NCBI GenBank assembly: GCA_021234155.1
Contig: JAJEKV010000045.1
Span: forward strand, 10,734,631 to 10,798,630
DNA: 64,000 nt
DNA from: Isoetes taiwanensis
Lineage: Eukaryota > Streptophyta > Lycopodiopsida > Isoetales > Isoetaceae
Direction: 5' to 3'
Under the pieces are notes generated by a model. That model ran no database searches. It saw nothing but the letters and a program-made list of their open reading frames with translations, and was not told where the DNA came from. This document shows positions 1-64,000 of the stretch, piece by piece (position 1 is the stretch's first letter; every line of letters begins with the position of its first letter). Both the position numbers and the translations under genes were made by a program.

Positions 1-49
1 CAAGATTTTCGAAGGGTTTTCTCGGACTATCCACACCGCCATCATGAGC

Positions 50-346
50 TCAACACCTTTCATTCCAAAGAAGCTTTTTGGTTTCTTCATGAGAAAATCC
101 GGCAAGCCCAACAAGCTTAAAACTGGGATCTTGGTCCACGATATTCCCGATTGCTTGGCGGTGTCCAACAGTCTTTTCATGGTTGCCTTGAGTGTTCACA
201 AAAAGTAATGGAAAATCCCATTTTGTGAGGATTTTGGACAACCGCATTAGAGGATTTATGTGGCCATCTGCAGGAAATGGCAAGACGATAACATGAGGCC
301 TTCTTTGAGCGCATGCCATAGCCAAAATTTCAGTCTGTTGTTCCAT
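50..346 (-). pseudogene. UDP-glycosyltransferase N-terminal fragment
   Basis: Translation from the ATG at 346 gives about 99 residues containing RPHVIVLPFPADGHINPL, the usual first beta-strand and loop of plant family-1 UDP-glycosyltransferases, which transfer sugar from UDP-sugars to small molecules. The His in the ADGHINP loop is where the family's catalytic base sits. A normal enzyme has 450-500 residues and a C-terminal PSPG box; here the frame stops at 50 after NERC and the PSPG part is not in the window, though the gene could continue past the left edge in another frame. A second, worse copy lies directly upstream at 360-490. I read this as a truncated gene copy. Confidence 0.7.
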
Positions 347-359
347 TCTCAATTTACGT

Positions 360-490
360 TTAAGCGCACAAATGCAATGAAACAAAGTCCCTTTGCTGTG
401 GAAATTTGCACAAAAGCATTCGAGGATTTATGTGGCAATGTAGAGGAAATGGCAAGACTATGACATGAGGCCTTCTATGAGCAGCCGGCC
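360..490 (-). pseudogene. Second degenerate UDP-glycosyltransferase N-terminus
   Basis: This repeats the start of the neighbouring fragment: AHRRPHVIVLPFPLHCHINP, where the usual DGHINP loop has become HCHINP, followed by divergent sequence and loss of frame near 360. A short direct repeat (ggccttctatgagcagcc, twice, about 470-505) lies at its start. The two copies are head-to-tail, so this is a tandem duplication of a gene 5' end that has since decayed. Confidence 0.6.
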
Positions 491-816
491 TTCTATGAGC
501 AGCCCTTGAGTGTTCTTTAAGTCTTTTGTCTTTTGTTCTTGGCTTCACCAATAGATCAGCAATTTTTAAATTGGACCAGACAAACAAAAGGGCTTACAAG
601 GTTTAGCAAAGCCCATTCTCACTTTTTCTTTAGTGCACTATGGATATGGCATGTATAGAACTACTATTTTAATAAATAATAAATGTTGATGTTTGAGGAG
701 ACCTACCGGTTGCAATTCAAGATCTAATTGTGTCAAGCAATACCATAACACCGAGGCCTTATTTGAGCAGTGCCATAACCAAACTTCAATATGTTGTTGG
801 CATAACTTTTTCGTTT

Positions 817-942
817 AATGCACTTATAGATGGCTAGTTGCATAGAGAACTTCTATTAATATAGAATGAATGTTGATGTAATGCACTTATAGATGGCTAG
901 TTGCATAGAGAACTTCTATTAATATAGAATGAATGTTGATGT
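817..942. repeat. Perfect 63-bp tandem duplication
   Basis: Two adjacent identical 63-bp units, 817-879 and 880-942, begin aatgcacttatag and end gaatgttgatgt. A diverged third relative is recognisable at about 632-690. No coding sequence is involved. Confidence 0.9.
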
Positions 943-1226
943 TTGCAATTTTGGATCTATTCTGGCCATTTTCAAGAACAAAAATCTTATGATAATGATG
1001 CACATGCTCATGCTCATGCTCCACGCGCTTCAATAAAATATTGTTTGGGGGTGCCATCTCACGTCTCATTTCAAGTGTCATGGTTGGTGCAAATATAAAT
1101 GACATTGGACACATGTGTTCATTCTCTCCACCTACCAAAAAAAATTATAACACTTGAATGATTGTCCAAAGCATGACTAGACACATGGTGTTCATTCCAT
1201 CCTTCACTTCTCTCCCCATCGCCCTC

Positions 1227-1546
1227 CTACCCGCTTGCCTTCTCTCTCCATCGCCCTCTTACCCTCTTGCCTTCTCTCTCTAGGGTTTGTCATCTTGCTC
1301 TCAATAGGGTTTTGCCCACATACCCCAATTTTTTTCATCCCTCTATCCCAAATAGTTGCAAAACGGAAGTAAGTCCCCATTTCGAATTCTAAGCATCCAT
1401 AACGCGTTTCATGCAATTTTCCTACTTTGTCCTAATCTTTGTTTGCCCTAAGAAGTTGCACTAAGGGCATTTTAGAGTCCCCATTTTGGATGTTAAGCAT
1501 TCAAAACGCGCTTTGCGCAACTGCTTTGCCCTAATTTTTGTGCCCT
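1227..1546 (+). repeat. Dispersed 320-bp repeat, copy A
   Basis: This stretch matches 4148-4457 in the same orientation with scattered substitutions and small indels, starting ctacccgcttgcc and ending tttttgtgccct. It contains internal sub-repeats of about 100 bp built on 'aagcatccaaaacgc...gcaactgctttgccctaa'; diverged sub-units continue to about 1620 and reappear at 3225-3360. The two copies flank a LINE fragment. Confidence 0.8.
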
Positions 1547-1629
1547 ATTTATGTTTTACTGAAAAAGTTGCGCGAAGGACATTTTGGAGTCCTTATTTTG
1601 GATTCAAAGCATCCAAAGTGTTTTTTAAT

Positions 1630-3160
1630 TTTGAGGGTAAGAGTATGTATTAATATATAAAATATTTACATAGGACATCCCCAAATGGGATTGATAGAAA
1701 GAATTGTCACATGTGGATATTACTCATAAGTGTCAAAGCTTGTACTAAGAAGCTGCTACACCAGTCTTCCCTAGCCTTGGATTACTGAAGGGATAACCAT
1801 CTTCATGCAGACTATATGGTACTATATGGTGCTAGTAGCCAGTTCTAGGCAACAAGACCTAGGGAGAAGGCCCCACTGAAGATGAAGATCCACCTTCTAT
1901 TCCTGCACACTGTTTAAGTCCAACTCCCAATGACATTTGAAAAATGAATAGAATCCCCTTATATTGCCATATCTATCCAAGTTCTTGTTGTAATTACGGC
2001 CTAATCCCAACTTGTCTGCAGCCCTTAATGGGGATTGTGGCATTAGCAGAACATACAACTTCCTGACTTTATACTCTGCCCCATCCCCACACATCCATCT
2101 ATCCTCTTCCTCTACAATACTAGAAAGCACATTGACATTCACCATAATCTTCTTAAAGATCTTCCTATCACCTTCCCCAGCACCTAGAACTAGAGCTTTA
2201 AATCTTGTCCACGTAATCCATCCATCATTTTCCCACAATTGCCCAACCTTACAAACTCGAGCGGCATGCCACTTATTGAACACTCAAGGGTGTATAAGCG
2301 CAAGAGGGAGTGCATTCCTCTCCCAAACCCCTGTTTAAGCCAGTATCTTACAAAGGCAATAGGTGGAGATGCATCCTCCTGAATAGCCCTCCATATAAAT
2401 TTGGCTGCCAGAACCTTCCCTTGGACCATTGGGTCTTTACATCCCAATCCCCCATCCTTCTTATCTCGGCCCATTTCTGACCACGCAACCCCCGCCTATC
2501 CCCCCAAAAAAAAAAAAAAAAACCCACCCAAATGAATTTAAACTTTTTTTGGATCCTTTCTATAATTAGTGACCAAAGGCCTTTCAAATTTTCTCCAAGG
2601 TTGAGTGGCATAACCAACAGCTTAATAGTCTCCGTAGCTGCCACTATATGTGATAATTCTACGCCCTAACCCTTATATCAGTGGCTTCTTCAAAAGGTTA
2701 TATGACATCACATTTAACATGATTCAGCCCAATTCCTGATATGGAGTAAAGAGAATTTAATACATATTGAAAGACAGGAAAACTCCCATTCATCGTAACT
2801 TAAGAAAAGAAAGGTCTCGTCTGCATATTGCATTTGGAGCCTGGAAGAAGTAACCCATTCAGCAATCCCTTGGCTGTCAAGCTTTTCACCATATAGGTTA
2901 AGTGGTTTGCCATGATTAAAAAAAGGTAAAGAACAAGGGGACACCCCTGTCTGATCTTCTTTCTGAGCTCAAAGAGACCTGATGGCTGACCATTAACTAG
3001 GACAAATGCTGGTGCCATTTTACTTAAACCCATAACTAGATCGATAAAGTTTATCTCAAAGCCCATGTGAGCCATCACCTGTTTTAACCCACTCTACTTG
3101 AGAGGGTCATAAGCTCTACGGAAATCTAGCTTCAACATTACACAATTCTGACGGGATAGC
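1630..3160 (-). mobile_element. LINE (L1-like) 3' half, decayed
   Basis: On the minus strand a broken ORF2 can be followed. At 2800-3078 there is reverse transcriptase sequence (GFEINFIDLVMGLSKMAPAF, then IRQGCPL), and at 2714-2944 the catalytic block QYADETFLFL in another frame. At 2190-2644 comes the region after the RT (KKFKFIWVG, GGLGCKDP), and at 1897-2283 the C-terminal part that normally ends in the zf-RVT domain. Frames change at least three times, and a poly-A/poly-C run at about 2500-2521 interrupts the RT side. The 3' end lies near 1630-1640. It is a dead 5'-truncated copy. Confidence 0.8.
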
Positions 3161-4147
3161 TTGCACTATTGGAGCCCCTCTCCGGCTGCCAGATAATTAT
3201 CCAAAATGTACCTGTCTGGGAGCTACTCTGCCCTAATTTTTCTACCCTGATTTTTATTTGCTCTACAAAATTGCACGAAGGATGTTTTAGAATCTCTATC
3301 TTGGATTTCAAGCACCCAAAAACACGCTTCGTGCAACTTTTTTTCTTTGCCCTAATTTGTGTATCCCTCAAAACTCATGGCAACCCTTGTGGACCCCACC
3401 TCAAATCCTATAGACGTGAACCTTAGTAGAGACGCCATCAAACCCTAGCCCAAACCCAAGTACAGGTCCAGTCATACCCACAGCCTCACAGTGCCTCGCA
3501 TGAAGAGCTCCTCTAGGAGGAACAATCAGACATGCCATCACAAAGATGGCTCGGACCAGACAGGAAAGGCAAAGGCGAAGCCTCTTTCATGGGAAGGAAG
3601 GCCCGAGAAAAGGCTCAATCAACAAAATTGGCTCGACTGGCAGATGGCTACTGCTTAGACCAGGCAGCACACTAGGCATTAACAGAGAGCTAAAGATAGA
3701 TCCAGGCGAGAGTTGAGAGTAACACCACTCGGATTGCAGCCCTGGCAGAAGAGATACAGTCTTTAGTATCTGAATTGCTAAAATGACAACTGGCTACGGT
3801 GAAATGACGTGTTGCAAGGATGGAGGCCACCATACAACAGTTGGAGGACAACATCCATTTGGTCTAGTTTGAAAGGTAGCAGGAAAGGTTGTGTTCCCTG
3901 TCCACCAGCGTTGGAGCTATGACATATGACAGGAAATGTTTTGAACAGAAGAAGAATGCATCTCTCTCTGGCCTTCGATCAGAGGCTGAGGAGATGCCAC
4001 CATGTTGAGAAGAATCTAGGCAGCTACCGAAGAGAGCCAGTCACAACTCCAAGTCTTTCAGGGCAGGGTCGGCACACTTAAGACGGCCTCATCAGCAGTG
4101 AATTATTGTAGTTACCTCCTAGCTACAGAAATCGGAGCGCAGCTCTG

Positions 4148-4457
4148 CTACCCTCTTGCCTTCTCTCTCCATCGCCCTCTTACCCTCTTGCCTTCTCTCT
4201 CTAGGGTTTGTCACACTATGGTTTTGCCCACACGCTCCAATTTTTCCAGCCCTCTATTCCAAATAGTTGCAAAACAGAATTAAGTCCCTGTTTCGGATTC
4301 TAAGCATCCATAACGCATTTCATGCAACTTTCCTGCTTTGTCCTAATCTTTGTTTGCCCTAAGAAGTTACACTAAAGGCATTTTAGAGTCCCCGCTTTGG
4401 ATGTTAAGCATTCAGAACGTGCTTTGTGCAACTGCTTTGCTCTGATTTTTGTGCCCT
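4148..4457 (+). repeat. Dispersed 320-bp repeat, copy B
   Basis: Second copy of the repeat at 1227-1546, same orientation, clearly homologous by eye over its whole length. It lies directly upstream of a LINE endonuclease fragment on the plus strand, so it may be LINE 5' sequence or an independent repeat. Confidence 0.8.
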
Positions 4458-4599
4458 TGGGGTTTTTGTGCCCACTCTAGCCCCACGACCTGTTCTAACT
4501 GCCTCACCTTCCTCTGCCACACCACATGCTGCTTCTGCTTCTATCGCCTCCCCTCCTGCCATCACAATTAAATTTGCATCTACATATTGCTGCCAACAA

Positions 4600-5085
4600 A
4601 TAGGAATTATGCCTTCGTCTAGTCTACTGGAATTGTTGGGGTTTCCATGGCAGAAGGGAAATAGGTCTCAACTTCATTGCAGAAGATATGGAACCCATCC
4701 TCCTTATGGAGATATGGAAATATGCAGCGTGTATGCTATCCAACCTGCAAGGCTACCAGCATTACTCAGTCTTCAATAACTGCACACAGGAAAGTGGGTA
4801 CATGTGGTGGGGGAGGGGGGGGGGGTGCTGCTACTACTGGATAACCTTGGCAGGACCAATTTCCCAATACAAGAGTAGTAGTAGTAGTAGAATTGCAGTG
4901 CAGTGGGAACCCTCTCTTTGTGGCGGCCTGCTATTCCCCACATGCAAAAAGCAACTGCTACCACACCCATTTGGACGTGCATAAACTGGACCCCTATTTC
5001 CATCTATATGATGACATACAACAGCACAAGCAGTTGGGGAGGTTCATACTCCTGGGAGACTTCATATATGCTATATGAGCCGGTA
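4600..5085 (+). mobile_element. LINE endonuclease (EEP) domain fragment
   Basis: Short overlapping frames resemble the N-terminal endonuclease of plant LINE ORF2. About 4618-4700 reads like the opening NWNCRGL-type block (NCWGFHGRREIGL). At 4893-5078 there is NPLFVAACYSPHAK, then LDPYFHLYDDIQ and RFILLGDF, matching the conserved LLGDFN block. A poly-G tract (about 4804-4826) and a (GTA)n run (4874-4889) interrupt it. The frames are broken, so this is a relic. Confidence 0.65.
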
Positions 5086-5089
5086 ATTG

Positions 5090-5910
5090 CTATATGAACT
5101 TTGCAGGTTAAGCTTTTGATGACCTGCAATAGTAGGTTGAAAGGACAAATATGGCTCATAGAAATGGCAAATATGGGCTTTTCCTCGTGATAGGTAAATG
5201 CAACGTGTCAGGATCTGGTTTCTTTCTTTGATTTGCAGTGCCAAAATAAGGGTTGCTCCTTTTGCCTGTGAAAGTAGACTATCCAAAATCATTCAAGGTA
5301 CAATGAAATGGCATCATTCTCTTCGTCATTATTTTGTATTTCTAGGTCATGGAAGCAACTGAGTAACAAGCAAAAGATATCAACTAACTACAAAGACATG
5401 TTGTTTGGAGGGTGTGTTAGTGGTACTAGAGGTTCAAAAAATGGAAGGTTGGATTTAAAGACATTTTGAAAATGAATCTTTTATTTTTCTAGTAATATTG
5501 TCTATTCTTACATGAAGAAAACAAGATGAACAAATTAAGATGTATATATAGTGTCATTCAATGCAATAAATGAACAGTCTCTTCTTCTTTTTTTCTTTTT
5601 TTTGTATACCTTTCGGGGGGAGGTATTGATTGTATCAAGAGTTTGAAAACTGCAAAGCTAGATTTAAAGACAGCATACAACAACAAGAAGGTGGCAAATT
5701 AAGACGCATTATAAACATGTGCTCGTTGATGTTGGGCATTATTCGAGCGCATGTGGAATGGGTTTAGGGCAATAGATTTTGTAGGTGCAATAAGACATTA
5801 TAGATATAATCATTTCTATAGATGGAGTGGAATGAAAGGGCATTTTACATGATTGCAATTGAAGAGGGATAGGGAATGAACATTGACATCAAGGATGAGA
5901 ACAAACCTTA
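5090..5910. other. No gene seen
   Basis: AT-rich sequence with short T-runs (about 5583-5602). Nothing coding is supported on either strand. Confidence 0.5.
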
Positions 5911-6250
5911 TTTTTTGGGTTGCCCAAAGGATACGATAAGATAAGATGGATTTTTACGTCCACGGAAACCCAACGGGTTATGGGACGACACATGCAAGGG
6001 CAACAGCCCATCTAAAACCTGGGGACTAGGCCCCATCACCAAACACAATAACAAAATATTAAAAGACTACCAAGAAGAAGATAATGCTAATGCTAGTGGA
6101 GAGCAAACCCTCGAAAAGGTGGATTGATTGAATATTATTGAGATATGCTAATTTGATGGATGAGATTAATAATCTCTTTGCATTGAACGACTGAGATTGA
6201 AGTTTTCTCTGCGTTATGTGAAGTTAATAGATGGGTTGGTTGCCGTTGAT
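5911..6250 (-). mobile_element. LINE 3' end with a second retroelement nested in its hairpin
   Basis: The plus strand reads ttttttgggttgcccaaagg, the complement of a LINE 3' end (…GGCAACCCAAAAAA). At about 5931 it is interrupted by a copy of the repeat also found at 60451. It seems to resume near 6108 with gagcaaaccctcg, the other arm of the expected hairpin. Beyond 6120 the sequence resembles 22880-22990 (…gttatgtgaa…), another 3' end of the same LINE family. Confidence 0.6.
5931..6105 (-). repeat. Retroelement 3'-end copy with TATC-type tail, copy 1
   Basis: Matches 60451-60620 closely (tttttacgtccacgg…, cccaacgggttatgggac…, ccccatcaccaaac…). On the minus strand it ends …GTGGACGTAAAAATCC followed by a cttatcttatc tail, the form of a LINE or SINE 3' end with a short-repeat tail instead of poly-A. 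Only the terminal ~160 bp is present. Confidence 0.75.
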
Positions 6251-8120
6251 TGTCATGATACAAATTACAGCGCCATCTGAATGTCCAGTGCCATAGCCGT
6301 GATAAAATCTAATAGCGATGTCATGATTCGAACGAAAGCTATTCCTTTAGTTTTCTATAAGCTCCCTAATCATAGCTTGGAGCTCTTGGTCCCCTTGAGA
6401 ACTTTTAACATCCTAAGGGAAGAGCTTTTAATTGAGGCCATGGAAGGTGCTTGTAATACAGTAGCAGTCATGGATATGGAGACAGTAGGGTTAAGATCTC
6501 CAAGATCAAGGGTAGGGAGTAGGAGCATAGGAAATCGTAAGTACTCTAAGAGCCCTCGCCATTTTAAGGTATATAATGCAGAGAAAGGGAAGTTACGTAG
6601 GAGCTCCGTCAAAAGCCCAAAAAAGCTAAGGTACGACAAGATTGAAAGGCAACAGGATGAAACCAGGTTATGAGGAGGAGCTGCACCATTTTGTCAGATG
6701 TTGAGAGGGTTGTATACCCAACAATAAGAAGCCAGAGCCAGGTTAGAAATAGGGGCACATCTAAGGGCTGGAACAGTGTTAGGGTTCTACCACACCGTGA
6801 AGAGATGCATGATTTAGCCCTTGAGCCATAACTTAGAGGCTGAGTAGGATTGATGAATAATGTAGATAGGGATGTCCCTATTGATCTGATTGCAAGGAAT
6901 GGCCGGAGAGGGTTAACAAAAGCAGCTTGATCCTTCTCACATCTCGAGCTTCGGAGATCTAAAATCTGGCAGTTCTGGGGCAACGATGGCATTCATAGAT
7001 CTCTGGATTCTCGACCAAATGCATGTTTTATTCTCGTATTCGTCCTCCATTGCATGAACGATCCATTATCTACTAGTAGTAGTAGCTGTTTCGAGCATAC
7101 AAGTATCAAATACATATCCATTTTGATCTGTTTAGTTGAGCAGTCTGGACTTTCAAAATCTTTGAAAAACAGTTAATAGATCCCTTCATATTTAAGTTGC
7201 CATGTATTTTCGTGATTTAGGAGTACCATTTTGGATTATGGCATTTAAATTTAGTTCGGCTCTTTTGATTTTCTGCAGCTGAAGCCGCATTTGTCGGACC
7301 ATGCCTATCTAGAGTATTATGTGAAGTGTTTTTGGGAATCTCCGCTTTAGAAAATTGTATGCAAAAAGCATGGGAAAATATAACTATAGCGTCTAGGTTT
7401 TAGATCTGAAGGAAGCGAGGAGTATGGAAACTTAACCTACCCTTGTTTAGAGGTTCTTTTGAGCAGATAAATTGTAACTAGACTATCAATGTATAACTAT
7501 AGCCTTCCATGGAAAGTATACCTTTCTGATGGTGAGCTTTACAAGCCTTAACTGCTAGCATCTACTTCTTAAAGTTTCCCAAGTATTATGTTCTTTTTTG
7601 TTGTCGAAGCCTGCCAATTAATCAATAATTTAGGCCTTTCTATATAGCCATGCATTCTATTGATCGTTTTTTCTTTTGTGACTTTCACATTTAGAGCCAA
7701 CAACAACAGATCAATAGAAATCACGTGTCCCAGGTGATACTATCCAACTTGTTGTCTTCATTATTCTGTAGACACTACTTAAATACTTTGAAATCTAGAA
7801 TTGAACAACCAATATAACATCCTAGTTGGATACATCTAGTGAATATCACACATCAAAGAGGTTTTGTTGTAGCATGCAAAACAATATATTATTTTGTTCT
7901 AACCACCTACTTAATACTATTTTCTTTGCAACTAAAGTTGTGGCAAGATTTAAGTTGAGGGGATCTGTGAATGAGAATGTTGAGAACCTCAAGTTAAACA
8001 TCTCGAGCAGGATCATCTTCTTTGTTGTAAAGGTGAGCCTTTATAGCTTATTTTTGCCTTATTCTGTTCTTTGTAGTTTCTTTTTTTCCTTATTTTGTAC
8101 CAGAGCTCATTGCATGATGA
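6251..8120. other. No supported gene
   Basis: The frame 6281-6673 (+) could give about 130 residues rich in Ser, Arg and Lys but resembles no family I know. A (TAG)n run lies at 7070-7084. Nothing else is supported. Confidence 0.4.
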
Positions 8121-8126
8121 ACTACT

Positions 8127-8246
8127 TGTATGTATGTATGTATGTATGTATGTATGTATGTATGTATGTATGTATGTATGTATGTATGTATGTATGTATG
8201 TATGTATGTATGTATGTATGTGTGCGTATGTAGATAGATAGATAGC
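8127..8246. repeat. (TGTA)n microsatellite with (GATA)n end
   Basis: About 24 perfect TGTA units (8127-8222) followed by gtgcgtatg and a short GATA run to 8246. It abuts the 3' end of copy 2 of the dispersed retroelement, whose natural tail is a TATC-type repeat, so it probably grew from that tail. It creates long spurious Tyr/Val/Cys or Ile/His/Thr frames. Confidence 0.95.
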
Positions 8247-8451
8247 TTTTTAACGTCCAAGAAGACCAAATTGGCCATGGGATCAGGGGCATGGAAGCAT
8301 AAAGAAAAAGACAATGCTAATGCTAATGGCAATTCTATGCTACTTAAATTCTCTAGTCATAGCCAGTCCAAGAATTGGAAGGCCATTGATCTAAATGATT
8401 GTTGCGCCTCCCCTAAATATTGCCCATTTCTTTTGCAGCCAGGCTGTCCTA

Positions 8452-8463
8452 ACCTTGCATAGC
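8452..8463. repeat. Left target-site duplication of the LINE
   Basis: accttgcatagc, repeated exactly at 9635-9646 on the other side of the insertion. Confidence 0.9.
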
Positions 8464-9634
8464 GACTGGTGCAATGGTTAGGGCGCAGAAAATTTAGGGC
8501 GGCGGCGGCGTCTGCCCAACTCTGTTTTTTTTCCACGATGATTTGCGAGGCTGGAAGGCATGGAGTCCTTCATACTCGATCCTAATGCTTGTGTTAGGCC
8601 GATTTGTGCCTTGATTTCAACTTTGATACAAGAAGGTTTTTTTGCTGGAGCATTGCCGCTGCTTTCAGGTTCTTTCCTTCACGCATCAAATGACAAGGTA
8701 AGGCTTGGTCTTCCGTTTGCAGTTAGGGATATGAAGTAGATGGGCTAGAGCTAGTGTTAGCAGGGATTTTGTGGCTATTGCTGGTGGTTTCATGAGGAAA
8801 ATCAGAACATGTTCTTTCAGTTTGGATAGTTCATAGATCTTCGCTTTAGAGGCATAAGCATGGATTCTTCTTCCAAGTTGCACTCATTGCAACTTTGAAA
8901 GGTCGCTTTTTTGGTGGTTACGCACTCATTGCGAGAAATGGATCTGAGCTTAGTTGCTCTAGTTGTTTAGTTTATGACATAGTATAGTTCTCCAGGCTTC
9001 TGTGTTGTTTGTTATGGTATTTCTTATGAGGCAGTTTTGAAGCCTCTCCTATCCCAGCTAGGGGAGACTTTGGAATAATGAAAGGTAAGCATGGATTCTT
9101 CCAGAATGATGCTAGGGATTTGCAATGGGGCTTTTTGGACGGGAGACCAAGGAGGCCTAATAGCTGATCAGAGCTTATTGGGGTTTGGACTTATGCCTTA
9201 GGTAGCAAGAAAAAGATTGGCATGTGGACCACTCCATTTGGAGGAGGCCTATAGGGACTGCATATTGCTTGGAAGATGGGTGACTACTCCATAGTACGTT
9301 TTGGAAATGGGGTGCAGAAGCCCTTTAGTACTGCAGTATGGAGCATCTCTGGTCAAGTTAACGCGCCGGAAGATACTTGTCTTTTCTTTCTTTTGTTTAA
9401 CTAGGGTATCTATTGGTGGGGAGCTTCAAGCTGTCCATGCTTCAATAATCAGTGGGATCTCTATGTAGCCAAGATGGTGTGAAAGCATGTAGCTGGAAAT
9501 TGTTCCAAGTTTGGGCTCACTATTGTGACTTCTTCCTATGGGGCCATTTGGGCCACTTTGTAATAAGGTCTTCGGGCCACTTTTTATTAATAGAAAATCA
9601 TAAATTTCGTACCCTCAAAAAAAAAAAAAAAGAG
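8464..9634 (+). mobile_element. LINE-type retroposon insertion with poly-A tail and TSD
   Basis: The insert ends …ttcgtaccctc followed by 15 A (9617-9631) and is flanked by a 12-bp target-site duplication. Its left end (gactggtgcaatggttagg) resembles a Pol III A-box, but no B-box is seen. No long frame remains; short stretches such as DYSIVRFGNG look like LINE-derived coding sequence. The TACCCTC-A(n) ending resembles that of the LINE at 38.97 kb. It is probably a truncated or internally deleted copy moved by LINE machinery. Confidence 0.8.
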
Positions 9635-9646
9635 ACCTTGCATAGC
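9635..9646. repeat. Right target-site duplication of the LINE
   Basis: accttgcatagc, identical to 8452-8463, directly after the poly-A tract. Confidence 0.9.
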
Positions 9647-9790
9647 TCCTTTTTGCGGTTACACTATTGAAGAGGAGAGAGGTTCTCTTGTACTAAAAGA
9701 ACTAGTCCCTCTTAGATGGTTCCCATGCTGAAGAACATGTGGGCGGTTGAGTGCATTATGAAACCGAACCAAAAGATGCCGAGGACGATC

Positions 9791-12470
9791 AGATCTTAAC
9801 GCTCCCATCCTTGTAGCAGAGAGATGAAGAAATTGCAAAGCCTTATCCACAGTCAATGAGCATCAGTATTTGCCATTGCAATCTCCTAGTAAGATCAAGG
9901 TACTAGTAGCAACAGGTACTGTGTCGCGGCTCCTGGTCTACTATGGATTATAAGACATGATATATGGTAAATACTCTAATTTGGTTGGGAGATCCTTTCA
10001 AAATACTCCAGATATTATCTTGGAAATGCTTTTTTCCTCATTTCTCAAGAAATAAGACGTGACAGATGGAATGAATGTGTGTGGCAAAGAGAGTCTCGTT
10101 TACTTTAAGCTCCAGAAATCTAGTTTTGCACAATTATATTTGGCCTATCAAAGAATATGTATTGGCATATAAGAAATCTTCAATCCACTTTCTCTAGGCC
10201 ACATGAATTGCATATTCATACCATGATGTTGCCATCATCTGGAAACTAATTACCACATTGAACATTATATGTTTTGTTACCCCCATAAATTTCGTGATTA
10301 GCATAATAGAGTGAGAAGCCAAATGCGTCAAATAATGAACATGAAGCGAGAAAAAATTAGGTGCAAAACAAAGCAAAGACATCAAAGCAATGCTTAATTA
10401 ACAAGCTAAACCTAAATATAACTTCGGGCTTTATAGTACATGAACAAAGATAAACATATCATGTCGATATAGAAGTCGGCAATATAGATTTCTATCAAAC
10501 CCGCCAACAAAAAGTAAATGGACACAAGTATCTTTTGCTTTTTGCTAAGGCTTTGATAATTTGTTGTTCTATATTATATGAGTAAAAAACAATTTTGGCA
10601 AATCTTTCTTGAGACGGTGTGCACTTTTCAACTTCACACTGCACAATTCGCTTTATGATGTCAAGTTTCAGTTCAAGGAGTTCAAAATATAATTGGCTTA
10701 GATTATCTCTAGCACATGACGAGATGAGTTATTTGAATAAAGCTTTGTGATTTTATTGTAATTTTTTTTAAATTTTATAATTTTTGTATCCTACAGAACT
10801 TAATAACCTGTTTTTTCATGTTGCTAACTCTTTTTAAAACTAAAGAACAACGTTTAACTTGCTTATGTTGGGACGTCATGTCCTAGTCCACCAAAAACAT
10901 TATGGGAAATTGGACGGTTAACTAATTATTGTATTGATTAAAAAGGATTCAACAAGTAGGTAGTATGATATACAAAAATGGCTTATGTGAAATCCTTTAG
11001 CTTTACAAATTGGGACATGATATCCTATCCTATTGTTTAAATTCGGATTTTCCGGTTTGATAAAAACTTTTTTGGTTTTTTTTTAACATCATTTTCCTAA
11101 GGTTTAAGGTTTATTGGCAGCCGGAAGATTTTTTTGACAATCCAAAAATCGAGAAAAAATATTTTCATGGTTTTCCAGATATGGCGGCCAAATTAGGAAT
11201 GGAAAACTTATGCGGCATGAGAGACGTGTGGCCAAATCCGATTCTTGAGATGCCGGGTTGCATCTGTATGATTTGGGTTCCCAGTTTTTGTATGATTTCT
11301 GTTTCGGCTCGATAGCACCTGGCCCCACCTGGCGAGGAGGAGGGCGCATGCCATGCCACGATTGAATCAGCCACGATTCAATGGCGATTTTGTCTTCTGG
11401 CAATCTTTCAACCCCGGCTTCATTATCTCGATCCTCGGCCATGGCATGCTTCGATATTATATAGGCCACAGATGATTCCTGGAATGCATAGATCCAGTTC
11501 TAGCACAATTCCGGCCCACTGCCTAAGTCGCAGAGCTATTTCAGGTATTGTCTCAATACTTTAATGTTTGCAGTCTCTTTGCCTTCTTCATCTTTTTCCA
11601 ATTGATCTCTGCTTTCATTTTCTGTTCTTCTTTTTCTAGGAATCCGAGCTCCCCATCCATGCTCTAGCAAAGCCACTGATTAGGTATGATAATCATTACA
11701 TTGTTCATATTAGGGCCCTCCTTTGTGGTGTTACGGATACTGATGCTACAGCTGCACAAGAACTATGCAGGCTTTTGGTGTTTACTTCAGCTGAAGCCAC
11801 AATCTCTATCAAATTTTGTCATTTTTTTCTATAATATATAATGGAGCATGTGTTGAGGAGCACAAAAGTAGGCCTGGTTGTTAATTTAATCCTCTGATAC
11901 CAGTAGAGAGCCTGCATTTTTGGACAGTTTGATTATGGCTATGGAAAATCTAATCCCCTTAATTCTTTTGGAGCTCCAGCATTGGCTTTGTCTTTTGCAG
12001 AGCAAAAGTTGGTCATCTTTTTTTCTTCCATCAATGGAAATGAAAACATCATCATTGTTTTGTATTGGATCTATCTTGCATATTCAGTTCTGCTGCAAGT
12101 AAAACAGAGACAAGAGCCTAAGGTGGGTTCATGGTTTAAATTTCATTTACATTTCTCAAGCATGCTATTTACATCATCTTATAGCAGGCAATGTCCTATA
12201 TTATGCAAACAAATTCCAAATAGATTTCTGAAACACTTTGCGCCCATATTTGGTCCTGCATGCATGTGGAGTAGCTTGCAACAAGGTTGAAACGGTCAGA
12301 AATGAATGAGATCGACTTGGTTGAGCTGCAGAGGACTCACAACTACTCATCATAACTTCCAGAAGTAAGTATCTTTTGAATAATACAATATTTGCTCAAA
12401 CATATAGCAGCATGGGAACTTTAGAATGCTAATTTAGTAGTCTAGGAATAGTAATATCCAATAGAAATGC
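9791..12470. other. Mostly non-coding; possible 5' exons of the next gene
   Basis: AT-rich with no supported frame. At 11340-11382 the motif ccacgatt.aat occurs twice, six bases apart. Splice-like signals occur at 11541-11545 (tttcag/gtattg) and 11640 (tttttctag/gaatcc) and could belong to a leader of the degenerate gene at 12.47 kb, but I cannot show it. Confidence 0.35.
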
Positions 12471-13349
12471 ATGTGGGAGGACTCTATTGATGCTGGCATG
12501 TGTCTACATTTGATTGCATCAGCTCACAGTAAAACTGGAAATGTAAATGCTTGCTTATCAAAGCTGAATGATATTTTTAATATAGCAGAGAAGCGTAAAG
12601 AAGACAATCCCCCTGGAGCTGGTCTTCTAAAGTTTGCAGCCCATTTTTTAAGAGGTGATATTTTTTCTTCCATGGCAAAGCACGAAGAAGCATTAGCAAG
12701 TTATTCTGATGGGCTGAAAAGTCAAGAAGGAATACTTCCGGAAGGTGATCCACGAATGGGAGATAGCTACTGCTAAATGGCTGAGGCTTATACACAGGTC
12801 CTTCGGTATACAGATGCCTTATCATTTGCTAAAAAAGCTTTGGTTATTCATCAAATAAGTCATGGCGTTGGATCTCTTGCAGAAGCATCAGATAGACGGC
12901 TCCTTACAGTCATCTACAAGGGCATGGATGATTATGAGAAGGCTTTGGAACAACATAAGCTTGCATGGGAAGTGTTTATACAACACAACCTGCCAGATGC
13001 TAGAATTGCAGATATTGCAATTGCAGACTTGCAAATTATCCTCAAACTTTATAACGATGATGTGGCTACACTGCAGAATACACTGTCTCAAATGGATGCA
13101 GAAAGCCCTGCAAAAGCATTAGTACATGTGAACTTGGCAAAAGCATACGCTTGGTTGGAAAATGTGGCGGATGCCGCACGCCATTGCCAAATTCCATTAG
13201 ATATATCTGAGAACAGCAAAGATAGCACCGACAAGTTGGCAGTCGCAGAAGGCTTTGTTGAGCTTGCTTCCATTAGTGAAAGGTTGAGTGTTTCAGAACA
13301 GGCTGTTACATTGCTGAAACATGTGCACAAATGCAACATGTCTCTATAG
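12471..13349 (+). pseudogene. Kinesin light chain-related TPR protein, nonsense-broken
   Basis: The frame from ATG 12471 reads through 101 codons to TAA at 12774-12776 and then continues in the same frame for 190 codons to 13349. The combined sequence matches the TPR array of plant kinesin-light-chain-related proteins, which link cellulose synthase and microtubules at the plasma membrane: EEALASYSDGL, MAEAYTQVLRYTDALSFAKK, EASDRRLLTVIYKG, YEKALEQHKLA, HVNLAKAYAWLEN. The stop falls between GDSYC and MAEAY, where the family has no end, and is one C-to-T change from CAA. No intron is apparent across 880 bp. N- and C-terminal parts are missing, so this is a fragmentary pseudogene. Confidence 0.7.
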
Positions 13350-13643
13350 AACACTAAAAGCAACTTTAGCTGCATCAACAATTTGTGATTAAGGCTATGC
13401 TTCTCCTTTTCAGGATGGAATTATAATATAATCAATTAAAATGTGGCAAAATTAATCAAATCGCCCCCTATGTACATAAATTTAGTTCAGATTGGACTGT
13501 CATGGTTCCCCAATCACTTCCTCCCAGTTTACATAGCATTAATTCAGATTGGACTGTTCTTCTATGAATCTGTCAAGAAGAGGATATTATCTTACTATGC
13601 AAGTGTCTGCTTTGTTCTATTAATGATGAAACTTTTGTGCTAG

Positions 13644-13725
13644 AGCCGATATATGGGCACTTGGAATTACTGCATTGGAGTTAGCACGTGGTCATGCACC
13701 GTTCTCAAAATATCCACCAGTGAAG
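13644..13725 (+). pseudogene. Isolated STE20/SPAK-like kinase exon
   Basis: One exon with an intact acceptor (ttttgtgctag/a, 13643) and donor (aag/gtagta, 13726) encodes [20 protein letters not shown] then SKYPPVK. This is subdomain IX of the plant STE20-type kinases related to SPAK/OSR1 and BLUS1 (family form [22 protein letters not shown]). Neighbouring exons with the DFG and APE motifs are not seen. The exon's last 25 bases recur, diverged, at 13759-13789. It is a stray exon beside a foreign gene fragment. Confidence 0.75.
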
Positions 13726-13972
13726 GTAGTATCTGTTTTGAACATGTGCATGATAAGTTTTCGTTCTCAAAATATTCACCAATGAAGGTAATATAAGTTT
13801 GTTCGATTTATTTGTTTCAACATGTGCTAGGTTTTTTATCTTTCATTTAATTGTTCTGTACCATATACTTATGAGACAATAAATTTTCAACATACATTTA
13901 GTGTCACATTACATGGTACACGAAATTCTGTATATAGCCTTCACATGTGATTTATTTATGGCTGCTGGCTAT

Positions 13973-14390
13973 TTTTTTTCCATTCCCCTGTTTAATGGCC
14001 CCACAAAACAACTCTTCCATCTAATCGGTCTCTTTTGACAGCCAGTACTTTAAAACTCTAGCAACAGAACGACATTGAACTTAGCAGAAGTAATAGGCAG
14101 GATACGGACAGAGACAAGCTGTAAGCCTGTAAGGCAAGGGATAAAGGTTTTTCCTGAAGCAGTACTGTATTTATTTTTTCTCCATTCCCCTGTTTAATGG
14201 CCCCACAAAACAACTCTTCCATCTTATCTTTGCAAAGCAAGACCGGGTCTCTTTTGACAGCCAGTACTTTGAAAAGAGCGACATTGAACTCTAGCAGAAG
14301 TAATAAGAAGGATACGGACAGATTGGACAGCTGTAAGCCTGTAAGGCAACGGAATAAAAAGGTTTCTTTTTGAAGCAGTACTGTATTTCT
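13973..14390. repeat. 202-bp imperfect tandem duplication
   Basis: Two units with period 202 bp both begin cattcccctgtttaatggcc (13980 and 14182) and end gaagcagtactgtattt. Small indels separate the copies. No coding content. Confidence 0.85.
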
Positions 14391-15196
14391 CTATCTTTAT
14401 ATCTAGAGCTGTACTCATTATTCCCATCAACAAATTGAGTCCCAATTCCACTCGGTAGTTATTGTATGCTCCTTTGTCTATGACTGGGGTACACTTAATG
14501 AATTTTTGTTATATCTGTCCAAGGAGAATCTGGTTTCTGGTATTTTGCACTTTTAAACATTATGATCACGTTACTTTACCACAAGCACGAGACTATATGG
14601 AGAGTATATTGACAGGATTTTCATTTGAATGTTAAGTTATTAAAGTTGTAAACATTATAATCACGTTATTTTATCAAATGACATGTTCTCAAATTACTTG
14701 CATCGAAATGTTATTAAATTATTTTACACTTCACAGTCACTTCTTTGATCCAACAAGCGAAAGTTCTTTCTTTATAAATTTGTTTTATGAAATAGGCATT
14801 TAATATGCCGCATTTAGCAACCCAAGTCTCATGCTCTCTACCCTATATAAAATTGACATTATAGACTACAAATACGACCTTGACATTATAGACTCCAAAT
14901 ACAACCTTAAGACCATGTTCAATTCCACGCACAAAATGCCCCTATTATGCTCTCCTACCATCTTCACCTAAAATATACGCCTACCATCTTATAAATGCTT
15001 AAACAATAGAGATAAAAAGAATCTCCAACTTATAACCCATTTAAATTTCAAAACCACCTGTACATACATAAAAGTGAACCATGTGGACACATCTACACAC
15101 CAATATTGAATAATACGGTATTATGAAAGTCCAAGCTAAACCCTAGCTGTATTTCAAACCACCTCTTCAAATTGTTACTAATGGTTAATTTGCTTT

Positions 15197-15201
15197 ACTA
15201 C
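15197..15201. repeat. TSD of the LTR element, left
   Basis: actac, matched by 22289-22293. Confidence 0.9.
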
Positions 15202-15543
15202 TGTTAGAGCCTGAACTCTAACCTTGCAAGAAGGATGAAAAACCCAACAATCCAAGCTCAATCTATCAGATCAAGGCAATGCACAACACAAAAAATCATC
15301 ATCTCCATAGCTAGATCAAGCAAAAACACTCTCTCTCAATACACCGTCCCTCTGTTCTTCTCTCTCTGCTCAGATAATCCAGTGGTCATCATGCCCACAA
15401 TGCATACGTGCAAAATCCTGCACGCGTGCATGCGCGTATATCACTCCATATACGGTATACTATCACCTCAATAGTGGTGAATGTGGTGAGTGTGGTGAAT
15501 GTGGTGCAGGTGATGACTGTGGTGACTGGTGATCACCCCAACA
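15202..15543 (-). repeat. 3' LTR (342 bp)
   Basis: Begins TGTTAGAGCC and ends CACCCCAACA on the plus strand; no difference from 21947-22288 was seen. The last 65 bp is a degenerate (TGTGGTGAA)n minisatellite that also occurs in the element's interior at 18790-19010. Confidence 0.95.
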
Positions 15544-15959
15544 GTGGCGACCACAGTGGGAAAATGTGCCACTCCGTGGCGGAGAACCCACAACAACAAA
15601 AATACTAATATGGTCCTTGGGACATGTCCCCAAATGACTCATTTACATGTATGTTTAGAAAGAAAATACCCTCCTCAAATCCAAATGACTGATACAAACA
15701 AACTGGTCCAAAATGACAGTGACGAAACAGAGCCTCTGTAACTGTGGCAAACTTTGAAAGCTGATATCTTGAGTTTCAGACCTCCGTTTGACCTGCACCA
15801 TAGCTCGTTGGATTCGTATCGCTGAAATGCATCTTTTGATGTAGGATAGATGAAGTATTATGGAACTGTCACCACCTGTTGTTACAGAAAAACGACCTGC
15901 TGTAACCCAAAAATTCTCCACAATTCTCTGTAATTGGAGCTATGCCAAATCCAAATCCC

Positions 15960-17290
15960 TTAGAATAACACGTCTCGTTCAAAATAAGGCCTGAGATCCT
16001 TGCCATTTCTGGGATTAGGCAACAATTCCCCTTCTGGAGTCATCAAGTAGAAAGCCCCACCTGGTACCTCTTTATCAATCAGAAATGGGCCTTCCCATGG
16101 GCTTTGAAATTTGGATAGATGCTTCTTAGTGGTCCTGCACAACACCAATTGCCCTTCCTCAAATGGATTGACAACCTCAGAATTTGTCTTTGATAAGCTT
16201 TTACTTTCTGTTTATGCCTCATATTGAAGTCTGCTGCTTCTTGTCTCATCTCTTGCAATTGCAAAGAAATCATCCATCCTATTATGCACTTGATTTGGAG
16301 TTGGAACTTCTCCTAAATTCTCATAATAAGGTAACTCCACAAATGAACACAAAGGAATGTCCAAATGAATAGGCATCACGACTTGCACTCCATAAACCAA
16401 TTCAAATGGTGTAAATCCTCAGAGCCAACTTGTAAAGTACACCGAAACTCCATAAGGCACTGTCAAGGCTTCATGCCAATTTCTTTGATTATCCTTCCTT
16501 TGTTTTGGCCAAGATAGCTTTCGAGAATTTTGTTAGTAGACTCGGCTTGCCCATTGCCCCCGTGGATAATAAGCGAAGCTTGCACATGTTGAACACCAAT
16601 CTTTTCTCATTAACCGAGCTACTACTTTTCCCATGAAATGACTTCCCCGATCAGACAAAAAAGAATGGTTGGAACACCAAACCGAGAAATCAAATTGTGA
16701 TAAAGAAAGCTATCGTGGTATTTTCCGTAGCATGCTTTCTTTGGAATTGCTTCTACCCACTTCGTAAACATGCATGTGGCTGCCAAGATATACTTATGGC
16801 CTTTGGAAGATGGAGGATTGATAGGCCCAATGTAATCCAATCCCCACATATGAAATGGACCAACACTCAAAATAGGATGGAATGGCATATTATTATGGCC
16901 TGTGCTTTGCTTATGCCTTTGACACTTCTCACATTTGCTAACAAAGTCTCTAGTATCCTTGTAAAGAGTTGGCCAAGAATATCCCCAATGAAGGATCTTC
17001 CCGAGCTGTGGTTTACGGCTGCAAAATGCCTCGACAATCATGTGCTTGCTGCAACAAATCATGAGTTTGTTGACCAGCAACACACCTTAATAAGAGACCT
17101 TCCATAGTCCTCTTATAAAGAATAGCTTCATGCACCACATAACCAGCCGCTTGTACTCTAAGAGCATGCTTTTGTTGCTTTGAAAATGATGAAGGATAAG
17201 TCTGATCTTGCAAATACCTGTATATGTTGGCATACCAAAGATCCACCGTCTCAATGAACCCTTGTAATACGCCAAGATCCGGGCAAGCAT
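15960..17290 (-). pseudogene. Integrase of the LTR element, frameshifted
   Basis: Pieces of a Ty3 integrase occur in several frames: a zinc-binding part (CEKCQRHKQS, about 16903-16933), the catalytic core with GLDYIGPI (first Asp near 16837), ATCMFTKWVEAIP, then a frame loss in a T-run near 16665 just before the second catalytic Asp. More core is at 16212-16400 (TPFELVYG), and the C-terminal beta-domain at 15960-16148 (SPWEGPFLIDKEVPGGAFYL). At least three frame changes separate the pieces, so no functional integrase is made from this copy. Confidence 0.85.
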
Positions 17291-18753
17291 CGGCTGGTCA
17301 TTTCCTCTTCTATTTCAGCACCACTACTCAAATAGGCACTTGGATTATGAGCTCCTTGAGCCATCTTAACATACTTCAACTCAAATTCTTGTATGATAAG
17401 AGCCCATCTTGTAAACTTAGGATCTTGGACAGTCTTGTTGTAAATGCATGGCAACGGGTTCACATCCATATGAATGTAAACATACTGTACATTTGCTGAA
17501 TTCCATTGTGAAGGAAGAAGATAATGTCTAAATTTGTTCAAGGCCCACTTCAATGCTAACCCAAGATGCTCCACATGAGTCCATTTCTGCTCTTGTGGAG
17601 TTAACAACCTGCTAGCATAATAATTCACATCATAATGCTTTTGCTGATTTTTCTGACATAGTGTGACAGCCAAAGCTTGCTCCCAAACTGTAAAGAATAA
17701 ATGAAATGGCTCACTCATTCTTGGAGGAATCAGCAAAGTTCTCTCTTTCAATTGTCCAAGACACCATTCAAATGCTTCTTGAGCATCCTCCTTCCATCTA
17801 AAATTCTGCCCTTGCTTCATACAATCCACAAGTGGTTGGGTTACTTTAGCAAAATTGTGCAAATACCTCCTACTAAAACTGAGTTGGCCATATAAGCTTC
17901 TCACTTGTGATACATTTGTAGGTGGTTTTACCTTCTCCAAAGCTGCAATCTTACCATGATCCACTTGTAATCCCTTTTCTGAAACATAATTGCCCAATAA
18001 TTTTCCTCCTCTAGTGAAGAAAATACACTTAGCAGGATTCAAACTTATGCCATACAATCGGCATCTTTCAAGAACTTTTCTGAGATGATCCAAGTGATCC
18101 CTTCTTGGATTCGAAAACACTGTCAAGTCGTCTATAAAGACTCTCAAAAAGTCTAAAATATCATGAAAAGCATATGTCATAGCTCTCTGAAATGTGGCTG
18201 GAGCATTTGTGAGGCCAAAAGGTAATACCTTGTAAGCATAGATGCCAAAAGGTGTTCGAAAAGCCGTCATTGCTTGATGTGGTGGATAGATTTGGATCTG
18301 ATTATATCCTGAGTAACCATCCAAGAAAGAATAGGCCTGATTTCCTGCAACAATATCCAGCAAAGTGTCTATGAATGGTGTAGGAAAATGATCTCTTTTG
18401 GTAGCTTTGTTGAGATCCCTGTAATCAATGCATACTCGGATTGAGTTATTTGGCTTTCTCACTGGTACAATAGAACTGATCCAATCTGAATTTGGCACTG
18501 GTACAATGAATCCCGCCTCCAAAAGCTTCATAACTTCAACCTTTACTTGTTCCTCTATTGCTGGACTCATTCTCCTTTGAGCTTGTTGGACTGGTTTTGA
18601 GCCTTGTTTCAAATCAATGGTATGAACCACAACCTCTGGTGGAATGCCTTTCAATTCTTTGTAATTTCTTGCCAAAACATCCCTGAATTCTCTTAACAAA
18701 GATATCAAATCGCGTTCCTCCTCTTGAGTAAGATCGCCTCCAATAGTAACCAA
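17251..18753 (-). CDS. Reverse transcriptase-RNase H of the LTR element
   Basis: A 500-codon open frame. RT motifs in order: MSPAIEEQVKVEVMKLLEAG, IRVCIDYRDLNKATKRDHFP, FLDGYSGYNQI, PFGLTNAPATFQ, and the catalytic box VFIDDLTVFS, where the family's YxDD appears as FIDD. RNase H follows (residues about 350-450), but the first catalytic Asp block, usually D-A-S, reads TVWEQALAV. The Glu of the EQKWTHVEHLGLAL helix and the Asp of HMDVNPL are present. RNase H activity is therefore doubtful. The upstream extension of the frame runs through a Ser/Pro/Gln/His tract into a TAA at 19087-19089. Confidence 0.9.
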   Translation of the reverse strand: MVTIGGDLTQEEERDLISLLREFRDVLARNYKELKGIPPEVVVHTIDLKQGSKPVQQAQRRMSPAIEEQVKVEVMKLLEAGFIVPVPNSDWISSIVPVRKPNNSIRVCIDYRDLNKATKRDHFPTPFIDTLLDIVAGNQAYSFLDGYSGYNQIQIYPPHQAMTAFRTPFGIYAYKVLPFGLTNAPATFQRAMTYAFHDILDFLRVFIDDLTVFSNPRRDHLDHLRKVLERCRLYGISLNPAKCIFFTRGGKLLGNYVSEKGLQVDHGKIAALEKVKPPTNVSQVRSLYGQLSFSRRYLHNFAKVTQPLVDCMKQGQNFRWKEDAQEAFEWCLGQLKERTLLIPPRMSEPFHLFFTVWEQALAVTLCQKNQQKHYDVNYYASRLLTPQEQKWTHVEHLGLALKWALNKFRHYLLPSQWNSANVQYVYIHMDVNPLPCIYNKTVQDPKFTRWALIIQEFELKYVKMAQGAHNPSAYLSSGAEIEEEMTSRCLPGSWRITRVH

Positions 18754-18789
18754 TTCTTCTTGATTTCCTTGAGAAATATTAATGTTCTT

Positions 18790-19010
18790 GACTGAATGTG
18801 GTGACTGTAATGAAGGTGGTGAGTGTGGTGACGAATGTGGTGAATGTGGTGATTGTGGTGAATGTGGTGACGAATGTGGTGAATGTGGTGATTGTGGTGA
18901 ATGTGGTGACAGTGATGACTGTGATGACTGTAATGGATGTGTTGGATGTGATGATTGTGATGAATTTGGTGCATGTAATGACTGTGATGACTGTGGTGAA
19001 TATGGACTGA
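18790..19010. repeat. (TGTGGTGAA)n minisatellite inside pol
   Basis: About 220 bp of 9-bp units (tgtggtgaa/tgtggtgac/tgtggtgat). In the pol frame it encodes a Ser-Pro-Gln-His-rich linker between protease and RT; another minus frame encodes a His-rich tract. The same unit ends both LTRs. Confidence 0.9.
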
Positions 19011-19252
19011 TCTGATTTACCTCATCCTCCAGAATGTGCGCATGCCACCAAGCTTCTTGTACTTGTATAGTGGGCTGATTTACATTTTATCCCTCCATGC
19101 TTGATGTCAAAATCAGCATCTCTACTTGATCTAGATCAATACACTGCTGAAATAAGGTGTCATCAATGGGTCTTTGAATGGACTCCTCCTTCATGTTTAC
19201 AAGAGTCTCTTGTAACTCACCTTCACCAATACTTTCAAGTCTTTGGATATAC

Positions 19253-20933
19253 TTATCCGCAACTTCTTCTTTGTAAATGACATATTTCTGAAATTTGGGT
19301 ACCTTTTAACCACTTGTACAAAGTCTTATCTTCCCTGTCACCCACTTCCAAGACATGAAAACAACTAAGACCTTGTTGCCCTGACACCATAGCATTCTCT
19401 TTGCTGATTTCTAATTGCGGGCTGCTCAAAGAAGGATTGCAAAGAAAGGTACCTTTTGCTGATTTCAGAGGATGATCTATAGTAACCTTGTGTTCTCCTT
19501 GAAAGATGTTCATTTCACGCTTCCTCCATGAAGTCTCAGCTTGGACTGACATCTAACTATGTACGACTCAAAGAACAAAGTATAAGTTTCAAAGATGCAC
19601 ACTCGGGAAATTTCAAAACCATGAAATCCAAGATTGCTTCCACCTCATAAACCTTGCATAAAACATTTCTTATGACTCCCATAGGCTGCACCTTCATTTG
19701 ATTGAATGCTTTGAGCATCATAGTTGTTGGTTCCATCATTTTCAATCCAACTTGAAGCATGATATGGTAAGGCATTACATTCACTCCACTGCCAGTATCT
19801 ATATTGGCCTCTTTGATTAGATATCCATTAATACTCACATCACAAAGAAATGGCCCAGGATCCTTGGATTGCCGGGCTGGTGGCTCCATTCTCCTCTTGT
19901 CGGTATCGTTTGATATGATTTGTTGGACTGAAATTTCTGATTTTGTTCTTCCCCCTAACTCTTGCAACAAATTTGGAGAATAATGCATCAATTGCTCAAG
20001 AGTAAGTGTAACTTTAGTGGCCAAAACTTGGCTGATCACATCATCTTCATTCTGAATTTGCTCATCCACCATAGGAGGCATTACTATGGGCTGATTTTCT
20101 TCTATAGACTGAAACTGTTCTGTGGGCAGCACATTGAATTGCACCTTCTTAGGTGCTGACACCTTCAAAGCTTGTTCCTTCAAAGCCTTTGGAAAAGAGG
20201 TCTTAGTCTTCTCCGAATTGGCACTACTCTTGGTTCTTGAACCACCTTTTGTGATCTTGTAAGCTGCATTTACTTCTCCAATCTCCTCTTCTTGCTGAAA
20301 TGGGTCATGCTCCACCTCAACAAATCCACAATTTACTACTGATTTTGCCTTCTCTTGCTTCTTAAGCTCCTCAATAAGAGCCTTAACTTGAGGATTATCA
20401 ATGTACTTTGCATCTTGAATGCGAACATCATTATTAGGAAGAGGTACTAATTCAAACACTTTGTCGCTTTGGTGGATACTTGTTGGTTGCCCATTACGGT
20501 TTCCCATGGATTTTCCAACAAGTAGTCTCATCATGCTTGAATTTATCACATAACTTGCAATATAAATGAGCCTTACTTGGATACCATCCCCTGTTTTGGC
20601 TGCACCATTGGTGTGGAACCCATTGGAACTTGTTGGGCAATTGGAGCACTGTGGCATCATTGGAACTTGTGGTATGATAAGTGTTGCTTGCATTGGTTGA
20701 ATAGGAATAGATGGTGCTTGTTGCATAACAGCAAATACCGGATTGGCCCTCTCAAAGAATCTCTTCTCCCTACATTCTTGATCATTATGGCCCTTGATTT
20801 GGCATCTTGAGCAGAATTTCAGCAATCTACATGTAGTATCGTAATGCCCAATAGACCCACAATACTCACAAGTAATAAAACCGCACCTCCCTTGGCTTCT
20901 CACCAATTGTAAGCTTAGAAATCTTGCCCGCAA
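19253..20933 (-). pseudogene. Nucleocapsid and protease of the LTR element
   Basis: The frame 19557-20933 begins with two CCHC knuckles, CEYCGSIGHYDTTC and CSRCQIKGHNDQEC, runs through a low-complexity linker, and ends with an aspartic protease: NIDTGSGVNVMP (catalytic DTG) and a downstream LKFPECASLKL block. It stops at 19557 in a frame different from both gag and RT. 19253-19552 continues the protease-RT linker in another frame. Protease may be intact, but continuity with RT is lost. Confidence 0.85.
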
Positions 20934-20938
20934 TATCC

Positions 20939-21496
20939 CTACGTTTTATGCTCTGGAGCAGCAACTTCATGAATGTATCCCAGCTTATCTTCAGCCTTGA
21001 GAGCATATTTTTGTGCCTCTAACAATGTTGTAGGCTGTTTAGCCTTCACCTTATGAGCAATAGCTCGTTTCAGCCCTTTCACATACCATTGGATATCCAT
21101 TTCATCATTCCTTGCAATCTTCCAATGAACCACGGCTTTGAGAACCGCAATGTACCTCTGATTATACTCTCTAATTGATTCATCTTCCTTTTGTGTGAAA
21201 TTTGTCCACCTTTCCATAGTCTTATCCTTACCATGAACTTCTTGATAATTAGCAATGAAAGCTTCCTTTAATTCCTGATATGTCATGGTATCTGGCTGAG
21301 TTTGTGCCCATTCCTCCACCGAATCTTGCAAAGAACTATGAAACCAAAGCAAGTAATCGTAGTAGGTAACTTTACATTGCTGGCAATACCTCTCAAACTT
21401 CACAATATGCTTCAAAGGATCCCGATCCACCAGATCATCAAACTTTGGAATCCCCATTGTCTGAAAACCCCATACCATAGGTGGTATCACAGCCAT
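20939..21496 (-). CDS. Gag of the LTR element
   Basis: From ATG 21496 the frame gives about 185 residues of retrotransposon gag: PLKHIVKFERYCQQC, ESIREYNQRYIAVL, and a helix-rich end. The stop at 20939-20941 falls in an A-run (cataaaacg), and the zinc knuckles follow in another frame, with a second frame change within the next 70 bp. A longer upstream reading to 21601 lacks an ATG. The capsid-forming part appears complete. Confidence 0.8.
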   Translation of the reverse strand: MAVIPPMVWGFQTMGIPKFDDLVDRDPLKHIVKFERYCQQCKVTYYDYLLWFHSSLQDSVEEWAQTQPDTMTYQELKEAFIANYQEVHGKDKTMERWTNFTQKEDESIREYNQRYIAVLKAVVHWKIARNDEMDIQWYVKGLKRAIAHKVKAKQPTTLLEAQKYALKAEDKLGYIHEVAAPEHKT

Positions 21497-21946
21497 CTCT
21501 TCCTCTTCTTGGGTTTCTTGAAATTGGAAAAACGAAATTGAATCTCCCCTTAATTTGAAAAACGAAATTGGATTACCTTCTAGATCGGTAAATGGAATCA
21601 AAACCTCCGGATCTCGAATTAGACCCCGATGATCGCTCCCAAATCTGAAAACGAAATTGAATCTTGATGCAATTTTGAGCCCAAAGATTGACTCACCGGT
21701 CCCCTTCTTGTGACGATGGAGCTTAGTGGGATCTCCTTCTTACTTCTCTTGGGCATAAAACTATGCTCCCCTTGTCAAATTTCTCTCCACAAATCAATTA
21801 CGGCAAAATCCCCTTCACACAAGAAATTGCTCCTGTCACAATGGTGCCGTTCTTTACCGACGATCACCAATACCAATGGTAACAACTCCTTTTTCAATGG
21901 AAATTCTTGCCGATCAATGGTCTGTCGAGCACCGTGGTCGCCAAAT

Positions 21947-22288
21947 TGTTAGAGCCTGAACTCTAACCTTGCAAGAAGGATGAAAAACCCAACAATCCAA
22001 GCTCAATCTATCAGATCAAGGCAATGCACAACACAAAAAATCATCATCTCCATAGCTAGATCAAGCAAAAACACTCTCTCTCAATACACCGTCCCTCTGT
22101 TCTTCTCTCTCTGCTCAGATAATCCAGTGGTCATCATGCCCACAATGCATACGTGCAAAATCCTGCACGCGTGCATGCGCGTATATCACTCCATATACGG
22201 TATACTATCACCTCAATAGTGGTGAATGTGGTGAGTGTGGTGAATGTGGTGCAGGTGATGACTGTGGTGACTGGTGATCACCCCAACA
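21947..22288 (-). repeat. 5' LTR (342 bp)
   Basis: Identical to 15202-15543 by eye. On the minus strand the sequence right after it (attTGGCGACCACGGTGC, reading down from 21946) has the TGG start of a primer-binding site; the tRNA was not identified. Confidence 0.95.
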
Positions 22289-22293
22289 ACTAC
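22289..22293. repeat. TSD of the LTR element, right
   Basis: actac, matching 15197-15201. Confidence 0.9.
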
Positions 22294-22835
22294 CATCCTT
22301 TTTGCCATTTTCAAAATATCTTTCTAATAGTCTTCGTCCTATATCATTCTACTTAGGCGACATAGAGGACCAACTATCTGAAGCAATTATCAAGTACATC
22401 CAGGTTCGACTTGTACTTGGTCTAATATAGCATAATCAAGTTTAAAGTCCTAAATACCACACACATAAAATCCATATATTGAACTTTGTGTCTATGAATC
22501 TTAAAAAGTTTCTCTATACTACCCTTGCCCCTCCAAACCATATTGTCTATTCTAGCCAACAATGACACGGGCACCTCTTCAAATTGTTACTAAGCCTGGC
22601 AACGCCGGGCACCATAACTAGTACCCTCATAAATTGCAATAATAGCTGCTTGAAGTGTGCTTGTGCCACTATTTGAATGAATCATCTTGTTCTATCTCTC
22701 TAGCTCTCTATATCTTTCTGTTGGTAAAACTAATCCCATTTGACAAATTTCTTAATGATTGTTCGCTATTTGGTGGAATGTAAGATGGATGGCTGGCTGA
22801 TGTGGAAAAAACCATGACCAAAATTAGCACCTTGA
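22294..22835. other. No gene seen
   Basis: A 22-bp direct repeat (cacctcttcaaattgttact…) at 22572-22593 matches 15160-15181 on the far side of the LTR element. An older insertion of about 350 bp may have been the target. Otherwise nothing is recognisable. Confidence 0.4.
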
Positions 22836-23220
22836 GGGTTTTTTTTTTTTTTTTGGGTTGCCAGAAGGGCAAACCTTTGGGTGATGAGCTAATGGAATAT
22901 TATTTTTGTATCGCTGGATGTGCCGATTTCATGGTATAGATGATTGATTTCCTCAGTGTTATGTGAAACTAGGTGCCTGGGTAGACTTAATATTTTCGTA
23001 TCTTCATGGATCATCACTGGATTCATTTCACTATACTAGAAAACAAGGTGGGCATTACGTTTTCTATAGGGATGAGAGAAAAGAAAAGATCATCCTCAGA
23101 GTGCAGAAGCAACATTACTCCCCCAGCAAGGCCCGCCGTTGGAAATCACAGAGGCAGATGAGGACCAGGGCTTACAACATCTTGCCAATGAAAAAAGTGC
23201 CAGACCAGATGGTATGAGGC
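22836..23220 (-). mobile_element. LINE 3' end with poly-A and terminal hairpin
   Basis: The plus strand shows a long T-run (22839-22854) followed by GGGTTGCC-agaa-GGGCAAACC. On the minus strand this is a terminal stem-loop followed by poly-A, like the one at 63101-63125. Sequence to the right resembles 6180-6230. ORFs here (22963-23217) match no protein I recognise. Confidence 0.6.
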
Positions 23221-24613
23221 AGAGTTGCTCAAGTGGGCAGGACAATGCATACTACCGGTACTAACTTCCTTGCTACGATGTTGCACAAAGTGCTACCACC
23301 CCCTCCCTTTTTTAATTACGTAGTCTGATCTATTCTAGGATCCTATCTTGTGTGTGTTATGTTCATGGCATTGGTGCCATTTGCAAATGAAAGCAATATG
23401 CCTATGATAAAGGTTAATAGCATAATCAAAATTGCAAAATTTATTCTTCAAAGCAGGCCAGTTGTAGTTTGATATTGCAATATCAATTGCACAACTACAT
23501 TGAACCAAGAAAATGAAATTGACATTGCAATTGCACAACTACATGTGCATTATCGATTAAAAATCTTTGGGAAGAAAACAATGGATATGTTAATAAGAAA
23601 AATGAACATGTAAGAAACCTACAATATCACTGTTGTGGGCGGCGCGTTTTACCCAATTCTATTATAGGCCCGAGGGAGAGAGATGTGATGAAGCAAGACA
23701 GAACCTGGGTCTGATCTTAGGGTCTCACATTTTAAGGACTAATTAAGGGTCTTAAAGGCCATTCTCTGTACCTTTGTTATAGTGAGAAAGTTTTAAATTT
23801 CAAACACATGATGCACCAATAACACTATCATGCAAAAATCTATTTGTGTCTAAACCAGTGCCTAATCCCAAAATGACTTGGTTATTATGTGAGAGGGCAA
23901 ACAAGAAATCCATTCTTAGCCTGGCAGAACTCATGCAACATTGTTAAGGTCAGAACATTGTTGTATTAGTACAAACTAGATATTTAAAGTTAAACCCACA
24001 GACAATCTCCGGGGCAAAAGGTTTGAGCCTCGCATTTGTTTTTACGAGATAACAAAACAACAAATACGCAAGCACACCTTCGGGGGACCCGAGGGCAACC
24101 CTCCGTGCGCAGCACCTTGTTATTGTTCACGTTGTTGCAAAGTTAATTCATCATGGCCTCCATGAAACTTACATGCAATGCAATGGGAAAATATTGGGAG
24201 CGCAATGTGTAGGCTCAAAGACATAATACTTCCAAACAATTTGTTGTCCACCATCAATTACATTCCAACTTGAAAGAAGTTTTATGCTCGATACGTGTTC
24301 CTTGAAAGTCTTGATGCCCTCAGCGCGTCATGGATATAATCAAAGTTAAAAATATTAACAATCTTAGTTAAACTCCAATGATATAACTTGGTTATAAACA
24401 AATTTAACCATTAAAATTTTGGCAATGTATTTGCTTACACTACATATAACCTCCAAAAATTGTCCATTGATTACCATTTTATCCTTCGCGCTAATCATTG
24501 TCACATGATGGAGAAACATGGTATAAATTTTACAATACAACAGAGTGCTTAAACTTCTCGCAGCAAAGTCTTTTCACCAAACATATCTTCTGCTAGTTTC
24601 CCTCTAGTTTTTC
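23221..24613. other. No gene seen
   Basis: AT-rich; a small tandem repeat (…attgcaattgcacaactacat…, about 23475-23550). No supported frame on either strand. Confidence 0.5.
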
Positions 24614-26251
24614 TGTGACGTTCCACGTATTTATACGATCTACGCCACATATTTATACGGGACACGTACAAATACACGCACGTCACCCCCCCTAAAGGTA
24701 CGCCAACATGGGGTACGTCAACTTAATGGTAACCTAGGGGGTTACTTTAAAGAGGATTAAATTAGCTATGCTAATTTAACCATTAAAGTTAATAACCTAT
24801 AACTTAGGAAATTAAGGACTAAATAGGATTAGTTAGGCTAATTACTGTTTTGGGAGGGCCACTGCCCCAATCGATTAGGGAGCATGGGGATTGCCAAATT
24901 AGGATGTCAACCCGATCCCTATCCCTTGTTTTGACTCCCTCAATTAAGCCCAAAGAAGGAGCAGGAGCTGGCGCCATCATACCAAGCAGGCGCCACCATA
25001 CCAAGTCGAACCACAGAACCCTCAACTCTCGGGAGATGGGAGCCCCATGGTAACGAGTCGGCCCGAACTTCGGTGGGTGGCTAGGATAGCCGTGAATTCT
25101 AGATAACGCCCCTATTGGGCCTTGGTTGTGTTCGTTTCTCTGTTCTCTTTGTGTTTCAATCATAGGAACTAACCCTTGGTTGTAAAAGTAAGTTCTCTTT
25201 ATATTCGATTCTCGTTCTTGCTCTGAAAGGATGGATTGTTAATTCTTTGTCTAGTCTGACTCTGAAATGGGGGATTACGGGGGGGTAGAGACCTCTGAGC
25301 CATGTATTGTAGTATGCTCCTAGATAGCGCCCTGTAGAGTCCCATTAATTGCGGCCTGTGCACAAGAGCCCACCGGGTCCTAGATGCTATGGTCTGGCTT
25401 AGCACCAGACAAGGAACACAGTGGTGAAGTGGGGGTGGGGTCTTGCACGAACATACAAGGCTCTCGAGACTCCTGATGAGCTAGGCCGATGGCCGGGGCC
25501 ACGTTGAGGGCCGGGTATGGGTCCGACACTCCCACAGGTGTAGTGGTGTGACCCGTATGGGGCACCATGCACTTTGAGTAGATTTAGGGTGAGTAAGTCT
25601 GCACGGATGCGGGGGGCTGATGCGCGCACGTATTCTCCGCTCACCCATGGAACCTTGTGATTACGGAAGGGGACGCTTCCCCCGACCCGCCTCATCGGAC
25701 CAGCGCCATGAACACGGAGTAGGTTCAAAGGGTGATACCTTGAGCTGCGTCTCAGGAAGGCTATAGCGAAGCCATAGCATGAATCGACCCATCCGCAAAG
25801 TGTGCCGGAGGGGCGGATGGAGTGGACAACCCTAGCCGATGTTCTATGCCGATAACGCCATGCCAAGACTTCGGTCTGGCCGATCTCTTGAGGCCCAGTT
25901 GGGTCGATCCACACCGAGTCCGAGGGGTAGAACACGGGGTTTGGGCGTTTTTTTCTTAGGTTTAGATGCATATTTTATGCCGATGGTATTTGGATGGATG
26001 CGCCACCCTTCGTGGTGGATATTTATGTATATTTATGCTGTGTGCTAACCCTTGTATTCATGCTTCCGCGACGTAGGGGTCCCATTGAAGGCATGGGCCG
26101 AATGACCCCTTCGTGTCCTTCTTTCGGGCATCATTTCATAGATGGCCCGAAATAGACGGAGGGCCCTGCTCATGGTGAGATGGTTGCCATGGGAGGGGAA
26201 AGTCCCCGTATGTATACGGCCGAGGGTCGTATATATTCTGGGAGCGTCACA
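24614..26251. mobile_element. Solo LTR, 1638 bp
   Basis: Begins TGTGACGTTCC and ends GGAGCGTCACA, giving an 11-bp inverted terminus with one mismatch. It is flanked by the 5-bp direct repeat ttttc (24609-24613, 26252-26256). There is no internal gag-pol. Size, TG…CA ends and a 5-bp TSD fit a solo LTR left by LTR-LTR recombination. It is more GC-rich than its flanks, and the frames inside (such as 25399-25971) resemble no protein. The orientation is not determined. Confidence 0.75.
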
Positions 26252-26913
26252 TTTTCTTTCCTTTGGGTCTGCTACTTTCCCTCCAGTTTTTCTTTCCTTT
26301 GTCTTAACAGAAGCTCAAAACAGATATTACTGCCCATTCATCTCTTCTTTTGAATCATATTTAGCTTAATTATCTATCCACAACTCTTCTTTTTCTCCCC
26401 CATCCCTTGCCCTAAGCCTGCCCTACTGCTAGTTGTTTTTTTAGTGTAAGCTTAAGATTCTATTAATTTACAAATATAGTAGATGATCCCTAAGGATCAG
26501 ATAGGAAGATTTAGAGCACGAAATGAAAGCATAACCATCAACACAATAGTAGACCAAAGTCTCATATCTTAATCCTCCATCAACGTCCAAGTTCGTAACC
26601 ACGCATCTTCCTACAATGATAAATACTGTAGAAGTACCAACTATAGAAGCATACATCAGGCGCCATGAGAAAGTGTTCCGAACTCCCCAACATGTAGTGT
26701 TGTAAGACCTAATAGCTACCTTGCATACACAGTCACTTAAGAAAAAGAGGAAAGATATTATGTAAAAAATGGGACTAGCATGGACTTGGCTATCTTCCTG
26801 AGCTACTACAGCATTAGGAAGAGGATTAGAAGCGCCTGAGGCAGATTAGTTATGGACAGCAAGGGATCCTTGAGTGGGTGTTTGCCAAAACAGAATCAGG
26901 GCTCATTAAATCA
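26252..26913. other. Upstream region of the PPR gene
   Basis: AT-rich with no frame supported. The PPR frame is open back to TAG 26827-26829 without an ATG, so transcription probably starts here. Confidence 0.4.
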
Positions 26914-29208
26914 ATGTCATTACAATATTACAACATATATATGTTCAAATGTTGGTGCACATTAGCTCAAGAGATGCGCGGCGATCGTAAAATTTTAAAA
27001 TCTGCTCAACTGTTACAAGCTCGGAACGGGCCTAGAGTTTCGACTTGCTCTGATAACAGCGATGACGAAGAGGAGGAAGATGGTCCTTTGGAACTGGAAA
27101 GCAACAAGGAGAAAAGCTCTTCTAATAAGGTGCTCGATATGCATGCTATTGTTTCCCGCATTCAAAGATGTGGCTTTACAAAGACCTTGCCTGGAAGTAA
27201 GCTCACCCATTCTTATGTTATCCATTTCGGTTTGCTAGGAGATAGATTTATAGGAAACCAAATTATACAGATGTATGGTAAGTGTGGAGCAGTACAGAAT
27301 GCACGCATTGTCTTTGACTATCTGTCTAGAAAAAATTCTTTTTCTTGGAATATCATGATTGTTGCCTATACTGAACAGGGCTACATAAAAGAGGCCTTCC
27401 AACTGTTTAGAGAAATGCCACAAAAAACCTCTGTTTCATGGAATGCCATGATTAGATCATATGCACAGTGTGGTCAATTTGCAGAGGCTCTTAATCTTTT
27501 TGAGCAAATGCCTGAGAGGGATGTATTTTCTTGGACAAGTATGGTCTCTGCCTATGCCCAGCATGGGCATTTGAAGCAAGCATTTGATCTTTTCAGCAAA
27601 ATGCCAATGCGAAATGTGGTCTCATGGAATGCATTGATAGCAGCTTATGGTCACCATGGACACCTTAAGGAGGCTAAAGAACTTTTTGAGAAGATGCCAT
27701 TGCGAGATGCTTTCTCCTGGAATGCAATGATTTCAGCCTTTGCTCAACAGGGTCAACTCAACCAGGCATTACAATATTTCCATCAAATGCCATGTCCTGA
27801 TGAGATAACATGGACTGCCATGATTACTGGTTATACACGGCAAAGGATGCTCAATGAGGCCATTGAACTATTTTCAAAAATGCCCCACAAGAATGTGATT
27901 GCCTACAATGCTATCATTGCAGCCTATGCAGATCAAGGATACCTAAAAGAGGCTCTCAATCTCTTTGAGAACCTGCCTTATCGAAATATAGTTAGTTGGA
28001 ATACCATGATTGCTGGATACGCGCAAAATGGTCATCTGAAGGAAGCCTTGGAACTCTTTAATCGGATGCCTTCTCCCAATGTCGTCTCATGGTCTACTAT
28101 AATTTCGGGTTATGTTGTGAAAGATGAACTCAAGCAGGCCGTCGATATGTTTCAAAGAATGCCTTACCATGACGCCGTCGCTTGGAACATTATCATTCAG
28201 GCACATATTGACAAAGGAAATCTTGAAGAGGCATTAAATTTTTTCTTGAGGATGCCTGATAAGGATGTGGTTTCTTGGAATGCAATGATAGGAGGTTATG
28301 CTCAATATGGAAAAGTTGAGGAGGCCCTTTCCCTGTTTCAGCAGATGTCCCAACGGGATGTGGTATCATGGAACTCCATGATTGGGGTGTATACACAACA
28401 AGGATTGCTTGATGAAGCCTTTCAAATTTTCAAACAGATGCCTGGGAAAAATGTGGTCTCATGGAACGCCATGATTTCAGCCTATGCGCAACATGGGCAG
28501 CTGGAAGAAGCATTTCAGCTTTTTCATCAAATGCAGGCAAAAGATACAAATCCAGATAAAGTTACTTTCGTTAGTCTCCTTGATGGGTGTTCCAGTCAGG
28601 TAGCCTTTGTCAAAGGTAAGCACTTGCACGTGGAGATTATTAGCAGAACATTTGGTTCTGCACTTGATGTTGTGATTGGCAATGCTCTTGTTAATATGTA
28701 TGGGAAGTGTGGTAGTCTTAAAGATTCACAAACGGTTTTTGATGAAATGCACTGTCGAAATATGATTTCTTGGAATGGGTTGATAGCAGTTTATGCTCAA
28801 CATGGTTATGGAACTGAAGCAATCAGACTTTTCCAAGAAGTGAAAGTGCCAGATGAATCAACTTTTGTTAGTCTTTTATCTGCCTGTAGTCATGCTGGTC
28901 TTGAAGATGAGGGGCACCATTACCTTCTATACATTACCCATACTGAGGGTGTTTTCCCATCATTGCAGCATTATAATTGTGTAGTTGATCTTCTTGGACG
29001 AGCCGGGCATTTAGGTGAGGCGGAGACTTTTGTAAATAATAGCCCCTTCTGCCACGATGCCACATCCCTTAGAGCTTTACTTGGTTCGTGCAGCATTCAT
29101 GCAGATATACCCAGAGGAAAACGTGCTGCAAAACAGCTGTTAGAGTTGGAACCTAGGGACCCTGCAGCATATGTTATGCTGTCAAACATGCATAGTGTTC
29201 ATTCATAA
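26914..29208 (+). CDS. PPR protein with 13 consecutive 31-residue S repeats
   Basis: About 764 residues, no intron. ATG 26914 is the first in-frame start after the stop at 26827. An acidic stretch (SDDEEEEDGP) precedes the array. From about residue 142 come 13 uninterrupted repeats of exactly 31 residues, typified by VVSWNAMISAYAQHGHLKEA then LELFxxMPxRD, followed by a P-L-S-like segment, an S2-like LLGRAGHLGEAE and an E1 motif (SLRALLGSCSIHAD). It stops with no E2, E+ or DYW domain. PPR proteins bind single-stranded organelle RNA; this architecture fits an editing-site recognition factor needing a partner deaminase in trans. No targeting peptide is obvious. Its neighbour is a convergent DYW PPR gene. 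Confidence 0.9.
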   Translation: MSLQYYNIYMFKCWCTLAQEMRGDRKILKSAQLLQARNGPRVSTCSDNSDDEEEEDGPLELESNKEKSSSNKVLDMHAIVSRIQRCGFTKTLPGSKLTHSYVIHFGLLGDRFIGNQIIQMYGKCGAVQNARIVFDYLSRKNSFSWNIMIVAYTEQGYIKEAFQLFREMPQKTSVSWNAMIRSYAQCGQFAEALNLFEQMPERDVFSWTSMVSAYAQHGHLKQAFDLFSKMPMRNVVSWNALIAAYGHHGHLKEAKELFEKMPLRDAFSWNAMISAFAQQGQLNQALQYFHQMPCPDEITWTAMITGYTRQRMLNEAIELFSKMPHKNVIAYNAIIAAYADQGYLKEALNLFENLPYRNIVSWNTMIAGYAQNGHLKEALELFNRMPSPNVVSWSTIISGYVVKDELKQAVDMFQRMPYHDAVAWNIIIQAHIDKGNLEEALNFFLRMPDKDVVSWNAMIGGYAQYGKVEEALSLFQQMSQRDVVSWNSMIGVYTQQGLLDEAFQIFKQMPGKNVVSWNAMISAYAQHGQLEEAFQLFHQMQAKDTNPDKVTFVSLLDGCSSQVAFVKGKHLHVEIISRTFGSALDVVIGNALVNMYGKCGSLKDSQTVFDEMHCRNMISWNGLIAVYAQHGYGTEAIRLFQEVKVPDESTFVSLLSACSHAGLEDEGHHYLLYITHTEGVFPSLQHYNCVVDLLGRAGHLGEAETFVNNSPFCHDATSLRALLGSCSIHADIPRGKRAAKQLLELEPRDPAAYVMLSNMHSVHS

Positions 29209-30240
29209 CTAGCTTAGAGATGAGATAAATCATCTAATTTCTACTTTTGCCATGTCACTGACACAAGAATGCTGTTCAAGAAATGAAATTTAAACACCAA
29301 AGTTAGAAAAATGAAGAATTATAGGAAGTGGTTCAGTGTCTCGGGCAGTCTTTCTCCCCTCTGCGTCACTTGTTTGGGTATACCAACGAACCACTCATTG
29401 AGCAACCTATGCAGTCTTAGAAACTCCATCTCTGTATTTGCCGCAGCCCCCCTTTCCATACCTAAAAGTTTTTATGCAAATTATATAATTACAGATTAGT
29501 TTAAAATGATGACATTCATGTGGATACAATTACCACAGCTTGTCCCATTTTGAGTCATTCATAGTGGACAAAAAATTATCCAGCTGCAGCTTATTCATTT
29601 ACTCAGTGTAAGTATTGCGTCACTTGTACGGATTAGATTAAAGATATGATAACTTTGACAAGTTCATTCCTTATCATAAGCCATGAAATGTCTAGCCTTT
29701 ACATTCCAGTCGCGTCTCTCAAGCTTCAGTTATCAGCATGCTTTAGAACCACTTAGTTCTTTCACTATCAATCAAGATGAGCATGCCATGTGTCTTAAAT
29801 CCGTGATGCAGGAAACGGTGGTGCACATGCAGGCAATTGGCAGCCCCCTGGTCGGGGCCATTTTTTGACGTGAGGCTTATAACCGTACAAATTTCTCACT
29901 TGAAGTGATAAAAATTGGAGTGCAACTTTACAAACTGCACACACTTGAAAAGTAAACTGTTTCTCTGTATTTTTCACTAAATTTCATATAGATGTCAGCC
30001 GATGTTTTTAATTCCTCCATAATTGAGCACCTTATAAAAAACACAAGGTGCAGCAGAAGTTTCAGTACGAAACAAATAACTCAAATTTCATAAGGTTTCC
30101 AACCAAACTGTTTACCACACAGCTCTCTTCATTCCACATATAGAGCAGATGGTCAACAGAGGATGTAATAGCTTGAATACTAGCTTCCAGTTCAAAGCGA
30201 TTATCATCTTGTGGGGGTTTGAAGTTCAGGCCTCTAACTT
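29209..30240. other. Intergenic region between convergent PPR genes
   Basis: Holds both 3' untranslated regions; no other gene is seen. The short frames 29311-29499 and 29683-29868 resemble nothing. Confidence 0.5.
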
Positions 30241-32949
30241 TTATACATAATCCTCACAAGAACATGCCCCCTCCCTGAAATGATGAATACGATACACATC
30301 TCTTATTACAATCTCTCTTCTTTCAATCTTGGATATTATCTTTGTTGCGTTATGACAGTCACTGCACACCCGAAGATTCTTTGTGGCACGAATAGTTGTG
30401 CCACCAGGTGTACTAAGAAGTCCAAAAGCTATCGCCAATTTCTCACAATGTCCACACAACGCATCTTCTTTGTCCATATCTGACATCTTTTGCGATACTA
30501 ACCTTAATTGTGGCACATATCCTTCCTGATTCATCCTTTTGTTCAGCTTCTTTAACATGGCATAAATTTCATCACTTTGGGGATGACTTCTGTCCCCAAC
30601 AGCAAACTCATGCACCTGATTATTAACCTCAATCCATGCCTTGCCTGGCTTTTTCCATGCCCCCACACGTTTTCTCAACTCTTCTATCCTGTCGGCGTCA
30701 TTTAACATCTGCGCATCTGAGTAAATATTTGTCATGACCACATAAGTAGCAGCGTCGTGGCGTTCCAATTCTACCAACTGATCGAAGCATTTTCTTCCAA
30801 GCTGCACATTCCCATATGTCCTACATGCAGTAAGCAATGACTTCCAGCCAATAATACTGGATTCAATTGTTTGGAGCAAGTCCTCGGCCTCTTTCAGATG
30901 TCCGGCACGACCAAGAAGATCAAGCATGCAGTTGTAATGGCTCATGGTTGGTTGGATACCATGTTTTTCAATCATATCCTTAAAGTACCGATAGCCATCC
31001 TCTACCAAACCAACATGGCTGCATGCTGCAAGAATACTGGTAAAAGTAACTGTATCCGGCTTGACACCTTGTCTTTGCATGTCCTCAAGGCATTGCCAGG
31101 CCAAATTAACATTCCCACGACGTGCATAGCCTTGAATTATTCCGTCCCATGATACTACGTCATGCGTCATGAGTCTCTCAAACACCTCACATGCCATGTC
31201 TATCCTTCCACTTTTGGCATACATGTCTATGAGGGCATTCCCAATGATAACATTTGCTTCTAATCCTCTTCCAATAATTTCATTATGTATAAGGTTTCCT
31301 TGCTCTACGGCTCCTACAACTCCACATGCTTTCAAGATGCTAAGGAACCCAACTACATCTAGCTTAAAACCTTCTAGTTGCATGTCATTGTATAACTCTA
31401 GCGCATGGATAATCTCCCCATTCCGGGTATATCCTGCAATCATTGAAGCCCATGAGACCACATCACGCTTTGGAAGGCTCTTGAACAATTTTCGCCCTTC
31501 CTCCAGGCTTCCACATTTTGTGTACATATCAATGAGTGTATTTGCAACTAAAATATCTGATTCCAGTCCACATCCAATAATCTTATGATGTATCAGCCTT
31601 CCATGATCTATGGCAAAAGTATCAGTGCAAGCTTTCAAGACGCTCAGGTATGCTGTTTTTTGTGGTTTTACGCCATTGTGTTGCATTCGTTCAAAAAGTT
31701 CCAAGGCACAAAGTCCATGGCCAAACTGAGCATACCCTGCAAGCATTGCACCCCATGCTTCAGGATTTCGACATTGCAATTTGTCAAATAGTCTGCGCGC
31801 CTCTTGAAGATTACCACACTTGGCATACATGTTAACAAGAGCTCCTCCAATAAGAACGTCTCCATCAAACTCATGCTCAATAATCTTTTCATGCACCAAC
31901 CTTCCCTGATCTATGTCTGCAATCGTTGCACATGCTTTTAAAACACTCAGCAATGTAATGTTTTGTGGCTTAACGCCTTCAGTTAGCATTTTCTCGTAAC
32001 ACTCTAGAGCCAAAAACCCACATCCTTGATGGGCATAGCCCCCAATAATCGCACCCCATGAAACCACATCATGTTTTGCCAGTGCATCAAACATTTGATG
32101 AGCCTCTTCAAGCATACCACATTTCGCATACATGTCAACAAGCGTATTACCTATAACACCATCACATTTGATTCCACATTGCATTATCTGAGTATGTGAT
32201 AATCTACCATATGCTATGGCACCAATGTTGCTACATGCCTTTAAGATGGACAAGAAGGAAACGTCATCTGGTTTTATTTTTTCTTGTACCATGCTTGCAA
32301 AAAGTTCTAGAGCTGAAAACGCTAACCCATATTCAGCATACCCTCCAATTATCGCACTCCATGAAATTACATCTCGATCTGGGAGTTCATCGAACACATC
32401 CAATGCCTCCTCAAAACTCCCACATTTAGCATACATATCTACAAGAATGTTCCCAATAATACCGTCTATCTGAAACCCACTGTTAACACTGCTATGGATA
32501 AGCCTTCCCTCCATCAGGGCAAATGTCATGACACATGCCTTCAGAACAGCAATATGTACAAATTTATTTATCTTTTCACAAAGTTGCATTGTATGGTACA
32601 AATCGATAGATTTTGCACCTTCTCCACACTTAGCATGTGCAGAAATAAGTGCATTCCAGGAATGCTCACTTGGTCTCACAAGCTTACAGAACTCTTGATT
32701 TGCTTCAAGCAAGCTCCCGCAAGAAGAAAAGAGACGTATAAGATGATCACCTAAAACTGTAACGGAATCAAACCCATTGTGGCCTATACTAGACTGCACA
32801 CGCCTTGCACCTTCCAGGTCTTTTTTCTTCGTGTAATCCACAAGAAGGCAATATATAGTGTTCCTGGATATGGGAATTCCTTGTTCCTCAATAACTTGCA
32901 AAGGATCAGGTTCTTGGATGGGCCGTTGATCATGCATTTGGTCATGCAT
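30241..32949 (-). CDS. PLS-class PPR protein with DYW deaminase domain
   Basis: About 902 residues from ATG 32949 (MHDQMHDQRP). P1-L1-S1 triads run through most of the protein (DVVSWGAIIGGYA…, VLKACA.I…GR.VH, NTLVDMYAKCG.L.EA). They end in LLGRAGHLKEAE, E1/E2 motifs, a PG-box variant (WKKPGKAWIEV) and a DYW domain. The DYW domain keeps the zinc/catalytic HxE (HCEKLAIAFGL) and CSDCH motifs and a CSC pair near the end. The usual final Trp is Val: the protein ends CSCEDYV. Such proteins deaminate specific cytidines in chloroplast or mitochondrial RNA. The longer reading to 32976 starts with TTG and is not used. A leader intron lies at 32990-33070. Confidence 0.9.
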   Translation of the reverse strand: MHDQMHDQRPIQEPDPLQVIEEQGIPISRNTIYCLLVDYTKKKDLEGARRVQSSIGHNGFDSVTVLGDHLIRLFSSCGSLLEANQEFCKLVRPSEHSWNALISAHAKCGEGAKSIDLYHTMQLCEKINKFVHIAVLKACVMTFALMEGRLIHSSVNSGFQIDGIIGNILVDMYAKCGSFEEALDVFDELPDRDVISWSAIIGGYAEYGLAFSALELFASMVQEKIKPDDVSFLSILKACSNIGAIAYGRLSHTQIMQCGIKCDGVIGNTLVDMYAKCGMLEEAHQMFDALAKHDVVSWGAIIGGYAHQGCGFLALECYEKMLTEGVKPQNITLLSVLKACATIADIDQGRLVHEKIIEHEFDGDVLIGGALVNMYAKCGNLQEARRLFDKLQCRNPEAWGAMLAGYAQFGHGLCALELFERMQHNGVKPQKTAYLSVLKACTDTFAIDHGRLIHHKIIGCGLESDILVANTLIDMYTKCGSLEEGRKLFKSLPKRDVVSWASMIAGYTRNGEIIHALELYNDMQLEGFKLDVVGFLSILKACGVVGAVEQGNLIHNEIIGRGLEANVIIGNALIDMYAKSGRIDMACEVFERLMTHDVVSWDGIIQGYARRGNVNLAWQCLEDMQRQGVKPDTVTFTSILAACSHVGLVEDGYRYFKDMIEKHGIQPTMSHYNCMLDLLGRAGHLKEAEDLLQTIESSIIGWKSLLTACRTYGNVQLGRKCFDQLVELERHDAATYVVMTNIYSDAQMLNDADRIEELRKRVGAWKKPGKAWIEVNNQVHEFAVGDRSHPQSDEIYAMLKKLNKRMNQEGYVPQLRLVSQKMSDMDKEDALCGHCEKLAIAFGLLSTPGGTTIRATKNLRVCSDCHNATKIISKIERREIVIRDVYRIHHFREGACSCEDYV

Positions 32950-32989
32950 TGGGCATAAATACACAGCAGTTGACAAAGATCCCCTTATA

Positions 32990-33070
32990 CTGCAAGGATA
33001 AAGGCAGCAAAAATTTAAGACGAAGGTGTCGTGTTCTTACACCATATTACAGCTTTTAGATAGTTCGTAC
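32990..33070 (-). other. Probable 5'-UTR intron of the DYW PPR gene
   Basis: On the minus strand the donor is CTTCAAG/GTACGA (33070) and the acceptor TTATCCTTGCAG/TATAAG (32990), giving an 81-bp intron directly upstream of the coding start. Confidence 0.6.
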
Positions 33071-33125
33071 CTTGAAGTTGCCAATAGCTGGTTCCTCAAA
33101 GAATGGACAGAAATGCTTCTTTTCA

Positions 33126-33425
33126 ATTGTCGCGCTTTTATCTTTCTCAGAGATTGCCCCCATTGTTGTGCCCGAATCCAAGCCATGTCCTTCAATGCTA
33201 TTCATGCATCAGGTGCTATTGACAATTCGGTCTAAGCTTCATAGTCTTCTTTTTAGATATCCTGGAATGAAAATTATTGTCGCGTTTGTATCTTACTCAG
33301 AGATTGCCCCCATTGTTGTGCCCGAATCCAAGCCATGTCCTTCAATGCTATTCATGCATCACGTGTTAATGGCAACTCGGTCTCAGCTTCATTGACTTCT
33401 TTTTGGATATCGTGGAATGAAAATC
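33126..33425. repeat. 150-bp tandem duplication in the PPR leader/promoter
   Basis: Two units with period 150 bp begin attgtcgcg (33126 and 33276). The block gattgcccccattgttgtgc and about 70 bp after it are identical in both copies. They lie just upstream of the presumed first exon of the DYW PPR gene. Confidence 0.85.
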
Positions 33426-33429
33426 TTTA

Positions 33430-36060
33430 TGCACAATTGACAAAGTGATTCGATCGTATCAGAGCCCCTAAGGGTGTAGCCGAAGACCTCTATTTTTCTT
33501 TCCTAGGCAGGGGATTACGACCGCCAATCCATTGGTATCATATTAGAGCCAATCCATTGCTATCATATTAGAGCCAGGCCAACACTATCCACGTCATTTT
33601 TACAAAATCGACAACAATCTCGACTGAAGGTCTCTTTTGGTAAAGATCTCTCGGCTGAAGCTCCTTTTGGTAAAGGTCTGGCTGATGATTTAGGTTTAGA
33701 TTTTTGCTGATACAGCTTTCTCAGGTCTTTCCGAGCAAATCCGATGAGCCTCGATCACAGTCCCGGAGTCCGATGGATTCTCTCGTGAAACAGGAACCCT
33801 AATTTTCCTTCTTCGAGTTATTTCATGCATAACTTTAAGTGCATGCATCATGAGGAGGATTGGGCGCTCATGACTATGGCACTTAGGGTGAAATCACACT
33901 TGTGGCCGCCCGTGATCCTAAATTTTAGTCCACCAATCAAATGTTTGTTTTTTAGATTCCTGGGTGCTCCCTCTATCACTTGGGGTGCCCAGGATGCAAT
34001 ATTTCTTGGGCGGGGTGGATATTCCTATCCCCTGACCAAGATCTTGGCCATCGCCACCTCAAAGCCACATTGCAGAAAAAAATCGAAGAGCAAATATTAG
34101 GGTTCTTCTTGCTTCAAAAGTTGCACAGATTAGAATGATTTAGCACTGGATTCATGCCGATTGGAGCCGGTTTTGCGAAAGGAACTTATAATGACGCATC
34201 AGCAGCAATCGAATCAACCTAAAATCGAGCTAAGCAGCCCCAAAATCGTTACTGAACATGCCCAAAATCGCTGCTTGAAAAACTGATATAGAGTAAACAG
34301 GTAATGCTCGTGTTTCTCAGGAAATTGAGCGATTCCATAGCGAAATCGGAGCTGCAAGACATGATTTTAGGGTTCATCCGTTGCTTCATCCTCTGTTAGA
34401 AATTTCTGACGTGGCAGTTCGTTCTTGGGCGCAGGTGTGATACCCAGTTTTCTTGGGCATCTGCAACCCGGCCAAGACATAAAAAAAATAGTTTTGGGCA
34501 GTCACTAGTGTGATTCCACCCTTAGGGCTGCTAGTGCTTTTTGTTGTAGCTTGCGCACTGGACTCTATTTTCAATGATCTTATCAGCTTGCTGAAAAGCT
34601 TGTTCCGAGAGCTCTTTAACGATCAATTTTATTAGGGTTTTTTTATTTATCAGATTGGGGCCGGATTAGGCCTATTTGATTTCGTTCTCTTTTTGTAGAG
34701 ATGGGAAAGATAGATACTGCTTCATCTAAGGCGGTCGCAAAATGGTGCGAGTCTACTACCAACTTGGTGATACAAGACTTTCCACTTGTGCAAAAAGAGG
34801 TAAATAACTCTGTAGAAAGTTCTTTGCATTCGATGGCAGCTGCTCCAAAGAAAGGGATTTTTGTCCCTTGCAAGGCACTGCGAGTGAGGGAGCGGAAGTT
34901 GATGGGAATTTGCATCAAACAGGTACAAATCTGAGGAAGCCATGATGTCAATCTCCTGATATCAAAGAAACCACTAGTGTAATAACCAATAACAGAATGA
35001 GCAACCAAATTCTCTACGCATTTAACATGAAACTCATGATTTATTTCAACCCCGGCATCCCTGATGTGATATACGAGCTACAATTTTGTCTCGTAAAATA
35101 CATCATCTAGGGGAAGTTCTGAACCAAGTTGATGCTACTTTGCTTAAGCACCTCTCGAATTGATGACAACTCTTCTTTACGTGTAGAAAGTAAAATCTTA
35201 AGTGCAACATCAATCTGAGCTAGCCACGTGGAACAAGAAGTATCTTTATGAATCTAATCTGAAAAAAGATACTCTGGAAACCCTTTGTATAGAATCTGAA
35301 CCTTGCTTCCAGAAGCATCGGACTTGAAAAAAACCTTCTGGAAAGTAGCAGACCTATCATATAGAGTTCGCTTGGCTTTCATAGCTGTACAAATTGGCTT
35401 GACCTTAAAAAAAATTTTAAAGGTAAAAATTTTAGAATAAGAATAAGAGAAGAATCACCATCTTGTATAGCCAAAGGATTAACATGAACGGAGGTAAAAA
35501 CCTATTGAACACCACAAGATGAATCAATCTGCACCATGCCATCAGAAAAAGGAACTGTCGGCACCACCATAGTTATCGAAAGAGGGCAGAAATTGATGAG
35601 GCCAAATCGGGCCTATAATCTGAAACAAAACTTTAACAAAACCTATGCTATTTAAGAGTTCTACAGACGAGCTTTTCAAAAAGAATGCAAGAAACAGAGA
35701 TCGGATGAAAAAGTTATGTCAAAACCTAGTTTTCTCGCTCATAGCCATACTCAGAAGCGCCTCCTTCTCAAGAGTGCCATGTGACTTGTCCTTCTCAAGA
35801 TCTCATCAAGATTGTGGTCATGTAAATGATGCAACTATAAAATCATGAGCAAACAGAAATTGGTAGAAGGTTAGACTAGAAATATAATTGATGAACATAA
35901 ATAGTTAGATAAGTACTTTTTACATCATACTACAAAGCAACATTTTATAAGAACACATGGCGGTCTGCTAAATGTCCTAAAAGAGACTGGAATACAAGAC
36001 CACCTACTTGCTAGCTCAAAAGACTAGCCACCAAAACCACAAGAATGGAATGTATATCAG
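33430..36060. other. No supported gene
   Basis: A 27-bp tandem duplication (ccaatccattgNtatcatat…) lies at 33522-33577. A 77-codon frame starting with ATG at 34701 (MGKIDTASSKAVAKWCE) is open but unrecognised. Otherwise nothing is seen. Confidence 0.35.
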
Positions 36061-36960
36061 AAAGCAAATTGGATGAATTTTCAGTCCTTATTTTGCTAAA
36101 ACTTTAGGGATTTTGGATTTGGTGCATACTGATTTGTGCGTCCTATGCATATTTAAAACATGAATGAGAAAATATATCTTGTTATGTTTATTGATAATGC
36201 AAATAAGGTATTATTTCTTGGAGTCTATCATTCCAGACATTTCAATTGTATCAGGCTGAAGTCGAAGGCATTCATAAAGTTGGTGTTTGTCCTCGGATGC
36301 AGTTGGAAGCTATATGTCTGGCGCATTTATGCAGTTTTGAAATGAGAAGGATATTTAACGTCAATTTACTTGCAGTTATACACATTAGAATGGCATTGTT
36401 GAAAGCATGAATAGCATTCTCATGAATGCAGTAAGCTTTAGGTTGAAGCATGCAGGGTTACCTAATTATCTAAGGGGAGAAGCAATGGGCTACATGTTAC
36501 ATGTCGTCTGCTAGTATTAAAGGAAAAATTTCTGAGAAGGTATGATCTGGTAGAAAACATCTCTGAAATTGAGCCCGACATGGTTGTTTAACATACATGC
36601 ATGTGTGAGAAGAATTGTGGGGGGGGGGAGGGGGGAAAGAGGGGGAGGGGATGGGTACCAAGGGGAGGATGTACTGATGAGGATGATGATGATCAAGTAG
36701 AAATTCAAACCCAAGAAGTACAAAATGAAGGCATATAAAACCATACAAAAGTAGAAAGCAGTATGTAGAAGAACAAACAAAAGTCCACCAACTAGAGTTA
36801 GAAGAAAGAGGCATAGAAGGATGAACAAGAATACAACATACAGAAATGGAAGGCAGGAGCATGAAGAGCAGGTAGAAGTTCAAATACCAGTAGAAAATAG
36901 AAGAACATATGAAGGAACTCATGAAAGCAACCGCATAAGTGAAACGAAAATATTGAAAAA
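36061..36960 (+). mobile_element. Ty1/copia integrase fragment, decayed
   Basis: Broken frames match copia integrase in order: LDLVHTDLC (36114-36140), then YLVMFIDNANKVLFL (36172-36216), and NGIVESMNSILMNAVSF with LKHAGLPNYLRGEA (36388-36490). An E/Q/K-rich stretch to 36960 corresponds to the variable region between integrase and RT and includes a poly-G tract at 36619-36650. Multiple stops. It continues at 39292 beyond a LINE. Confidence 0.7.
36619..36650 (+). repeat. G-run tract with quadruplex potential
   Basis: Four successive G-runs (about 10, 6, 5 and 4 G) separated by A, AAAGA and A. Confidence 0.7.
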
Positions 36961-36969
36961 TGTTACCAA

Positions 36970-38981
36970 GGAGGGATGGGTTTTGGCTGGCAAAAACGGC
37001 GCTAAGGGCCTGCGCCTCTGGCGTGGCCCTAAAGTTCATGCAGATACTCGGGTAGCTAGAAGTTGGATGCACAGGAGCAGAGTTTGGTGATGTATTCATC
37101 ACCGGTTTTTTTCCTCTGTCTTGTGTGCTGGAGCTATGTGGAGCTTTTATTTTGTGCAGATCTATGGGCCTCCTGTTTTGTGCAGAGCTGTTTGGCCTCA
37201 AGGATGGCTCTGCTTCGTCCCTTCCACCTCGGGCTACTCAGGTTCCCCATGGATCTTAGAGCTTGTTTATATCTTTTGTTAAATCTGTATGTAGATGTAA
37301 TCCATTGTTTCTGAAACTGGTGGATGCCTCACCCTTCTCTTCACTGATCTCCTTCGATTCATTCATCTCTTCCATGTTCTCTTTATTTTTTTTTAGCCTC
37401 TTTCTTTCAGATGTGTTTCAGCTCCTTCAGATCTGGTCAGATCTTTCTGCTCTGCTGCAACCTTCTTCCCAGATCTGGATCTTTTACCCCTTTTGTCACA
37501 TCTGCCCTCAGATCTGGGTTTCCACGATTTTCTCATCTCTGCTCCCTTTTCTCTGACTATTTTTTTTCCCTCTTTATATCTTGTATTCTACTCAGTTACC
37601 TCTACTATTCTCTTCCTTCCGAGTTTCTCCTGTTTTATTTTTCGATGCCAGTGTTGTGTTTCCTTGTACTTCTTCTTCTTTCTTTTTTGTAAATCTTCTA
37701 CCAAGTCACGATCACCCTTTTTTTCCACTTCCTTATCACGAGGTATTTATATAGGTGACCTGCCATCTATTCTCTAAAGTAGATATAGTTTTGAGTGGTA
37801 GTTTTTTTTTTTTTTTTTGCCTTTTCCATGGCTCCTTTTCTCTATGTATCTCGAGACCATCTTGTTCTTTTGGTTCGCCTCCCTCCACATTCTTCAGAAT
37901 GATCATGTAGAGTCGTTCCTCTTCTAGGATGTAATAGTTCTTACCACTTTGGCTGTGGAGACTCAGTAGAGGTCAATCAAATGGATAGTATGGGGCCTGC
38001 AGCTATATTATTCGTTGGTGAAGGAAGATGGTTGTGTGTGACCTTGCTCAAACAATCCAAGTTTTATAAGAATATCTTTTGTGCGTGCTTTATGGCTTAT
38101 AGGATGAGGCCTTTGAGAAAGGCCCCTATAGTACGCCATGCGAAGAAGATGCAGAGGGTGTTCATCTTATATCCTTTTTGTCTTTTATTTGATACTCTCC
38201 TTAGTCAAGGGAGAAAGATTGAATATTTGGATCCTTCCTTTTGGCGGCCATCTTTCAAGAATATATGTCGGAGTTGCTTCATGGTCTGAGAGTCTGTGCC
38301 ATTGGGGTAGGATCTTGGATCTATAAGAGGTTGTAGCACCACTTGGCTCTATCTCTTGATTGTGGATGATGTTTCCTTTCAGTTGGAATAAGTCTCTAGA
38401 TGCAAGCATGGCCTCTGCTCCCTTATCCCAGCCAAGGGATGCTTTGTTGATTAGTGAATGATCTTGAGCTCTGCTATGGTAAAGCCATGGGGTCCCAAAG
38501 TGGGAGGATTTTGGATAGCCTCAATCTTGGTCTGGATAGTTGACAAGATTTATTGGGATTTGAAGCATAAGGGTTGGGTCCCGGTGTTGATGTTCAGAGG
38601 TAGCTTTGATGTTGCATTCTGCAGCGACAAGGTTGCTGATTTTGGGGAGGAGCTTCATCGAGCATTTGCATTGAGCTTAGCATCGTGTTTCACTGTAGCT
38701 TTACTTCAGGTTGTTCACTACGCAAAGTAGGTTTTCAATTGTCCAATCATAAAGGCAAATTTTGAAGGCAAGTGCAACGTAAGCAAGTGGAAGAGCAGCT
38801 TTGGGGCAGTCTGTTTTGTATCGGTCTTATATTGTACTTGTTGTATTTCTAGGAAAACAAACTTCCACTCCAATAGTATCCAGTTCATGGAGAAGATGTT
38901 GAGAGGTGTTTGTGAATGCTGGACTTATGTTGTTTGTACTAAAATTTCATATCAATATAAAACGGCACACCGTACCTTCCA

Positions 38982-39065
<84 letters not shown>

Positions 39066-39080
39066 AACAAAAACAAAAAC
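36970..39080 (+). mobile_element. LINE insertion with (AAT)n tail
   Basis: Separates the copia integrase and RT halves. A pyrimidine-rich 5' part (37320-37700) is followed by weakly coding sequence. The 3' end reads …caccgtaccttccaa, comparable to …ttcgtaccctc before the poly-A at 9617, and then (AAT)n. The exact left junction and TSD were not found. Confidence 0.55.
38982..39060. repeat. (AAT)n microsatellite, LINE tail
   Basis: About 26 ATA units followed by three acaaaa units. It generates spurious Ile or Leu homopolymer frames. Confidence 0.95.
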
Positions 39081-39229
39081 ATTAGAGCAAGGAGTACCCT
39101 TTGACACATAATTTGGCAGAGATAGACATGGCAAGAGTATACGTGATATGCAGACAACAATACACATGATATGAGGACATGTGGAGGAGTACACATGACA
39201 CAGTACACGTGGCGCACAGATCACCATCA

Positions 39230-39470
39230 AGATTTATGAGAGATGTGAGGAATTTAAAGATATGTGGAAGCGGAGACCATCTCTGTTGTGCACCATAGAG
39301 CCTAAATCATATGATGAAGCTTTCAAATCACCAGATGTATGTAAATGGAAGAAAGAAATGGAGGAGGAGCTGGACTCATTGACATGCCCCTATGATCGTA
39401 TATCTTGATCTATCAAGGTGCCTAAACACAACGGCTTGCCCCAATGCCATGCTCATTGGGTTTATGTTTA
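39230..39470 (+). mobile_element. Ty1/copia reverse transcriptase start, decayed
   Basis: EPKSYDEAFKSPDVCKWKKE then MEEELDSL (about 39298-39381) is the well-conserved entry to copia RT. A stop and frame loss follow near 39405. It is the right half of the element beginning at 36061. Confidence 0.75.
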
Positions 39471-39479
39471 GAATAAGCT

Positions 39480-41205
39480 TTTATAATTGGAATTTCTTGA
39501 TGTATAATGTGTTATCAATTGTGTTTTGATAGCCTTTGTGAGACTTGCTGATATGTAGAGATTAGCTTATGTCAATTGTATGTTGTATGTTTTGGAAATG
39601 GATATTTGTTTAGCTCATCAATATCATATGAGTAATGCTTAGGGTGTACAAAACAGACTATTTAGACTAAAGAGCACAAAGTACTCTTGAAATATTAGAG
39701 CCAAGTGATTTGAGTAAATTATTTGTATTAAAGATTGCACTTTGCTCGAATTTCAATTAGAGCCATTGAAACAAAAATTAAATTAGCCATTTGAGCATGT
39801 ATTTGCATGGTAGACTGGATGTAAAACTTGATTACTAAAACAATCTATGAGTAAATCATTTGTATACATGGAGAATGAGAAGAGAAGAATGAATTGATTG
39901 AAGCAGCTCTGAGATAAGATGTAACCACAATCTCAATCCATGATTTTAATTTAATTAAGATCTCTCCTGGATTCTGTGCACAAATAGACTTCCTTGGATG
40001 GCAGAATACGAAGATCTAACTTGATTGAAACAATAAGGCAAAGAGAGAGAATGCAAATTGCTACTGAGTAATGTTAAGATCTATGAAAACTAGAACTAAT
40101 CTTGATGCATGTCGTAGTTATGTAAATATTTTGAAGCAATCCAAAACCGATGGAAAACGAAAAAAAAAATTATTCAAGCAGTAATGTCTATGTGACGAAA
40201 AATAACTTGTTTGTGACAGAATCTCCAACATAAGATACTTATGAAAGGAATCGAAAAAACTTTGAAGAATAGCCTATAGAAACTGATAACCAAATAAAAA
40301 AGAAGACTATTTAGGAGAGCCAACCTCCTCTTAAACATTCTTCATTTGCAATGTACTGCATGATGAGAATCACAAGCACATACTTTCAAAGGACAACTAG
40401 AGAAAACCCACATCAACAGTATTGCTGTGAATCTCCAACCGATAGGAGAATCTGTGGAGAAAACCAACACCAACAGTATTGCTATGAGTGTCGGAGCTTG
40501 AATTGGGGAAGGCAGGAAGATGGTGAGCAAGTTGAGGAGGCCAGCCCCCGATACATGGTGAAAGAAAGAAGGGAGGAAGGTTTAACCAATGCTACTATAC
40601 TGCTATGAGTGGAGAGCCCAATGAGAAGAAACATGAAAAGACCGAATATATATAGCTCGCCCTTTCATGAGAATCGTGATCTACGGTATAGATCGATCTG
40701 CATTGTCGACCATATTTTCTGAATTTAATTTTTATTTACTGCTTTTTTTGTTCTTGGCTCTCCTTTTTCTGGCGTTGCCTCATAAGAATCTTATCATGTT
40801 CTATAGAAACTATTCTTTGCATGTACATATAATGTTGGAGGGAGTTAGTCCATCTTTCTTTTTAATTATGTCTTGGCTTCTCTTCTCTATCCGATGTTTC
40901 GGCTTCTCTCGAACAAATCTTTTCCATGGGCACCGGAAGGAATTTCATGGCCAGCGCATCAAAATATGTCAAGCCTCTGGCCTTAACTAGCCGAGAAAAT
41001 ATAGTAGTGCTAGGAAAAGAAACTTTAGGGAATCCAAAGACTAACCTTTTTCTTATCGCTCTGGTTCTACTTTGAATAACCCCAACCGTGGTGTACATCT
41101 TTACGATCTAGACACAATCAGTTGACACATCATCATGCCACATAAGCATGCCCCTTGACATTTTGCCACGTGGGCATTATCACCAATAATTGGAGAGAAT
41201 AACGC
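39480..41205. other. No supported gene
   Basis: AT-rich. A 58-bp imperfect tandem repeat (…caacagtattgct…) lies at about 40398-40500. No frame is recognised. Confidence 0.4.
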
Positions 41206-41215
41206 AATTTTGAGA

Positions 41216-41451
41216 ATTTCAAGCACACCTAATTTGCTCAAGCACCAATACTTTTACCTACTTCTCGAGCCCAAGATACATGAGGTCACATGATACACAT
41301 ATCCATACAAATTATGCATTGTACTTGTACGTGTACATGATACTTGTACGCGCTCAATAATGGCACTACAATCTCTACCAATAATTCACATCAATAATTT
41401 GACTGTACTATAAAAGCAGCTCCATTCGGGGCTAGAGGTCATTCATCTCCC
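41216..41451 (+). promoter_or_regulatory. Promoter of small gene A
   Basis: A 235-bp upstream block is shared with the next gene copy (42101-42339): tttcaagcacacctaattt, cacatgatacacat, cttgtacgtgtacatga, then TATAAAA at 41409-41415 and agcagctccattcgggg. The ATG follows 37 bp after the TATA box, implying a very short leader. Confidence 0.65.
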
Positions 41452-41942
41452 ATGGCTTCCTTGCCTGATCGTCTGGAGCACATCCAAACCATTAAGTGCT
41501 GGGTAAAAGCATGAAAGGGTGTACGTACATTGTACTGAATTGATGTACAAATATGGATACTTTTCACGTACATTTTGGTTATTTTTTATTTGTATAAACA
41601 TACACTTTTTGATTTTATGTACTTTGCATATTCAGATATGTTTTGGCTATGCATGTACTTTTTGGGTACTTTGGGTGATTTGTGTAATATAGCCACATGT
41701 ACCAAAAGGGATACATTTCTAGACACCCTTTCATGCTTTTACTCTGCTATATGAGCTACAATGATCTGTGTGAATGCGTGAGAAAGGGTGTCAAACTTGA
41801 TCCATGGCTGCAATCCAAAGCAGATGGTCCTGCGAGCGGTTGCAGGAAGCTCACTCGTGTTGTGATCCACCTTTATTGGCTTCCTGATCAGGAGATCTAT
41901 GAGCTGAATGCCATCACCTCAGCAGGTGTTGATGATGAGTGA
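41452..41942 (+). CDS. Small gene A, unknown family, split by an inverted-repeat element
   Basis: Reading starts at ATG 41452 (MASLPDRLEHIQTIKC), is interrupted by a 240-bp insert at 41503-41742, and resumes with YMSYNDLCECVRKGVKLDPW through VIHLYWLPDQ to AGVDDE and TGA 41940-41942. Compared with copy B the original product would be about 80 residues. The insert supplies its own in-frame ATG at 41697, so a shorter hybrid reading exists. The insert begins with GT, but no good acceptor is placed to remove it cleanly. No family recognised; no signal peptide or membrane segment. Confidence 0.55.
41503..41742. mobile_element. MITE-like element with 20-bp terminal inverted repeats
   Basis: Both ends carry GTAAAAGCATGAAAGGGTGT, one inverted (41503-41522 and 41723-41742), a perfect match. 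It is absent from the paralogous copy at 42.4 kb. The 8 bp on either side (agtgctgg and tctgctat) share TGCT only, so any target duplication is decayed or short; superfamily not assigned. Confidence 0.85.
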
Positions 41943-42100
41943 ATCAGTGATGACTTGTGTACCTGTTAAGGATATAATGATATAAGCACTTCCGGAATAT
42001 GTAAGGATGTATAAGCATAATGAATATTATTTGATGTATCGAACCTGAGCAATTTGTAACGGTGTGCTCTTCGACCTCCACTTTTTCTACAAGCAGTCCC

Positions 42101-42339
42101 TAATTTCAAGCACACCTAATTTACTCAAGCACAAATACTTTTACCTTACTAAAATCCAAGATACAAAGCATGATTTCACATGATACACATCCATATAAAA
42201 TATGCATTATACTTGTACGTGTACATGACTGTTGTATACGTTCAATAATAGCGCTACAGTCTACCCCAATAATTCACATCAATAATTTTACTTCACTATA
42301 AAAGCAGCTCCATTCGGGGCTAGAGTTCATTCATCTCCC
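42101..42339 (+). promoter_or_regulatory. Promoter of small gene B
   Basis: Homologous to 41216-41451, with TATAAAA at 42297-42303 and the same ataaaagcagctccattcgg block, followed by ATG 42340. Confidence 0.65.
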
Positions 42340-42582
42340 ATGGATTATTCGCCTTCTTCTGTTCACCACATCGAGGCGATCAAGTGCTCAATGAGCTATA
42401 ATAATCTTGTCGGTTGCCAAGATAGGGGTATTCTTCTTGATCCCTACCTGTAATCCAAAGCTAATGGTGCTGAGATTCGTTGCCCTGGGTTGATTCGTGT
42501 TATGATCCACCTCATTTGGCTTCCCGAGCGCAATAGCGATGAAATATCAGGGATCACTCCAGCAGGTGTTGATGAAGACTGA
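42340..42582 (+). pseudogene. Small gene B, tandem paralogue with one in-frame stop
   Basis: Eighty codons from ATG 42340 (MDYSPSSVHHIEAIKCSMSY) to TGA 42580-42582, collinear with gene A (ITPAGVDED matching ITSAGVDDE at the end). TAA at 42451-42453 interrupts it where gene A has CAA. Without that stop the frame is clean, so the loss is recent or translation ends early at 37 residues. No family recognised. Confidence 0.55.
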
Positions 42583-42870
42583 ATCACCTGTTCGGCAATG
42601 TATATTGTAGTGATGTTCTGGCATATAAGATATAGTAATGTATAAGAGCACTTGTATTAATCTATACAAAGTAGAGAGCAATAAAAGTTAACTACTTTAA
42701 TGTATCTTGAAGACTCAAGTTTCATCTCCATCCTCTGAGGCCTCTTTAGCCAATAGTTCCTGCACCTGGATTCCTACACTAGCGGGATCACAACCAATAA
42801 TGGCTTCGGTTCAACTAACCAAGCATAGTCTATCGTTTTGAGAGGCTGATAACGTGGTCTGTCATTAGGA

Positions 42871-43153
42871 TTTGGTTTGGGTGCATATTCACATAGGGGG
42901 TTACTCCGGGCAACGAGAGCTGTCGGATGGGCATATTTGCCCTTTATTCTAAGATCTGGACCGTACATAGCGGTCCTCGTTTGTGGGGTATGCATATACA
43001 AGTTTTTGTATACTATATATTAAGGTTTGCAAAATACTATAAGGTTTGAGAGAATGTACTTAATGGTGTTAATTTTGTACATGTATTGTGAATATATTTT
43101 AAGGGCTCTCGCTGCCCTACGTAACCCCCGTGTGAATATGCACCCAAACCAAA
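42871..43153. mobile_element. 283-bp inverted-repeat element (MITE-like)
   Basis: The left arm 42871-42920 (tttggtttgggtgcatattc…) matches the reverse complement of 43105-43153 over about 50 bp with few mismatches. No open frame inside. A target duplication is not evident at the immediate flanks. Confidence 0.75.
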
Positions 43154-43384
43154 GGGGGTTTAAGGGGGATTTTAATTTAAATGTGTTAAATGCAATGGTT
43201 TATGTTAATAATGTTAATGGTAGTTGTGTGTTGATTGTTATATTAAAAAAAAATTTGGGCCCTTCGGGCCCTAACTAAAGCAAACATAGGTAAACTTTAT
43301 GGGCCTAAATATTAATTACTAAAAAGCACAATAACACGAGGACAAACAAATTATTTCCATGGCAAATAGATTCAATTGATGATT

Positions 43385-43535
43385 GCATGTATGCATTCTT
43401 ATATATATGGCATTCAAGTATTACCCATTTTTCTCAAAACAGTCAATAAGCTGCTTAATAATTTCCTAACACTCTATATATACATGGCATTCAGATATTC
43501 CCCATTCTTCTCAAAATAGTCAATAAGCCGCATTG
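43385..43535. repeat. ~80-bp imperfect tandem duplication
   Basis: tatatatggcattcaagtat… at about 43401 recurs as tatatacatggcattcagat… at about 43478; both run into tcaaaa.agtcaataagc. Confidence 0.8.
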
Positions 43536-43971
43536 TGTTACTGTGTAATTCTGAGATTTGAAGAGATGTACATGGATGCGCATTGATAAATAGGTCAGAT
43601 GCAACCTATTCCCATACCGGGTATAACGTGCCATTATAGATACAACATAGTTTCCACATTGTGGATGCCAATTCGGATGTCAACTTGATGTGCATCAAGC
43701 AGCCAATTCGGATCTCTACTTGATAGATCCTAAGCAAATTCGACAAAATCCATAGAAGCCAATACGTTATGCTAGATATTGATGTTTGCAGGCAACGTAA
43801 AAGGCCTGCATACAAAAATGCCAAAAGATGTACACAATTAGAAGAACAAGAACCAGATAAGGATGCAAAGATAATATCACAAAATACAAAGAGCCATCAT
43901 AGCATACAGTGCCGAAGCTGCATTGCCATACCTGTGGCAACTGATACCAACTAATATAAATCCCAAGCTTG

Positions 43972-44340
43972 GTAAGGAAGCATGAAAGATAGAAAGCTGC
44001 TAGAATTAAAGAAATTTAAGGGAGGTAAAACAACAAAATATCTATAATCACAAATGCTATTTATGATATTTTCATATTTGATAGAACAAAAATGTAAATA
44101 AGCTACAGAATACTATGATGCGGTTGCTGCTTAAAATAAGAAGAGTAGACCTCCTATAATGTAAGGAAGCATGAGAGATAGGAAGGTGCTAGAATTAAGA
44201 AATTTAAGAGAGGTAGAACAACAAAGTATCTGCAATCACAAATGCTATCCATGATATTTTCATATTTGATAGAACAAATCTGTAAACAATCCTGCTACAG
44301 AATAACATGATGTGGTTGCTGCCAAAAATAAGAAGAGAGA
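43972..44340. repeat. 189-bp imperfect tandem duplication
   Basis: Units start gtaaggaagcatga (43972 and 44161) and run to ataagaagag with scattered changes. Confidence 0.85.
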
Positions 44341-45199
44341 TTCTTTGTATTTCATGGCTTTTTTAGAACAAGGGATGCACGAAAACAAGAATATGGAAAT
44401 TGTGCTCACCTGACACCAGAGAACCCTAAACCAAAGGGGATTCGCAGGCCTAAATCGCTCAGTTGTGCAGATGACAGAAATTGCAAAGGCTACATCCGAT
44501 GCTACAAGTCTGGTCGCAAGATGTCGAAGCAGTCGTTGCCTTGAAGAATCGGTTGCTGTGGTGGCCACGCAGCGGACAAACCTCTCGGACCTGATAAAAA
44601 AAACGCAGATAGAATTCTAGTGGCTTCCAAGAACCAACGACAATAAATCTTGCCTGCTTCCAAGCTTTAGATGCTAGGGTTTTGCCGGAAACTGGAGCGA
44701 GAAAATTCCATCTTGATCTAAGTAGGCTGTGGAAGATCATATGGAATTGAAATCACTTATAGACTCTGTAAACCTGGCAACAGAACCGTTGGCTAAAGAT
44801 CCTGCAGAACTGGTGAGAGACTGAAGCGCACAACCCAAATAAAACCTATGTGAGCTGAACTGTCGGGACTGTATTTGCACAAAAGAAATCGTGATAACTG
44901 GTGACAGACTTAAGCATACATGTATCAGCTGGAAGAAATCAAAGCTCAAATAAAACCGAACTAGCATCCGGCTTCACAAAGCGACCACTGTCGCAAAGCT
45001 CCTTGACCTTCCCGGGTCCTGGTTTAGTAAAGAAATTGGGGCACGAAACCATAGAACCCTAAAATGGGTTTGCTCGAGGCCTGCATGCATGAGCTTTGGA
45101 AATTCATAGGTGACCATTGGAAAGATGGCACCAAAATCAAGATCAGTGTATGCGCACTCTAGATGTACACATTAGTACATCCGGCGACATACGAACATC
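44341..45199. other. No supported gene
   Basis: Minus-strand frames at 44459-44740 and 44737-44967 are open but match nothing I know. A 7-bp inverted repeat (gatgtac…gtacatc) lies at 45170-45189. Confidence 0.35.
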
Positions 45200-45263
45200 A
45201 AATCATAAAAAACCATAGAAAAAAACGTACAAAATCATAAAAAACCATAGAAAAAAACGTACA
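45200..45263. repeat. 32-bp tandem duplication downstream of the transposase-like gene
   Basis: Two units (aaatcataaaaaaccatag…cgtac) with period 32 at 45200 and 45232, just past the stop of the DUF7869 gene. Confidence 0.85.
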
Positions 45264-45285
45264 AAAATACAAAAGAAACCCCCTG

Positions 45286-48246
45286 TTATTTTGCTACATA
45301 TTTATGCCAGCAGTCCCGATACTGTTGAGCGTATGCGGTACCTTTCCTAACCACAGGCTCCCACCAAGACACAAAAACTTCATTATAATGAGGGGCAGTG
45401 GGGTCTTGTATAGGGTCCTCCTCTGCATAGGCTACCCATGTAGGACATGCATCTGCCGGTCTTACAAGCAGAAACATACCTTTCTGTACATCTTGGTATG
45501 GGTCAAATATCTCCACTGCATTCTTGGGTTTATCCTTAGCAGGTCCGACAAAGGCAACTGGAGCGTCATATCGATCGACCTGAATAGATTCAGGCTCTTC
45601 AAGCACAACTTGCCTTGTTCGAGGCCAGAAGTTCTGAATTTCTGCATTGCCCGGGGGTACTTCACCTAGCACACGCATCACTTCGCACCAGTAGTCCATG
45701 ACCTCGTTCATGTAGGTATTGGACCACGAGTTCACACCAGCCCTGGAGATATTAGCCCAATGCATCATGTACTTCGCAATGGACGACCTCAATGCTCCTA
45801 TGTCCTTGAGGCTTGAATATGGCTTGACAGTCTTGGGCGAGCCAATCGGTATCTTTGGCGAACCACTGTCATCTGCTTTCCACATCCGAATACCCTTTTC
45901 TGGCAACCATTCTTTATGACCAGCTCTCATCTTGTAATACATTACTGGCCACCCATCATTCATGCAGAACTTAAACAATAAGGGCTCTAAGTGACCAACC
46001 AAACAGTCCTTCTTATCAGGAATGTATCCTTTTACTAAACCCTTCCAATCGGGAACCTCGGTAACAAGGCATGGTGTCGGTGCCTTTGTGCTACATTCTC
46101 GGAAGAGTTGCATTAGTTCTGGAATAGTTAGAGCATCCGACCTGCGCATTAATGTCGAATAGTTACCGAAGAGCGCATCAATGTCATCATGAGTGTGGCC
46201 TACCATCATGAAGCCAAGCTGTATTTGATCAAAAACACCCAACCACACAAGATAGGATAGATAAGAGAAGAGATATCTGTTCTTGTTCTGCCCCGCGCAG
46301 TTGTTTAGCTGCAAGTAGAGCCGCCTAGGTAACCTCTTAAGGTGCGCTGGTTGCTTAGGAGGTGCTACAAAGTCTTCCCCTGTGCAATTGCTTTTTTTTG
46401 TCCTCAACCCCGCACTGTTGAGGAGTGCGGTTCCCCATATGTCCTCAGGCCGAGCTTAATGGCCCTAATTGTCTTCGGAAGTGTCCTCCAGTGTTTTGAT
46501 AACATGATTCAAGGAACCAACATGAAAATTTGAATCATCCTTCCAAAGGTCGAGTGAGAAATGTCCTAAGGCACCTGTGCCATGGCCATGCATCAGTGCA
46601 CCAGTCACGCTAACTTTCAAGCGTTCACCTCTCCATACCGATTTGGCTAATTTCTCCAGTCTTGGAATCATAGTCTTGTTTTGGTCCATCTTATCATGTA
46701 TGATAGTGAGCGTCTGATCCGGTGATCGATGGGACAAAGCTCTCCATGACCAGTACAAGCTCCTACAAGAGATCTGGGCTGTCATGTGTTCCTTCCTTTC
46801 CATCTGCAATTCTCTTCTCTCCCGTGGATCTCTGGTCTTAGCCATTTTCTCTTTTATTACAATACAGGTATTGCACTTGGAGAAAGCTGTCCTCTTTGCT
46901 ATTGCAACCTCTGCGTGATTTTGCTTCCACCCACGTGAGAATGAAGAATGAGAGACGTGCTTGCCCGTCATCTCCATCACATTGGCGTCCACCTCTTGAA
47001 GAATGTCTTTTTTGGGTTAGACAGAGGGGAGCCTCTTCACATTCTCTCTCACCCCTTCAGTAGTGATTTTCGATCTGTGGGGCATCATCTCAGCATTCTC
47101 ATCTATGTACATAGAAAGCAGGGCCTTTCCTACTAGAGTGTGAGGCCTCGACTTTTTCGAGCCCATGTTACCATGTTCAGCAACTCTGTGACCAGCAAGG
47201 AAAAGTCTTCGCCACTTATGGACATTGGAATACCATAGGCTCTATGCCATGCTTTCAAGCATACCTGCTTGTTATTTAGCATGAGCTTCTGGACCAGTCC
47301 GTTCTCTGAACAGACGTCTAACGTGTTGAAAACAAATGTGGTCCTGTCTTAAGCACTCAAGTTCCAATAGAAACTACGCATACACCTAATCTCGGCTGTT
47401 GAGAAGTTTGCGCAGCATCTTCGCATGCAACAAAGCGAAGATTTAAAGTCTAAAATGGAAGCTGCCGTGATCTTTCTCTCAGCTTTAGTGGCCATAGCAG
47501 GTGAACGTGGAGTCCGGTTCACCATTCTGTACATCCTCTTGGGTGCCTTTTCAGCCTCAATTTGCATGCATAGGGTTCTGCTTCAATGACTGTCTGTTTC
47601 ACAGTCTTTATGAGTGTCAACACAGCAACATTGTCTACTAACACCAAAGCAATCGGCCACCTGACCAAGTCGTGCAACTGTGGCATTTCAGAACAAGCTT
47701 GGCATCGCATAGTCGGCCTATCTGGCATAGGGAATGTCTTCATTATGGTTGCCGCCAAGTAGTCTTCTCCCAATCTCATGTCACCAACTGCCTGATTAGG
47801 GTCGATGAAGATGATCACGCCAAGGGCATACGGCATGTTGCAGCAGTCATGCAAGAGTGTGCAACTTTTCTCTACTAGCTCATCCCTTGAAATGCCGTCT
47901 TCGCGATACTTTTTCCCGGAGGGGCTTTCCTGTGCTTGCAACCCCTGCCAATCAATTTTTTTTTTATCTATGCTGGCGGTGTGGATATGTCAGGTTCTTG
48001 TGTAAGGGTAGCTATCCATCGTGCTGGCCACAAAATAAAACTCCCTAAAGAATCCGCGAGCGTTGTAAATTCCGGTTCAGGATATGGCAAACCAATGCTT
48101 CCGTCGACAATGACTTCCATAGACACTACTACGCTATCTTTCGGCAAGGGCAAGTTGTGGTGCTTGTCGAAGCTACGTACTTTTCCCTCGCCCACTTTGA
48201 CTCCATCAAATAGTATGGACTTCGAGCCAGCCATGCCTGCAAGCAC
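45286..48246 (-). pseudogene. DUF8039/DUF7869 transposase-like gene with in-frame stops
   Basis: On the minus strand the order is as follows. A DUF8039-like block at 47968-48246 (EFTTLADSLGSFILWPARW). A linker at 47519-47941. A Cys-rich segment (CCMRRCCANFS, about 47430-47460). A helical part with KWRRLFLAGHRVAEHG (about 47200). Then the DUF7869 domain, an RNase-H-like transposase-related fold: HGTGALGHFSLDLW (46550-46590), LYLQLNNCAGQNKNRYLF, IQLGFMMVGHTHDDIDALF (46160-46320). The usual Asp in LQLDN is Asn here. In-frame stops are at 47968-47970, 47349-47351, 47017-47019, 46465-46467 and 46456-46458, each one C-to-T change from a Gln codon; frames also shift near 47960, 47560 and 47210. It is divergent from the ParB-methyltransferase gene. 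Confidence 0.75.
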
Positions 48247-48360
48247 AAAGGTCGTTAGTGCTTAGAGAAAATGTCACCGCGATGTCACCGAGCACTTTCT
48301 GATCGTCTAAAGAATAAGCCACAGACAAACCTCCTTCAAGAAAGGATCAGTGGTTAGCAG

Positions 48361-48376
48361 GATCACGGTCGCGATT
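48361..48376. repeat. Palindrome copy 1
   Basis: GATCACGGTCGCGATT. Confidence 0.7.
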
Positions 48377-48524
48377 TGGTTGAGCAACCCGTGGGTTGTG
48401 TGGTCGTCCTGAAGAAGACAGACATGTTAAGACCAGAATCAATAAGACAAGTGTCTATTTGCTTGTACCGGCTAGTTACATCCAGAGCATTTATAGGTAC
48501 CTTAGTCTAGATTATGCCGCGCAA

Positions 48525-48540
48525 GATCGCCTTCGCGATC
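48525..48540. repeat. Palindrome copy 2
   Basis: GATCGCCTTCGCGATC; 6-bp arms and a 4-bp centre. Confidence 0.8.
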
Positions 48541-48678
48541 CGGACGAGTACTAGCTGTGCCGTAAGGATGACCTGCATCAGAGGAAGATGAATCAATAAG
48601 ACAAGTGTCTATTTGCGTGTACCGGCTAGTTACATCTAGAGCATTTATAGGTACCTTAGTCTAGAATATGTTGCGCAA

Positions 48679-48694
48679 GATCGCCTTCGTGATC
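48679..48694. repeat. Palindrome copy 3
   Basis: GATCGCCTTCGTGATC, one transition from copy 2. Confidence 0.75.
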
Positions 48695-49307
48695 CTGACG
48701 ACTAATAGATGTGCCGTAAGGATGACCTGCATCAGAGGAAGATGAATCACATCAACGTCTAAAAACAGGAACATCTCACGAATTGTTCAGAGAGGCAATC
48801 TTAATTCCTAAATTAAAACGGGATTTGATTTAACAGACACAAAGAAGGCGTGCATGCAGTAGATTTAAATGAAAACACAATTTAATGAATGTGCTTGCCT
48901 GTCTTTGGCCTTTAATGAATTCAAGAACGTAAAATATGCTTAGTTGCCTTCAAGTTCAGACGAGCGCCTTTGGAATCCACCAGAGCGCCATCAATTTCAT
49001 TCGAGCACCTGTATGTTTCCACTCCGGCGCCTCGAGAGACTCCTTCCCAAGCTTTGCTACAATAAAAGTCTTCGAGGGTCTTTCCGCTCCATGAATTGCA
49101 TTTGAATTTCAAAACAATGTCCTTCTGGCGGGGCTTTTTGATGCCGTATTGTCCCTGTCCCTATCCAATTAAAACTGACGTGCCGTGGGTGATTTGTTGT
49201 CCTTTCCGGGGGGGCCTGCAGTCCTCCTGACAAAACTCTCACGAGTCACTTTCCGGTACGTTTTCGACGTGGGCGTGGATATTTGGAGGAATGGAGAATA
49301 TGCCGCT

Positions 49308-49440
49308 CGTCATAATGACGCCGCCTGTCATAATGACGCCGCCTGTCATAAATGCTTGTCATAATGACGCCGCCCCTCATAATTATGCCGCCGGTCATAA
49401 TTACGCATCCCGTCATAAATGCCCCGGCCATAATGGCGGT
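49308..49440. repeat. 18-bp minisatellite with palindromic core
   Basis: Six or more units related to GTCATAATGACGCCGCCT; the core GTCAT-A-ATGAC is itself an inverted repeat. Confidence 0.85.
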
Positions 49441-49565
49441 TCCTATAAAAAACGAAACCCTTATGTTCTGATCACATCGCGATTCTGCCGACTTGCGCCT
49501 TCGCAAAAATTCGAGCGCCTTCAACCTTTTCGAGCGCCATCATGTCCCGTGCCGCAGCCCTCAGA

Positions 49566-49597
49566 TAAAAAGACATAGCTGTTACTATGTCTTTTTA
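49566..49597. repeat. Hairpin with 13-bp perfect arms
   Basis: taaaaagacatag, a 6-base loop ctgtta, then ctatgtcttttta. The T-run after the stem would also fit a Pol III or fold-back terminator, but no RNA gene is recognised. Confidence 0.8.
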
Positions 49598-49618
49598 GGA
49601 TAGTTAGATGGTTGACAG

Positions 49619-49634
49619 GATCGCGACCGCGACA
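49619..49634. repeat. Palindrome copy 4
   Basis: GATCGCGACCGCGACA. Confidence 0.65.
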
Positions 49635-49680
49635 GTTGCGACCACGACCTTTCCTCTTTTTTTGGAAAGTAGTGCTTACA

Positions 49681-49700
49681 ACAATCGCGGCCGCGATTGT
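49681..49700. repeat. Palindrome copy 5, 20-bp perfect
   Basis: ACAATCGCGGCCGCGATTGT; perfect over 20 bp. It is followed at 49708-49728 by a second inverted repeat, cattacat-gtaca-atgtaatg. Confidence 0.85.
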
Positions 49701-49744
49701 GGTGACCATTACATGTACAATGTAATGCCCTCATTGTTCGAAAG

Positions 49745-49760
49745 GAACGCGGCCGCGTTT
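49745..49760. repeat. Palindrome copy 6
   Basis: GAACGCGGCCGCGTTT; perfect over the central 14 bp. Confidence 0.75.
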
Positions 49761-49826
49761 CTTACCAGCACAATGGTGAGATACCGCCGTTAGCGAGTTA
49801 GTTCTTACCTTGCTACTGCTCAACCG

Positions 49827-49842
49827 GATCGCGGCCGCGATC
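49827..49842. repeat. Palindrome copy 7
   Basis: GATCGCGGCCGCGATC; perfect. Confidence 0.85.
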
Positions 49843-51064
49843 TTCATGAGCAACTTCTTCCACTAACTAGTGTATCTAACCTGTGTTCAATTACTATTGC
49901 AGCGCAAGATCTTTTCCGCGGCCCCAATGTAGAACCGGCTAGAATCGTAGCACCTGATAGAAGCCGGAAGTGGTGTGTGGAAATTTCGCAAGCCAAACCA
50001 CATGTGGCTGGAGACCACCGAAAGGATTTGTGTTTGTTCTTCAGGACGGGCAAGGGTCCAGAAGATTACGAGCAACTAGGAATAGTTATTGCTATGTGGG
50101 AAGGCACCAAAAATAATGTACAGGATGCAATAATTTGCAGCGTGGAAGATACTCATCAGCTTCAGTTTGTTGAGTACGTGTTGCGGTGGCAGAATTATGA
50201 TCCATCGATTATGATTGCGAGTAATGTCAATAAACCGGCAAGCAGCAAGGGGATGCCCACCAGTGCAAAGGGATTTGGGTGGATACTGCCATCATATGAT
50301 TCGTTGAGCTTGTCTGGTATAATGTGTAACAAGGATATACTTGTTGGATTTAGTGTGTACAGAAAGGGTCTTTCTGCTAATAAGAAACCTCCTTCTGCTG
50401 CTTTGAAGGCTACTAAGGACAACAAACTGCCTTCAAGAATGGACACCAACTGGCTCAGAGCTGTTGCCAAGAAGAGATCCGTGGCCCCTCTGCAGGCTAT
50501 AGGCGAACCGTCCACTCCAAAGGATACTGTACTCCCCATGGAGGTTATCCCCTCAGCAAATATTGGTTGTTCTACCGTAGTCGACCCTTCAGCTCCCGTC
50601 ATGCTTATGCCACCTCCCGCCAGAGACTCTGAGGCAGTAGAAGAACAGCCAGCAAAGAAGATAAGGACATTCAAGATCAAGCTTCCAAAGCTGAACACGG
50701 ATGACAGTGCGCGGCCTTCGACATGTTCTACTCCTTCCTCGTCCACCATACCAACAGCTACTAGCCACATGTTGACCTGGCCAACTACTGCGCGAATGCC
50801 AGAAAAATTAAAGTTTAATCCAGATGAAGAAAAGAAACTCGCTCAGGAGACAGCCTCTAAACTCGAGGAGTTCAAAAAGTATTACCCAATGGGTGTAAAC
50901 TGGTTCCAGAAGGTCAGTATTTTCGATTGCGAGCCAGCTCCCGCAAATATGACACATAGAGTTCGCTCGAATGACCATGTCCAGACCCTGATAAAGAGCT
51001 TCAAAAAATACCCAATGGAGGTTCTTACCCCTGCCGATGTCGTTCTATTCGATCCAGTAACAAG

Positions 51065-51130
51065 GTCAGTTACATCATATTCATTTCTCTCTTGTATTAT
51101 TGGTTTTATATCAATATGCTGTCCATGCAG
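51065..51130 (+). other. Probable intron in the ParB-methyltransferase gene
   Basis: Donor aacaag/gtcagt and acceptor tccatgcag/gaaatt; 66 bp, AT-rich. Removing it joins FDPVTR directly to KLVTWSRPEEL in frame. The presence of an intron argues against bacterial contamination. Confidence 0.7.
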
Positions 51131-51477
51131 GAAATTAGTCACTTGGTCCCGCCCCGAAGAACTGTTAAACAAGAAATTCTTTATTATTTCTGGTAATCAC
51201 AGCATCTTTGCTGCACAGTTTTTATGCACTTACATGGTAATGTCGAACAAAGGCTGGAATTTGCGAAAGCATATGCAAAAAGAAGAAGTCGTGTGTTAAA
51301 TGGGAACCTCTCCAACAAGGAATACATTCAGATTTCTATACAGTGCAACGATGTAATCGCAGAAACAGTATACAAAGAACCACTCATTGAAAAGCTCCAA
51401 ATGTCCTCCACAAGGGCCAACAGGAACTGCAGTGACATCCGCCTGGAAGGTGTGTTTTTCGTTGTTTTGTTCAGGAA

Positions 51478-51493
51478 AATCGACGTCGCGATC
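51478..51493. repeat. Palindrome copy 8, inside the gene
   Basis: AATCGACGTCGCGATC, within a stretch (51450-51514) that has intron-like ends (gtgtgt…tgtacag). Confidence 0.65.
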
Positions 51494-53612
51494 CTAACCA
51501 GCATTTCTGTACAGGATTTTGCTACCACAACCTTGAAGGTTAAGGAACTTAAGGATGAGAAGCAGTTCCTATTTATGCAAGAAGAATCATGGTCTAAGCT
51601 CGTAGATGTTGTCAACAAATGGGCAAGTCGAAAGCTAACTGATGATCAAGGGGAATTACCAGAGAAACCTTCAAAGGAGTTTTTCAACAAGACATTCCTG
51701 AGAAACCTACGAGGAATGAACAATGCTGAGGTAAGCCAATTGATGGACGAAATCTTACAGGGCAAAGTTTTCTTGAAAGTGCAGCAAGGATATGCAGGAC
51801 GTTTTGATTGCCATCAGAGGGCGCTAGACATCAGAACACTTTCACTCATGCGTCGTGAAGTGTTATCATATGCCAATTCTGTTTCAGATAAGCAATACAA
51901 GAATTTTGAAAAGTTGGCTTCATGTTTTCCAGAGCTGTCTGAACAACGACTCCTGGATATAGCAGACACAGATTTCGAATATATTAATGCGAACTATAAT
52001 AAAGAAGCAGTTCAAGGTAATCTTCCAACAGTTTTTTTGGAAGCTATTATTGCTATAATGAGGCCAGAAGAAGCCAAGAAAATGAAAGAGAAGAAAAATA
52101 CCGTGCAACACGTCACAAAAACTGGCATCCTTGTGTCTGCACTGGTGTCAGAAAATGCCACATTGAGTTTCGTTGACATGCGTAGTTTTACGACGCTGTG
52201 GGATGTCAAAAAATATACAGATTTTTTTAGCAGAGTTGCAGGCATGACATAAGCAAAAGTGTACCACATAGTCATGTTCCTTAGATCAGCGCATTTGCCA
52301 AACTGTTTGTACAGTCAGAGCCAGATACAAGTTAGCTCCCATGTTTCCCTTGGGGCTTATGAAGAACAAGGATGGGAGAGCAAAAAAATATCAAAGAATT
52401 CCAGTATTATGTCAGCCACATGACAATAAACAGAAGTGATGTTCATGTGCTGCCTGTTAAGCTCAACTTGGAGCTACGACTGACTCAAGTGACTAAAGCA
52501 CCGAAAAGCACTCCTCTTCCAAAATATCCGATTACTGGTGACGAGGAGGTAGACATGAAAACAAAAAGAAAATATTTGGAGTTATTTACAGGTAAACCCA
52601 AGTTCTCATGGGCAGCTATGGAAGGCGACTTCATCCTTAAGAGCCAAGCAAAAACTTCTTATATTTATTACATAGTGAAGGAGCTGGTTCCATTAGAAGG
52701 TTGCGTTCTGGATTTCTTCTCAGGCGGAACTGCGTCAAGGGTAGCTTTGATGCAAGGAAAACGGAGTATTGCTTTTGAGTATGACGACAAGGTTTGCCGG
52801 TTCCTTACATCTTTCTTCGAGATTCTTGAGAAAATGGCAATGCCTGACACAGAAGAGCAAGGTGATGGGCTGTAGATGATAGGCCTATCAGTTCCGACAT
52901 GCCGGATATTAATATAACACAGGGAACGGATCTCAGCCAGATGGATCAGCTGCTAGACAGCCTGGATCAGAAAAGTTTCGAAGAGAGGCTGAAGGAAACC
53001 CGGGAAGTGCTAGAGAAGACTGAGAAGGAATCAGCAAAACTAGATCCTACGTTCAAAAAGATTGAAGCACTAAACAAGAACATGGACTCCATACTGCCAA
53101 TAATAACCAAGCGCCTGGAGGAGCCGCTTCCTAATTTTGAGTACATGGGCATGTCTGAAGGCGGCTCCGGAAGTGAGAGAACCTCTGCCGACCATTCACC
53201 AAAAAGACAGAAGTTGGTTCCCTCTACTGAATTTTCTTTGGCATTACAGGACGAATTGTTGGATAGTGATAAAAGCAATGCTTCAGATGTGTCAGAGCGT
53301 GTTAAAAACGCAGCTGCCGCAATGGATGTTGACATGCCAGAAACAACTGGATATACAGAAATGGACCTGTCACAGACGCTTGCTATTGGAAAGGAGCATA
53401 TTGCAAGAATAGCTGCTCAACTTGGTGTTGATCCAGAGACTGTAAAAGAAACTCAGTGGTAAAGCCTTCGCATTTGTGCTGGGCATTGTTTACAAATTTT
53501 GTGTTAATACATTGTGTTTATATTTTCACCTCTTTTTGGGTACACTATGTGTTATCCTTTTTTGTTTAATTGTTTTGTCAACATTGAATTGCATGAACAA
53601 AGTAGTTTGGAA

Positions 53613-53628
53613 GATCGCGGCGGCGATT
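53613..53628. repeat. Palindrome copy 9, downstream of the gene
   Basis: GATCGCGGCGGCGATT. Confidence 0.7.
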
Positions 53629-53719
53629 CTGTAGACCAGATATACATCTTCCAGACAGCACCTTGACCTAGTAGCACACAATGTGCTATTTGTATTCTGC
53701 ATTCACTTGTTGTCGCAAA

Positions 53720-53735
53720 AATCGCAATGGCGATC
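53720..53735. repeat. Palindrome copy 10, downstream of the gene
   Basis: AATCGCAATGGCGATC, followed by cttacgacc, a flank shared in form with several other copies. Confidence 0.7.
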
Positions 53736-55349
53736 CTTACGACCACTAGTGATGCTGCTCAAACCCCCACACTTACTGTTATGACAACTATGGGCTACAC
53801 GCCTGCATTCAAATTTTGGCGACTGTTATTTTTTCAAACTGAACTAACAATTATTAACGCTTTATTTTGGTTGAGAGGAATCATTTCTTACCATCTCCGG
53901 GGTGACCACGACCTATTTCGTTGTCAAACGAGAAAATGAAATTTCTCTAATTAATGAAACCATGCTTACATGGTAACCGCTGCCTTGCACTGCATCAGAC
54001 ATCCTATCATGTCATCATAAACTGCTAACTGGGCATCTTCTATACCAAGTTATATATCATCATTCTCCATAAATTCTTCCTTGAGGTATAGCTTGCCACT
54101 GTTCTTCTACATCTATAAAATTATTCCCAATTCCATTCAAAATAACAAAACGGCTCCTCACACATGAAGTTCTTCTTTTTTCTTGAAAAACCATATCCCT
54201 AGTTTGCACGTTCGACCGTCGACTCGTGTTCCTCGGCACACTTCATGCATGATGTGACCTTTTTGCGTATGATGATCTGGTTCCCTGCAGTCTGATCTCG
54301 TCTCATTAGGTTGGAGAGTCCATCCAGGCAATTGCTCTCCTCGCGTTCCTGGACATGGAAAGATGATTTAGCAATCCTCACCACTATAGCTTTACTTCTA
54401 TTCCTCTCTTAACATTCCTTTTAATTCTAACTCTCCACAGTCAAGCTTGTTGATATGAGGGAGATTAAGTTTTCCTGTTCTAGGATAAAAAAAATTCTGG
54501 TGAATTTGGTTGGGTGGGTCGAGCTTTTCCTTTAATTGGATTTTCTTGTGTTTCTTTGTGATTTGTGAAGGTGAAATCTAAAGAGACAGTATCCCGTAAG
54601 GCTGAGTAATTACTCTGATAAAAGACACATGAACGAAGAAGTCGAAGTCGTCTGCCATCGCACATTATCAATACTAGAACATAACGTGAAAAAATAAACC
54701 TTCTAAAATGGAGGTAACAATGAAACAAAGGGGAGGAGGGTAGATTTCAAGAATGAGATAAAGGTACTGTTGAGAGAGATGAGAAAGTGCCGATGAGAAG
54801 TTGATGAAGAACCTTGCAATAAGTAGCGATCTCCCAAGCAAACCAAAGGCCCAAAAATACATGCGATACATGCATACTTACTTGCATGCTCATCCATCCT
54901 AAAATCCCGATCCGATGGCTCAGATCGATGGGATTGACTCGGGCTTTACTGATTTGGCGTCAACTCCACTACCACAAAGAGGGCATATATTGCTAATTCA
55001 TCAATAGAAGAGATGGCAATGGGTGCATTTTGGCAATAAAATGTAGATTCTAACCTAAGTTGTTTGCACTTTGGAACCTTTCATCCTTTTATGTTATTTG
55101 CTACATGACATCTAATGACAAACATGATGATCAAGATATTGTTTTTCTGGCTCATCCATTGCCACATATCTTACATAATACAACATTATAGTAATATGTT
55201 ACGGATATATGTTTCAAATGAAAAAGCTATGGAATAACCTTTGTGTTTTGCACTATTTTATAAACTAGCTTTCAATTTTCAAAAATGAGACACATACCCT
55301 TGGTCAATATACCATGTATTTTTATGTTTTGGATAATGACAAAGTGCTC
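53736..55349. other. No supported gene; right edge of the transposon-like region
   Basis: The element's end must lie here or slightly beyond, but no terminal inverted repeat was found by eye. Minus frames at 54199-54384 and 54480-54897 are unrecognised. Confidence 0.35.
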
Positions 55350-55660
55350 TTAGCAAGTCCTACGAATTCCTTCATTCTGCTCCAACTTTGCTGGATATAA
55401 TCCAAGTAATATCCGCCTAACATGAACAGAACTCCTAAAGATATCTTTGACTTTATTCAAAAAAAACTGAACATCTATGCAATCCATAAAGCAATGTTCG
55501 ATGGTTTCATCAACATGATCACACATAAGCATCCAAGATCTACTTCATTATCAAACTTGTTAACCATGTGATCAACTCTAGGTGCCTTATGAGTTACAGC
55601 AAAGGTCTTCACTTTAGCAGGAAGAGGATTCTTTCAGACTCGTTTCCACACACGTGATAA
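55350..55660 (-). mobile_element. LINE zf-RVT fragment
   Basis: HVDETIEHCFMDCIDVQFF on the minus strand is the zinc-binding C-terminal block of plant LINE ORF2 (C..C…E(T/S)IEH.F..C). Only about 100 codons are recognisable. Confidence 0.65.
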
Positions 55661-57313
55661 AAGTCGTTCATCAATCTTATAGAATGATTCTATAGCAAAT
55701 CAGATTGTTCCTCGAACAAAATGTTTCTATACCAAATCAAATTTTTCCTTGCCTACAAACAATGGCGTGGGGCCTTGGTTTGCTTTTAGAGACATTCTAA
55801 TGGGTTGTTATTTCTAGCAGATAATATAGCACTAGGTACGGAATTTCCTCCTTCCTATGTGATAGAGGAGGTCCTATTTAATTGGAAAAATTATAATTAT
55901 TCAAGTTTGCAAAAATTCCAAAAATACCCTCCAAATGAAGAGCATTTTTGTAAAAATTGTAACAGAGTTTCTGCTGCTCCTCAAATTCAAAAGTTGTCTT
56001 CACAAACATTATAGATTACAATAAGATCTTTCGAACAGCTTCAAATTCATTGAAATTGGAGTTGAAGCTTTCAAGTTGTGCTCATTTGGGTTGTTTTTTA
56101 TAGCACTTATTTAAAACACTATAACTTGAGGATTCCAACTCCATTTTAGACGATTCTACTACTATTGGATAATCCTGGCTGTCATCTATGAGTTTCACAA
56201 AGGGCATTTTTTAGTTGGTTGATCACAAAAAAGTTATTGCTGTTTGAGTCAACTACCCTATTTCTAGAGATATTTTGGAATATTTGTAAACTTGAAGTGT
56301 ATATATATCTCGAATTTTCCCTATTTAATTGGACTATTTATTAACGCACATGTGAAGTGTCAATCCAAAACCTTTTCAAGATGAACCTCATGATATGATC
56401 TTCAAGCACGCCAAATAAGCCTTTTCAAGATGAACCTCAGGATATGATCTTGAAGCACGCCAAATAATAGTGCTGGATTTTCCATTGGTTCTGTCCTTGT
56501 CAGTGTAATTTCTTTAGGCCTCACAATGACTAAATGGCGGTGAAAATGGGTTGTGGGTATACACTACAATACCAAATTGGTATCTAAACTTTCCTGGCCT
56601 TCAAGCTTTGGATTGCATTATCCTCCACCAGTATTCAAATTCCTGGTAAGGGGTATGGGGCACAGGCTTGAGGCAAAATCTCAAGGAAACGGATGATGGA
56701 ACTTTTGTTGACACACATTTTCCTTAGGGTTCAGCTTTCTTGCAAAGCGTTATATGTTCACATTTTTCAGCAGGTCATTGTAAGAGCCAATAACGTGAGC
56801 TCCTGAATTTAGGCTTCCAGCTCTCTTAGCGAATATTCACTTAATAGACTTCGTGTATGTTGCCATCCAGACAAAGAACATACAATGTGCATGTACCCAC
56901 AGAAAGCAGAGAAGCTATGGAGGCTACTTACCAGCAATGGGGATTCAAGAAGACTCTGCATTAAGCTACCATCTATAAACTACAGATTCTAGAGAACCTA
57001 TTAACCAAGCGAAGCGCTACCCTTTACCTTCCCATGACCCTTGTTGGCGGGGTGGAAACAAAAAAATTAGCAAAAAGCAAAAACAAGAAAACATTCTCCG
57101 AGGTAGAGCACATTGCATATTAAATTATATGTTTAAAATTGTTGGAAACATGGGAATCTGTTATTGAACAGTTACTCCCAGCAATGGCTGCATGATCTCT
57201 GACTGCCATTACTTTAATGACTGAATGACATGAGAGGCATACAAGTCCCTAATTGGAAAACTAAACAATCAGTACGGCAACACAACCAAAATAGGCACAA
57301 TATAACCACTCAC
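55661..57313. other. Mostly no gene; 49-bp tandem repeat; possible last pyrophosphatase exon
   Basis: A 49-bp tandem duplication (ccttttcaagatgaacctca…) lies at 56371-56468. The C-terminal exon of the pyrophosphatase gene (after …RQSM) should lie toward 56.8-57.2 kb on the minus strand; a weak candidate around 56840-56875 reads ATYTKSIK followed by a stop, but its acceptor is not convincing. Confidence 0.4.
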
Positions 57314-58876
57314 ATTGACTGTCGTACGGCCTCAACAGCTTTATCAGCTGGAAGAAAGTCTTCAACATTAACTTGCTTATTCTCATTTTTCTTGTCTGCA
57401 AGAAGATGTTTGTGAATCAGAAATATGCCATTGGCACTAAAATCAAGGTGCAACAAGTTGTGAGATTTAAAATCTCATTTTTCTCGTCTGCAAAAAGATG
57501 TTTGTGAATCAGAAATATGTCATTGGCACTAAAATCAAGGTGCAACAAGTTGTGAAATTAAAATTCCTACATCTATTATCCTAGCTAAGATGAATGACTA
57601 TAATTAGATGAATAGTCTGGTTCATTGATGCAATAATAGGTTTTAGCTGTGATTTGTTATCTTATAAGGTGAAAGAATATACAGTCTTCAAAGAACCGCC
57701 GTATCTCGGCCAATCTGTGAGGTGCCAGGTCCTTGACATCAGAATAGTGCCGATATTCAGGATCATCCGCACAAACAGCTATAATCTTGTCATCCTTTCA
57801 CTCTGTTAAGGGCAAAAAATGGCAGTTTGGAAATTGATTCTGAGTTTTCTGTGAAATGCAAAATTTATCTATAAATAATCTTGGATTATAATCTTATACA
57901 GCAAAGGTCTTGGAGAAAAATTAAATATCACTAACAAGCATGTCCTTGTGTTTGGATTGAATCGAATCCAAGTGACGGAATGGTTGTATTGCTTATTCTA
58001 TCTTTGTACACCCTCACCTGATCAATCATGGGCATAAGACCAATGGCTCTTGCATGGAGGAAACACCCTGGTATAACAGGTTCCTGATTTAAAACACCCA
58101 TATTCATACAAAAGCTACAAAGAACAAGATCAGCAAACCTCATTTCTGAGAAAGACACACAAGCTTGTCACCTGCATCAAAACAAGCACATCCATAGGGT
58201 CATTGTCCTCACAGAATGTTCTTGGTATAAATCCATAATTGTGTGGATACACTATTGATGAATATAAAACCCGATCAACCTGCACAATGATATGGCAACT
58301 AAAATCAGAACATCAATATACACGGATTACTTTCGAATTCTTTTAGAAGTCACTAACCTTTATGATGCCACTCTTCTTGTCAAGCTCATATTTTACTTTG
58401 CTTCCCTTTGGGATTTCAATCACCTGATAAGTGCAATGCTAAATGTAATCATAGAAGAGAATTATTTGATCATTATCCCTGCATCTTTTCTGATATGAAA
58501 TCTCATGCATTTTCCTTACCCCTTTAGTGCATGAATTGCCAATACAAATAATGGGTACAAAGGTTCAGAATAAACCCTTTAACAAGAGATATAAATCAAG
58601 ATGACACCGATGAAGCTAATATACAGATACTTTCATCGCATAATAAATTAGGACTTACACAATTGAAGACTGCAGGAGCTCCAGGGCCTGTAAAGAAACG
58701 GTAAGATAGGGAGCATATAAGCGACATCACATTAAAAACGGTTCCTTTGTCTATATAAATCCGTGTGCAACATTTATTCATGAAATATTTCAAGACAAAG
58801 AGCCAATAAACTGACCGATTTCAAGGTCATGCCAAGGATGTGGCATGGTGCTACAATAGCAACCGAAGTTCGTGTT
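57314..58876 (-). CDS. Plant-type soluble inorganic pyrophosphatase, seven exons seen
   Basis: Hydrolyses PPi to phosphate with Mg2+. Minus-strand exons with GT-AG ends: 58816-58876 ([11 protein letters not shown]), 58659-58687 ([10 protein letters not shown]), 58358-58423 ([19 protein letters not shown]), 58172-58279 ([10 protein letters not shown] and the metal-binding signature EDNDPMDV), 58018-58083 ([20 protein letters not shown]), 57683-57794 ([26 protein letters not shown]), 57314-57395 ([20 protein letters not shown]). The catalytic E/K/Y/D residues are present. Doubts: the first exon matches the family's N-terminus (RTSVA) only in a shifted frame, one base seems missing at the start of the 57794 exon unless an internal acceptor is used, and the first and last exons are not secure. 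Confidence 0.85.
57380..57565. repeat. ~93-bp tandem duplication across a pyrophosphatase splice acceptor
   Basis: tctcatttttcttgtctgca at 57381 recurs as tctcatttttctcgtctgca at 57474, and both continue aagatgtttgtgaatcagaa… to caacaagttgtga. It duplicates the acceptor and first 15 bases of the last exon seen, placing a decoy acceptor inside the intron. Confidence 0.85.
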
Positions 58877-59369
58877 CTGCAAAAATACTGGTTTCAGCTG
58901 TTGCAACTTCGAAACATATCCTAAATAGGTATGGAATGATGTTCGTTCTGAAGACTGTAATTTTTATCGGTGATCGCAGACAAGATCATGATGAATAACG
59001 GAATACAAAGCATTTGAGAAACCAAGCAATGCAAAGCAGATAGTACTTCACCTGGACGGAAACGTTCAGCTGGGGAGGGAGGAAAAGCGCTAGGTAAAAG
59101 GATTAAAATGTCCTTCAACGTTATACTCTCTATCCTAATAATTCGACACTTGTAGACGCTAAAGTTGGGATTCAAACATATTTCTCGTGTCTCAAATACA
59201 AGAAGAAATATGAATATAAATTAAGGGTGACCGCCCGGAACTAGGGTTGGTGGGTTGGCTTGTTCCTGTGATTCTCTCTCTTAGGGCCATTTACAAACAA
59301 CACAAAAAATCCAGAAAAGTATTATTGTCGTGTCTACTTTACTAGACATGCTGTGCAAAAGGGTAACAC
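58877..59369 (-). other. Upstream part of the pyrophosphatase gene
   Basis: A possible 5' exon ends at a donor near 59052 (…cgtccag/gtgaag). Reading it into the next exon gives family-like residues only with a frame change, so the start codon is unresolved. Confidence 0.4.
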
Positions 59370-60445
59370 CTCTTTTTTTTAATTGAAGGATGAAATATAT
59401 TATCTGAAAAGTAATAATTACATATGAACACTGAGTGATGTCATGCACCTACATAACATGATGTGTATGTAGGATAACCACATCTACATAACATGATGTG
59501 TATGTAGGATAACCACTCGGCTAATCAAGCAGTCTTTTACAATCACGATAAAAATGTCTTGTGGGCTATTTTTTCATAGATAGTACTAAAGTACATTGTA
59601 CTCATGACCAAAATAAACTTTCTCGGCCTCTTTCATATGAGCCACAAAAGCCACCCTATGTAACTGCATTGCTATTTTCTTTTTTAAGATGCCATGATGT
59701 ATAGGATATAAACTTAATATCATCTCCTTCACTGATAGAGATGATTCAGACACTTTCATTAACCTGTTACAAGTTGATTGAATATCTTGACCTATATAAA
59801 ACAATGCTCAATCGTTTCTTCTGACCGGCCACAGATAGGACAAATTAGTTAAAACATTGACCCTAACCACTCTATGAAGAATCTGCGACAACAAAGTGGA
59901 AACCTTTGGTGGCAAATTGCCCTTCCACACCCATTTCCAAATTTGAACCACTATATCCCATCGAGACAAAAGGCCTATTATCTAATTTTTATGCAGTAAT
60001 CTATAACCCTTTGAAACAAAATGTTTTTCTTAAGATTTTCATGTGGTAAACAAAAAGCACCTACTTGTTAATAAGCAAAAAATGGTCAATGGGCCACCAA
60101 AATATCCCAAACGCATACATCACTTTCCCTTGAATGAAAACTTACTTTGATTAAGAAAGCTGGACATCTCGATGGTACCAATCTCCAATGCATGAGATTC
60201 ACCCTGAGTTCCATTTTTGAATCCTCTTATCCACAACGGTTTACTACCATTACTTGTCTCAACTTGTAGCCACTATAAAGGCATAGACATGATGAGCAAT
60301 TTTTTATATCTAATTGCCACCAATTTTTTATTGTCTCCCATGCCTTCAAGAGCCCTTTAAGGAATCGTGATGCACCTAAATAAAGCTTCAGTTCATAAGC
60401 GTTGCCCAAGGTAAATTTGCCCTATGAGAGACTTTACCACTGGAA
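59370..60445 (-). mobile_element. LINE ORF2 C-terminal fragment
   Basis: Minus-strand pieces: YLGASRFLKGLLKAWETI (about 60320-60390) and, nearer the 3' end, ETIEHC-type zinc-binding sequence read through a frame change at about 59800-59830, then 59586-59804. It is the same family as 55350-55660. It is cut at its 5' side by the 60446-60900 retroelement. Confidence 0.6.
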
Positions 60446-60900
60446 TGCAAAGATAAGATAAGATAAGATGAATTTTTACGTCCACGGGAACCCAACGGGT
60501 TATGGGACGGCACATGCAACGGCAACAACCCATCTAAAACCTGGGGACTAGGCCCCATCACCAAACACAATAACCAAATATTAAAAGACTACCAAGAAGA
60601 AGATAATGCTAATGCTATTGGTAATTTTATGCTTCTAAAATTATCTAGACATAGCCAATCCAAGGATTGGAAGGCCATTGGTCTAGAATAATTGCTGCGC
60701 CTCCCCTGTACATTGCCCAATTCTTTTGCAGGCGGGCTGCCCTCACCTTGCAGAGCTCCTCCTTACGGTTACACAATTGAAGAGGGGAGAGGTCCTCCTG
60801 TACTGAGAAACTAGTCCCTCTGAGATGGTTTCCATGTTGAAGAACATGTAGGCGGTTAGAGTGTCTTGAAACTGAACCAAGAGATAGTGACTTAACTACA
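60446..60900 (-). mobile_element. Retroelement with (TTATC)n tail, longest copy
   Basis: The uninterrupted version of the family also at 5931 and 8233. On the minus strand it ends …CCCGTGGACGTAAAAATTC then cttatcttatcttatcttt. About 450 bp with no long frame. It could be a SINE or a 5'-truncated LINE; neither Pol III boxes nor a protein motif decide it. Confidence 0.7.
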
Positions 60901-61123
60901 ACATTTTGAAAATATAGTCGCTTAGCTTACAACATACTCAAACATAACAATTACATTTACATGTACAAGGACATTAAACAAAGCTGATTTCCTTCAATGT
61001 TTTGCATCAAAACTTTTAGAAATATACAATATCTTATCATTCTTTGTCGGCCAAAATAAGTCAGATCCCATCACATTACATTCTAATCTAGCGACAATGC
61101 GAAAATGTTAAAAATGAAACAAC
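60901..61123. other. Nothing recognised
   Basis: AT-rich, no feature seen. Confidence 0.4.
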
Positions 61124-61949
61124 AATATGTAGCAAAATAACAGGGGGTTCCAGGGGGATTTGATATGGATGTAAAAATAACAATTCCCGAAACCATACAC
61201 TATATATCCCTAAAACAAATGAATAGGTTGTTATTAAAAAAAACATAGATTCAAGATAAAAAAATAATCACATTAGCTCACTGGGTACATTGTTTAAAGT
61301 AGTCTTATTAGGAAATTGAGTTATTTTGGTAGAGGTTCGAGGGCCCCGTATTTCATATTCTCATATCTTAGGCAAAGCCGTATAGGGGTTCAATATTCCC
61401 TCAAAACCTTAGACGAAATCATATTTCATATTTCAAAATCATAAGCGCCTCCAATCATAAATGACTATAAGTGAAACGAGAGGTGCCCAAAGGTCTCAAC
61501 ATACGATTTGGGTCGTAGGATCGACGAATCCGACGACTGTGGTAGTCCAGGGTGCACCTCGTTTAGAATATGTAGCAAAATAACAGGGGGTTCCAGGGGG
61601 ATTTGATATGGATGTAAAAATAACAATTCCCGAAACTATAGACTATATATCCCTAAAAGAATTGAATAGGTTGTTATTAAAAAAAACATAGACTCGAGAT
61701 AAAAAATAATTATGTTAGCTCACTGGGTACATTGGTTAAAGTAGATTTATTAAGACATTAAGTTATTTTGGTAGAGGTTCGAACCCCCGTATTTCATATT
61801 CTCATATCTAGGCAAAGTCGTATAGGGGTTCGATATTCCCTCAAAACCTTAGACGAAATCGTATTTCATATTTCAAAATCATAGGTGCCTCCAATCATAA
61901 ATGACTATAAGCGAAACGAGAGGTGCCCAGAGGCCCCAGCATACGATCC
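61124..61949 (+). repeat. Tandem SINE-like repeat, period 443 bp
   Basis: Two units (61124-61566 and 61567-61949) both open with aatatgtagcaaaataacag. Each contains a tRNA-like Pol III promoter: A-box ttagctcactgggtac and, about 60 bp later, B-box gaggttcga(acc)cccg. The unit's first 26 bases are identical to the complement of 45277-45302, the last codons of the DUF7869 gene. Confidence 0.75.
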
Positions 61950-62700
61950 TGAACGCAATTTCAACCTTATAATTGTTGATACTCGGGCTATTTCTGTCAA
62001 TTTCTTATCAATACATGGATGCAGTTTCAATCAAAGTGGTCCCATGTAATTGTTATCAGGGCATTAAGCCCCTTTACAAGGCAATATAAAGGAAGAGAGG
62101 GGTCTATTTCTTATGTTTTTTGCCAATGTTTAAACAAGTAATAAATCTGTTGATGGTCACTTGATTTTTAATGATATTTAGGCATGCAGCTACTGATGTG
62201 GATTTGACATGGGAGCTCGTTGTTTCACAACAAACAAATGGTTCACTGCTAATACAGCTCGCTAGTCTATTTCGTTGTGGAACAGCTCGATCATGATTGT
62301 TTTCTATTACTAAAATGGCATCGAGCCCCTTTATCAAGACAAAATGACACCAAACCCCTTATAAGCCATAAAATGCTCCTCACAACATTTATATAGTACA
62401 TCAACAAGCTCAAACATGTAACAAGATACTAGGTAATCTTTGCCTGGGGGACCTTTATGCCCCCTAAAAATCCGACATGGCCGTACCGAATGAGGTAGCG
62501 CAAACGATAAAATTTATGGTGGCCGCACCAGATGAAGTGGCGCAAAGCATAGAACAACCGCTATCAAAAGCGAAAAATCATTAAAAGCATGGATTTTATT
62601 CTAAAATTGACTAAAGCAATAGAGAAGAAACAAGTTATCACAATTTTTCTCAGTTCTAACTATGATCTCTTTCGTTCTTAACTTCGTGACTTTACCTTTG
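61950..62700. other. No supported gene
   Basis: A short repeat gtaccgaatgaggtagcgca / caccagatgaagtggcgca occurs at 62485-62555. Nothing coding. Confidence 0.4.
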
Positions 62701-62703
62701 CAA

Positions 62704-62806
62704 CCTGCCGACCAGAGAAGTTTCTGCCCATAAAGCGACAGAAAACGCCGTCGTGAGTGGGACCGTCGCTTGTCTTTTACAGCTAGAAACCCCGACGGTC
62801 GGCAGG
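62704..62806. repeat. 103-bp inverted-repeat structure
   Basis: cctgccgacc at 62704-62713 and ggtcggcagg at 62797-62806, perfect 10-bp arms, with further weak pairing inside. Confidence 0.6.
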
Positions 62807-63092
62807 CTCCTAAACTAAGTTGTCAGGTGGCCAAAATTCTGCCCAAAAAGTGGATATTTTTTCCCTGCATTTTTTCTTCTTTCTCGGCTATGGCAGAGCT
62901 CCAGAGTTTTAGCGATGGTGCTACGTCATTACGTCAAGGCGCTTGAGCATTGGATGACTTTTTCGAGTTGCTTCTAGCTGGTGCTTGCTTTGTGTCGATT
63001 TTTTACAAAGAAGGGAGCATTTTTTTGAAGATCAAATTTTGTTTTCTTGATTCAAAGTTGCTACATGCAAGTCTTTATTGTGCTTCCTTCCC

Positions 63093-63130
63093 TTTTTTTT
63101 GGGTTGCCCCTAAGGGGGCAAGCCCTTGTT
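63093..63130 (-). mobile_element. LINE 3' terminal hairpin and poly-A
   Basis: cttttttttGGGTTGCCCC-taa-GGGGGCAAGCCC: on the minus strand a strong stem-loop followed by poly-A, matching the LINE ends at 22.84 and 5.91 kb. Confidence 0.65.
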
Positions 63131-63369
63131 GAGGTGGGTTTGTGGCATATGCTAGGTATATGCCAATATATACCCAGAATATGCCAATGACTGCTAAAAA
63201 CCCATCATAGGCTGTAAATGCTAGGTTGCCCCTGTTGCTGGAGAGGAACTGTGGAAACCGAAAACCAGTGCTCGCTCCTTGCTCGAGGCTGCAGCATTGA
63301 TGGATGTCGCTCGAATGTTGATCGGGCGTCCAGCTCCGGCAGTGTTGGAATGCCCGTTGCTTCAGTCCG

Positions 63370-64000
63370 ACGTATGTGCAATTGGCCCAGGATGTCGAAG
63401 GACTTGAGAAACAAACCGAGAATCTTAATGGTGCCTTCCAGCAAGAATTAAATCAGTCGTCTGCAGAAACAAATGACCCACAAGAGGAAATGTCCTCCGG
63501 CCTTGAGAAAAATGACTACAACGATGATTATGTAACTAGAATTCCTGTCTCTTCGCAGAAGTATATTCCGGTGTCAAAAACATCCTTGGGTAAAAGTCTT
63601 CAATCTGGTTTCGAGTCGGAGCAGGATATATCGGATTTCTTGTCCGTTTGTTCGTAAGTGATTACAGCCCCCTTGATTTTGCTTTTATAATTGTGTGATA
63701 TTCATGTTGGGCTGGAGCTTATTATATGTTAAAACGATTTTGCAGGTGTCTGGAAACGATTTTGCATGCAGAGCATAAAATTATACTGGAAGAGCTTCGA
63801 GTAGATTATATAGTCATACCAATAATCTTGGGGTCCCAAATGAAACTCATTGGATGGGGAAAAAAGATTTATTCTCGGTATCGGTATTAATGGCGATTCG
63901 CTCAAATTAAAAACCATCTAGTGTAAATCGCACTCCCTCCGAGAGAGAGAGAGCTTTAACACCTATACCCGTGTAGGATTCTTACCTTCCCTTCCTTTTA
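63370..64000 (+). CDS. 5' part of an unidentified plant gene (possibly DUF3754/TMEM143-like)
   Basis: An exon from about 63373 (acceptor gttgcttcag) to 63653 encodes VQLAQDVEGLEKQTENLNG, an acidic Ser/Asn/Glu-rich stretch, then IPVSSQKYIPVSKTSLGKSL and DISDFLSVC. The donor ttc/gtaagt starts an intron (63654-63746) and the next exon continues in frame with CLETILHAEHKIILEELRVD before leaving the recognisable part. The pattern 'IPVSK..L…F…C..LE.ILH…..LEELR.DY' recalls the N-terminal part of DUF3754/TMEM143-like proteins, but this is a weak match. The upstream start and the rest of the gene are not in the window. Confidence 0.45.

Follow-up and report, generated by a model that had tools for sequence, protein, structure and literature searches.

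The question raised by this locus of Isoetes taiwanensis is whether two divergent genes, a transposase-like gene with a DUF7869 domain and a partner gene originally predicted to combine ParB and amino-methyltransferase domains, belong to one mobile element and, if so, what the partner gene contributes to it. Comparison of the window (the whole stretch of 64,000 nucleotides that was analysed) with other copies in the genome shows that the two genes are one mobile unit, a large cut-and-paste DNA transposon (Table 1). Among ten copies picked as near complete for the analysis of ends, both ends were recognisable in eight, all of them bounded by AAGCATG... inverted repeats and flanked by a 4-bp target duplication (TTTT, TTTT, GATT, TATA, TAAA, TAAG and AATT, and ACAT for the window copy); two were without a recognisable end, and in the stretches fetched the left end was not recognised at the loci on C919 and C1049, nor the right end at the C919 locus. 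The complete copies carry the terminal inverted repeats of a cut-and-paste TIR transposon, AAGCATGATTTCATTAATT... and its partner end, and the flanks beyond the right terminal inverted repeat differ among copies, whose two diverged members have right ends similar to that of the window copy at 53967. These locus alignments confirm the boundaries that the original prediction expected to be shared, but not its limits of 45277-53735; the unit spans 41144-53967, because two nested inserts separate the left end from the rest. The window copy measures 12.8 kb including the inserts, against 10,246 and 10,285 bp for two diverged relatives that are complete. Sequences matching the right part of the 2.4-kb insert recur in the genome and extend to 45300; a left boundary of the transposon near this position was rejected, the break there being the edge of the nested insert.

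Table 1. Coordinates of the transposon copy and its parts in the window
Feature	Position	Strand	Basis or remark
Whole transposon copy	41144..53967	.	left part aligned 41184-42875, right part 45301-53967, against other copies
Left target site duplication ACAT	41140..41143	.	directly before AAGCATG; ACAT again at 53968-53971
Left terminal inverted repeat, altered after AAGCATG	41144..41210	+	AAGCATG, local replacement, then AATTGGAGAGAATAACG as at other left ends
Nested small MITE-like insert with inverted-repeat ends, foreign to the system	41501..41744 (+-5 bp)	.	gap against left part of L027
Nested 2.4-kb insert of another repeat family, foreign to the system	42876..45300 (+-5 bp)	.	element parts resume at 42875 and 45301
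Transposase-like gene with DUF7869, disrupted	45301..47941	-	Pfam PF25273; other copies 92-97% identical
Three palindromes in 5' noncoding part of transposase gene (48362, 48526, 48680)	48362..48693	.	
Predicted first short coding exon of partner gene	49542..49566	+	by analogy with MSRSSALREG of open copy; donor site unrecognisable here
Predicted first intron with four palindromes (49620, 49684, 49746 with 2 mismatches, 49828)	49567..49902	+	sequence and site scan
Predicted second coding exon: N-terminal domain and first half of ParB-like segment	49903..51064	+	
Predicted third coding exon, ParB-like GNHS stretch, frame broken	51131..51449	+	
Predicted last intron, palindrome at 51479 ahead of acceptor	51450..51514	+	
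Predicted last coding exon: helical region, class-beta methyltransferase-like domain, C-terminal tail	51515..53462	+	
Two palindromes downstream of partner gene (53614, 53721)	53614..53734	.	
Right terminal inverted repeat, ending ...AATTAATGAAACCATGCTT	53920..53967	-	common to 8/9 other right ends examined
Right target site duplication ACAT	53968..53971	.	read in sequence

The search matched 39 places besides the window, of which 20 were fetched, 15 in order of rank, passing over rank 14 (C1047), and five for their presence in both gene searches (C907:8188552, C1062, C919:17991084, C1032:11753216 and C20). As predicted, the partner gene lies divergently beside the transposase gene elsewhere, in 10 of the 15 copies taken by rank and in all five chosen from both searches; five of the 20 transposase copies have no partner gene inside the 10 kb fetched. 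These five copies might point to neighbours by chance, but the common ends, the target duplications and the pairing across diverged subfamilies led us to reject accidental adjacency, which is extremely improbable. The complete diverged copies keep both genes, with transposase pieces 74-84% identical to the window and a methyltransferase part 69% identical on C1067, and corresponding values of 58-78% and 52% on C1105. The outcomes named beforehand as counting against the original prediction, that is, genes never adjacent or loci without shared boundaries, did not occur, and both genes are indeed damaged in the window copy.

DUF7869 (PF25273) is the sole Pfam match over cut-off for the transposase gene (E 7.6e-37 in the window ORF and 1.4e-43 in a longer copy), and the frame is open across 947 codons in copy L021. 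The DUF8039 part of the predicted gene has to be dropped, with no match in the 947-residue L021 frame at E<=10 or, at 0.001, in the window ORF 47968-48246, which may be a 5' extension of the transposase gene. No mention of DUF7869 was found in the literature searched, and the best reading of the element is a Sola1-like cut-and-paste transposon. Sola1 elements make a 4-bp target site duplication, with which the duplication in all eight copies with both ends agrees. The listing of a Physcomitrella Sola1 (PMC9033089) makes Sola1 in land plants possible, and nothing beyond that. On the other hand, KDZ/Zisupton was rejected as the main reading because the duplications are 4 bp, not the 8 bp given for Zisupton (PMC12730594). 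The DUF7869 protein would be the transposase that cuts and inserts the ~10.2-kb element via its AAGCATG... repeats, leaving the 4-bp duplication.

The divergent partner gene would encode ~1160 residues, among them a ParB-like segment and a methyltransferase-like domain. The motif layout of the predicted ParB-like domain looks the part by eye, but profiles do not confirm it, with no Pfam match at E<=10 and none to PF02195 (ParB_N) in the genome at E<=1 in a search ignoring introns. Eight phage records yielded no PF02195 seed sequence. PHROGs and NCBIfam gave no meaningful match, and back-translated patterns found no relatives in viral contigs or prokaryote genomes. No solved structure was credited; one search listed 59 rows, judged spurious, most of which were cytochrome c peroxidases that matched profile positions 46-108, away from the methyltransferase motifs. 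The C-terminal part of this plus-strand gene, on the other hand, is similar to class-beta amino-methyltransferases in the region of motifs X and I, which upholds the SAM motif of the original prediction: Pfam N6_N4_Mtase matches the window ORF at E 0.0034, below the family cut-off, Gordonia phage methylases match the methyltransferase part by tblastn (best E 7e-5), and hhalign gives E 3.7e-5 over 49 columns with motif I alone aligned. Intact copies scored no better than the window ORF against the Pfam methyltransferase profile (0.15 and none), and a 622-residue piece of an intact copy had no match. As in the class-beta arrangement, the SAM-binding motif I follows motif X towards the C-terminal end of the domain, and DFFS..TASR is conserved throughout the copy alignment (DFFSGGTASR at about 52710-52740 in the window).

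The catalytic motif IV, [DNS]PP[YFW], is absent in 11/11 aligned copies from its expected place, a place judged from position and by eye, as motif I was all that hhalign could align; all 11 have D-[MIF]-R-[SGA]-[FM] there (a D-M-R-S-F-like stretch in the window), and [DNS][PI]P[YFWH] occurs in no forward frame of 8/8 diverged stretches. A conserved GCPPQGP at the end of the third exon holds PP and was set aside as motif IV, lying far upstream. The methyltransferase-like domain is nevertheless under purifying selection: dN/dS for L012/L047 is about 0.14 for the exon as a whole and 0.08 when restricted to the methyltransferase part, and in the other 14 pairs synonymous change is saturated and replacements are fewer, the pairs being drawn from 6/8 aligned sequences of copies picked as open. 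Because a [DNS]PP[YFW]-type motif was not found in the copies checked, enzymatic activity is doubtful on sequence grounds, and the proposal that the element modifies its own DNA is weakened. Active self-marking, in which the protein would bind the palindromes and methylate its own element at adenine or at N4 of cytosine, could draw on the conserved motif I, the class-beta similarity and the N4C/N6A activity predicted in PMC12477816 for a similar Ectocarpus protein, but with no DPPY-type motif found at the expected place in the aligned copies or in the diverged stretches we regard it as unlikely.

The palindromes are arranged as a 36-bp dyad, TGSTY-N6-ATCGC-N4-GCGAT-N6-RASCA, mostly in noncoding sequence. 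One exact core form, ATCGCGRYCGCGAT, was counted across the genome, giving 1943 occurrences compared with 7 of the reversed pattern, and 45301-53967 holds 9 sites with <=1 mismatch to ATCGCNNNNGCGAT, where 30 Markov shuffles average 0.2, so that the predicted palindrome family is real; one weak site lies in the left part, at 42527. Its sites are present in what had been taken for a spacer, but this consists of the partner gene's predicted first intron and the 5' noncoding part of the transposase gene, where two of the three sites fall inside a 154-bp tandem duplication (48436-48743). The open copy C1067:982600-994600 likewise has four sites inside the first intron, and a recognisable last-intron site is found in 8/8 diverged copies from roughly three or four lineages, exact in six and with one and two mismatches, respectively, in the remaining two. 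All ten outer-arm positions, defined on the same 133 site contexts, are matched in 52/133 of them and in 0/1050 random places. Outside the known copies, all five stretches sampled by the site pattern are relatives of the element, some pieces being 34-43% identical, and one of them has the transposase and no partner gene within 3 kb.

The palindromes have the look of sites bound by some conserved protein. RNA hairpins in introns or untranslated parts, acting for example in splicing, would fit the several sites in predicted introns, but the sequence of the inner arms does not vary, complementarity in the N6 gaps is only 41%, still above the 34% of re-dealt partners, and a long unbroken hairpin is not preserved; this was rejected as the main reading of the 36-bp site and is very improbable. 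The binder could be the transposase or a host factor. That the sites serve the transposase, for transposition or end assembly, agrees with their restriction to these elements in 5/5 sampled stretches, including the one with the transposase only, and with a faint HTH similarity of the transposase (E 0.16), but the palindromes cluster in the element interior, away from the ends, and none lies left of the transposase gene in 15/15 copies (several stretches stop short of the left end) or in the two complete copies, which makes this explanation improbable.

The partner protein, as a dimer or higher assembly, would instead be the candidate binder of the two-part palindromes in the introns, the 5' noncoding part and the downstream region. 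Such binding might repress the element, limiting the transposase and the protein itself via the intron and 5' sites; the location of sites in the protein's own predicted introns and in the transposase 5' noncoding part speaks for autoregulation, whereas sites also occur downstream of the gene, and we consider it, too, an unlikely account. Binding would rather maintain or adjust how strongly the element is expressed, for instance by opposing its silencing by the host, as VANC does for VANDAL. To our knowledge, VANC has no ParB or methyltransferase relation. Taken as a whole, the proposal of a Sola1-like transposon whose catalytically dead partner protein binds the palindromes and tunes its own element's expression falls a little short of an even chance; we infer the binding role, the dead domain and the anti-silencing outcome. 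The narrower version, in which a parS-like palindrome of 36 bp is recognised by a ParB-like protein whose methyltransferase domain is dead, and the element family is thereby shielded from silencing, is conceivable though on the unlikely side. If true, it would be a case of sequence-specific transposon self-recognition built from bacterial parts in a vascular plant, with the palindrome kept for very long in the element's own introns, and it would stand beside VANC as another anti-silencing system, analogous but of independent origin.

A transposon with a ParB-like/amino-methyltransferase gene is already known from Ectocarpus, and the element described here is of the same kind. In Sola1-1_Ec32 (Genome Biol 2025, PMC12477816), an opposite-strand protein of 1104 residues combines the two domains, and the authors suggest that it binds and epigenetically modifies its own sequence. 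The likeness in description extends to a large DNA transposon with an accessory gene opposite the transposase strand; Sola1-1_Ec32 measures 21.5 kb in a brown alga, whereas the element here is ~10.2 kb in a lycophyte, and neither a palindrome array nor the loss of the catalytic motif was found described for it in the available text of PMC12477816. The citing paper ascribes the ParB-like/amino-methyltransferase domain pair to another reported system and names giant EnSpm in red algae, whose transposon type may differ from that of the present element. Fungal TET/JBP transposons also pair a DNA transposon with a DNA-modification-type gene, but this is a dioxygenase in other transposase superfamilies (PMC12730594). 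In Arabidopsis VANDAL elements, as here, a transposon protein is associated with a motif array in the element's own introns and upstream noncoding regions, often in tandem repeats (PMC5735166, PMC10398659), and VANC21 binds such motifs (PMC5735166); the VANC motif, however, is described as 9 bases in a single orientation with repeats diverging fast, whereas the 36-bp dyad is constant between very diverged relatives. As far as the literature was searched, the dyad, the missing DPPY under purifying selection and the lycophyte host are new. Our analysis extends ParB/methyltransferase-carrying transposons from algae to a lycophyte genome and adds a concrete candidate DNA target and a selection-kept methyltransferase-like domain without the usual catalytic motif, both lacking in the published case as described. 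If the protein binds the palindrome, the marking, hiding or switching of transposons becomes directly testable.

Within one young subfamily (12 copies, with L017 excluded from the alignment for its length), conservation of the site arms is not significantly higher than that of other spacer columns (p 0.23), though CpGs are retained more often in sites (0.92 vs 0.82, p 0.012).

The prediction that a minus-strand DUF7869 transposase-like gene and a divergent plus-strand gene, encoding a ParB-like and class-beta amino-methyltransferase-like protein, form one transposable element is borne out elsewhere in the Isoetes taiwanensis genome. The DNA of either gene was used as a genome query, with 40 candidates scored per search and at least 43, 42, and 42 matches, and 20 ten-kilobase stretches were taken out of 39 other places, 15 by rank and 5 because the search with the second gene listed them too. 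By tblastn, 10 of the 15 rank-taken copies have the partner gene on the opposite strand, separated from the transposase by noncoding DNA, as do all 5 copies that appeared in both gene searches. Two complete copies chosen from a protein search, in which 84 of 4960 candidates were scored, also carry the two genes: C1067 (10,246 bp; transposase pieces 74-84% and methyltransferase part 69% identical) and C1105 (10,285 bp; 58-78% and 52%). The partner gene was absent within the 10 kb fetched for L011, L015, L026, L027, and L028, which contain 5, 7, 1, 3, and 0 of the palindromic sites discussed below, i.e. at least one in four of the five. Near the last two of these copies lie a LINE-like frame (L027) and a Copia-like frame (L028), which are apparently later insertions.

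The loci also share boundaries. The match to the window ends at a single base, 53967, in several copies, with unlike flanks beyond, and the same right end was found in 8 of the 9 other right ends examined; left ends begin AAGCATGATTTCATTAATTGGA, and the right end carries its inverse, AAGCATGGTTTCATTAATTAGA. Among ten copies chosen as near complete and checked at both ends, both ends were recognizable in eight, all eight with a 4-bp duplication (TTTT, TTTT, GATT, TATA, TAAA, TAAG, AATT, and, for the window copy, ACAT), and a recognizable end was absent in two (C919 and C1049). The 4-bp duplication, together with the parallel to an element of Ectocarpus, makes it likely that the family belongs to Sola1. 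That element, Sola1-1_Ec32, is described (PMC12477816) as encoding on the opposite strand a 1104-residue ParB-like/amino-methyltransferase protein; the kind is therefore already in print, and the idea behind the original prediction is anticipated. The literature searched, outside which most subscription papers lie, yielded no description of a land-plant element of this type, of its palindromes, or of a lost catalytic motif, nor any mention of DUF7869. In the window, the element is split by a nested insert that reaches 45300, and the flank therefore matched another repeat family up to that base. The right part of this insert has at least 52 matches (40 candidates scored), the window's own included.

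Features of the window copy and of related copies (window positions unless a copy is named; those of copies are oriented)
Feature	Positions	Remark	Basis
Window copy of the element	41144-53967		
Left part of the window copy	41184-42875	interrupted by small insert	alignment to other copies
Small nested insert, MITE-like	41501-41744	long inverted-repeat ends (GGGTAAAAGCATGAAAGGGTGT...)	
Nested insert of another repeat family	42876-45300	2.4 kb, between left part and rest of element	
Inverted recurrences of 26 bases at the right edge of the 2.4-kb insert	61124-61149 and 61567-61592		
Tandem duplication, 154 bp	48436-48743	one palindrome per half	
Short array of ~18-base units (GTCATAATGACGCCGCC-like)	49302-49440	precedes predicted exon 1 of the partner gene; may be promoter-linked	
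Tandem duplication in left noncoding part	L026 463-1606; L027 449-1616	~480-base stretches recurring at ~630 offset	
LINE-like frame (presumed)	L027 6850-8528		named from translation
Copia-like frame (presumed)	L028 8209-9999		named from translation

As anticipated, both genes are damaged in the window, each lying in pieces. The minus-strand gene nevertheless matches PF25273 (DUF7869) at E 7.6e-37, with a second piece just under the cut-off (6.9e-5), and the transposase frame of L021 is open over 947 codons (PF25273 E 1.4e-43). Within the DNCAGQNKN stretch, the window transposase has N where L021 has D, a residue whose putative catalytic role would make the window protein probably dead even apart from its breaks. 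In the C1067 copy, the predicted exons of the partner gene can be joined without altering a base to give 1153 open codons, with a first exon of ten codons (MSRSSALREG) ahead of them. The partner protein's ParB-like segment has a layout (..HVQTLIRSFKK..PTEVLTP....YYIISGNHSIFAAQ..) that is plausible by eye, but profile searches returned no match for it; this part of the prediction remains a putative assignment, drawn from inspection and from the published outline of the similar Ectocarpus protein.

The class-beta methyltransferase assignment was upheld as sequence similarity around motifs X and I, but the usual catalytic motif was not found at its expected place. The motif X-I region resembles Pfam N6_N4_Mtase (E 0.0034 with the window ORF, under the cut-off) and Gordonia phage methylases at a best E of 7e-5 (tblastn), and class-beta resemblance was also obtained by BLASTP (one pair) and by hhalign (probability 71, E 3.7e-5, over only 49 columns). 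The intact L020 copy scores no better in Pfam than the window ORF (E 0.15), and no N6_N4_Mtase match was obtained in Pfam for L012 at E<=10 or for 622 residues taken from the C1067 copy; because intact copies score no better, it is the recurring match around motif I that carries the assignment. Eleven copies were aligned over the conserved C-terminal half, ten of them at 52-91% identity to the first, and where DPPY is expected, a place set by eye against the phage alignment, all 11 have D-[MIF]-R-[SGA]-[FM]. The pattern [DNS][PI]P[YFWH] is absent from every forward frame of eight diverged stretches (L040-L047); in L009-L025, it occurs on the transposase strand, in the spacer, in the flanks, and once in the C-terminal tail of L021, but not at the expected place. 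The D-x-R stretch is in frame in 6 of these 17 loci (L012, L014, L020, L021, L024, and L025), and many of the others are broken or end before it; matches of L010 and L016 to a loose D-x-R pattern fell in unrelated frames. The third exon has a conserved stretch, GCPPQGP, that contains PP but lies far upstream of the expected motif IV. The pair L012/L047 gives a dN/dS of about 0.14 across the exon and of 0.08 within the methyltransferase part; the remaining 14 pairs show saturated synonymous change (exon pS 0.77-0.88), with pN of 0.18-0.31 over the exon and 0.12-0.26 in the methyltransferase part. Given this low ratio and the few replacements, the methyltransferase-like domain works at something; one speculation is that, dead but with motif I retained, it could serve in SAM sensing or as a scaffold. 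Partner-gene relatives at far greater divergence (G000, L061, L063, and L064; first pieces 39-61% identical) adjoin the same palindrome, and several old lineages of the element therefore coexist in the genome.

The shared palindrome family is enriched, with nine sites (ATCGC-N4-GCGAT, at most one mismatch) in window 45301-53967 versus a mean of 0.2 in first-order Markov shuffles; the rest of the window has one, inside the element's left part. Across 21 copies, there are 141 sites in 132 unique contexts. Outer arms, TGSTY and RASCA, start eleven bases outside the inner arms and extend the site to a 36-bp dyad: over 133 contexts, the window's left part included, all ten outer positions matched in 52 and at least eight in 109, whereas at 1050 random places the corresponding numbers were 0 and 13; the scored positions had been derived from these very sites. 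The exact ATCGCGRYCGCGAT occurs 1943 times in the genome versus 7 for the reversed pattern. Five further pattern-bearing stretches were drawn from the first contigs of the genome-wide site search, known copies being skipped. Each belongs to a relative of the element, four with the partner gene (39-76% identity, first piece reported) and one with the transposase only (34%) within 3 kb. Because the N4 centre is variable and the N6 gaps are poorly complementary (41% versus 34% with partners re-dealt), we infer that what is conserved is a DNA sequence contacted on one helix face rather than an RNA hairpin.

Of the 11 sites in the open C1067 copy, 10 are clear of the predicted partner-gene exons, with four in intron 1 and one in the last intron; none overlaps the stretch that matches the L021 transposase, although one (4874) sits in the open frame continuing to 4926. 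A last intron with a site ahead of its acceptor was found in 8 of 8 diverged copies, some of them close relatives of each other (six exact, L043 with one mismatch, and L041 with two), and this site persists although synonymous change between subfamilies is saturated. The spacers of two subfamilies align over only ~100 bases and short pieces, and arrays are present in both. A counterpoint comes from one young subfamily (12 copies), where conservation of the arms does not significantly exceed that of other spacer columns (0.949 versus 0.908, p 0.23), although site CpGs are kept more (0.916 over 25 positions versus 0.820 over 58, p 0.012). That the dyad stays constant across highly diverged copies, within introns and 5' noncoding parts of the element's own genes, suggests that the element encodes a conserved dimeric DNA-binding protein. 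The transposase might itself bind the palindromes, but no site lies left of its gene in the 15 copies listed or in the two complete copies, and the partner protein would be the best candidate binder. The closest functional parallel for such a binder is VANC, which is reported to bind intronic and upstream motifs of its own element (PMC5735166) and to remove silencing marks (PMC5735166; PMC10398659). The window's 154-bp tandem duplication with its sites likewise recalls the tandem repeats of VANC targets. Two sites in L009 are spaced as in that duplication.
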